Below, in pieces: positions 1-39,397 of a stretch of 39,397 nucleotides of DNA; position 1 is the stretch's first letter; every line of letters begins with the position of its first letter. This DNA is from an uncultured Clostridia bacterium (GTDB lineage: Bacteria > Bacillota > Clostridia > Christensenellales > UBA1242), in the NCBI GenBank assembly GCA_946491735.1, contig CAMLYK010000004.1, positions 1 through 39,397 of the forward strand, written 5' to 3'. The notes below the pieces were generated by a model. The model worked only from the letters and a program-made list of their open reading frames with translations, did no database searches and had not been told where the DNA came from. The translations under genes were made by a program, and so were the position numbers.

Positions 1-113
1 AAATTATAAAAATAACTGTAAAATTTAATAAAAAACTTGCTATTTTATTGAATTTTTTGAAAAAAATAAATTTTTATAAAATACTAAAATTTAAAAAATT
101 TTAATAAAAAAAT

Positions 114-788
114 ATGGATACAAAAGTTAAAGGAATAGTTATAAAAACTGGTGATTATAAAGAGGCGGACAAACTCGCTTCGATTTTTACATTGGAGCAG
201 GGCAAAATATTTGTCAAGTTTGTCGGAGTGAAAAAGGATAGAGCAAAACTAAAAGCTATTGCTCAACCATTTGTTTTCGCAGAATTCAATATATCAACAA
301 AAGGGAAGACAAACACTATCACGTCTGCAAATCTCATTGATGATTTTTCTTCGCTATTAAATAATTATAATAAAATGATGTGTGGCTATATAATTTTGGA
401 TATCATTAAATCCATTCTTCCTAGCGAGAAAGCTGAACCTGATTTATTTTTAATTCTGCTTGCTTGCTTAAAAAATATTGAACAAAAAGATGAATACATA
501 TATACGATTGATTTTATTTTGAAGTTTATAGAATTTTCTGGTATGGGTTTGAAATTTTACGATAGTCCAAAAATTTATCTAGATAAAACGACAGGCGATT
601 TTGAAACAAAAAGGGATATTAATTCTATTGAAATAGATAAAAGAGTATACACAATAATAAAAAATGTTTATGAAAACAATTATTCTTTTGAATATAATCA
701 AACGACAATCAAACAAGCATTAAGACTGATGCACAATATTTTGTTTACGAAATTTAATGAAGATATCAAATCATTTAATTTCATCTAA
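114..788 (+). CDS. recO: DNA repair protein RecO
   Basis: RecO helps RecR and RecF load RecA onto single-stranded DNA and anneals strands during recombinational repair. The 224-residue protein opens with the RecO OB-fold pattern (KGIVIKTGDYKEADKL, then IFTLEQGKI), followed by an all-helical C-terminal domain. The zinc-binding cysteines found in the C-terminal domain of many RecO proteins are missing here; the expected region (around residues 140-160) has no CxxC. Such loss is common in the family. There is no Shine-Dalgarno sequence before the ATG, only A/T-rich DNA. It is followed after a 207-base gap by ppdK. Identification is from the N-terminal pattern, length and recO-ppdK proximity, which is frequent in Clostridia. 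Confidence 0.85.
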   Translation: MDTKVKGIVIKTGDYKEADKLASIFTLEQGKIFVKFVGVKKDRAKLKAIAQPFVFAEFNISTKGKTNTITSANLIDDFSSLLNNYNKMMCGYIILDIIKSILPSEKAEPDLFLILLACLKNIEQKDEYIYTIDFILKFIEFSGMGLKFYDSPKIYLDKTTGDFETKRDINSIEIDKRVYTIIKNVYENNYSFEYNQTTIKQALRLMHNILFTKFNEDIKSFNFI

Positions 789-927
789 CATAAAGTTTTT
801 TATTTTAGATTAAAGCATGCTCATTGATCGTGCATAATTTAATATGAATATAAAAATATATAAGGAAAAATGTTTGTACATATATTGTAAAGCAGAATAA
901 AATTATTTGTATATAAATTTAAAATAT

Positions 928-955
928 GAGCAATTTTTAGTTGCTTTTTTTTGTT
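928..955 (+). terminator. weak hairpin plus T-run upstream of ppdK
   Basis: AGCAA (929-933) can pair with TTGCT (941-945) around a 7-base loop, and a run of eight T follows. The stem is only 5 bp. It could be a weak terminator for recO or an attenuator in the ppdK leader. Confidence 0.3.
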
Positions 956-995
956 GTTTTATGTATCCTTAATATCGTAGTTTTAAGGAGATTAT

Positions 996-3638
996 ATGAA
1001 AAAATATGTTTATCTATTTAGTGAAGGTAATGCAAATATGCGTGAACTTCTAGGCGGCAAAGGTGCAAATCTAGCTGAAATGACAAGAATAGGACTTCCT
1101 GTTCCACAAGGTTTCACAATCTCTACTGAGGCATGCACTCAGTATTATGAAGATGGTCGTCAGATCAATCCATCAATTCAAAAAGAGATTATGGAAAACA
1201 TTGAAAAGATGGAGAAAATTACTGGCAAAAAATTTGGAGATAAAGAAAATCCATTGTTAGTGTCTGTTCGTTCTGGTGCACGTGCTTCTATGCCTGGAAT
1301 GATGGATACAATTTTGAATTTGGGACTTAATGAAGAAGTCGTTGAAACATTATCAAAGAAGAGTGGCAATCCGCGTTGGGCTTGGGACTGTTATCGTAGA
1401 TTCATACAGATGTTCAGTGACGTCGTAATGGAAGTGGGCAAAAAGTATTTTGAAAAACTTATTGACCAAATGAAAGAGAAAAAGGGCGTTGTGTATGATG
1501 TCGATTTGACAGCTGATGATTTGAAAGAATTGGCACGCGAATTCAAAGCTGAATACAAAAAACAGTTGGGTAAAGATTTCCCAACAGATCCAAAAGAACA
1601 ATTGTTTGAGGCTATCAAAGCAGTTTTCCGTTCATGGGACAATCCTCGTGCGAATATTTATCGTATGGATCATGATATACCTTATTCATGGGGTACAGCT
1701 GTCAATGTTCAGATGATGGCGTTTGGAAATATGGGAGACACTTCAGGAACAGGTGTTGCATTCACAAGAAATCCAGCGACTGGTGAAAAGGGCTTAATGG
1801 GTGAATTCTTGATCAATGCACAGGGTGAAGATGTTGTTGCTGGTGTGCGTACTCCAATGCCTATTGAGAAAATGGCAGAAGTTATGCCTGAAGTTTACAA
1901 TCAATTTAAAAAGATTTGTGATATTCTAGAAAATCATTATAGAGATATGCAAGACATGGAATTCACTATTGAAGATAAACATTTATATATGTTGCAGACT
2001 AGAAACGGTAAGCGTACAGCTGCCGCTGCTATCAAAATTGCTTGTGATTTGATAGATGAGGGAATGATCACAGAACAACAAGCCTTGATGCAGATTGATG
2101 CAAAATCACTTGATATGTTATTGCATCCTACATTTGATGCAAAAGCCCTTGCTGATGCAGATAAAAATAATGTTGTAGGAAAAGGTATAGCTGCATCTCC
2201 TGGCGCTGCAGCAGGTAAAATTGTGTTCACGGCAGAAGATGCTGTTGAATTGGGCAAGAAAAATGAAAAAGTTGTGCTAGTTCGTCTTGAGACCAGTCCA
2301 GAAGATATTGAAGGAATGAAATATGCACAAGGTATTTTGACAGTACGTGGTGGACAAACTTCACACGCAGCAGTTGTCGCTCGTGGTATGGGTACATGTT
2401 GTGTGTCTGGTTGTGGCGATATTAAAATGGATGAAGAAAATAAACAATTCACACTTGCAGGAAAAGTATTCCATGAAGGAGATGTATTAAGTTTGGACGG
2501 CTCTACTGGTAAAATCTATGATTGTTTGATCAAGACCGTTCCAGCTGATCCAAATAGTGGATATTTCGGTAGAATAATGAAATTGGCAGATAAATATAAA
2601 GCATTAGGAGTTAGAACAAATGCAGATACTCCACATGATGCTGAACGTGCTGCTGAATTGGGTGCACAGGGAATAGGATTGTGCCGAACAGAGCATATGT
2701 TCTTTGAACCAGATAGGATTGGCGCATTCCGTGAAATGATATGTGCTGATACGGTAGAAGAGAGAATCGAGGCATTGAATAAGATCGAACCTATGCAACA
2801 AAAAGACTTTGAAGGCTTAATGGAGGCGTTGAAAGGTCAACCTGTTACCATTCGTTTCTTGGATCCACCTTTGCATGAGTTTGTTCCAACATTAGAAGAA
2901 GATATTAAAGCACTTGCAAAGACACAAAACAAGACTGTTGCTCAGATCAAACAAATCATAAATGACTTGCACGAATTCAACCCTATGATGGGTCATCGTG
3001 GATGTCGACTAACTGTCACATATCCTGAGATTGCAGAAATGCAAACAAGAGCTGTAATCAAAGCGGCTATTAATGTTCAAAAAAGACATCCTGATTGGAA
3101 AGTTGAACCTGAAATCATGATCCCATTGGTTGGAGAAGTGAAAGAATTGGCATTTGTCAAGAAAATTGTTGTCAAAACTGCAGATGAAACTATTGCAAAA
3201 GCAAATGCAAAATTAAAATATGAAGTCGGCACAATGATTGAAATTCCAAGAGCTGCTTTGACTGCTGATGAAATAGCAAAAGAAGCTGAATTCTTCTGCT
3301 TTGGAACAAATGATTTGACTCAAATGACATTTGGATTTAGCCGTGACGATGCTGGTAAATTCTTGCCATCATATTATGCAAATAAGATTTATGAATCAGA
3401 TCCATTTGCTCGTCTAGACACTGTTGGAGTAGGCAAGTTGATGGAAATGGCAATCAAGCTTGGTAAATCAACTCGACCAGACTTGCATGCAGGTATATGT
3501 GGTGAACATGGTGGAGATCCTTCAAGTATTGAGTTCTGTCACAATATTGGACTTGACTATGTAAGTTGTTCACCTTTCCGCGTTCCAATCGCAAGGCTCG
3601 CAGCTGCTCAAGCGAACATTAAAAATCCAAGAAAATAA
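996..3638 (+). CDS. ppdK: pyruvate, phosphate dikinase
   Basis: PPDK interconverts pyruvate + ATP + phosphate with PEP + AMP + PPi in the cytosol, and in anaerobes often acts in glycolysis or gluconeogenesis. The 880 residues match the full family length. The N-terminal ATP-grasp domain contains GGKGANLAEM near residue 20 and SVRSGARASMPGMMDT near residue 100. The swivelling phosphohistidine domain has GGQTSHAAVVARGMG with catalytic His457. The C-terminal TIM-barrel PEP/pyruvate domain has GLCRTEHMFF, FGTNDLTQMTFGFSRDD and the catalytic Cys835 in GICGEHGGDP. AAGGAG lies 7 bases before the ATG. Codon choice is less A/T-extreme than in neighbours, as expected of a highly expressed enzyme. It appears to be monocistronic, with long gaps on both sides. 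Confidence 0.98.
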   Translation: MKKYVYLFSEGNANMRELLGGKGANLAEMTRIGLPVPQGFTISTEACTQYYEDGRQINPSIQKEIMENIEKMEKITGKKFGDKENPLLVSVRSGARASMPGMMDTILNLGLNEEVVETLSKKSGNPRWAWDCYRRFIQMFSDVVMEVGKKYFEKLIDQMKEKKGVVYDVDLTADDLKELAREFKAEYKKQLGKDFPTDPKEQLFEAIKAVFRSWDNPRANIYRMDHDIPYSWGTAVNVQMMAFGNMGDTSGTGVAFTRNPATGEKGLMGEFLINAQGEDVVAGVRTPMPIEKMAEVMPEVYNQFKKICDILENHYRDMQDMEFTIEDKHLYMLQTRNGKRTAAAAIKIACDLIDEGMITEQQALMQIDAKSLDMLLHPTFDAKALADADKNNVVGKGIAASPGAAAGKIVFTAEDAVELGKKNEKVVLVRLETSPEDIEGMKYAQGILTVRGGQTSHAAVVARGMGTCCVSGCGDIKMDEENKQFTLAGKVFHEGDVLSLDGSTGKIYDCLIKTVPADPNSGYFGRIMKLADKYKALGVRTNADTPHDAERAAELGAQGIGLCRTEHMFFEPDRIGAFREMICADTVEERIEALNKIEPMQQKDFEGLMEALKGQPVTIRFLDPPLHEFVPTLEEDIKALAKTQNKTVAQIKQIINDLHEFNPMMGHRGCRLTVTYPEIAEMQTRAVIKAAINVQKRHPDWKVEPEIMIPLVGEVKELAFVKKIVVKTADETIAKANAKLKYEVGTMIEIPRAALTADEIAKEAEFFCFGTNDLTQMTFGFSRDDAGKFLPSYYANKIYESDPFARLDTVGVGKLMEMAIKLGKSTRPDLHAGICGEHGGDPSSIEFCHNIGLDYVSCSPFRVPIARLAAAQANIKNPRK

Positions 3639-3824
3639 TTTAAATGTAATTTTGTTTGATAGATAAACATTTTCCAAGGCTAAACGAATGAATGGGTTGC
3701 CAAGATGTTATCATTAAAATTTTTACTAAACTGATTTTTACGATGTTTAATAGATAGATGTTTATAAAATTGTTATAGAAACAGCAATTGTATAAATGGA
3801 AATTAGTACAGAAAAAGGATATGT

Positions 3825-4220
3825 ATGAGTAGAATTGTAATTTCGGGAAGTATGCAATTTTTGAACGAAATGAAAAAATATAAAAGACTGATAGAGAAAA
3901 AAGGCTTTACAGTAATTCTACCCGAAGAAGATAATTGGGATAAAATAACACCTGAACAAATTAATAACTTTAAAAGAATTGTTTCTAAAAGATATTTTGA
4001 TATTATTGCAGACGCTAATACGACGGCATTGCTTGTTGTCAATTCTGATAAAAAAGGTGTAAAGAATTATATAGGAGCAAATACTTTTGCTGAAATTCCA
4101 ATAGCCTTTTATTTTGAGAAAAAAATATACTTATTAAATGACATCTATGGACCTTATTCTGATGAATTATTGGCTTGGAATGTTATACCATTAAAGGGAA
4201 ATTTGAATTTATTAAATTAA
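3825..4220 (+). CDS. small nucleoside 2-deoxyribosyltransferase-like protein
   Basis: A 131-residue protein with an alternating strand/helix pattern: an N-terminal strand with ISGSM, then residues 67-75 TTALLVVNS, then GANTFAEIPIAFYFEKKIYLLND. The order 'strand ending in a small-residue turn, mid strand with VVN, then T-x-x-E-I-x-x-A' is typical of the Rossmann-like nucleoside 2-deoxyribosyltransferase/TIR-related fold, where the Glu is catalytic. This is a fold-level inference; the substrate is unknown and it may be only a conserved hypothetical protein. AAAGGATATGT before the ATG gives a weak ribosome site. It stands alone and is followed by a strong terminator. Confidence 0.7.
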   Translation: MSRIVISGSMQFLNEMKKYKRLIEKKGFTVILPEEDNWDKITPEQINNFKRIVSKRYFDIIADANTTALLVVNSDKKGVKNYIGANTFAEIPIAFYFEKKIYLLNDIYGPYSDELLAWNVIPLKGNLNLLN

Positions 4221-4255
4221 ATTTTACATATTTGGTTAAGTTAGAATTGGTTTTT

Positions 4256-4297
4256 ACAAAACAAACAGACTATATAAAAGTCTGTTTGTTTTGTTTA
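4256..4297 (+). terminator. 16-bp perfect hairpin terminator
   Basis: Bases 4256-4271 (ACAAAACAAACAGACT) are the exact reverse complement of 4279-4294, with a 7-base loop. The 3' arm is T-rich. It ends the preceding small gene; no gene reads into it from the other side. Confidence 0.8.
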
Positions 4298-4411
4298 AAG
4301 CCTTGTAGAGAAGTAAGATTTAATTTATTTATCAAAAATATTTTTATGTAATTATATAAAAATTTAGGAAAATATAAAGTATTAGTTGTATTAAGTTATG
4401 AAGAGGGGTAG

Positions 4412-4425
4412 GTAGGAATTCCTAC
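4412..4425. repeat. perfect 14-bp palindrome upstream of dnaG
   Basis: GTAGGAATTCCTAC is a perfect palindrome without a spacer, about 90 bases before the dnaG start, in otherwise A/T-only DNA. It may be an operator; it could also be a short hairpin followed by a T-rich run (4431-4440). Confidence 0.4.
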
Positions 4426-4513
4426 ATTATTTATTTTTTTTAAAAATTAATTATTTAATATAAGGAAAGTTTTTTTATGTGGTGTATTAAGCAAGTAATT
4501 GGAGTATTTACTG

Positions 4514-6313
4514 ATGATAAATAGTAGTATCCCTTCCCAATTTATAGATGAAGTTAGAGCAAAAAATGATATTGTAGATATTGCTAGCAAATATATGACA
4601 CTCAGTCGTCGTGGAGGGAATTTTTGGGCATGTTGTCCATTTCATAATGAAAAGACACCTTCATTTTCAATTAAGCAAGATTGGCAGATTTATAAATGTT
4701 TTGGCTGTGGCGAAAGTGGGAATGTTTTTAATCTGATAATGAAACTGGAAAATGTTGATTTTCATACCGCTGTTGAGATGCTGGCGAAAAATGCTGGACT
4801 TGAAATGCCAAATGAAAAAGACAATATTGTGATGCAAAAACAGAAACGTCAGCGTGAACGTATATTTCAAGTTTTAAAAGCGACAACCGAATTTTATCAT
4901 GACAATTTGTCGAATTTTAAAGACTCTGAACAGAGAAAATATTTAGATAAACGAAAAATTTCTCCTGAAATGATAGAAAAATTTCAAATAGGAGCATCTT
5001 TCAATTTCAATGACCTACCGAAATATCTTCAGAAGCTTGGTTTTAGTGCAGAAGAAATGTTGTCGGCAGGAGTGGTTGGAAGAAATGAAAGGGGAAATCT
5101 TTATGATTTTTATGCTGAAAGATTGATTTTCCCAATGAGCAATGGCTTTGGCGACGTTGTAGCGTATTCAGGTAGAGCGGTAGACGACCGAACTGACCGA
5201 GCAAAATATAAAAATACTCCTCAAACATTAGTTTTTAATAAAAGTGAAATATTATATGGGTACAATTTTTTACGGGATTTAAAGAAAGAACATTTACTGG
5301 ACACTGTTATAATTGTTGAAGGGCATATAGACGTGATAGCTTGTCATCAAGCAGGCATTACCAACACTATTGGCAGTATGGGTACTGCATTAACTACACA
5401 ACATGCGAAGAGAATTAGGCAACTTGCAGATAATGTCATTTTATGCTTGGATGCAGATAAGGCAGGAAACAAAGCCACTTATAACGGTATTGATGAATTG
5501 AGAAAAATTGGTCTTAATGTCAAAGTCGTTAGACTGGATATCAATATAGCAAAGGACCCGGATGAATTTTTGAAAAAACGGACGAAAGACGATTTCATGG
5601 AACTATTAAACAAGGCTAAGGATTGTATAGATTTCGTATTGGAAGATAGTGCAAAGAAATATAACATGGACATCAATTCAGACAAAAATAGGTACATAAA
5701 TGAGTCTTTGAAATACATTAGCACACTTTCGACTCCATCCGAAGAAGATATATATTTACGCAAAGTTCAGCAAATCACCAAAGTCCCATTTGACGTATTA
5801 AAGAGAACTTTTGAAATGATTAGTGCTGATTCGGTCCGTCCAACAAATAAAGAACCAGAAGAAAAACAACATAATGAAACTGAGTCCAATAACTATATTT
5901 TGGAAAGTAAAATTATGCTATTGGCATCACTGTTACATAAAAAAATTAAAAATATTGATGAACTATCAGGACTTTTTGACTCAAATGATGAATTAAGTGC
6001 ATTATATGGGTTTTTAAAAGAAAAGATAGAGAAAAACGAAGATTATAATGTTTCAATGTTGTATGATAATTTTGACATTAAAGAAAATTCACCAATTGAT
6101 ATGGTAATTAATTATAAATTTCCAATTGATGAGGTTTATTCAAAATATTTAGCGGACACAATTAAACGTGTAAAACTATTTGAAATGGATAAGACCTTAT
6201 CTGATATCAGAGAAAAAATGCTCAGTAGTACAACTACTGAAGAGAGGTTAGATTATTTAAAAAAATATAAAGAATTACAGGATATGATTAATAAGGAGAA
6301 AACTAACAGGTGA
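4514..6313 (+). CDS. dnaG: DNA primase
   Basis: DnaG makes the RNA primers for replication and is recruited by the replicative helicase. The CHC2 zinc finger is complete (CPFHNEKTPSF, then KCFGCGESGN, residues about 35-65). The TOPRIM core follows, with VVEGHIDVIA (EGHID where EGYMD is usual) and LCLDADKAGNKA. The C-terminal 150 residues form the variable helicase-binding domain. I chose the ATG at 4514 (MINSSIPSQFI) because GGAG at 4501-4504 is 9 bases upstream; an in-frame TTG at 4499 would add five residues and has no ribosome site. First gene of an operon with a sigma-like gene and rpoD, the classical macromolecular synthesis arrangement. The stop overlaps the next start by 4 bases. Confidence 0.96.
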   Translation: MINSSIPSQFIDEVRAKNDIVDIASKYMTLSRRGGNFWACCPFHNEKTPSFSIKQDWQIYKCFGCGESGNVFNLIMKLENVDFHTAVEMLAKNAGLEMPNEKDNIVMQKQKRQRERIFQVLKATTEFYHDNLSNFKDSEQRKYLDKRKISPEMIEKFQIGASFNFNDLPKYLQKLGFSAEEMLSAGVVGRNERGNLYDFYAERLIFPMSNGFGDVVAYSGRAVDDRTDRAKYKNTPQTLVFNKSEILYGYNFLRDLKKEHLLDTVIIVEGHIDVIACHQAGITNTIGSMGTALTTQHAKRIRQLADNVILCLDADKAGNKATYNGIDELRKIGLNVKVVRLDINIAKDPDEFLKKRTKDDFMELLNKAKDCIDFVLEDSAKKYNMDINSDKNRYINESLKYISTLSTPSEEDIYLRKVQQITKVPFDVLKRTFEMISADSVRPTNKEPEEKQHNETESNNYILESKIMLLASLLHKKIKNIDELSGLFDSNDELSALYGFLKEKIEKNEDYNVSMLYDNFDIKENSPIDMVINYKFPIDEVYSKYLADTIKRVKLFEMDKTLSDIREKMLSSTTTEERLDYLKKYKELQDMINKEKTNR

Positions 6314-6837
6314 TTAAAATTGATAGAACGGACAAACTGTATAAATATTTAGAAAATTTGGGAGCAACTGATATTGATAAAACATATGAAGAGTTGGCAA
6401 AAAATGGTAGGTATAAGCATGAAGACATTCAAAGATATTTTATGTCAAAGTTCCAACCAAGTTTGACTAACGAATGTGATGAAGAAGATTTAGAAAAAAT
6501 CTTAGATTATCATGTTGATTTAAAAAAAATAAAAAAATTATCAAACAATGAATTAAATTTGCTTTTAAAAATTTATGAAGAAAATAAAGACAAATTCATT
6601 GCAGAAAAAATAATCAATTCTAAGTTAAAAGAAGTCCTGTATTTATGTATTAATTATCACACTCTACATAAAGATATCGACATTCAAGATTTAGTACAAG
6701 TGGCAAATTTGGGTTTAATAGAGGCCCTTGATCATTATAATAGCAAATCAAAAATTAATTTTAATGATTATATACTTTATTGGATTAGGGAAAAAATTAT
6801 AGAAGAATTTGAGGAGAAAAAGAATGGTAAACGTTGA
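6310..6837 (+). CDS. truncated sigma-70-like protein (regions 1.2 and 2 only)
   Basis: A 175-residue protein starting at GTG, overlapping the dnaG stop by 4 bases, with AAGGAG about 11 bases upstream. Its C-terminal half can be laid along the housekeeping sigma encoded next door. [18 protein letters not shown] corresponds to region 1.2 ([19 protein letters not shown]). The segment from [12 protein letters not shown] through [21 protein letters not shown] to [13 protein letters not shown] corresponds to region 2 ([44 protein letters not shown]). It ends right after region 2.4, so regions 3 and 4 (-35 recognition) are absent. The N-terminal 90 residues are charged and helical. It could be a core-binding modulator, a minimal sigma or a decaying paralogue; its intact frame and coupled start argue against simple decay. 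The last 14 bases overlap rpoD. Confidence 0.8.
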
Positions 6838-7918
6838 CGAGATAAAACAAAAGTTATTACATCAGATGAATGATCTTCATCAAAAATCAATTTCAGAAGA
6901 TAGATTGTGTAGTAAACTTATTGGAAAATATGAAGATATTAATGCAGATGAAGTTGAGCAAATCAAGCAATATTTGATTGATAACGGCATCACAATTACT
7001 GATAGAAGCGATGTGCAAATTGATGATAAGGAATTTGAAGATATTATCAGTCAAATCAATGTCAATGATTCTGTCAAACTTTATTTGAAAGAGATTGGAA
7101 ATATTCCACTATTGACTCCAGAAGAAGAACGCGAATTGAGCAGACAACTGATTGAAGAACATAGTGAATATGCTAGAAATAAGTTAAGAGAATCTAATTT
7201 GCGTTTGGTAGTAAGTATCGCTAAGAGATATCAAAACAAAATGCCGTTCCTAGATTTAATCCAAGAAGGGAATGTTGGACTTATGAAAGCGGTGGACAAG
7301 TTTGATTATACCAAAGGATACAAATTTTCTACCTACGGTACATGGTGGATTCGTCAAAGTATAACGCGTGCAATATCGGACCATGCAAGGCTTATTCGAA
7401 CTCCTGTTCATATGGTTGAAACTATGTTAAAGCACAGTAGAGCGGTGCGAGAATTATTGCAAGAGTTGGGCAGAGATCCTACAGTTGAAGAGATCGCTGA
7501 AAGATTGAATACCACTGTTGACAAGGTCATAGAAGTTCAACGAATTTCGCAAGACCCTATTTCATTGGAAAGTAAAATGGGCAGTGATGAGGATAGTAAA
7601 ATTGGGGATATTATTCCAGATGACAATGCTCTATCTCCACATGACATAACTATGCAAAATATGTTGAAAGAACAGTTGATGAGCGTGTTGGAAACTCTCA
7701 CTCCACGTGAACAAAAAGTTATCAGATTGCGTTATGGGCTAGATGATGCTCATCCTAGGACATTGGAAGAGGTTGGACGTGAATTTTCAGTGACTCGTGA
7801 ACGTATCAGACAGATTGAAGCAAAAGCATTGAGGAAATTGCGCCATCCATCAAAATTAAAACGTTTGCGTGATGATTTGTCCGATGATGAAGATCAGGGT
7901 ATGAAAGGGAGAAAATAG
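6824..7918 (+). CDS. rpoD: housekeeping RNA polymerase sigma factor (SigA/RpoD)
   Basis: The principal sigma factor directs RNA polymerase to -10/-35 promoters. From the ATG at 6824 (GAGGAG 7 bases upstream) the protein has 364 residues, the usual Firmicutes SigA length; a TTG at 6809 would put the ribosome site inside the gene. A short region 1.1 is followed by region 1.2 ([19 protein letters not shown]), region 2 ([17 protein letters not shown] with the -10 melting aromatics), region 3 ([16 protein letters not shown]) and region 4 ([15 protein letters not shown] and the [22 protein letters not shown]). The canonical promoters seen in this window agree with such a sigma. It overlaps the preceding sigma-like gene by 14 bases, and its TAG abuts the next ATG. 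Confidence 0.98.
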
Positions 7919-8617
7919 ATGAAGACAATTTTAGAGATACAAAGATTAGATAGACAAATCCGTGCTTTGTTGCGTGAAGTGGATAAATGTCCTGCCAGCA
8001 TTGATTTCAAAAATTATAAAAAACTTTTGCAAGAAGGTAGGGCAAGATTTGAACAACTTGAATCACAAGCAAATGAGATTATTAAAAACTACAATATAGT
8101 GTCAAATAAATATTCAAAATATAAAGGTAACAGCGAAATAATTCGTAAACGAAATGTGGAAAATATTAATTTGGACAATATATCTTCGCTTATAACAGAC
8201 GCTAATGGCTTAGTTGGAGAATTGAGTGAAGAGCACAGGAGAGTTGAAGATTTAGTAAGGAAATCAGAAGAAATAGTAAGAAAGAGTGCCGAACTTTCTA
8301 ATAGACTTACGGAAGCAAAAGCTCGCTCGGGTGCCATCAAAGCAAAAATTGAAGCAAAGAAACAAGAAGTCGCACCAAAGATTGCCGAATTAGAAAAAAA
8401 GATTCGCGAATTGGAACCTAAAGTTGAAGACAAAGAAAAATATGAAAAATACAAAGAAATGAAAGCAAATGGCATCTTCCCTGTGTATGTGCCATTAGAA
8501 GAGAATTTTTGTGGTGGTTGCAAAGTAGAATTACCTTTGAATTTTATTGAAAGATTGAAAACAAAGAAAATGTTGCCATGTGAACATTGTGGTAGAATTA
8601 TTATGCTAGACAAGTAA
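7919..8617 (+). CDS. coiled-coil protein with C-terminal C4 zinc ribbon (DUF164/CT398 type)
   Basis: A 232-residue protein, long antiparallel coiled coil for residues 1-185 (heptads rich in Glu, Lys, Ala) and then a zinc ribbon with two CxxC knuckles: FCGGCKVELP and PCEHCGRII. This layout is that of the zf-RING_7/DUF164 family (Chlamydia CT398/CdsZ), cytosolic proteins of unsettled role that have been linked to RNA polymerase sigma-54 or secretion complexes in other bacteria. The ATG follows the rpoD stop with no gap, and AGGGAG lies 8 bases upstream, so it is translated from the dnaG-rpoD message. Co-transcription with sigma is consistent with a transcription-related job, but that is inference. 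Confidence 0.85.
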   Translation: MKTILEIQRLDRQIRALLREVDKCPASIDFKNYKKLLQEGRARFEQLESQANEIIKNYNIVSNKYSKYKGNSEIIRKRNVENINLDNISSLITDANGLVGELSEEHRRVEDLVRKSEEIVRKSAELSNRLTEAKARSGAIKAKIEAKKQEVAPKIAELEKKIRELEPKVEDKEKYEKYKEMKANGIFPVYVPLEENFCGGCKVELPLNFIERLKTKKMLPCEHCGRIIMLDK

Positions 8618-8628
8618 TTATCTTAAAT

Positions 8629-8658
8629 CACTTCTCATATATATTACTATGAGAAGTG
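8629..8658 (+). promoter_or_regulatory. 11-bp hairpin enclosing the next gene's start codon
   Basis: CACTTCTCATA (8629-8639) is the exact reverse complement of TATGAGAAGTG (8648-8658), with an 8-base loop. The ATG at 8649 lies inside the 3' arm and no Shine-Dalgarno precedes it. No T-run follows, so a terminator is unlikely; a start-masking structure is possible. Confidence 0.5.
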
Positions 8659-9728
8659 GAAATAAATTATGGTCCACTGTAGTGGACTATTTTTTAATAT
8701 TGAGCGCAATAATCGGTGTCGGATTTGCTTCCGGAAAAGAGATCTGCGTTTTCTTTTTTGACTACGAAGCAGGATCATTAATTGGTTTGATGGCGTTTGG
8801 CTTGCTCTACATATATTTATTTTTTATAATAGAGTATGTAAGGAAAAAATGTGAACTGAATAGTTATAGCGAATTTAATATGGCTATTTTTGGCAAACTT
8901 TGCAAATTGTCAGAGATTGTGATGCTCATAAATTTTGCAATAACTAGCGCTGGAATGCTCGCTGGGGCAGATTATCTGTTTCAAACATTTTTAGGGATAG
9001 GATACAAGATTCCATCCATAATATTGTCGGTTTTGACATTCTTACTTTTAATTGGAGGCATAAACAAAATAAAATTTGTAGCTAACTTGATAATACCCAT
9101 TATGATTGCCGTGATTGTGATCAATTCGATCGGGAATATAAATCCTGAAAATGTCAACATGAACATCAGTATGAAAAATGCATCAATGGCAATTTATTAT
9201 GGGCTTTTGTTTGGAGTAAACAATTTTGTAGCAGCATTGCCTGTACTATTTGAAACAAAATTGAAAACAAAGGGCAAAATGGCAGTAATTTTGAGTATTT
9301 GTCTGATAATATTGTTGAATATTTTAGTGTTCGCTAGCAATAATTTTGTTACTGACATGCCCATGTTTGAATTGAGCAAAAATGTGTCAGTTTGGTTTTA
9401 CTATATTTACTTTGCGACTCTTTTAATGGGATTGTTTTCCACTCTTATGATATGCAGTCATAATATGAAAAAAATAATATCAAAAGATAAAAAAACTTTC
9501 TTTATCCCATTAATAATAGTTTTATTCAATCTGTTGTTATCAAATGTGGGTTATGGCTTTATTGTCAAATATCTATATGTAGTTTCAGGAATATTTAGCG
9601 GTATTTATGTTGTATGTTTGATAATTTTGATCACCATAAAGTTGATTAAATTAAAAATAAAAAAAGAAAACACAAACGAAATTAAAAATAATCAAGAACA
9701 GAGTGATATAAATAATAAAAACAATTGA
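8649..9728 (+). CDS. YkvI-like membrane transporter
   Basis: A 359-residue integral membrane protein with about ten hydrophobic segments. The N-terminal signature GVGFASGKEI matches the GAGFASGQEI motif of the YkvI family, which has the LeuT/APC-type fold; its substrate is generally unknown. The C-terminal 30 residues are hydrophilic (Lys, Glu, Asn rich) and likely cytosolic. The start gives 26 residues before the signature, the usual distance in the family, although no ribosome site is visible and the ATG sits in a perfect hairpin. It follows the zinc-ribbon gene after 31 bases, so it may be read through from the rpoD operon. It converges with the lytic transglycosylase gene; no strong terminator is seen between them. 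Confidence 0.85.
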   Translation: MRSGNKLWSTVVDYFLILSAIIGVGFASGKEICVFFFDYEAGSLIGLMAFGLLYIYLFFIIEYVRKKCELNSYSEFNMAIFGKLCKLSEIVMLINFAITSAGMLAGADYLFQTFLGIGYKIPSIILSVLTFLLLIGGINKIKFVANLIIPIMIAVIVINSIGNINPENVNMNISMKNASMAIYYGLLFGVNNFVAALPVLFETKLKTKGKMAVILSICLIILLNILVFASNNFVTDMPMFELSKNVSVWFYYIYFATLLMGLFSTLMICSHNMKKIISKDKKTFFIPLIIVLFNLLLSNVGYGFIVKYLYVVSGIFSGIYVVCLIILITIKLIKLKIKKENTNEIKNNQEQSDINNKNN

Positions 9729-9747
9729 AATAAAATATTTTAATGCT

Positions 9748-10293
9748 TCATTTATATATTTTTTCATAAAATTTCATATTATTTTTAATTTTTTCAATAT
9801 ATTTATCAGTTTCACTATATGGAATGTAAAAAAGAGTTTTCCCATCTTTAGAAAAATTTTCATCTCGTAACCAAACTCTTACACGGGTTTCGCCCGCATT
9901 ATATGCAGACAAAGCAGTATAAATATCTTCAAATTTATCAATCAAATATTTCAAATATCTGCAACCATATTCAATGTTTGTTTCTGCAGACAAAAGGTCA
10001 TTTTGATCTAGAGAATTATTTAGATTATAAAATTCGTTCATATACTGTGCAGTAGAAAGTTTGATTTGCATCAATCCGAGTGCATCTTTATTGGAAATTG
10101 CATTTTCTTTATATGAACTTTCCACATTTATCAAACTTGCCACAACATATGATGGTATTGAAAATTTATTTGCGTTTGAGATAATTATATTTTCGTATTT
10201 GATAGGATGTGTAATTGCTTGAAATGTTTTATAGGCAGATAATCCCAATGTGAATACAAAACACACAACTAATAGTATAGCCAGTTTCTTCAT
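9748..10293 (-). CDS. membrane-anchored lytic transglycosylase (SLT domain)
   Basis: A 181-residue protein with an N-terminal hydrophobic segment (residues 4-20, probable signal anchor) and then an SLT/lysozyme-like domain: INVESSYKENAISNKDALGLMQIK with catalytic Glu58, the ALGLMQ motif and the later SAYNAGETRV. It cleaves peptidoglycan glycan strands to 1,6-anhydro ends outside the membrane. The gene follows dinB on the minus strand after 17 bases. There is no Shine-Dalgarno; instead TATAAT (plus-strand 10300-10305 complement) ends 6 bases before the ATG, so a leaderless transcript starting inside this gap is possible, though a good -35 is missing. It could also simply be read from the dinB promoter. 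Confidence 0.92.
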   Translation of the reverse strand: MKKLAILLVVCFVFTLGLSAYKTFQAITHPIKYENIIISNANKFSIPSYVVASLINVESSYKENAISNKDALGLMQIKLSTAQYMNEFYNLNNSLDQNDLLSAETNIEYGCRYLKYLIDKFEDIYTALSAYNAGETRVRVWLRDENFSKDGKTLFYIPYSETDKYIEKIKNNMKFYEKIYK

Positions 10294-10310
10294 ATCTATA
10301 TTATACGCAA

Positions 10311-11489
10311 TTAAAATTCTTTATAATCTTTTGCAAACGAAATAATATTATCGCCATACTTTTCTTTTAAATAATCGATAGTAGAGCATAGGTTTTCATT
10401 TTTCGTGTTTGTAAAAAGGCTGAGTTGTAATTCGTCCGTTTTGTTTATTAAGTTGGTTGTACAAATTCTGAGAGCTCGAACTGGAGCAAATTTATCACCC
10501 GCGAGATGAGAAAAAATTTCATATGAAAAATTGAAAATATCTTGTTCATTGCTAAAATAGTGATCCATTGTATTTTGTGCAGATAGATAAGTGAAATCAG
10601 CAAATTTGATAGTTAAATGGATTGTTTTTGCTGAAAATTTGTGTGCGCGCAATCTTCTTGAGACTTTTGCGGATAAATCGTGCAAGAAATCTTTTATTTC
10701 TTCTATATTAGTCATATCTTTTGCAGCTGTGGCGCCATTTCCAACACTCTTAGTATCTTCATCTTTTGGAGTTATGAGTTTGTCGTCATCTATGCCACTA
10801 ACGGCATTGTGTAAATACAGCCCAACTATACCAAAATGGTAACGTAATAGTTTAGGATCTAATAAATATAAATCATAGAGCGTGTTGACATTCATCATTC
10901 GCAATTTTTTTGCCGTATGTTTGCCTATCATAATCATGTCGTCTATTTTTAATTTTTTTATAATCTCTATATAATTATTTTCATCAATTACGGTTAAGCC
11001 TCGTGGTTTTTTCATGTCGCTACCAAGTTTAGCAAGAGTTTTTCCCCAGGATATACCGATAGAAACAGACAGACCTAATTCATCATAGATTTGATCTTGA
11101 ATTTTTTTTGCCAATTCTTTGGGATTGCAATTAAAAAATTTTAGGCTATCCGTGACATCTAGCCAACATTCGTCAATCCCAAATGGTTCAATTAGATCTG
11201 TATATTGATAGTAAATTTTATGTGCTTTTTCGCTAAACTCTTGATATTTATCAAAGTGTGGGGCAACGGTGATTAAAGTGGGACATTTTTGTTTTGCTTC
11301 CCAGATGGCTTCGCCAGTTTTTACTCCATAGACTTTCGCTAAATAATTTTTGGCAAGGATTATTCCTGTGCGTTTATTTGGATCGCCTGCTACCGCTACT
11401 GCATAGTTTTTTAAACTGGGATTTAATAGACATTCCACTGAAGCATAAAAATTGTTCATATCAATATGAAATATTACGCGCTTTAACAT
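10311..11489 (-). CDS. dinB: DNA polymerase IV (Y family)
   Basis: An error-prone translesion polymerase. The 392 residues carry the Y-family palm motifs: FHIDMNNFYASVE with metal ligand Asp10, KVYGVKTGEAIWEA (fingers), FGIDECWLDVT with Asp106-Glu107, and VSIGISWGKTLAKLGSDMKKPRG, followed by the thumb HhH and little-finger domains. No clear beta-clamp-binding tail of the QLxLF type ends the protein, but LQLSLF occurs at residues about 362-367 and probably serves this role. GGAG precedes the ATG. The promoter carries a LexA box in its spacer, so the gene is very likely SOS-induced. It precedes the transglycosylase gene. Confidence 0.97.
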   Translation of the reverse strand: MLKRVIFHIDMNNFYASVECLLNPSLKNYAVAVAGDPNKRTGIILAKNYLAKVYGVKTGEAIWEAKQKCPTLITVAPHFDKYQEFSEKAHKIYYQYTDLIEPFGIDECWLDVTDSLKFFNCNPKELAKKIQDQIYDELGLSVSIGISWGKTLAKLGSDMKKPRGLTVIDENNYIEIIKKLKIDDMIMIGKHTAKKLRMMNVNTLYDLYLLDPKLLRYHFGIVGLYLHNAVSGIDDDKLITPKDEDTKSVGNGATAAKDMTNIEEIKDFLHDLSAKVSRRLRAHKFSAKTIHLTIKFADFTYLSAQNTMDHYFSNEQDIFNFSYEIFSHLAGDKFAPVRALRICTTNLINKTDELQLSLFTNTKNENLCSTIDYLKEKYGDNIISFAKDYKEF

Positions 11490-11506
11490 ATTTCATCTCC
11501 AATTAT

Positions 11507-11535
11507 ATTATAGAACATATGTTCGATAAAATCAA
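11507..11535 (-). promoter_or_regulatory. dinB promoter with LexA (SOS) box in the spacer
   Basis: Read on the minus strand: -35 TTGATT (11530-11535), exactly 17 bases, -10 TATAAT (11507-11512). The spacer contains CGAACATATGTTCT (11512-11525), matching 13 of 14 positions of the Bacillus-type LexA operator CGAACnnnnGTTCG. A repressor bound there would block polymerase, so dinB and probably the downstream transglycosylase gene should be damage-inducible. lexA itself is not in the window. Confidence 0.9.
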
Positions 11536-11605
11536 GTAATTTTAAAAATAAATATAAAATTTTTATATAGCGATAGTTGATTGATTGAATTCATATATAT
11601 AAAAT

Positions 11606-11634
11606 TTGACGATTTCTATATTGTTTGTTATAAT
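11606..11634 (+). promoter_or_regulatory. engB promoter
   Basis: -35 TTGACG (11606-11611), 17-base spacer, -10 TATAAT (11629-11634), giving a leader of about 30 bases before the engB ATG. Confidence 0.85.
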
Positions 11635-11672
11635 AAAAACAATAATATTTAAGCTTCATAAAAAAGGAAAAT

Positions 11673-12254
11673 ATGAGATTTATTAATGCAAAATTCATTA
11701 AAAGTGCAGAAAAGAAGTCAGACTTTATAATAGATTCTCTTCCTCAAATAGCAATAGTAGGAAGAAGTAATGTAGGGAAAAGCAGTCTGATTAATTTGCT
11801 CACAAATAATAAAAAAATGGCTAAAACCAGTTCGACTCCGGGACGGACTAGATTAGTCAATTATTTTAATATAGATAATAAGATATATTTGGTAGATTTG
11901 CCCGGCTATGGCTTTGCAAAAGCAAGTAAAAATATAACAACAGCATGGGACAAGGTCATGAACGAATATTTTGTTGATAATGAGCAATTAAAATTGGTGA
12001 TGCTTTTATTAGATTGCAGGCACGAACCAACAAATCTTGACCAGCAGATGTTAGATTATCTTGCAGAAAACGAGATTCCAGCCGTTTTGGTGCTCACTAA
12101 AATAGATAAATTGAGCAAATCTGAATTGAACAAAAATATTGATAAAATTTCAAAAATCTTGAGATATAACAAAACTATGATAATTCCAACCAGTGCAGAA
12201 AAAAAGATTGGAGTAGAAAGAATTGAACAACTTCTTGATGAATATATCAAATAG
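11673..12254 (+). CDS. engB: ribosome biogenesis GTPase EngB/YsxC
   Basis: A 193-residue single-domain Era/Obg-type GTPase required for 50S subunit assembly. All five G motifs are visible: G1 GRSNVGKSS (residues 30-38), G2 in TSSTPGRTRLVNYF, G3 DLPGYGFAKAS, G4 LTKIDKLSK and G5 TSAEKKIGV. The PGYGFA variant after G3 is characteristic of YihA/YsxC proteins. AAGGAAA lies just before the ATG, with its own consensus promoter upstream and a terminator 26 bases after the stop, so it appears monocistronic. It is divergent from dinB. Confidence 0.97.
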   Translation: MRFINAKFIKSAEKKSDFIIDSLPQIAIVGRSNVGKSSLINLLTNNKKMAKTSSTPGRTRLVNYFNIDNKIYLVDLPGYGFAKASKNITTAWDKVMNEYFVDNEQLKLVMLLLDCRHEPTNLDQQMLDYLAENEIPAVLVLTKIDKLSKSELNKNIDKISKILRYNKTMIIPTSAEKKIGVERIEQLLDEYIK

Positions 12255-12280
12255 CAATCAATATAAATTGAATATAAAAT

Positions 12281-12311
12281 AAAAACACATTAAATTTTAA
12301 TGTGTTTTTTT
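12281..12311 (+). terminator. terminator after engB
   Basis: AAAAACACATTAAA (12281-12294) pairs with 12296-12309 and is followed by T. The A-rich 5' arm makes it able to serve the convergent minus-strand gene too. Confidence 0.85.
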
Positions 12312-12331
12312 GTTTAACATGTTCAGTTATA

Positions 12332-12997
12332 TTATCTTGCATTTGTTGATTGAGGGGATACAGCAGTTGGGTAAAGTGGCAAGTCGAATACACCTGGGCA
12401 AACATCATTACCTGTAAATGGTGTGCAAGGTGGAATTGGGCAATATCCATAACTTGGTACAAGTACGTCAACAACTGCGACAACTTTTAAGATTGTAGTT
12501 ACACAACCAGAGATTGTAAACCCACCTGTAGTAGTGTTGTAAACGCCACTGGCTATAACAGCACTGCCAAATGCCACAACATCAATTGGAGTAAGGGCAG
12601 GCTGAGGAACATATAGTATGACGTCTTGAGTCATAGTGATAGTACCTTCTGCTGTGCCTGGTACATTGTTTTGATCTGTATATGTAACTGTTACAGGTAT
12701 ATTGATATTAGCTTGAACACGTGCAAAGTTTGGTCTATCATCAAATCTAGTAATTGTCAAATTGCTGACCGTTGCAGTACTTCCTACTGAGTTTCCACTG
12801 ACAAAAGTTAAAGGAGTGGTAGGACCAGCAGGGTTAAAGTTAGTCAATGTTAGAGAATAGTCTTCAAGCTGTACTTGCGACATACAAGCATCAAAAACTT
12901 TAGTAGCTTGGATACAAATACGTTCACAAAGTCCATTCATAACATTGTTCGTTTGACCAGGGAATATTCCGGGTCTAGAATCTGTATAAAAAGACAT
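12332..12997 (-). CDS. Cys-containing structural-type protein, possible spore coat/surface component
   Basis: I do not recognise a named family. The 221-residue protein has no signal peptide or membrane segment. It opens with SRPGIFPGQTNN, then NGLCERICIQATKVFDACMSQ with three cysteines. The middle is beta-rich and Thr/Val/Asn-rich, and the C-terminal part is rich in Cys and Pro (YGYCPIPPCTPF, NDVCPG). This composition is like spore coat or exosporium proteins of clostridia. CCTCCT (13004-13009) gives a perfect AGGAGG six bases before the ATG, so strong translation is likely. No sigma-A promoter is clear upstream, which would fit a sporulation sigma, but I could not match a sigma-E or sigma-K pattern. 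It converges with engB on a shared terminator. Confidence 0.85.
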   Translation of the reverse strand: MSFYTDSRPGIFPGQTNNVMNGLCERICIQATKVFDACMSQVQLEDYSLTLTNFNPAGPTTPLTFVSGNSVGSTATVSNLTITRFDDRPNFARVQANINIPVTVTYTDQNNVPGTAEGTITMTQDVILYVPQPALTPIDVVAFGSAVIASGVYNTTTGGFTISGCVTTILKVVAVVDVLVPSYGYCPIPPCTPFTGNDVCPGVFDLPLYPTAVSPQSTNAR

Positions 12998-13264
12998 TTT
13001 TAACCTCCTATAATACTAATACATACTATTCTTTTTGAAATTAAATTGTGAATAGGTAATTTTTAATAAAAATCAAAAATTAAAAATAACGTAATTTATA
13101 TTAAAAAAAGAAAAATAGATATTATAATTTATGATCTATTGTTATAAATTGTTAGTAATGGTCGCTTTAAAAATTTATTTCATTTCAATTAAGCATGAAA
13201 ATATTTGTTAATAACTTATTTTTATTAAAAATTTATATTTATGACAGCAGATATTTTGTAGAAT
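12998..13264. other. AT-rich divergent intergenic region
   Basis: About 270 bases of very A/T-rich DNA between the Cys-containing gene (minus) and the next plus-strand unit. Apart from the AGGAGG site for the minus gene I see no repeat, hairpin or reading frame of note. Confidence 0.6.
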
Positions 13265-13293
13265 TTGACAAATCATAATTTATTTGTTATTCT
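13265..13293 (+). promoter_or_regulatory. strong promoter immediately before the acyltransferase-like gene
   Basis: -35 TTGACA (13265-13270), 17-base spacer ending in TGT, -10 TATTCT (13288-13293). Transcription should start near 13300, only about 5 bases before the ATG at 13305. Confidence 0.75.
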
Positions 13294-13304
13294 ACTATCG
13301 TTAT

Positions 13305-13889
13305 ATGAAATTATATATATTTATTATTTTAATAGGATGTATATTTACTACAATTTTGGCAGTCACTGTTGGAGTCAGAGTATTTTCTCTATCAGACGGC
13401 GTGATATTGTTTTCGATTCTTTTCTCACTTTTGTTCTTATTATTCGTAGATATAATAGTTGCTGTCATAGTTAGGATTCTACCAAAAAAGTGGGTCAATC
13501 CGTTCAATAAAATATACACTGTTCATAAATGGGAAAGTAAATTATATGTCAAGTTAGGTGTCAGGAAATGGAAAGATTTGATTCCCGAATCTGGCAAAAC
13601 ACTGACAGGATTTGACAAACGTCAAGTTGAAAATGTTAAAGATAACACGTATTTATTTAAATTCATGGAAGAAACTGTGTACGCAGAAGTCATGCATTTG
13701 ATAAGTGCAATTTTAAGTTTTTTTGTGGTGTTTATCAATTTGAAATTATGGCTGATCGTTGGCTTACCTTTAGCAATTGTAAATTTCATTTTGCAAATTC
13801 TTCCTGTCATGGTACAAAGATATAATAGACCAAAACTTATGATTGCATATAAACGTAATGAAAAATATAATCAAACGTCTGCAAATTAA
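13305..13889 (+). CDS. membrane protein resembling CrtO-type glycosyl-diaponeurosporenoate acyltransferases
   Basis: From the ATG at 13305 the protein has 194 residues: two N-terminal hydrophobic segments, a central polar part WESKLYVKLGVRKWKDLIPESGKTLTGFDK, then EETVYAEVMHL, two more hydrophobic segments and a C-terminal NRPKLMIAY. The pattern 'KWKD-P-x-G, then ExxxAExxH, then RP' is that of the small integral-membrane CrtO-like acyltransferase family. No carotenoid genes are nearby, so the substrate is unknown and another lipid or envelope acyl acceptor is as likely. An upstream in-frame TTG (13284) overlaps the promoter and is not a plausible start. There is no ribosome site and the predicted leader is about 5 bases. 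Confidence 0.75.
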   Translation: MKLYIFIILIGCIFTTILAVTVGVRVFSLSDGVILFSILFSLLFLLFVDIIVAVIVRILPKKWVNPFNKIYTVHKWESKLYVKLGVRKWKDLIPESGKTLTGFDKRQVENVKDNTYLFKFMEETVYAEVMHLISAILSFFVVFINLKLWLIVGLPLAIVNFILQILPVMVQRYNRPKLMIAYKRNEKYNQTSAN

Positions 13890-13892
13890 TAA

Positions 13893-13921
13893 TTGACGTT
13901 TTGAATTTGATATGCTAAAAT
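13893..13921 (+). promoter_or_regulatory. promoter placing +1 on the metallophosphoesterase start codon
   Basis: -35 TTGACG (13893-13898), 17 bases, extended -10 TGC-TAAAAT (13913-13921). Six bases separate the -10 from the ATG at 13928, so +1 should be at or next to the A of the start codon. No Shine-Dalgarno exists. Confidence 0.85.
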
Positions 13922-13927
13922 CAATTT

Positions 13928-14623
13928 ATGAATATTTATTCTATAAGTGATCTTCATCTAGATATTAACAATACCAAACCAATGGATATATTTGGTCCTG
14001 TTTGGCACAATTATTTAGACAAAATAATTGATAGTTGGAATTCACTTGTCAAAGATGATGACATTGTCGTTTTGGCAGGGGATTTTAGTTGGGCGATGAA
14101 ATTGGAAGAAGTCGAAAAAGATTTTGACTTCTTAAAAAATTTGAAGGGTACGAAAATATTGATCCGAGGCAATCATGATTATTGGTGGAGTAGTGTCAGT
14201 CGTGTCAGAGATAAATTGCCTCCAAATACGTACGCATTACAAAATGATGCGATAAAGATTGGCAAATTCATATTTTGCGGGAATCGCGGATGGCAAATTC
14301 CTGAAGGGAAATTTGATACTGAAGAAAACCGAAAATTATATTTAAGAGAGACAATTCGCTTGGAATTATCTATGAAAAGTGCGAAAAAACTACAAACTGA
14401 TAATGAAGAAATTGTTTTCATCACGCATTATCCACCTTTTAATAATAAAATCGAACCTTCTCCATATACAAAGATGTTGGAAGAGTATGGCGTTAGTTAT
14501 GTAATTTTTGGTCACCTTCATGGATATGTCAATCCTAAAATGCTGTATAACGAAATAAATGGCATCAAATACTTTCTTACTAGTTGTGATGCAGTAAAAA
14601 ATCAACTGATAAAAATTGTTTAG
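13928..14623 (+). CDS. calcineurin-like metallophosphoesterase
   Basis: A 231-residue cytosolic phosphoesterase with all metal-ligand motifs in order: SISDLHLD (Asp8, His10), VVLAGDFSW, LIRGNHDYWW, VFITHYPPF and VIFGHLHGY. Family members hydrolyse phosphodiesters or phosphomonoesters; the substrate cannot be told from sequence. The promoter geometry predicts a leaderless mRNA. The stop lies 7 bases before the rsmH start, so it probably is the first gene of the rsmH/ftsL-like transcript and, with rsmH, begins the dcw region. MraZ, which usually precedes rsmH in Firmicutes, is not present here. Confidence 0.92.
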   Translation: MNIYSISDLHLDINNTKPMDIFGPVWHNYLDKIIDSWNSLVKDDDIVVLAGDFSWAMKLEEVEKDFDFLKNLKGTKILIRGNHDYWWSSVSRVRDKLPPNTYALQNDAIKIGKFIFCGNRGWQIPEGKFDTEENRKLYLRETIRLELSMKSAKKLQTDNEEIVFITHYPPFNNKIEPSPYTKMLEEYGVSYVIFGHLHGYVNPKMLYNEINGIKYFLTSCDAVKNQLIKIV

Positions 14624-14630
14624 GAGGAAA

Positions 14631-15560
14631 ATGGAATTTAATCACGTATCCGTTCTGAAAGATGAAAGTATCATCGGGTTAAACATAATACCGAATGGTG
14701 TTTATGTTGATTGCACATTGGGTGGTGGCGGTCATTCATTGGAGATAGCAAAAAGGTTAGAGAACGGAAAACTCATTTGTATTGACAAAGATGATGATGC
14801 TTTAAAATATGCTAAAGAAAAGTTAGGCGAATATTCAAAAAATATCATTTTTGTGAAAGGCAATTTTGTTGATATTGACAAAATTTTAGATGAATTAAAT
14901 ATAGACAAGGTCAATGGAATTTTGGTAGATCTTGGGGTAAGTAGTTATCAATTGGACACAAAAGCTCGCGGATTTAGTTTTAAACAAGATGCCAGATTGG
15001 ATATGAGAATGGATCAATCTCAAAAACTGGACGCCGAATATGTAATGAATAATTATTCTGAAAATGAGCTTAGTAGAATTTTGTATACTTATGGTGAAGA
15101 AAAAAATGCAAGACAGATAGCTCGAAAAATTGTTAAAATCAGAGAGAAAAAACCAATTGTTTCAACGTTTGAATTGCGTGATATCATTATATCAAGTTAT
15201 CCGCCAAAATTTCAAAACAAAGCAAGTTTGTGCAACAAAGCATTTCAAGCAATAAGAATCGAGGTCAATAACGAATTAAAGGATTTGGAAATTGCAATTG
15301 AAAAAATGTTGTCAAGATTAGAAAAATGTGGTAGAATATGTATAATAACTTTTCATCCACTGGAAGATAGAATAGTTAAATCTGCATTTAAATTGCATTC
15401 AACTGATTGTATTTGTCCTCCAAGGATACCAAAATGTATTTGTAATCATAAAGCGGATATTAGACTGATTACAAGACATCCAGTGGTCCCAAGCGAAAAT
15501 GAGATGGCTAATAATTCTCGCTCAGCAAGTGCAAAGTTGAGGATTGCAGAAAAATTGTAG
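14631..15560 (+). CDS. rsmH: 16S rRNA m4C1402 methyltransferase RsmH (MraW)
   Basis: It N4-methylates C1402 in the decoding centre of 16S rRNA using S-adenosylmethionine. The 309 residues from ATG 14631 contain HVSVLKDESI, the SAM loop DCTLGGGGHS, VDLGVSSYQLD, GFSFKQDARLDMRMD, CNKAFQAIRIEVN and TFHPLEDRIVK, all RsmH hallmarks. AGGAGG (14622-14627) is three bases from the ATG; an upstream in-frame TTG at 14616 would bury that site and is rejected. First classical dcw gene, followed after 7 bases by the FtsL-position gene. Confidence 0.97.
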   Translation: MEFNHVSVLKDESIIGLNIIPNGVYVDCTLGGGGHSLEIAKRLENGKLICIDKDDDALKYAKEKLGEYSKNIIFVKGNFVDIDKILDELNIDKVNGILVDLGVSSYQLDTKARGFSFKQDARLDMRMDQSQKLDAEYVMNNYSENELSRILYTYGEEKNARQIARKIVKIREKKPIVSTFELRDIIISSYPPKFQNKASLCNKAFQAIRIEVNNELKDLEIAIEKMLSRLEKCGRICIITFHPLEDRIVKSAFKLHSTDCICPPRIPKCICNHKADIRLITRHPVVPSENEMANNSRSASAKLRIAEKL

Positions 15561-15567
15561 GTGAAAT

Positions 15568-16098
15568 ATGGAATTGGAAACAGAAAAAGAAACATCTGCA
15601 AATACTGTGTTGGAAAACGAGTCTGCAGTTAAAAATGAAACAAGACTCGGCGATACATTACGCCTTGAAGATCTATTAAAAAGTGAAAATGAAGTAAAAC
15701 CTTTGCCCGAACTAAAAGGGCTAAAAAAGGTTGAGAACAATGCTTTAGAAGAAGACAAGACATTCAAAAGCAAAGAAGATGAAAAAAAGTCCATAGTTCG
15801 AAAACGTGTCAAACTGGTGACTGGCATATACATAAGCATTGTCGCTTTGTTGCTATGTTTTGTGGGTATTAATATTGCTACTCTCACAATGATGAATAGA
15901 GATATTAATAATAATGCCAACACTATTCAAAGTCAGTCACAGCAAGTTGATTTTTATGAAAATAGGACAGATCCAATCACTGATCCAACAGATAGCATAA
16001 CAGTATCTTTAAATCCACCACGTGATTATGAAGATGATGCGCAAGAATTGACATTTTTTGACAAGATGACAAATTTATTTAGAAATATATTTGGTTAA
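15568..16098 (+). CDS. single-pass membrane protein in the FtsL position
   Basis: A 176-residue bitopic protein: about 85 charged cytosolic residues rich in Glu and Lys, one membrane segment (near residues 89-110, GIYISIVALLLCFVGINIAT), then about 65 extracellular residues ending with FFDKMTNLFRNIFG. Its place between rsmH and the class B PBP is that of FtsL, a division protein that binds DivIC/FtsB and FtsQ. The expected leucine-zipper coiled coil after the membrane segment is hardly evident (MMNRDINNNANTIQSQSQQ is short and polar), and the N-terminal tail is longer than usual. I therefore call it FtsL-like by position only. AGGTG precedes the ATG. Confidence 0.7.
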   Translation: MELETEKETSANTVLENESAVKNETRLGDTLRLEDLLKSENEVKPLPELKGLKKVENNALEEDKTFKSKEDEKKSIVRKRVKLVTGIYISIVALLLCFVGINIATLTMMNRDINNNANTIQSQSQQVDFYENRTDPITDPTDSITVSLNPPRDYEDDAQELTFFDKMTNLFRNIFG

Positions 16099-16130
16099 AA
16101 GGAAGAGAAATCTTCCTTTTTATTTTTTAT
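16097..16130 (+). terminator. terminator inside the dcw cluster
   Basis: AAAAGGAAGA (16097-16106) pairs perfectly with 16111-16120 around a GAAA loop, followed by TATTTTTTATT. It overlaps the stop codon of the FtsL-like gene and separates it from the PBP-mur genes. Confidence 0.9.
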
Positions 16131-16331
16131 TAAATAAAAAACAAAATAAATTAAATAATATAGTAAAAAAATTATAATTTTTAAATAAATTAATAAAAAA
16201 TATACAAAATTAGTAATTTTTTTCTAAATTTTATATTTTTTTACATAATAAATATTTAATTGATTGTATTAAAAATTATATTTATTTATTTTTTATGTCT
16301 AAATCAAAAATAAATAAAATATATATATTTA

Positions 16332-18236
16332 ATGAAAAAATTTAAGACATTTTATAATATATATTCAATTCAAAAACGTTTTATAGCCACAATATTAATT
16401 ATTGTTATATTATTTTTTGCTTTGCTTGTAAGGGTGTTTTATTTGCAAATTATTGATGGCAAGAGATTGCAAGTTTTAGCGGCAGAAGAGTGGCTGCGTG
16501 ATTTGCCACTTTCAAGCAAGAGAGGTGAAATTTATGATAGCTCCGGAGTGAGTCTTGCAAGCACTATAACAACATATGACGTTTATGTGCGAGCAAGGAA
16601 TGTCACTGAACCTGCAAAATTAGCGAGTGAAATTAGCAATTTATTGCAAGTAGATTATGAAGTGGCGTATTCAAAGGTTACAAACAAAAGCCTTAGTGAA
16701 ATTTTGATAAAAATGCAAGTTGACGAAGATATCGCACTCAGTTTGACCGAATTTGATGGAGTATATTTATCTCAAAATGTAGCAAGAGTTTACCCATATT
16801 CCAATTTGTTTACTCAGGTTTTGGGATATTGTACTATTGACAATATTGGTCAGGCAGGATTGGAAGCATATTATGACAAATATCTAAAAGGTGTCGATGG
16901 CAAAAGTTTGACACAGACAAATGCTCAGGGAAAAGAAATTGAAAATTCATTGAGTTATTATATTCCCAGTGTGGACGGAGCGGATCTATATACCACTTTG
17001 GATGTTCAAATGCAGTCTATATTAGAAAGAGAATTGATGTCAGCATATATTGAGCACAATGCAAAAAGTGTCAGCGGAATCATTCTTGACAGTAAAACTG
17101 GGGGGATTTTAGCGATGAGTTGTCTGCCCGGTTTTGATCTTAACAATGTGCCAAGAGATGATATTTCCAAACTTCAAGAGATGAGCAAAAATTCCACTGT
17201 TGTAGATGTGTATGAGCCAGGAAGTACTTTTAAATTAATAACACTTGCTGCTGCCTTAAATGAGGGTTTGACAAATATTGATGAACAATTTTACTGCACA
17301 GGAAGGTGTACTGTAGATGGAGAGACTATCAAATGTTGGAAAACTGTTGGACATGGTAGTTTGACACTTCTTGATGCATTCAAAAATAGTTGCAACTGTG
17401 TTTTTGTTCAATTGGCGTTACGTTTAGGAGTGGATACTTATTATGATTATTTGTCTAGATTCGGTTTAGGAGAAAAGACGGGTATAGACATTTTTAGTGA
17501 ATCAAGTGGGATAATAATGAATAAAGACAGCGTACGTACCGTTGATCTGGCACGTATTGGGTTTGGGCATGCAATTGCGGTCACTCAGTTACAGATGGCT
17601 TGTGTTTATGCAAAAATTACTACTGGATACGATATAACACCACATATTTTATCAAGTATAAACAGTGAAAATGAGGTATTATATGAAGAAAAATACAACA
17701 AAACAAAAATAGATTTGTCAGACGAAACAATTAAGACAATCAATATGATGCTTGGCAATAATATAAATAGTGAAGGCAATTATACCTTTATATCCGGTTA
17801 TGATGTCGGAGGCAAGACTGGGACGGCACAAAAATACGATGAAAATGGACAAATTGCCACGGGTAAATATATCTCCAGTTTTATAGGCACATATCCTGCA
17901 ACCGATCCAGAGTATATAATAGTTATTTGCGTAAATGAGCCGAGCAATGGAGTGTATTACGGAGGAGTTGTCGCAAAACCAGTGGGAGAGAAAGTGTTGA
18001 AATCAATATTTGAAACAAAATCAATATCTCCTACAGATATCTCTCAATTGGATAATCAACCAAATATTGAAATGCCATATATTGTAGGAATGAGTTTGGC
18101 AGATGCCTGTTCAAGTTTAAAAAGATTAGGACTAGATGTTTTATTTGACGGAGAAGGAGAGATAGTTATTGAGCAATTGCCACCTGAAGGAACGCTTTTA
18201 TATTTAGGAGAAATAGTATATTTGATCACTAATTAA
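16332..18236 (+). CDS. class B penicillin-binding protein with C-terminal PASTA domain (FtsI/SpoVD type)
   Basis: A peptidoglycan DD-transpeptidase anchored by one N-terminal membrane segment (residues 18-38). The dimerisation domain contains RGEIYDSSG; the transpeptidase domain has catalytic Ser298 in GSTFKL, SCN at 353-355 and KTG at 495-497. The last 65 residues (MPYIVGMSLADACSSLKRLGL onward) form one PASTA domain. The 634 residues fit the family. In Firmicutes, PASTA-bearing PBPs at this locus are either PbpB (division) or SpoVD (spore cortex), and sequence alone does not decide. There is no Shine-Dalgarno; TATATA ends six bases before the ATG. A 211-base A/T-only gap and a terminator precede it. 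Confidence 0.95.
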   Translation: MKKFKTFYNIYSIQKRFIATILIIVILFFALLVRVFYLQIIDGKRLQVLAAEEWLRDLPLSSKRGEIYDSSGVSLASTITTYDVYVRARNVTEPAKLASEISNLLQVDYEVAYSKVTNKSLSEILIKMQVDEDIALSLTEFDGVYLSQNVARVYPYSNLFTQVLGYCTIDNIGQAGLEAYYDKYLKGVDGKSLTQTNAQGKEIENSLSYYIPSVDGADLYTTLDVQMQSILERELMSAYIEHNAKSVSGIILDSKTGGILAMSCLPGFDLNNVPRDDISKLQEMSKNSTVVDVYEPGSTFKLITLAAALNEGLTNIDEQFYCTGRCTVDGETIKCWKTVGHGSLTLLDAFKNSCNCVFVQLALRLGVDTYYDYLSRFGLGEKTGIDIFSESSGIIMNKDSVRTVDLARIGFGHAIAVTQLQMACVYAKITTGYDITPHILSSINSENEVLYEEKYNKTKIDLSDETIKTINMMLGNNINSEGNYTFISGYDVGGKTGTAQKYDENGQIATGKYISSFIGTYPATDPEYIIVICVNEPSNGVYYGGVVAKPVGEKVLKSIFETKSISPTDISQLDNQPNIEMPYIVGMSLADACSSLKRLGLDVLFDGEGEIVIEQLPPEGTLLYLGEIVYLITN

Positions 18237-18311
18237 GTTTTTTTGTCTATTTTTGGTAGTTAGGTTAAATTAGTTTCAATTCGTGATAAATTACGTTGTA
18301 GAGGTAAAAAA

Positions 18312-19772
18312 ATGAAATTATATGATATTATTTCAAATTTAAAATTTATCGGTATAAAAAATTATCAAGAATTAGATATTGATGCTTTGACCTGTGACAG
18401 CAAAGAAAAAATAAACAATGGAATTTATTTTTGCATAAAAGGTTTGAACCGTGACGGGCATAATTTTGCAGCTGATGCAATCAACAATGGTGTGGTGTGT
18501 TTAGTGGTCGAAAAATTCATTGATTTGCCGGTCACACAAATTTTGGTAGAAAATTCAAGGGCTGCAATGTCGTATATAAGTTCAGTATTCTATGAAACGT
18601 ACAAATCAAAAATGAAATTTGTAGGGATAACTGGCACAAATGGTAAAACTACAACTACCTATTTAATTCGAGAAATTTTAACGAAACTTGGCAAATCAGT
18701 CGGATTAATTGGCACAGAAGGAATATATATCAATCATCTTTTACTTCCAGCTACACTCACTACGCCTGATCCCATATTTTTGCACAAATTAATAAAGGAT
18801 ATGGACAATAACGGTTGTGAATATTGCGTTATGGAAGTTAGCGCGCATGCAATAGCGTTGAATAAAATAGACAATATATATTATGATATAGTGGGACTTA
18901 CAAATATTACAAAAGATCACCTAGATTTCTTTATGAACATGGATAATTACATGAAATGCAAAGCTAGTTTATTTGACTATAAACATACTAAAATGGGTAT
19001 CATTAACACTGATGCAAAGTATGGAAAAGAAATAGCAAAAAATTCAAACATTGAAATACAGACAGTGGGCAAAGATGCCGACTTCAAACTAATAGAAACC
19101 AACAAAGCATTAACTGGAACAGACTTTAAATTTCAATATAGAGACAAGACTTTTTCAGCCCATACCAATCTAATAGGTGAGTATAATATTTCTAATATGA
19201 TGATGGCAATAAGTTGTTTGATCAATTTAGGGATAGACATAAAGGATATACTCAATACAATTAAAAATACAGAATTCATTGTACCTGGAAGATTTAACGT
19301 ATTATCAATTGATGCAAATTTTAACGTAATAATAGACTATGCACACACTCCTGACGGAATAAAAAATGTGTTGACTGCCATAAAGAATTTGCCAATCTCA
19401 CGCCTAATAACTGTATTTGGTTGCGGAGGGAATAGGGACAAAACAAAGCGTAAAGAAATGGGCGAGGTGGCGACAAACTTGAGTGATTTAGTGATAGTCA
19501 CTAGCGATAATCCACGTTTTGAAAATCCAGAATTAATAATTGACGATATAATGACTGGGATAAAAACAAATAATGTTTACCGAATTGAAAATAGAAAAAA
19601 CGCTATAGAATACGCTTTAAAGATAGCTAAGGATCATGATGTTGTGGCAATTCTTGGAAAAGGTGCAGAAAATTATCAAGACATCAATGGGGTAAAGATT
19701 CCTTACAGTGATTATGAAGTGGTAGATAATTATTTCAAAACTATTAAAAAAAGCGAAGTAAATTATGATTAG
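18312..19772 (+). CDS. murE: UDP-MurNAc-tripeptide synthetase MurE (meso-DAP adding)
   Basis: It adds the third amino acid to UDP-MurNAc-L-Ala-D-Glu in the cytosol. The ATP loop GITGTNGKTTTT is at residues 105-116, and the Mur-ligase motifs EVSAHAI, NITKDHLDFF, DYAHTPDGI and FGCGGNRDKTKR follow. Residues 399-402 are DNPR, the motif that recognises meso-diaminopimelate, so this organism probably makes A1gamma-type peptidoglycan. AGAGGT precedes the ATG. The 3' end overlaps mraY by 8 bases. murF, usually next, is absent. Confidence 0.97.
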   Translation: MKLYDIISNLKFIGIKNYQELDIDALTCDSKEKINNGIYFCIKGLNRDGHNFAADAINNGVVCLVVEKFIDLPVTQILVENSRAAMSYISSVFYETYKSKMKFVGITGTNGKTTTTYLIREILTKLGKSVGLIGTEGIYINHLLLPATLTTPDPIFLHKLIKDMDNNGCEYCVMEVSAHAIALNKIDNIYYDIVGLTNITKDHLDFFMNMDNYMKCKASLFDYKHTKMGIINTDAKYGKEIAKNSNIEIQTVGKDADFKLIETNKALTGTDFKFQYRDKTFSAHTNLIGEYNISNMMMAISCLINLGIDIKDILNTIKNTEFIVPGRFNVLSIDANFNVIIDYAHTPDGIKNVLTAIKNLPISRLITVFGCGGNRDKTKRKEMGEVATNLSDLVIVTSDNPRFENPELIIDDIMTGIKTNNVYRIENRKNAIEYALKIAKDHDVVAILGKGAENYQDINGVKIPYSDYEVVDNYFKTIKKSEVNYD

Positions 19773-20760
19773 ATTACTTTTAGCTTTTTTGTCTAGTTTT
19801 ATTTTGTCTTTGATATTAATGCCATTTATTATAAAATTTTTTAAAAAGAAAAGTGCCTCACAAACCATACTAGGATATGTAGAAAATCATAAAGACAAAA
19901 ATGGGACAACAACAATGGGTGGTGTAGTTTTTATCATTACTACACTATTATTGGCATTCGTATTTATTGAATATGACAACGTTTGGTTTATGTGTCTATT
20001 AGTTAGCATATTCTATGGCATACTTGGATTCATGGATGACTATATTAAAGTCAAACACAAGCAAAACTTAGGATTGAGAGCATACCAAAAGATAATTGGA
20101 CAGGCAGGAATTGCAATTATATTTTCCATTTTTATATATTTTTCGACTCAAGCTGGTAACATGTTCATACCATTTTCATTCAATTCCTTTGATATTAAAT
20201 ACTTCATTATTCCTGTTGTGATAATTGTCATGATTGCGTCTACTAACAGTGTAAATTTATTGGATGGATTGGACGGATTGGCTGGATCTGTCAGTTTTAT
20301 ATATTTAATATTTTTTACTATAATCACATCTACAATAGGTATTAATCTATATAATCAAGGTGAAACCTCTGCAATTATCAATAATATTGCCAATATAAAT
20401 GTTTTATCTATGCTTTTTATTGGTGCAATACTGGGATTTTTAATTTTCAACACAAGTAAAGCAAGTATTTTCATGGGAGATGTGGGTTCACTTTGTTTGG
20501 GTGGCTATATTGGTGCCAGTTCTTGCATATTAGGATTGGAATTAATATTGCCAATTTTGGGATTATGTTTTGTCATCACTGCTTTGTCAGTAATCTTGCA
20601 GGTGGCAGTTTTCAAATTGAAACGAAAGCGAATTTTCAAGATGGCTCCTATGCATCATCACTTGCAGCTATCAGGACTTTCTGAACCAAAAATTGTTGCA
20701 ATATATTCAAGTATTACATTGTCAATTGGGGTAATATGTATTATTTTCTACCTTTTGTAA
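19765..20760 (+). CDS. mraY: phospho-MurNAc-pentapeptide transferase MraY
   Basis: It transfers phospho-MurNAc-pentapeptide to undecaprenyl phosphate, forming lipid I at the inner face of the membrane. The 331 residues carry ten hydrophobic segments and the family motifs: MGGVVF, MDDYIKVKHKQNLGL (catalytic Asp pair), NSVNLLDGLDGLAG, FMGDVGSLCLGG and the histidine loop MAPMHHHLQLSG. It starts inside the murE 3' end, so translation is probably coupled. MurD follows after 39 bases. Confidence 0.97.
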   Translation: MIRLLLAFLSSFILSLILMPFIIKFFKKKSASQTILGYVENHKDKNGTTTMGGVVFIITTLLLAFVFIEYDNVWFMCLLVSIFYGILGFMDDYIKVKHKQNLGLRAYQKIIGQAGIAIIFSIFIYFSTQAGNMFIPFSFNSFDIKYFIIPVVIIVMIASTNSVNLLDGLDGLAGSVSFIYLIFFTIITSTIGINLYNQGETSAIINNIANINVLSMLFIGAILGFLIFNTSKASIFMGDVGSLCLGGYIGASSCILGLELILPILGLCFVITALSVILQVAVFKLKRKRIFKMAPMHHHLQLSGLSEPKIVAIYSSITLSIGVICIIFYLL

Positions 20761-20799
20761 TATTTTGGATATAAAAAAATAATATTATATAGGTGGAAT

Positions 20800-22110
20800 A
20801 TGAAATTTAAACACAAAAACGTATTAGTATATGGAATGTCAATATCTGGAGAGTGGGTAAGTAAGTTGCTGTTGAAATTAAAGGCAAATGTTTTTTTATA
20901 CGATGATAATAAACAAAAATTAAAATGCAAAAATATAGAGAACTGTTATTTTGTACAAGAATTAAATGAAAATCTAATAATTCAATTTGATTTTATAATA
21001 GTTTCACCATCTATCGAAAAGGATAATAAACACTTATTATTTGCAAAAAAACAAAACATTAAGATTTATAGCGAATTGGAGTTTGCTAGCATGTTTTGTA
21101 GAAAACTCGTGGCAGTCACCGGCACTAATGGAAAGACTACGACGGTTGAACTTATTAGTGCAATGCTAAATAAAAAGCACAAAGCCGTTGCATGTGGCAA
21201 TATTGGATATCCACTATCTAGAGCTGTATTGGAGAAAAAGAATTATATTAAAGTGGTCGAAGTTAGCAGTTTCATGCTGGAAAATGCTGACACATTTTCT
21301 CCACACGTGGCAACAATTTTAAATATTGAACCCGATCATCTCATTAGGCATAAGACTATGGATGAATATACAAAATTGAAATATAGCATATTCAAAAACA
21401 TAAAGCCACATGATTACATAGTCATCAATTTGGATGGCAATATCCATCCTACATTAAATAGTTTTACCATTACATATTCGTTAAAATATTTGGCAGATGT
21501 GTATATTAGAAATGGTTATATTTATCTTCATCAAAATAGAATCATTGCAATAAATGAATTGAAATTGAAAGGCAAACATAATTTATATAACATAATGTGT
21601 GCAATTTGTTTTGCATACGTCTACAAAGTGTCTGTAAAGCAAATTAGGGAAGCTTTGCTCAATTTTAAAAGTGAAGCCTTTAGAATAGAAGAAATTGGGG
21701 TAGTAAATGGAATTCATTTTATAAATGATAGCAAATCGACAAACATATCTTCAACACTTGCATGTGTGGAGGCAGTTAAAGGTGCAATAATTCTACTCTT
21801 AGGTGGGTCAAACAAGGGACTAGATTATAAAAAACTTTTTTCAAAACTTCCAAAGCGAATAAAGCATATTGTTGTATTTGGTGAGATATCTAATGCATTG
21901 ATTGAAGCAAATGCTGAAAGTTTTGATATTAAAAAAGCGGATGATCTTGAAGCTGCTTTTCAAATTGCAATCAAATTGGCAAAGAAGAACGACTCTGTCG
22001 TGCTTTCTCCAGCGAGCGCTAGTTATGATCAATTTTCAAGTTTTGTAGAGCGTGGTAAATTATTTAATAAATTAGTGAGCGAATATGAAATTGTCACAAA
22101 AAAAGAATAG
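20800..22110 (+). CDS. murD: UDP-MurNAc-L-Ala D-glutamate ligase MurD
   Basis: It adds D-glutamate to UDP-MurNAc-L-alanine. The 436 residues show the MurD N-terminal Rossmann-like domain (VLVYGMSISGEWVSKLLL), the ATP loop VTGTNGKTTTVE (residues 107-118), EVSSFMLE, NIEPDHLIRH, FINDSKSTN and LLGGSNKGLDY. TAGGTGG precedes the ATG. It overlaps ftsW by 26 bases. Confidence 0.96.
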   Translation: MKFKHKNVLVYGMSISGEWVSKLLLKLKANVFLYDDNKQKLKCKNIENCYFVQELNENLIIQFDFIIVSPSIEKDNKHLLFAKKQNIKIYSELEFASMFCRKLVAVTGTNGKTTTVELISAMLNKKHKAVACGNIGYPLSRAVLEKKNYIKVVEVSSFMLENADTFSPHVATILNIEPDHLIRHKTMDEYTKLKYSIFKNIKPHDYIVINLDGNIHPTLNSFTITYSLKYLADVYIRNGYIYLHQNRIIAINELKLKGKHNLYNIMCAICFAYVYKVSVKQIREALLNFKSEAFRIEEIGVVNGIHFINDSKSTNISSTLACVEAVKGAIILLLGGSNKGLDYKKLFSKLPKRIKHIVVFGEISNALIEANAESFDIKKADDLEAAFQIAIKLAKKNDSVVLSPASASYDQFSSFVERGKLFNKLVSEYEIVTKKE

Positions 22111-23206
22111 TTACATAATCTTAATATGCACGTTGGCTCTTGCGATTTTTGGTTGTATAATGGTGTATAGTGCAAGCAAATATTCAGCAAGCGTGAACTA
22201 TCAAGACGAGTTTTTTTATTTGAAAAAACAGATTATAGGTGTCGTTATTGGGTGCATTGGACTGGCAATCTGTAGTTTTATAAATAATAAAGTGTATAAA
22301 AAATTTTATTGGGTTTTTTATATAGTAGGACTAGTTTTTCTGATTCTTGTCTTTATTCCTGGACTGAGCAGAACTAGCTATGGTGCAACAAGATGGATAG
22401 GTATAGGAAGTTTTACCATTCAACCTAGTGAGATTGCTAAATTCTGTCTAGTTTTCTTTTTGGCGGGATATCTGTCTGATGGGGACAAACTATCAAAGGT
22501 AAAACATATTTTAATCACTCTAAGTTTAGGTGGAATTTATTGTGTATTGATTATGCTCGAACCAAACATGTCAATCACAATGTGTGTCGCTTTTACACTC
22601 ATATTTATGCTTTTCATAGGTGGTATGAGATTGAAAGTGTTCGGTATAATGGTTGTCCCAGCAATTTTATTGGTTGTTGTGTTGATTTTGGTTGAACCAT
22701 ATAGACTGAATAGAATTGTGGCATTTATAAATCCGTGGAGCAATCCGTTAGATGAGGGATATCAGTTGATTCAATCATTATACGCGATAGGAAGTGGCGG
22801 GCTGTGGGGAGTTGGACTGTTCAACAGTAGACAAGCCGAACTGTTTTTGCCATTCAGTGAATCCGACTTTATCTTTTCAATCATCGCAGAAGAATTGGGC
22901 TTGATTGGTTGTATCATAGTAGTGCTAGTATTTTTGATTTTGATAATCCATATTTTTAAAGTGGGAATGCGTGCGAATAATAAATTTTCTGCTTTCTTAT
23001 GTTTCGGTATAGGAGCGCTGATAAGCATTCAAGTTTTGCTAAACATTGCAGTGGTTACAGGGTCAATTCCACCGACAGGCTTGCCTTTGCCATTTATTAG
23101 TGCAGGAAGCACCTCCTTATTTGTTTTCATGTCTGCTATAGGGGTAGTGATCAATGTCGATAGACAGACGATAAAAGAAAAATATATCAATTTTAACTCA
23201 AATTAA
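22085..23206 (+). CDS. ftsW: SEDS-family peptidoglycan glycosyltransferase (FtsW-like)
   Basis: Together with a class B PBP, SEDS proteins polymerise lipid II outside the membrane. The 373 residues have about ten membrane segments and the family motifs: GCIMVYSASKYSA, GATRWIGIGSFTIQPSEIAKF, a large extracellular loop with DEGYQLIQSLYAIGSGGLWGVGL and SESDFIFSIIAEELG, and GSIPPTGLPLPFISAGSTSL. Position after murD points to FtsW, but RodA or SpoVE cannot be excluded. It overlaps murD by 26 bases. murG, usually the next gene in Firmicutes, is missing here. Confidence 0.93.
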   Translation: MKLSQKKNSYIILICTLALAIFGCIMVYSASKYSASVNYQDEFFYLKKQIIGVVIGCIGLAICSFINNKVYKKFYWVFYIVGLVFLILVFIPGLSRTSYGATRWIGIGSFTIQPSEIAKFCLVFFLAGYLSDGDKLSKVKHILITLSLGGIYCVLIMLEPNMSITMCVAFTLIFMLFIGGMRLKVFGIMVVPAILLVVVLILVEPYRLNRIVAFINPWSNPLDEGYQLIQSLYAIGSGGLWGVGLFNSRQAELFLPFSESDFIFSIIAEELGLIGCIIVVLVFLILIIHIFKVGMRANNKFSAFLCFGIGALISIQVLLNIAVVTGSIPPTGLPLPFISAGSTSLFVFMSAIGVVINVDRQTIKEKYINFNSN

Positions 23207-23229
23207 ACTAAAATTTCATAAATATTATT

Positions 23230-24498
23230 ATGAGTTATAAAAAACGTGATAAGTTTGTAATAACAGGCGGAAAGAAATTGGATGGTGAACTAGATATACA
23301 GACTTCAAAAAATGCAACACTGCCAATAATGTCTGCGTGTTTACTATCAAAAGATGCGGTATGTATAAAATCTTGTCCAGACATCTTAGACGTTGAAAAC
23401 ATGATTAAAATATTAAAGAAATTGGGTGCTAAAGTCTATAGGGTTTTAGACGATTTAATAATTGATGGATCGCAGATAAAAGATGTGTGTATAGATTATA
23501 ATTTATGCAAAACAATGCGTTCGTCAATATTTTTATTAGGCTCGATTTTGGCAAGGTTTAAATCAATATGTATTACCATGCCAGGTGGGTGCAATATTGG
23601 CAAGCGTCCAATTGATATTCATATTGATGCGTTCAAACGACTTGGGGTAAAAGTGATTGAGATGAATGACTTTATATTTTTTAACGCATCAAAAGCCAAA
23701 GCGGGCAAAATACATTTGAAAATTCCAAGCGTTGGAGCCACAGAAAACATTGTCCAATTTGCTTCAATTTTGAAAGGGAAAACGGTCATATATAATGCTG
23801 CATGCGAACCTGAAGTAGTAGACTTGTGTAATTTCTTAATAAAGATGGGCGCTAATATTAAAGGAGCAGGAACGAAAAAAATCACTATAATCGGAGTTGA
23901 AAATTTAAAGGGTGTTGAGTATAGACCAATTCAGGATCGTATTGTATTGGGTACTTTATTAATAGCCACCGCAATATGTGGTGGTATTATACGATTGAAG
24001 GCGTCAAATATAAATCAAATTGAAAAATTAATTGAGATTTTATCGAGAATGGGTTGTCAAATAAATATAAAAAATGATATAATAACACTAGCAAGAGAAG
24101 GTCCACTAAAATCCATATCAACTGTATCCACTGGATATTATCCAGATTTTCCAACAGATCTTCAATCAATGCTTTTAGTTTTAAGTTGTGTCGTCGATGG
24201 GTCTACACAGATTAATGAAAGAATTTTTGAAAATCGCTTTTTGATTGTAAAAGAATTAAAAAAGATGGGTGCAAAGATTAAAATAGTTGATAAACATAAA
24301 GTGATAATTGATGGTGTAAAGACATTGACAGCGAGCAAATTAAAGGCTTTAGATTTGAGAGGTGGAGCAAGTCTGGTTTTGGCAGGCTTGGTGGCAAAAG
24401 GGACTACGATAATAGACAATGTTCATTTTATAGACAGAGGGTATTGTTATTTTGAAAAGATGCTAACTTCTCTTGGTGCAGATATCAAACGTATATGA
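23230..24498 (+). CDS. murA: UDP-GlcNAc 1-carboxyvinyltransferase MurA
   Basis: First committed step of peptidoglycan precursor synthesis: transfer of enolpyruvate from PEP to UDP-GlcNAc. The 422 residues contain the Lys-Asn pair in QTSKNATLPI, the catalytic Cys121 in MPGGCNIGKRPIDIHI (the residue alkylated by fosfomycin), and GYYPDFPTDLQS and ENRF in the second half. The Cys is present, so it is expected to be fosfomycin-sensitive at the target. No Shine-Dalgarno sequence is visible before the ATG. It ends in ATGA, overlapping divIB. Confidence 0.97.
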   Translation: MSYKKRDKFVITGGKKLDGELDIQTSKNATLPIMSACLLSKDAVCIKSCPDILDVENMIKILKKLGAKVYRVLDDLIIDGSQIKDVCIDYNLCKTMRSSIFLLGSILARFKSICITMPGGCNIGKRPIDIHIDAFKRLGVKVIEMNDFIFFNASKAKAGKIHLKIPSVGATENIVQFASILKGKTVIYNAACEPEVVDLCNFLIKMGANIKGAGTKKITIIGVENLKGVEYRPIQDRIVLGTLLIATAICGGIIRLKASNINQIEKLIEILSRMGCQINIKNDIITLAREGPLKSISTVSTGYYPDFPTDLQSMLLVLSCVVDGSTQINERIFENRFLIVKELKKMGAKIKIVDKHKVIIDGVKTLTASKLKALDLRGGASLVLAGLVAKGTTIIDNVHFIDRGYCYFEKMLTSLGADIKRI

Positions 24499-25370
24499 CC
24501 AAAAAGGCAAAGATCATTACTATTGCAATAGTTTTATCAATTTTGGCACTGATATTAATTTTATTCTGTGCTGTTTTTTGCCTGTACCGTCAAGATGTTG
24601 TGTTCATTGGAGAAAGGAATAATACAGTCAAAATTACAGACGAGCAAATTATTGAAACCGCAGGATTTAGGACTGGAAGATCAATATTTTCGTTAGATAA
24701 AGATAAAGCTATTGAAAACATTGAACAAACATATCCTTATTTGAAAGTTGTGCAAATCAATACGGTAAGTGCAATTAGAATTGAAATCAGAGTGCGTGAA
24801 AGATATGAAATGTATTATGCAGCTGATGAAATAAATCAAAATTATTACATTCTAGATGAAGAACTGAAAGTTTTACAAATTACAGATTTTGAACCGACGG
24901 GTATTACAAAGTTAGAAAGTTCACTTTTAGGAGATACAAATATCGACATCTTGGGAATCACTGGCAACACGGTCGTATCAGACTTTATAGCCAATACGCA
25001 TTTTAGATCATTGACTGACAATCTGTTTGTTGCAATGTACAATACTGTAATGATTGAAGAAGATGGCGTAGATAGATACGTAACACGTGATGATATTAAA
25101 ACATTGGTCACATATGTACAATTTGCTAGAGGATATACCTTGCAAGAAAGTTATGACAGAATTATCATAACTACATCAAGAGGATTCATAATTGATATAG
25201 GAAAACCTGATAGCAATCTTGAAAATAAAGTGAATATTTGTTTTAATGCAATTGATGCTTTGATTGAAAGAGGCGAGAGCGGTGGCACCATAAAAGTTAC
25301 CTATTTGGACAATGGGGAAGAAAGATACAATTTTATACGGGACGATCAAACTTCGTCTGACCTGATATAA
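24495..25370 (+). CDS. divIB: cell division protein DivIB/FtsQ
   Basis: A bitopic division protein linking the FtsL/DivIC complex to the septal synthase. The 291 residues have a short basic N-terminus, one membrane segment (residues 8-31), then a POTRA domain (VVFIGERNNTVKITDEQIIETAGF, then IEQTYPYLKVVQINTVSAIRIEIRVRER) and the beta domain (YYILDEELKVLQIT). ATGA overlap with murA implies coupled translation. A terminator follows directly, so the murE-to-divIB block ends here. Confidence 0.92.
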   Translation: MTKKAKIITIAIVLSILALILILFCAVFCLYRQDVVFIGERNNTVKITDEQIIETAGFRTGRSIFSLDKDKAIENIEQTYPYLKVVQINTVSAIRIEIRVRERYEMYYAADEINQNYYILDEELKVLQITDFEPTGITKLESSLLGDTNIDILGITGNTVVSDFIANTHFRSLTDNLFVAMYNTVMIEEDGVDRYVTRDDIKTLVTYVQFARGYTLQESYDRIIITTSRGFIIDIGKPDSNLENKVNICFNAIDALIERGESGGTIKVTYLDNGEERYNFIRDDQTSSDLI

Positions 25371-25405
25371 AAGTAGATGTTTGAAATTCTACTTTTATTT
25401 TTTTG
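25369..25405 (+). terminator. terminator after divIB
   Basis: AAAAGTAGA (25369-25377) pairs with 25388-25396 around a 10-base loop, followed by ATTTTTTTTT. It overlaps the divIB stop. Confidence 0.88.
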
Positions 25406-25522
25406 TAAATATATTTGCCATTAATAATGGGTATTTAAAAATGTAATGCTACAATATATTGTGGTATTATATAAATTTTCTTTAAAAGTATAAAATAAAT
25501 TATTATTTATATATTAAAATAT

Positions 25523-25551
25523 TTGACTATTGAAAAAGCTTTTTGTATAAT
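25523..25551 (+). promoter_or_regulatory. promoter of the ftsA-like/ftsZ operon
   Basis: -35 TTGACT (25523-25528), 17-base spacer, perfect -10 TATAAT (25546-25551), with no other gene in between. It gives ftsZ its own transcription unit, separate from the mur genes. Confidence 0.88.
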
Positions 25552-25581
25552 TATTAAGAAAAATTTAATGGGGGATTGGGC

Positions 25582-26691
25582 GTGTTAAACAATTTAAAAT
25601 ACGTATTAGACATTGGTTCTTCCACATTGAGATTGTTAGCCGTGGCGAAATTTGCTGGTAAATCGAGAATAATAGCCGAGGAAAATATCTTATACGATGG
25701 CTATATGGACGGCGAATTTTTGTCGGAAGATGAACTAACTAATGTATTCTCTCAACTTATTGACAAAATGCAGTTGAAGATACGAAAATCTATTCGTTCT
25801 GTTGTGATTGGTGTGCCTAGCGAATTTTGCGTCTGCGTGTGCAAACGTATTTCTAGAAAATTTGTTGATTTACATAAAATATCTAATGCGGACTTGCTTG
25901 ATTTATACGAGAATAATGCAGATTTTGGAGATAGTGAAGAATATTCGGTCATCAATTATAGTCCAATGCAATTTACTCTGGATGATGATTTGAAGACCAT
26001 GTCACCAGTAGGCAAACGCTCAACTTCACTTGTGGTTGATGCTAGTTTCATATTGGCTAAGAAATCATTTTTGCAACTGATGAATGAAAAATTAAACCAT
26101 TTGGGCATTACAAACATTGATTTCATTTCTACAGCATTGGGTCAAGCTATGAATTGTGCAAAGGAAAACGAGGTCAATCAGCCTATAGCAATTGTTGATG
26201 TAGGACATATCAGTACGAGTGTCTGTGTGTATAAAGGAGAAGGATTGGCACTGCTTAGTTCGTTTTCTATGGGAGGCGGCCACATTTCTTCGGATATAAT
26301 GCAAGTGTTGGGAATGAGTTTTAAAGATGCAGAGTTGATCAAGCGAAAAGTTATTTTAACTATTGAATCTGAGAAGAATGAGAATTATGAAGTGGTATCA
26401 AAGGGCAGTCTTATAAAGGCTCCAATCAATATTACCAATCAAATTGTGAGAAGCAGAATTGAAATGATTGCAAAAATTATTGGAGATATTTTGAGTATAG
26501 ACAAAGTGTTTAATGGCATTGATGTTTACCTCACAGGAGATGGAATATCTAATTTCAAAGGCGTGAAAAATATATTGAAAGATATTACCGGGCTGAATAT
26601 CTATGAATATAAAAATCCGTTTGACAATTCGAAAGATAAATTCCAAACGTCAAAAACGGGCTTGGCATCGCTTGCTGAAATAATTGTGTAA
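25582..26691 (+). CDS. ftsA: FtsA-like actin-fold division protein
   Basis: FtsA tethers FtsZ to the membrane. The GTG at 25582 is preferred: the purine run GGGGGA ends six bases upstream, while the TTG at 25576 has no room for it. The 369-residue protein has the actin-fold ATP-binding phosphate-1 loop (LDIGSSTLRLLAV), a 1C/SHS2-like part (FSQLIDKMQLKIRKSIRSVVIGVPSE), phosphate-2 (IVDVGHISTSVCVY, then SFSMGGGHISSDI) and the adenosine region (VYLTGDGISNFKGV). It ends at KTGLASLAEIIV, without the amphipathic membrane-targeting helix of classical FtsA, and is about 50 residues shorter. PilM-like proteins share the fold; ftsZ directly downstream favours FtsA. Confidence 0.85.
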   Translation: MLNNLKYVLDIGSSTLRLLAVAKFAGKSRIIAEENILYDGYMDGEFLSEDELTNVFSQLIDKMQLKIRKSIRSVVIGVPSEFCVCVCKRISRKFVDLHKISNADLLDLYENNADFGDSEEYSVINYSPMQFTLDDDLKTMSPVGKRSTSLVVDASFILAKKSFLQLMNEKLNHLGITNIDFISTALGQAMNCAKENEVNQPIAIVDVGHISTSVCVYKGEGLALLSSFSMGGGHISSDIMQVLGMSFKDAELIKRKVILTIESEKNENYEVVSKGSLIKAPINITNQIVRSRIEMIAKIIGDILSIDKVFNGIDVYLTGDGISNFKGVKNILKDITGLNIYEYKNPFDNSKDKFQTSKTGLASLAEIIV

Positions 26692-26702
26692 AGGAGTGAA
26701 AT

Positions 26703-27872
26703 ATGAACTTTAATGATACAATATGTGATATCAAAGTAGTCGGAGTTGGCGGTGGTGGCAACAACGCTATTAATCGTATGGTTGCAGCAGGCATTACAGG
26801 AGCGAAGTTTATTGCTGTCAACACAGACAAGCAGGATTTGATGATGTCTAATGCAGATGAAATCATTCAAATAGGCAAGGAGTTGACAAAAGGTCTAGGT
26901 GCGGGCGCAAATCCTGAAATAGGTAAAGCCGCTGCCGAAGAGAGCAAAGAAGATTTGATCAAGATGTTGCAGGGCACTAATTTGTTGTTTATCACCACAG
27001 GATTGGGAGGTGGCACAGGAAATGGCGCAGCACCTTACATAGCAAAACTAGCTCATGATATGGGGATTTTAACAATTGGCGTAGTGACCAAGCCATTTAA
27101 GTTTGAAGGCCCTAAAAGAGCAGCCAATGCAGAAAAGGGTATTCAAGAGATGAAACAATATGTTGATTCACTTGTAATCATTCCTAATGAAAAGTTGTAC
27201 ACAATTTTGAAAAAGGATGTTCCATTTGTTGATGCATTTAGATATGCTGATGATGTTTTGCGTCAAGCGATACAGGGAGTGAGCGATTTAATTGCAGTCC
27301 CAGGCTTGATCAATCTGGATTTTGCCGATGTTTCAACCATTATGAAAGGCAAGGGCATTGCACATATGGGTATTGGAAAAGGTAGAGGAGCAAACAAAAC
27401 GATTGAAGCAGTGCGTCAGGCTGTTACAAGTCAGTTGTTGGAAACAAGCATTGAAGGTGCCACTGGAATTCTTATCAACATTACAGGTGGCAGAGATTTG
27501 ACATTGTCTGAAGTGTATGAAGCAGTAGATTTGGTTCGTGATGTTGCAGACAAAGATTGTAATATCATTTTTGGAGCCAAAATCAATAATGAGTCGAGTG
27601 GAGAAACTGAGATAACAGTTATTGCGACAGGATTTGAAACCTATAACAACCCTCCATCACAAGAACCTGTGCCAGAATTTAAGGATAACAGTGCGGATTT
27701 CAAAGTCTTTACCTCGCAAAACGAAACCAAAGACGAAATTGAAGAAGAAATGTCAAGAGAAGAAGAAAAAAATGAAAGTACAGACACAGTCGAGGATATA
27801 TCTATAAATAGCAAGAAGCCAATAGTTGATGATGATACAATTCCGCCATTTTTAAGAAAATTACGAAGATAA
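26703..27872 (+). CDS. ftsZ: cell division protein FtsZ
   Basis: A tubulin-like GTPase that polymerises into the division ring. The 389 residues contain KVVGVGGGGNNAINRM, the tubulin signature GGGTGNGAAP (residues 102-111; Asn replaces the usual Thr or Ser at 107), VTKPFKFEGPKR and the T7 loop GLINLDFADV, which keeps the catalytic Asn and two Asp. An acidic linker (about residues 330-375) leads to the conserved C-terminal peptide DDDTIPPFLRKLRR that binds FtsA and other partners. AAGGAG precedes the ATG, 11 bases after the ftsA-like stop. A terminator follows. Confidence 0.98.
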   Translation: MNFNDTICDIKVVGVGGGGNNAINRMVAAGITGAKFIAVNTDKQDLMMSNADEIIQIGKELTKGLGAGANPEIGKAAAEESKEDLIKMLQGTNLLFITTGLGGGTGNGAAPYIAKLAHDMGILTIGVVTKPFKFEGPKRAANAEKGIQEMKQYVDSLVIIPNEKLYTILKKDVPFVDAFRYADDVLRQAIQGVSDLIAVPGLINLDFADVSTIMKGKGIAHMGIGKGRGANKTIEAVRQAVTSQLLETSIEGATGILINITGGRDLTLSEVYEAVDLVRDVADKDCNIIFGAKINNESSGETEITVIATGFETYNNPPSQEPVPEFKDNSADFKVFTSQNETKDEIEEEMSREEEKNESTDTVEDISINSKKPIVDDDTIPPFLRKLRR

Positions 27873-27905
27873 AAAACACACCCTGTAAATAGGGTGCGTT
27901 TTTGT
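27871..27905 (+). terminator. terminator after ftsZ
   Basis: The hairpin AACACACCCT-GTAAAT-AGGGTGCGTT has one mismatch, with an A-run before and a T-run after. It overlaps the ftsZ stop and may also serve the convergent ABC operon. Confidence 0.85.
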
Positions 27906-27925
27906 CTATATTGAAATTTAATAAT

Positions 27926-28735
27926 TTAATCATAAAATTTATTCATCAATTTTTCAAACAGTGCCACAGCAAAATACATAAGTGATGCAAGTATGCAAAG
28001 AATCACAGTAGCAGTCATCACAAGGTTTAGATTAAACACCTGACCACCATAGATGAGTAAATATCCAAGTCCTGCCTTGCTGACTAAATATTCTCCCATT
28101 ATTGCACCTATCCAACTGAGTCCAACATTGATTTTCAATGTCGCCACAATATCTTTTAATGAATTTGGTAGTATTAGTTTGAAAAATATTTGGATTTTAT
28201 TAGCTCCTAGTGATTTTGCAAGTGCTATCAATTGTTTGTCACAACTTGTGAATGAATTTAATATATTCATAATTGTCACTATAATCACTATTAGAATACA
28301 CATAAATATAATTGCTTTGCTGCCTGCACCGAACCAGATTATTATTATCGGGCCGAGTGCTATTTTTGGTAAAGAATTTAATACGACTAAATAAGGTTCT
28401 AATACTTTTCGTAGAAAGTCACTATACCAAAGTATAAAAGCAATTACGAAACCAATACCGGTTGCAATAGCAAATCCTATCAAAGTTTCACTTAGTGTGA
28501 TGCGTGAATGATAAATAAGTTCGCCACTATTAAATAATTGAACTATGGTATCCACTATTTTTGACGGACTGGAAAAGAAGAAAGAACTTATTATTTCGTA
28601 TTTTGTAAGCACTTCCCATAAAACGAGGAAGAGTACAAGTATTGATATTTGTGTTAAATTTATTAGTATTTTTTTAGTTCTATATTTTCTTAGATAATCG
28701 TAATGAGATTTACTAAATTTCATCATTTTTTTCAT
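27926..28735 (-). CDS. ABC importer permease (SsuC/TauC type)
   Basis: Integral membrane subunit of the importer. From the ATG at 28735 (AGGAAA seven bases upstream on the minus strand) it has 269 residues, with six hydrophobic segments and the binding-protein-dependent EAA loop ALAKSLGANKIQIFFKLILP near residue 170, which contacts the ATPase. An upstream ATG at 28813 would add 26 residues copied from the other frame of the ATPase gene and has no ribosome site. It overlaps the ATPase gene by 23 bases. The family carries sulfonates, nitrate, pyrimidine precursors of thiamine and similar small molecules. Confidence 0.92.
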   Translation of the reverse strand: MKKMMKFSKSHYDYLRKYRTKKILINLTQISILVLFLVLWEVLTKYEIISSFFFSSPSKIVDTIVQLFNSGELIYHSRITLSETLIGFAIATGIGFVIAFILWYSDFLRKVLEPYLVVLNSLPKIALGPIIIIWFGAGSKAIIFMCILIVIIVTIMNILNSFTSCDKQLIALAKSLGANKIQIFFKLILPNSLKDIVATLKINVGLSWIGAIMGEYLVSKAGLGYLLIYGGQVFNLNLVMTATVILCILASLMYFAVALFEKLMNKFYD

Positions 28736-29492
28736 TTTGTATTTCCTGCCATATTTGATCGAATAATATTTTAGCCTTATCCGTTTTCCTACGCTCAAAC
28801 GGCGACATATCACTTTTAAATCCCGTTTTGTGTATTGCTTTAATTTTTCCCGGTCTAGCAGATAAAACTATTATTCTATCCGACATGCTTATTGCTTCAT
28901 ATATATCGTGTGTGACCAGTATTGCAGTTTTCTTTTCAGATTTGATGATTTCGAATACGTGATCGCACAATTCCAAACGAGTTTGATAATCTAGCGCACT
29001 AAAAGGTTCATCCAATAGCAACAATTCTGGTCTTAGGCTAAGCGTTCTAATTAGGGCTACACGTTGGCGCATGCCCCCGCTTAATTCATTTGGGTGTTTT
29101 TTCAAAAAGTCTTTCAAGCCATATTTTTTTGCAAGAGAAAGGGCATATTCTTTACGCTCTTTATTTTTTTGTCCTTTAATTTCCAAGCCAAAATATATGT
29201 TTTTTTCAATTGTTCTCCAAGGTAGTAAATTATCACGTTGGAACATGTATCCGCATAAATCGTCTTTTGGATTTGGGGTCTTATTCAAAACTTTTATCTC
29301 TCCGCTAGTAGCTTTTAATAAGCCAGCAATAAGAGATAATATAGTTGTTTTTCCACATCCAGATGGTCCGACAATTGATACGAATTCTTGATTTTTTATT
29401 TGAAAATTTATATCTTCTAGCGCTTTTGTTTCAGATTTAATGCTCTGATAAATTAAATTTAAATTTTTGATATCTACTAAAATATCGTTCAT
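28713..29492 (-). CDS. ABC importer ATPase (SsuB/TauB type)
   Basis: A 259-residue nucleotide-binding subunit energising the importer from the cytosolic side. Walker A GPSGCGKTT is at residues 42-50, the Q-loop lies in GYMFQRDNLLPWRT, the signature LSGGMRQR begins at residue 137, Walker B is LLLLDEPFSALD (157-168) and the switch His195 is in VTHDIYEA. The LLPWRT stretch after the Q-loop is typical of the nitrate/sulfonate/taurine class. It lies between the binding-protein gene, with 3 bases of gap, and the overlapping permease gene. Confidence 0.95.
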   Translation of the reverse strand: MNDILVDIKNLNLIYQSIKSETKALEDINFQIKNQEFVSIVGPSGCGKTTILSLIAGLLKATSGEIKVLNKTPNPKDDLCGYMFQRDNLLPWRTIEKNIYFGLEIKGQKNKERKEYALSLAKKYGLKDFLKKHPNELSGGMRQRVALIRTLSLRPELLLLDEPFSALDYQTRLELCDHVFEIIKSEKKTAILVTHDIYEAISMSDRIIVLSARPGKIKAIHKTGFKSDMSPFERRKTDKAKILFDQIWQEIQNEKNDEI

Positions 29493-29495
29493 TTA

Positions 29496-30512
29496 TTAGT
29501 TCATTACTTTTGTAGCAAACGAGGTGTTCACTGCATCGTTCCAGTCGACACGTGCTTTCAATTCGCCTGCATTTTCTATAATATCCAGCATATTATTCCA
29601 TGAAGATTCTTTTAGTACAAAGCTGTCAGCATATGCACCAATGCGGATATAATTCTTCACTGATGCCAAAATTAATTCGTCACTTGTTGTGCTGAAAGAT
29701 GGCTTCAATGAAGCTATTATTTGATCGTCATTTGCACTCATAAGGTGATCATAACCTCTTTTCAATGCACGCATGAATTTGTCTAATTTATCAGCATTAT
29801 TTTTCAAATAATTGTCTGTTGCAACAAAAGTGGTATAAGGAATATCGCTCACTTCGTCTCCTAAAGCAGCAACGATATAACCAGTGCCGTCAATTTCGCA
29901 TTGACTTGCTGTAGGATCAAACATAGTACAATAGTCTCCAGTTCCTGCGACGAACGATGATGCCGTTAGACTAAATGCAATGGATGTGTCGATAATCGTA
30001 TCTACATTTTCTCCTAATTCATCACCTGGTTTTAATCCCTTTTGTTCAAGAATATATTGTAATGTCATAGCAGGCATACCACCTTTTCTTCCGCCGATGA
30101 TATGTTTGCCTTTCAAATTTTCCCAACTGAAATTGTCACCTTCATCGGTTCTACCAACTAGGAATGAACCATCACAGGCAGTCAGTTGAGCAAAGATTAT
30201 AGGGGCATTGGTCATACCATTATTGCGGACATACACTACAGATTCAGGTCCCATTAGACCAATATCTGCACTGTTAGAAATCAGCGAACTCATTACGGTA
30301 TCACTTCCACCTGCATTCGTCAATTCGATTTCCAGCCCTTCGTCTTCAAAGTAGCCTTCATTGATTGCTACATAGAGCGGGGCATAGAATATAGAATGCG
30401 TCACTTCGCTGATACGAATTGTGTTATTTTCGTCATTCTTATTACCACAGCCAGTTAGCATGATAGAGAATATACCGACGAAAATTACTAATAAAATTGC
30501 TAATTTTTTCAT
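29496..30512 (-). CDS. ABC importer substrate-binding lipoprotein (NMT1/SsuA type)
   Basis: The extracellular receptor of the importer: a signal peptide with the lipobox LTGC and lipidated Cys22, then a two-lobed binding protein. Residues EVTHSIFYAPLYVAINEGYFEDEGLEIELTNAG and ADIGLMGPESVV are the pattern of NMT1/SsuA-like receptors. Candidate ligands are aliphatic sulfonates, nitrate-type anions or the thiamine pyrimidine; no biosynthetic gene or thiamine riboswitch lies nearby to decide. A ribosome site AGAAGGAG precedes the ATG. First gene of the three-gene operon. Confidence 0.93.
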   Translation of the reverse strand: MKKLAILLVIFVGIFSIMLTGCGNKNDENNTIRISEVTHSIFYAPLYVAINEGYFEDEGLEIELTNAGGSDTVMSSLISNSADIGLMGPESVVYVRNNGMTNAPIIFAQLTACDGSFLVGRTDEGDNFSWENLKGKHIIGGRKGGMPAMTLQYILEQKGLKPGDELGENVDTIIDTSIAFSLTASSFVAGTGDYCTMFDPTASQCEIDGTGYIVAALGDEVSDIPYTTFVATDNYLKNNADKLDKFMRALKRGYDHLMSANDDQIIASLKPSFSTTSDELILASVKNYIRIGAYADSFVLKESSWNNMLDIIENAGELKARVDWNDAVNTSFATKVMN

Positions 30513-30561
30513 TCATTCTCCTTCTAGGAAGATTTATAGTGGTTTAATCCTTCCATAATTC

Positions 30562-30590
30562 ATTGTATGAAATAATCATCATCTTGTTAA
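30562..30590 (-). promoter_or_regulatory. promoter of the ABC importer operon
   Basis: On the minus strand: -35 TTAACA (30585-30590), 17 bases, -10 TACAAT (30562-30567). The leader of about 45 bases contains an imperfect GGAAGGATT/AATCTTCC hairpin before the ribosome site. Confidence 0.75.
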
Positions 30591-30672
30591 ATTTGAGTTT
30601 GATAACAAAACGATAAAAGAGTTTTGATCGAATAAAAAAATCAGATTATATAAAATTTCTCATTAAAAATAG

Positions 30673-30701
30673 TTGAAAATAATAGTATTTTTTGCTAAAA
30701 T
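30673..30701 (+). promoter_or_regulatory. promoter of the six-segment membrane protein gene
   Basis: -35 TTGAAA (30673-30678), 17 bases, -10 TAAAAT (30696-30701). Divergent from the ABC operon promoter. Confidence 0.8.
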
Positions 30702-30723
30702 AAAACATAAAGCAGAGGTTGTT

Positions 30724-31272
30724 ATGACTAGAAATGATATTTTTTATAAAATTTTGTTCGCTATATCTATAGCACTATTACCGATTGTTATATTTGCATA
30801 TTTATATTTGCCAGAATGGTCAGTCAGTCTTATAATTGCAGCCATTTTATTGTGTAAAATTTGGATTGAATTATTTAGAGATAAAACTAGCTTTCAACAT
30901 ATAATAATTGATTCTGTGGCAAGCATTTTAATTTTTACAACTTTATTAATTTTCTTTGCTGTGATTGATAAAATTAATTTAGCTCTTGCAATAGTTACAA
31001 TAGTTTTAATAGTTTTTGCTAATATTTATAAAATAGTTTTTTTCAAAAAATCTATGCCAGAGTTCATTGATGCGGTAGACTATTGCTATATGCTGTTTGA
31101 ATGCTTGACCTTGGTTGCTTTCACTTTCTTGATATATTATTCTTTAGTGACCAACATTGGTTTGGTTGCAATCATTTTGACCACCGGTGTTTCAGTTTGT
31201 TATAAAATATATTACACTTTCAAATATACTAAGGTTAATAATATCTTCAAAATTTTTAAACGTAAAAAATAA
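30724..31272 (+). CDS. polytopic membrane protein of unknown function
   Basis: I do not recognise a family. The ATG at 30724 has AGAGGT upstream; a TTG further upstream coincides with the -35 box and is rejected. The 182 residues form about six hydrophobic segments with short loops, and the tail KVNNIFKIFKRKK is strongly basic and therefore cytosolic. The arrangement resembles small lipid or ion-handling membrane proteins, but no motif supports a function. It has its own promoter. First of a block of small membrane-protein genes. Confidence 0.75.
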   Translation: MTRNDIFYKILFAISIALLPIVIFAYLYLPEWSVSLIIAAILLCKIWIELFRDKTSFQHIIIDSVASILIFTTLLIFFAVIDKINLALAIVTIVLIVFANIYKIVFFKKSMPEFIDAVDYCYMLFECLTLVAFTFLIYYSLVTNIGLVAIILTTGVSVCYKIYYTFKYTKVNNIFKIFKRKK

Positions 31273-31279
31273 TTCACTA

Positions 31280-31308
31280 TTGACAAATTGATCATTACGT
31301 GCTAGTAT
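31280..31308 (+). promoter_or_regulatory. promoter of the two-segment membrane protein gene
   Basis: -35 TTGACA (31280-31285), 17 bases, -10 TAGTAT (31303-31308). Confidence 0.65.
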
Positions 31309-31334
31309 ATACACAAAGTATAGGAGATAAGAGT

Positions 31335-31592
31335 ATGAGTACAATTTTATCGTTCGTTAGTCCAATGGAATTTTTGTTAAGATATACGGTAATTACGGGT
31401 ATAATTTTAGCAATCATTGGTGTGTCAATTTGCTTTATGGCAAAGCGAATCACTATGGCAAAAAGAAAACAGGATGAGATTAGCAAAAGTGATAGATTCT
31501 ATATTGGACTTATCATTACTGGTTTATGCTTTATATTGATTGGAATGATCGTTATCGCTTTACCTATAGATGCGACATTCTACAACTATTAA
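31335..31592 (+). CDS. small two-segment membrane protein of unknown function
   Basis: An 85-residue protein with two hydrophobic segments (residues about 12-34 and 55-77), joined by a basic, helical cytosolic loop (MAKRITMAKRKQDEISKSDR); both ends therefore face outward. The ATG at 31335 follows TAGGAG at a normal distance; the in-frame GTG at 31299 overlaps the promoter. It is monocistronic, with a promoter upstream and a terminator downstream. No family is recognised. Confidence 0.7.
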   Translation: MSTILSFVSPMEFLLRYTVITGIILAIIGVSICFMAKRITMAKRKQDEISKSDRFYIGLIITGLCFILIGMIVIALPIDATFYNY

Positions 31593-31632
31593 TATTTTGT
31601 TGCTTTAATGATTTCATTAATACACATATTTT

Positions 31633-31664
31633 AAAATGCTTCATCGATGGAGCATTTTTTTATT
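31633..31664 (+). terminator. terminator after the two-segment membrane protein gene
   Basis: AAAATGCTTCAT (31633-31644) pairs with 31647-31658 with one G-T pair, and a T-run follows. Confidence 0.88.
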
Positions 31665-31701
31665 TATTTTGAATTAAAATAATCTTTTATTTGAAAATAA
31701 T

Positions 31702-31731
31702 TTGACATATTTTTACAAAATATGTTATAAA
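31702..31731 (+). promoter_or_regulatory. promoter of membrane paralogue A, with a palindrome over the -10
   Basis: -35 TTGACA (31702-31707), 18 bases, -10 TATAAA (31726-31731). TATGTT-ATA-AACATA (31721-31735) is a perfect inverted repeat centred on the -10. The whole promoter is repeated upstream of paralogue B. Confidence 0.75.
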
Positions 31732-31759
31732 CATAATAACAAATCAAAAGGAGTAAAAA

Positions 31760-32386
31760 ATGAAAAAGTTTTTATCAAAAATGCCAGTGATGATCGTGTT
31801 TTTGTCGCTAGCGGTAGTAGGACTATTATTTTATATTGTTATGCTTGCACGACCTGTCAGTTATGGAATGACTTATACTTGGAATCACATTGTGACAGAG
31901 GCTGATGCTTCTATATTTGGTGAAGTGGGTTCAGAAATTAATATGACTATCAAAATTAAAAATGATGAGAAAATGGAACAAACATTGTCATCCGAAAATA
32001 ACGGTGAGCCAGTTGAAGCTTGGATAGTTCGTAATGGAAACCAATTCATTATGATACCTGTGACAATGACGGAAGAAGAATATGATACTTTCGTAGAAGA
32101 ATTGAAAGCAGATGAAGCAGAATGGAATGCAATATGGGCAGGAGAAGGTGAAGGTATGCCTGTATTCAATGTGAATGCTTTCGGTATTAATGTTGATTTG
32201 AATGGAGTGAACATTGATATGACTTGCACGGGAGCAATAGTGTTTGCATCTGTGTTTGGTGCGGTTGAACTAATACTTATAACCTTTGCAATCCTATCTA
32301 CAATCTTTTATATAAAAGCTAGAAAGGATGGAACAGCAGAGGATTTATCTGATGTTGAACGAATAATTGACTCTCAATCTAACTAA
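31760..32386 (+). CDS. two-TM extracytoplasmic-domain membrane protein, paralogue A
   Basis: A 208-residue protein of unknown family. Segment 1 (residues 9-29) is followed by LARPVSYGMTY, an outer acidic domain of about 125 residues, segment 2 (TGAIVFASVFGAVELILITFAIL) and a short cytosolic tail KARKDGTAEDL. The outer domain ends in MTCTGAIVF; the Cys near the membrane is also found in paralogue B. AAAAGGAG precedes the ATG. Sequence and DNA context are duplicated downstream: the two proteins share MKKFLSKMPVMIV exactly and the motifs LARPxSYGMTY, MTEEEY and NxAF. Shape suggests a sensor or accessory envelope protein; this is inference. Confidence 0.85.
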   Translation: MKKFLSKMPVMIVFLSLAVVGLLFYIVMLARPVSYGMTYTWNHIVTEADASIFGEVGSEINMTIKIKNDEKMEQTLSSENNGEPVEAWIVRNGNQFIMIPVTMTEEEYDTFVEELKADEAEWNAIWAGEGEGMPVFNVNAFGINVDLNGVNIDMTCTGAIVFASVFGAVELILITFAILSTIFYIKARKDGTAEDLSDVERIIDSQSN

Positions 32387-32404
32387 ATTTAGTTAGATTT
32401 TTTA
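32376..32404 (+). terminator. terminator of paralogue A unit
   Basis: AATCTAACTAAA (32376-32387) is directly followed by its exact reverse complement (32388-32399) and a T-run. It includes the stop codon. Confidence 0.88.
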
Positions 32405-32568
32405 ATATTTCAAAATTAATATCAGAAATATTTATTTTTTCATATATATTATTGGTTTTAAATAATTTGTAAATTAATTTATAAAACATTAAAATTAATT
32501 ATTTAATATATATTTTCTATTATTTTTTTAAATATTTTTATTAATTATTTATTTTTTTAAAAAATTAT
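32405..32568. other. extremely AT-rich spacer between the paralogue units
   Basis: About 165 bases with only a handful of G or C. It contains a 20-base exact match (32491-32510) to the DNA before dnaG (4443-4462), which may be chance in such composition. No gene is seen. Confidence 0.6.
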
Positions 32569-32598
32569 TTGACATATTTTTACAAAATATGATATAAA
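32569..32598 (+). promoter_or_regulatory. promoter of membrane paralogue B
   Basis: -35 TTGACA (32569-32574), 18 bases, -10 TATAAA (32593-32598). It differs from the paralogue A promoter at only one base across about 30; that change (T to A at 32592) breaks the perfect palindrome. Confidence 0.75.
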
Positions 32599-32627
32599 CA
32601 TAATAATAAAAACAAAAAGAGTTGTTT

Positions 32628-33236
32628 ATGAAAAAGTTTTTATCAAAAATGCCAGTGATGATCGTATTATTATCACTAGCAGCAGTAGGGCTAGTATTCT
32701 ACATTGTAATGCTTGCTCGTCCGATCAGCTATGGGATGACTTATTCTTATACGCAGACAGTTGAGACTGAACAGGATGCAACTGAATCTGGACTGCCAAT
32801 TGGTTCAGAGGCTGGTATGTACATTAAATTTAATAGTGACTCAAGAGCAGTAGTTACCATGTCAGCAGGAGAAAATTCAATGACTACAGAGATGTGGGTC
32901 TTTCGCATTGGTAACAAGGTTGTAATACTTAATGCAGTTTCAGAAATGACTGAAGAAGAATATAATCAAGCAGTTGAAGCGATGAAAGCAGATGTAGATA
33001 CTTTCAATTCAAATGCGATAGATATCAATGCATTTAGAATGGCAAGTGATGATGGTAGTGAAAACATGACGTGTAATGGTGCAATCGTTTTTGCAGTCGT
33101 ATGGGCAGTTGTTGAAATAGCATTGATTGTATTTGCAGTATTGTCAACTTTATATTATGTTAAAGCGAAAAAGAATGTTTCAGATGACGCTGCAACTACT
33201 GCAGAAACCACTACAGACACTCAAGTTAGTGAATAA
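32628..33236 (+). CDS. two-TM extracytoplasmic-domain membrane protein, paralogue B
   Basis: A 202-residue paralogue of the preceding gene, same topology: segment 1 (residues 9-29), LARPISYGMTY, an outer domain rich in Thr, Glu and Met, MTEEEYNQAVEAMKAD, the juxtamembrane MTCNGAIVF, segment 2 and a tail of KAKK followed by acidic and Thr-rich residues. The outer halves have diverged much more than the two membrane ends. The first 35 or so bases of the gene are identical to paralogue A. The ribosome site is weaker (AAAGAG), and the in-frame TTG two codons upstream adds nothing. No family is recognised. Confidence 0.85.
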   Translation: MKKFLSKMPVMIVLLSLAAVGLVFYIVMLARPISYGMTYSYTQTVETEQDATESGLPIGSEAGMYIKFNSDSRAVVTMSAGENSMTTEMWVFRIGNKVVILNAVSEMTEEEYNQAVEAMKADVDTFNSNAIDINAFRMASDDGSENMTCNGAIVFAVVWAVVEIALIVFAVLSTLYYVKAKKNVSDDAATTAETTTDTQVSE

Positions 33237-33247
33237 AAATTTTGCTA

Positions 33248-33280
33248 AAAAAAATCTAACGTTATCGTTAGATTTTTTTA
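33248..33280 (+). terminator. terminator of paralogue B unit
   Basis: AATCTAACG (33253-33261) pairs with 33266-33274 around TTAT, with A-run and T-run flanks. Its stem starts with the same TCTAAC as the paralogue A terminator. Confidence 0.9.
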
Positions 33281-33373
33281 TTTCAAAATTACTATTAAGA
33301 ATCAATTATTTGCTATTATAGGCAATATATTGTTTGATCAAATAAGCGTTTATAGACAAATCAAATTGAGCAT

Positions 33374-33574
33374 TTAAAATGTAATAGAATCAAACACAGA
33401 GTTGGAAATAGGTTGAGTTGAACTAATCAATGGATCAACTATGCTACAAGGGCATAATCTATAGCAACAATTATTATTTACATTTCTGCAAACTGTATAG
33501 GCAGATAATGGAGTTGATAGGCTTGATACTCGAATACAATCACATCCTCCTATTCGATAGAAGAAATAAAACAT
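33374..33574 (-). CDS. small Cys-rich protein, possible spore-coat type
   Basis: A 66-residue protein with seven cysteines: GGCDC near the start, TVC in the middle and NNNCCYRLCPC. No signal peptide or membrane segment is convincing. A perfect AGGAGG (complement of 33581-33586) lies six bases before the ATG, and TATAAT is found about 25 bases upstream, which argues that it is a real gene. Cys-rich short proteins of this kind occur in spore coats, and the adjacent divergent gene is ytxC-like, but metal binding is equally possible. The same strong ribosome site and Cys content recur in the 12.3-13.0 kb minus-strand gene. Confidence 0.65.
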   Translation of the reverse strand: MFYFFYRIGGCDCIRVSSLSTPLSAYTVCRNVNNNCCYRLCPCSIVDPLISSTQPISNSVFDSITF

Positions 33575-33721
33575 AATTTACCTCCTAAAACATAATATTA
33601 TATTAGTTGATTTTCTTGTGAAAAATATTAAATTGTGCGTTCAAAAATTTTTCTACCAAAATATGCTATTTTTTTTAAGAGTAAAATTAATCTTTCTGCA
33701 TATTATACAATAGAGGTTAAT

Positions 33722-34474
33722 ATGAGAGAAATTGCCCTTGCCACAAAGGTGAGGAACAAGGAAATAATTGATTTTTTGCACGCACAAATGCAATCAAAAA
33801 TTGATTTTTGTAAAACGATAATTACACGATACAATGATAATAATTTTAGTTATCTATTGTTTGCATGTGAAGATAAATTTATTGAACCTTGTGAGATGAT
33901 ATTGCGTGAAGTGATAATTGATTATATTGAGTCTATTTACAAGTTAAATTATTTGAAACAAAAGATAAAAAACCCTCTATCAAATTCATTGGCATTCAAT
34001 GCATACATTAAAGTTTTAGCATTGTTTGACAAGTCTACAGACGAAACCGCTCTGAAAAAGATACTGATATTTAATCAAACATTTTTCATAGATAGTTTTT
34101 TGGAATTTCGGCTCATTCCATTGAAAAAACACTGGAATAATTTGGCAGAACTCAGCAGCGATAATTTAATGATGTTCAATTCAGGTACATTCATTGACCT
34201 TATCAGATTTTTGATAAACACGATGGACAATTTGGTATACAAAGTAAAAGTAATTTGCGATGGCGAACGATTTAGTATCTATAATATGAAAAACAAAAAT
34301 GAAAAAATCAAAAAAATCGCAGAATGCAAAAATTCTATGGAACTTATTTCAAATGTATTGAATTCGTGTCCTAGTTATGTAGACATATATATCAATGGTA
34401 ATAATAGTTATGAAGCAGTCAGCTTTCTTAGCAATGTTTTTACTAATAGGCTGAAAATTTTTATGAAAAATTAA
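33722..34474 (+). CDS. ytxC: YtxC-like sporulation-associated protein
   Basis: A 250-residue soluble, mostly helical protein. From MREIALATKVRNKEI onward it has an N-terminal alpha/beta part, a helical middle with FIEPCEMILREVIIDYIESIY, and a C-terminal part with CPSYVDIYINGNNSYEAVSFLSNVFTNRLKIF. The length, helical pattern and location directly upstream of thrS match YtxC of Bacillus and clostridia, whose function is unknown. The name leans on gene order and is moderately sure. I take the ATG at 33722 (AGAGGT upstream), not the ATG 29 codons earlier, which has no ribosome site. Confidence 0.6.
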   Translation: MREIALATKVRNKEIIDFLHAQMQSKIDFCKTIITRYNDNNFSYLLFACEDKFIEPCEMILREVIIDYIESIYKLNYLKQKIKNPLSNSLAFNAYIKVLALFDKSTDETALKKILIFNQTFFIDSFLEFRLIPLKKHWNNLAELSSDNLMMFNSGTFIDLIRFLINTMDNLVYKVKVICDGERFSIYNMKNKNEKIKKIAECKNSMELISNVLNSCPSYVDIYINGNNSYEAVSFLSNVFTNRLKIFMKN

Positions 34475-34530
34475 TTTATTTGAAAAATATATTTCATTTT
34501 GTCAAAAATAGAGATTGTATTTAAATATGC

Positions 34531-34559
34531 TTGACTAATTTGAATTGATATGATAACAT
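34531..34559 (+). promoter_or_regulatory. promoter of thrS and its T-box leader
   Basis: -35 TTGACT (34531-34536), 17 bases, extended -10 TGA-TAACAT (34551-34559). Transcription should start near 34566, at the beginning of the T-box leader. Confidence 0.75.
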
Positions 34560-34565
34560 AAAATT

Positions 34566-34780
34566 AACTAAATAGACTATTGATCAGACAAGTAGTTCAT
34601 TGGTCAATTTTTACAGAGAGTGCCTGCCGGCTGAGATTGGCGCAAAACACCATTGAATGAAACCACTGATTAGGTCAATGCGAGTGAATTCTCGTGAAAT
34701 GAGAGGGTATTTTACCAATTTGGGTGGAACCGCGGTTGAACAATCGTCCCGAAGCGACTGCTTGGGATTTTTTTATTTTT
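34566..34780 (+). promoter_or_regulatory. T-box riboswitch controlling thrS (threonine)
   Basis: A transcriptional T-box that reads uncharged tRNA-Thr. Visible parts: stem I with AGTA (about 34591), AGAGAGTGCC (34615-34624) and GGCTGAGA; the specifier codon ACC (Thr) at 34662-34664; the T-box sequence TGGGTGGAACCGCGG (34721-34735); and the terminator TCCC-G-AAGC/GCTTGGGA (34747-34767) followed by a T-run. Under threonine starvation the tRNA acceptor end pairs in the T-box bulge, the antiterminator forms and thrS is transcribed. Confidence 0.95.
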
Positions 34781-34791
34781 AGGAGGAATTT

Positions 34792-36534
34792 ATGAAAGAT
34801 GAAAAACAAGACATGTATCGTCACAGCATGAGCCATGTATTAGCAAAGGCAATCAAGACTTTTTATCCTAATGCAAAATTAGCAATAGGTCCAGCCATTG
34901 ATAATGGTTTTTATTATGATTTTGACAATCTCAATATAACGCCAGAAGATTTTGACAAAATTGAAGAAAAGATGAAATCAATAATCGCCAACAATGAGGA
35001 TTTTACTAGAAAAGAGGTCAGCAAAACTGAAGCACTTGAGATGTTCGTTGACGAGCCATACAAAATTGAACTCATCAATGAATTGCCGTCTAATGAAAAG
35101 ATAACCGTATATTATACGGGCAATGATTTCTACGACCTATGCCGTGGTCCACATGTAGAGAATACAAAATTTTTGCGCGGATTTGCATTTAAAATCAATC
35201 GTGTGAGTGGCGCGTATTGGCGAGGAAGCGAAAAGAACAAAATGCTCACGCGTATTTACGTCTATGGATTTTTGAATAAGGATGATTTGAAAGAGTGTCT
35301 TCGCATAGAGGCTGAAGCGAAAGAGCGCGATCATAGAAAACTTGGAAAAGAATTGGGCATCTTCATGATGAGCGATTTGGTGGGTAAAGGCTTGCCTATG
35401 TGGCTTCCTAAAGGTTTTATTATAAGAAGAGAATTGTCTGATTATATCATTGACAAGGAAATTGCTTTGGGATATCAGCATGTCATGACACCTTCTCTTG
35501 GCAATGTCAACCTTTATAAGACGTCAGGGCATTGGGAACACTACAAAGATGATATGTTTCCAGTGATGGAGCGAGATGATGAAGCGTACGTTCTTCGACC
35601 AATGAATTGTCCGCATCATATGATGATATATAAAAATTTCATGCATTCTTATCGTGATTTGCCATTACGTTTGGCAGAAGTTGCCAATGATTTTAGATTT
35701 GAGGCCAGCGGTTCACTTTGCGGCATAGAACGCACACGTGCTTTCACTCAAAATGATTCACATATCTTCTGTCGTCCAGATCAAATTGAAGAAGAGATAG
35801 AAGGTGTCATCAAATTGATACTCGGCGTTTATAAAGATTTTGGATTCAAAGATTATTCATTTAGATTATCTTTAAGAGATAGAGAAAACGTTGAAAAATA
35901 TTTTGCCAATGATGAATTGTGGGAAAAGAGTGAAAATGCACTTCGTAATATTTTGAAAAAGAGCGGAGCTTCGTTCTATGAAGCAGTTGGAGAAGCTGCT
36001 TTCTACGGTCCCAAAATTGATGTTCAAGTGAAGACTGCTTTGGGGCATGAAGTTACATTATCTACGGTGCAATTAGACTATCAACTTCCAGAAAGATTTG
36101 AACTAGAATATATTGACGAAAATGACAAAAGAGTGCGTCCAGTGGTTATTCACAGAGCAATTTTAGGTTCACTTGATAGATTCATAGCTTTTATAATCGA
36201 GGAAACAAAGGGTGTTTTACCTGCATGGCTAAGCCCAGTGCAAGTCAAGATTTTGACTGTTAATGAACATAATGTTGACTATGCTAACAACATCGCTGAG
36301 AGATTGAAAAAGATAGGGATAAGAGTTGAAAACGACCTTTCAAATGAATCAGTTGGAAAAAAGATTCGTTCTGCAGTGATTGAAAAAGCTCCATTCATTT
36401 TAGTCCTTGGTGACAAAGAGATGAATGAAAAGACTGTGGCAGTGCGAAAGAGAGGAAGCAAGGATACTTCAAGCATGTCATATGAAGAATTTGAACAAGA
36501 GTTGACAAAAGCGATCAAAGATAAAACATTATAA
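34792..36534 (+). CDS. thrS: threonyl-tRNA synthetase lacking the TGS domain
   Basis: It charges tRNA-Thr. The 580-residue protein begins almost at once with the editing (second additional) domain: His11 and His15 of HSMSH, then Cys117 and His121 of DLCRGPH. The class II core has motif 2 around FRFEASGSLCGIERTRAF, and zinc ligands Cys273 (MNCPHH), His324 (DSHIFC) and His454 (VIHRAILGS). The C-terminal anticodon-binding domain follows. Compared with E. coli ThrRS the ligands are shifted by about 60 residues, exactly the missing N-terminal TGS domain. AGGAGG precedes the ATG; no start further upstream could encode TGS, since the T-box terminator lies there. Confidence 0.97.
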   Translation: MKDEKQDMYRHSMSHVLAKAIKTFYPNAKLAIGPAIDNGFYYDFDNLNITPEDFDKIEEKMKSIIANNEDFTRKEVSKTEALEMFVDEPYKIELINELPSNEKITVYYTGNDFYDLCRGPHVENTKFLRGFAFKINRVSGAYWRGSEKNKMLTRIYVYGFLNKDDLKECLRIEAEAKERDHRKLGKELGIFMMSDLVGKGLPMWLPKGFIIRRELSDYIIDKEIALGYQHVMTPSLGNVNLYKTSGHWEHYKDDMFPVMERDDEAYVLRPMNCPHHMMIYKNFMHSYRDLPLRLAEVANDFRFEASGSLCGIERTRAFTQNDSHIFCRPDQIEEEIEGVIKLILGVYKDFGFKDYSFRLSLRDRENVEKYFANDELWEKSENALRNILKKSGASFYEAVGEAAFYGPKIDVQVKTALGHEVTLSTVQLDYQLPERFELEYIDENDKRVRPVVIHRAILGSLDRFIAFIIEETKGVLPAWLSPVQVKILTVNEHNVDYANNIAERLKKIGIRVENDLSNESVGKKIRSAVIEKAPFILVLGDKEMNEKTVAVRKRGSKDTSSMSYEEFEQELTKAIKDKTL

Positions 36535-36536
36535 TT

Positions 36537-36575
36537 AAAAAGAGCAAACAAATATTTCTTTGTTTGCTCTTTTTC
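36537..36575 (+). terminator. terminator after thrS
   Basis: AAAAAGAGCAAACAAA (36537-36552) pairs perfectly over 16 bp with 36559-36574, around a 6-base loop. Confidence 0.92.
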
Positions 36576-36647
36576 TCAACAAAAAAGAGTTTTATGTTCA
36601 AAATTAAATGAAAAATTTGATAAATTTTTAAAAAATCTAATTTTTAT

Positions 36648-36676
36648 TTGACTAGAAAATTTATAAATATTAAACT
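36648..36676 (+). promoter_or_regulatory. promoter of the alcohol/aldehyde dehydrogenase operon
   Basis: -35 TTGACT (36648-36653), 17 bases, -10 TAAACT (36671-36676). Confidence 0.75.
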
Positions 36677-36684
36677 ATCAATAT

Positions 36685-36698
36685 TAGACATTTGTCTA
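36685..36698. promoter_or_regulatory. palindromic candidate operator TAGACA-TT-TGTCTA
   Basis: A perfect 14-bp palindrome just downstream of the predicted transcription start and before the ribosome site AAGGAG (36707-36712), where a repressor could block initiation. The binding protein is unknown. Confidence 0.5.
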
Positions 36699-36719
36699 TT
36701 ATTTTTAAGGAGAATAATT

Positions 36720-37922
36720 GTGAACATATTTAAAAAATTATATTGTAGGACATTTCAAGTTGTATTTAGGATAGCAATTCCAATTTTACCTTATCGCGAA
36801 CCAAAAATTTTGCAAAACAATGAAGAAGTTGTCAGTGTTTTAATTGATAATAATGTGAAAAGTGTATTACTAGTCACGGATAAAGGACTTACAAATTTAG
36901 GCCTATATAAAGGATTGATAGAGACAGCAAATGAAAAAGGCATCAAAATATCAGTATATGATGAAACTGTTGCCAACCCAACCACTCAAAATGTGGATGA
37001 AGCATTAAAAGTATACAAAGATAATGCATGCACGGCTATCATTGCTTTTGGCGGAGGTTCTCCGATGGATTGTGCAAAAGCTACAGGAGCAAGAGTGGCA
37101 AGACCTAAAAAATCACTTGGCAAAATGAAAGGAATATTGAAAGTGAATAAAAAACTTTCACTTTTAATTGCTGTTCCAACGACGGCAGGGACGGGTAGTG
37201 AAACGACTCTTGCGGCGGTGATTACAGACAGTAAGACAAGGCACAAGTATGCGATAAACGATTTCCCACTCATTCCAAGATATGCAATGCTGGATCCAAA
37301 TCTAACAGTTGGATTGCCAAAATTTGTGACAGCGACAACAGGTATGGATGCGCTCACACATGCTATAGAAGCTTACATCGGTCGCAGTACGACTAAAGAT
37401 ACACGCAAAAATTCATTAGAGGCTGTCAAGTTAATTTTTAACAATCTATTAAAAGCATATGAGAATGGTGGTGATTTGGAAGCTAGAAAAAATATGCTTC
37501 ATGCTTCATATTGTGCAGGACTCGCTTTCACTAAATCGTATGTTGGATATGTGCACGCAGTTGCACATTCATTGGGTGGCAAATATAATGTTGCTCACGG
37601 TTTGGCAAATGCAATTATTTTACCATATGTTTTGAAAAAATACGGACGAAGCATATATAAAAAACTATGGGAAATGGGAGTGTATGCCGGACTTTTTGAT
37701 AATGATACATCGAAGGAAGCAGGCGCAAAAATATTTATAGAAAAAATTGAAGAGATAAATAGAGCAATGAATATAGGTACTTCAATTCCGGAGATAAAAG
37801 ATGAGGATATTCCATCTCTTGCTATAACTGCAGAAAAAGAAGCAAATCCGCTCTATCCAGTTCCGGTTTTATATACAGCAAAACAACTAGAAGATGTCTA
37901 TCGAGAGGTAAAAAATGGATAA
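36720..37922 (+). CDS. iron-containing alcohol dehydrogenase
   Basis: A group III Fe-dependent alcohol dehydrogenase of 400 residues, starting at GTG 36720 with AAGGAG seven bases upstream; an upstream in-frame TTG coincides with the promoter. NAD(P)-binding AFGGGSPMDCAK (residues 109-120), PTTAGTGSE, and metal ligands Asp210, His214 (GMDALTHAIE), His279 and His293 (VHAVAHSLGGKYNVAHG) are all present. A 25-residue N-terminal extension, NIFKKLYCRTFQVVFRIAIPILPYREP, is hydrophobic and basic and could bind membrane or partner. It overlaps the aldehyde dehydrogenase gene by 8 bases, implying joint alcohol-aldehyde-acid conversion. Confidence 0.95.
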   Translation: MNIFKKLYCRTFQVVFRIAIPILPYREPKILQNNEEVVSVLIDNNVKSVLLVTDKGLTNLGLYKGLIETANEKGIKISVYDETVANPTTQNVDEALKVYKDNACTAIIAFGGGSPMDCAKATGARVARPKKSLGKMKGILKVNKKLSLLIAVPTTAGTGSETTLAAVITDSKTRHKYAINDFPLIPRYAMLDPNLTVGLPKFVTATTGMDALTHAIEAYIGRSTTKDTRKNSLEAVKLIFNNLLKAYENGGDLEARKNMLHASYCAGLAFTKSYVGYVHAVAHSLGGKYNVAHGLANAIILPYVLKKYGRSIYKKLWEMGVYAGLFDNDTSKEAGAKIFIEKIEEINRAMNIGTSIPEIKDEDIPSLAITAEKEANPLYPVPVLYTAKQLEDVYREVKNG

Positions 37923-39291
37923 AGAAATAATATTAGAAAAAATTAAAAAACAGCGTGAATTTTTGGAAGAAAATTCAATGTTAAATTATAAAAATCGTGT
38001 AGAGGCATTGAAAAAATTATATAAAAATATCAAATTGATGACTCCTGAAATCAATGAGGCATTAAAAAAAGATCTAAACAAAGGCGAAGTCGAAACTTAT
38101 ATGGTTGAAATCGGGATGGTGCTTAATGAAATTAGTTATATGATCAAACATTGCAAAGAATTTTCAAAACCAAAAAGAGTTTCAACCCCACTTGCTCAGT
38201 TCCCATCCAGCAGTTACAAAGTTCCATGCGCGTATGGAATGGTGCTTATTATCAGTCCATGGAATTATCCATTTATGCTGGCGATTGAGCCATTAGTAGA
38301 TGCGATTTGCGCTGGCAATTCAGCAATCGTAAAACCTAGCGAGATTTCACCAAATGTCAGCAACGTGATAGAAAAATTAATTGAAAAAACATTTGATCCA
38401 GGTCATGTTACTACCGTTTTAGGTGGAGTGGAGGAGTGTACATTCCTGCTTGATCAAGATTTCGACTATATCTTCTATACTGGTAGTACGAGAGTAGGTG
38501 AAATCGTCATGAAAAAAGCGTCAGAACATTTCACTCCGGTGACGCTAGAGATGGGAGGGAAAAGCCCTTGCATAGTTGATGAAACTGCCAACATCCCACT
38601 CGCTGCAAGGCGTATTGTGTTTGGTAAATTTTTGAATTGTGGTCAGACTTGCGTCGCTCCTGATTATATCTACTGTGATGAAAAAGTGAAAGATAAATTG
38701 ATATACGAATTGAAACGACAAATCATATTGCAATATACGACCGATCCAATCAACAATTCAGAATATCCAAGAATGGTCAATCAGAAACAATATGATGCCA
38801 TGCGATCGTTTATTAATGATGACAACTTGATTTTTGGTGGCAAATGTTCGGATGAAAAATTGAAAATTGAACCTACAATTCTTAGTGCGACATTTGATGA
38901 TGAGGTTATGAAAGAAGAGATATTTGGACCTATCCTTCCTATTGTCACATTTAAGGATATTGATGAAGCAATCAAGAATGTAAATTCATTGAATAAACCA
39001 CTCGCATTTTACGTCTTTTCATCATCAAAAGAAAATCAAAATAAATTCATCAATCGTTGTCCATTTGGTGGTGGGTGCATCAATGATACGATCGTACATA
39101 TAGCAACACCAAACATGGGATTTGGAGGATTGAAGCAAAGCGGAATTGGGGCATATCATGGTAAAATTGGCTTTGATACATTCACTCATTACAAAAGTAT
39201 TTTGAATAAAAAGACATGGTTAGATTTGCCAATGAGGTATCAACCATTCAACAAATTTAAGGCATTCTTAATCAAGTTGTTTTTAAGATAA
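37915..39291 (+). CDS. aldehyde dehydrogenase (class 3/fatty aldehyde type)
   Basis: Oxidises aldehydes to carboxylates with NAD(P). The 458 residues carry SPWNYPF (Asn117), NAD-binding YTGSTRVGEIV, general base Glu212 in LEMGGKSP, nucleophile Cys246 in NCGQTCVAPD, and EEIFGPILP. The short length and the ending LPMRYQPFNKFKAFLIKLFLR are typical of class 3 enzymes such as YwdH and fatty aldehyde dehydrogenases; the basic, hydrophobic tail may anchor it to the membrane. It overlaps the Fe-ADH gene, so the two probably act on the same aldehyde. Only A/T-rich DNA follows to the window end. Confidence 0.95.
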   Translation: MDKEIILEKIKKQREFLEENSMLNYKNRVEALKKLYKNIKLMTPEINEALKKDLNKGEVETYMVEIGMVLNEISYMIKHCKEFSKPKRVSTPLAQFPSSSYKVPCAYGMVLIISPWNYPFMLAIEPLVDAICAGNSAIVKPSEISPNVSNVIEKLIEKTFDPGHVTTVLGGVEECTFLLDQDFDYIFYTGSTRVGEIVMKKASEHFTPVTLEMGGKSPCIVDETANIPLAARRIVFGKFLNCGQTCVAPDYIYCDEKVKDKLIYELKRQIILQYTTDPINNSEYPRMVNQKQYDAMRSFINDDNLIFGGKCSDEKLKIEPTILSATFDDEVMKEEIFGPILPIVTFKDIDEAIKNVNSLNKPLAFYVFSSSKENQNKFINRCPFGGGCINDTIVHIATPNMGFGGLKQSGIGAYHGKIGFDTFTHYKSILNKKTWLDLPMRYQPFNKFKAFLIKLFLR

Positions 39292-39397
39292 TCATTAAAA
39301 TATTTTAAAAATTGTAAAAAATACCTAAATTTTTACTGAATTCTAATAATTTTTTGTTAATTTTATTAAATTTTTTTAAACATAAACAATATTTTTA

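Follow-up and report, generated by a model that had tools for sequence, protein, structure and literature searches.

Predicted leaderless transcription of a metallophosphoesterase-rsmH unit, and of a regular minority of genes, in a Christensenellales lineage

Leaderless initiation uses the 30S subunit or the 70S ribosome with initiator tRNA and is favoured by IF2 (PMC10783764), and leaderless transcription is predicted for 21.6% of species across bacteria (PMC9581028). The described genes closest in architecture to the one analyzed here come from a survey of Firmicutes, where predicted leaderless genes averaged 4.2% (2.4–16.6%) in 56 of 209 genomes and TA-led leaderless genes were concentrated in the Lactobacillales (Lactococcus-Streptococcus, Oenococcus-Leuconostoc) and Mycoplasma (PMC3160421). 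Our locus shares with those genes a low-GC Bacillota host, a TG and TATAAT-type box about 10–12 nt before the start, the lack of a Shine-Dalgarno (SD) sequence and restriction to a minority of genes, but its lineage belongs to the Christensenellales, and the text of the survey does not mention Clostridia (PMC3160421). Among clostridia, RNA mapping identified 15 potentially leaderless genes in C. difficile (PMC7438776) and 5′ UTRs under 6 nt in about 2–3% of transcripts of solventogenic species (PMC9045289). These are of the same class and of the same architecture as predicted here, confirmed there by RNA, whereas the share that we predict from sequence, about 7% of genes, is at least twice that measured in the studied clostridia. 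In Deinococcus-Thermus the −10 likewise lies at fixed spacing to the open reading frame and reporters showed leaderless mRNA; there, however, the box is TANNNT and depends little on a −35 (PMC12340547), while here a −35 and an extended −10 are usually both present and are conserved. In the open-access literature we found no paper on leaderless transcription in Christensenellales, nor any treating rsmH and leaderless transcription as a topic. The lineage is new and the mechanism is known.

The present study analyzes the start of a metallophosphoesterase gene that lies upstream of rsmH in the window, by which we mean the whole stretch of 39,397 nucleotides that was analysed (Table 1). The original prediction had read a TTGACG-17-TGC-TAAAAT promoter with its −10 ending six bases before the ATG, and these coordinates are confirmed, with the qualification that the 17-nt spacer is correct but already includes the TGC and does not come to 20. 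The site has the form of a sigma-A (sigma-70 type) extended −10 promoter (10/12 plus TG), scores 11/13 when −35, −10 and TG are combined, and is followed by CAATTT up to the ATG, so that the first T of TAAAAT is at −12 relative to the start codon, inside the range of about 10–12 nt for TA-led genes. With +1 set 7 nt past the end of the −10, transcription is predicted to begin at the A of the ATG, the sole purine at that distance, which agrees with the earlier placement of +1 on the start codon. The absence of a ribosome site is likewise upheld, as no 4-nt match to AAGGAGGT occurs in the RBS window before ATG 13928, and the AGGAGG assigned to rsmH is present. On sequence grounds no start other than ATG 13928 is plausible: an in-frame TAA lies within the −10 (13916), and homologues use the same start codon. 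A start further downstream was rejected, since the next in-frame Met (residue 19) would remove the conserved, essential SDLHL metal-binding motif at the N-terminus. The distance from the crtO stop is too great for ordinary re-initiation. The 5′ end of the mRNA would fold weakly, which is compatible with a leaderless reading and is not evidence for it, and an Rfam search of the window returned no RNA element. Metallophosphoesterase and rRNA methyltransferase are linked by operon position only.

Table 1. Coordinates of the promoter, the three-gene unit and the upstream gene in the window
Feature	Position	Strand	Remarks
Upstream CrtO-like gene	13284-13889	+	PF18927, E 1.9e-27; stop 38 nt before ATG 13928
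−35 element TTGACG	13893-13898	+	5/6 to TTGACA; TTG conserved among leaderless homologues
Spacer	13899-13915	+	17 nt, TGC counted within
Extended −10 TGC	13913-13915	+	TG in 20/20 aligned leaderless or near-leaderless homologous sites
−10 element TAAAAT	13916-13921	+	ends 6 nt ahead of ATG; in-frame TAA inside
ATG start codon, with predicted +1 at A 13928	13928-13930	+	inferred from spacing, position statistics and −1 pyrimidine
Metallophosphoesterase gene	13928-14623	+	PF00149, calcineurin-like, E 4.3e-17; 231 aa, MNIYSISDLHLD; homologues share start codon
rsmH Shine-Dalgarno AGGAGG	14622-14627	+	overlaps stop of metallophosphoesterase gene; 3 nt before ATG 14631
rsmH, 16S rRNA m4C1402 methyltransferase	14631-15560	+	TIGR00006, E 3.2e-105
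176-aa one-membrane-span protein, ftsL position	15568-16098	+	no family match; FtsL assignment by position only
Intrinsic-terminator-like hairpin and T run	16097-16120	+	end of three-gene unit

Promoter-like matches are common in AT-rich DNA (81 per 10 kb against 58 in shuffles, at 32% GC), so the site by itself proves little and it is position that counts. We therefore rely on the distribution of gaps between the −10 and the start codon in the organism's own genome, sampled over 439 kb (the window and 20 further 20-kb stretches; 344 first-ATG starts), with a threshold score of at least 10/13 for −35, −10 and TG and with dinucleotide shuffles as control. Sites were found at a gap of 6 nt before 21 genes and of 7 nt before 4, compared with 0.32 and 0.43 in shuffles, and the remaining gaps between 2 and 15 nt held 0–3 sites each; the expected false share among the gap 6–7 sites is accordingly about 3%. 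Promoters at these two gaps thus precede 25 of the 344 genes (~7%) where about 0.75 would be expected, the genome-level mark of TA-led genes. The spike was also seen when all early ATGs were counted, and in the whole genome the pattern TGNTAWAATN{4,9}ATG occurs 85 times and its reversed form 13 times. An SD of at least 4 nt was found before 203 of the 319 other genes (64%) but before none of the 25. Bacterial transcription start sites prefer a pyrimidine at −1 ahead of a purine at +1, and a pyrimidine before the ATG is expected here if the A of the ATG is +1; T or C preceded the ATG in all 21 gap-6 genes versus 208 of the 319 others (p 1.8e-4). The strong SD use just given also served as a proxy for the anti-SD in place of a direct match to the 16S 3′ end, since the pattern TGGATCACCTCCTTTCT, allowing one mismatch, was not found in 12 genomes of the window's family, possibly because rRNA is missing or masked in the assemblies or because the end has changed. 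The leaderless transcript proposed for the metallophosphoesterase-rsmH unit is well supported, as a prediction, by four mutually independent kinds of evidence: this positional spike, the absence of SD, the pyrimidine-purine step and the relatives discussed below. The accompanying remark that leaderless mRNAs are rare in Firmicutes is correct generally, with few in characterised Clostridia, but fails for this lineage, in which they appear to be a regular minority mode, and for that reason the metallophosphoesterase gene is no oddity in its own genome.

Conservation of the promoter at this gene was compared in 80 relatives of the metallophosphoesterase gene, again requiring a promoter score of at least 10. 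Leaderless spacing (gap 6–7) was found in 18 and near-leaderless spacing (gap 9–10) in three, and most of the remainder had an SD or started where the upstream gene ends; the base before the ATG was a pyrimidine in 15/15 gap-6 relatives versus 31/59 others (p 2.8e-4). On the protein tree, 15 highly diverged homologues formed one clade (support 97/86), with 14 members at gap 6–7 and one at gap 9, and within it mean pairwise identity was 0.94 for the extended −10 but 0.33 for the spacer and 0.28 for the flank. Such conservation amid diverged surroundings reads as a clear footprint of selection at that place. The leaderless label changed 5 times on the tree as opposed to 17.2 in shuffles. The window's own group was mixed, with 5 of 11 members leaderless: two same-genus-level relatives (L001 and L192, 87% identity) keep the arrangement in diverged flanking sequence, and the close relatives L002, L003, L005 and L193, the last sharing the genus code, have an SD instead, from which it follows that leaderlessness is not required for this gene. 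In some relatives the promoter is retained behind different upstream genes. When orthologues were compared between the organism's genome and five others (G350, G306, G369, G329 and G222), conservation of the state was not significant, with 1 of 7 shared with G350, and in the next genera most orthologues of the other leaderless genes lacked the state, which indicates its rapid turnover from genus to genus. The predicted leaderless state is often gained and lost, yet it is recurrent at the metallophosphoesterase gene.

Spread beyond the genome was assessed from whole-genome counts of the exact-gap pattern, with 6 nt as signal and 4 nt as control, a comparison that is conservative because most genomes show a slight preference for 4 nt, as do 167 genomes from elsewhere in the class (2117 at gap 6 and 2848 at gap 4, ratio 0.74). 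The genomes of 38 relatives, selected for having the metallophosphoesterase gene and not for the signal, gave 859 versus 284 (ratio 3.0), with gap 6 exceeding gap 4 in 35. Across the window's order (121 genomes) the counts were 1309 and 739, and 15 of its 31 families exceeded the background of the class (p < 0.02), these p values being per single family with several far below any correction for 31 families. The organism's own family, f1, had 158 versus 73 (ratio 2.2, p 2.5e-15), whereas f160 (22 versus 51) and f168 (15 versus 46) are clearly without signal. Gene-level samples of single genomes were in accord: in G350, of the window's own family, 16 of 256 genes had gap 6; G306 gave 3 + 2 of 184 and G369 5 + 2 of 265 (order), G329 gave 0 and G222 0 of 194 (class). 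Judged by these sequence patterns, about half of the Christensenellales families carry the leaderless signal, and the remainder of the class, taken together, does not. Outside the class, high gap-6/gap-4 counts were noted in G002 (20/3), G085 (16/2), G027 (15/4) and G171 (13/3), which are possible further leaderless-using Firmicutes.

Patterns detected are, in our judgement, very probably explained by a sigma-A promoter with an extended −10 driving an mRNA that would begin at A 13928, to within about one base. On the model of leaderless mRNAs described elsewhere, the 5′-terminal AUG would be recognised directly by ribosomes with initiator tRNA, and the downstream genes of the same mRNA, rsmH first, would be translated from ordinary SD sites; the same mode would serve a regular minority of genes here and in roughly half the families that make up the order. 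The promoter elements, their spacing, the lack of an SD and the pattern across genome and phylogeny are directly observed; the 5′ end at 13928, the leaderless translation and any benefit from it are what we infer from these data. An alternative explanation could be that the promoter is real but that the functional mRNA carries a leader, most transcripts arising at 13265-13293 or higher and running through crtO, with ATG 13928 read from a long AU-rich leader that lacks an SD. The co-directional crtO ends close upstream, no terminator was found between it and ATG 13928, and promoter-like sites are present upstream, but this would not account for the genome-wide spike at 6–7 nt, the pyrimidine at −1 or the relatives whose promoter sits behind other upstream genes, and we regard it as quite unlikely.

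Less likely again is that transcription begins 1–4 nt before the ATG, giving an ultra-short leader on an mRNA that would behave like a leaderless one; predicted leaders of this length do occur among homologues with gaps of 7, 9 or 10 nt (L009, L010, L044, L066 and L077), but at gap 6 the preferred distance offers a single purine, the A of the ATG, and pyrimidines precede it. That the site is a chance look-alike is hardly credible, given the positional statistics and the conservation in relatives, even though promoter-like matches exceed expectation in this AT-rich DNA.

The predicted leaderless set in the organism's genome includes ylqF, smpB, rnhA, mnmE, prfB, tsaD, holA, a holB-like gene, pth, nth, an RNA methyltransferase gene and rsmI, and pth, rsmI, ylqF and mnmE, which belong to families with sharply defined N-termini, begin at the predicted +1. 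A bias toward translation and RNA-modification functions (ylqF, smpB, prfB, pth, mnmE, tsaD, rsmI) is suggested. It is conceivable, but unlikely, that leaderless mRNAs form a clade-wide class in Christensenellales families with a bias to translation and RNA-modification genes (the rsmH operon, rsmI, mnmE, tsaD, prfB, pth, smpB, ylqF), in which both modifiers of C1402 at the P site of the 16S rRNA would be made via the alternative initiation route, linking the state of the ribosome to their own synthesis. RsmI is the partner of RsmH, methylating the same 16S nucleotide, C1402; its gene (L098:2527-3330, − strand, own genome) has a leaderless-type promoter at gap 6 and no SD.

These predictions add a largely uncultured Clostridia lineage to the bacteria for which regular use of leaderless mRNAs is predicted. 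For annotation of gene starts in the clade, gene finders reliant on SD will misplace starts. There is also relevance to antibiotic action, some drugs sparing leaderless translation (PMC9581028). The families of a single order differ, f160 and f168 lying beside families with strong signal, which offers a natural contrast for gain and loss of the mode, and a predicted leaderless head of a unit that adjoins a division and cell-wall cluster, kept across highly diverged homologues, constitutes a defined test case.

Several minor observations were made in the window. The crtO-like gene has a promoter-like site at 13265-13293 (TTGACA-17-TATTCT with TGT), 11 nt before an ATG at 13305 that lacks an SD; the leader would then measure about 5 nt, although the annotated start could instead be TTG 13284. 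Between ysxC and crtO there is an ORF of 221 aa (12332-12997, − strand) with no Pfam or NCBIfam match. Two tandem genes (31760-32386 and 32622-33236) encode similar membrane proteins beginning MKKFLSKMPVMIV, apparently a recent duplication.
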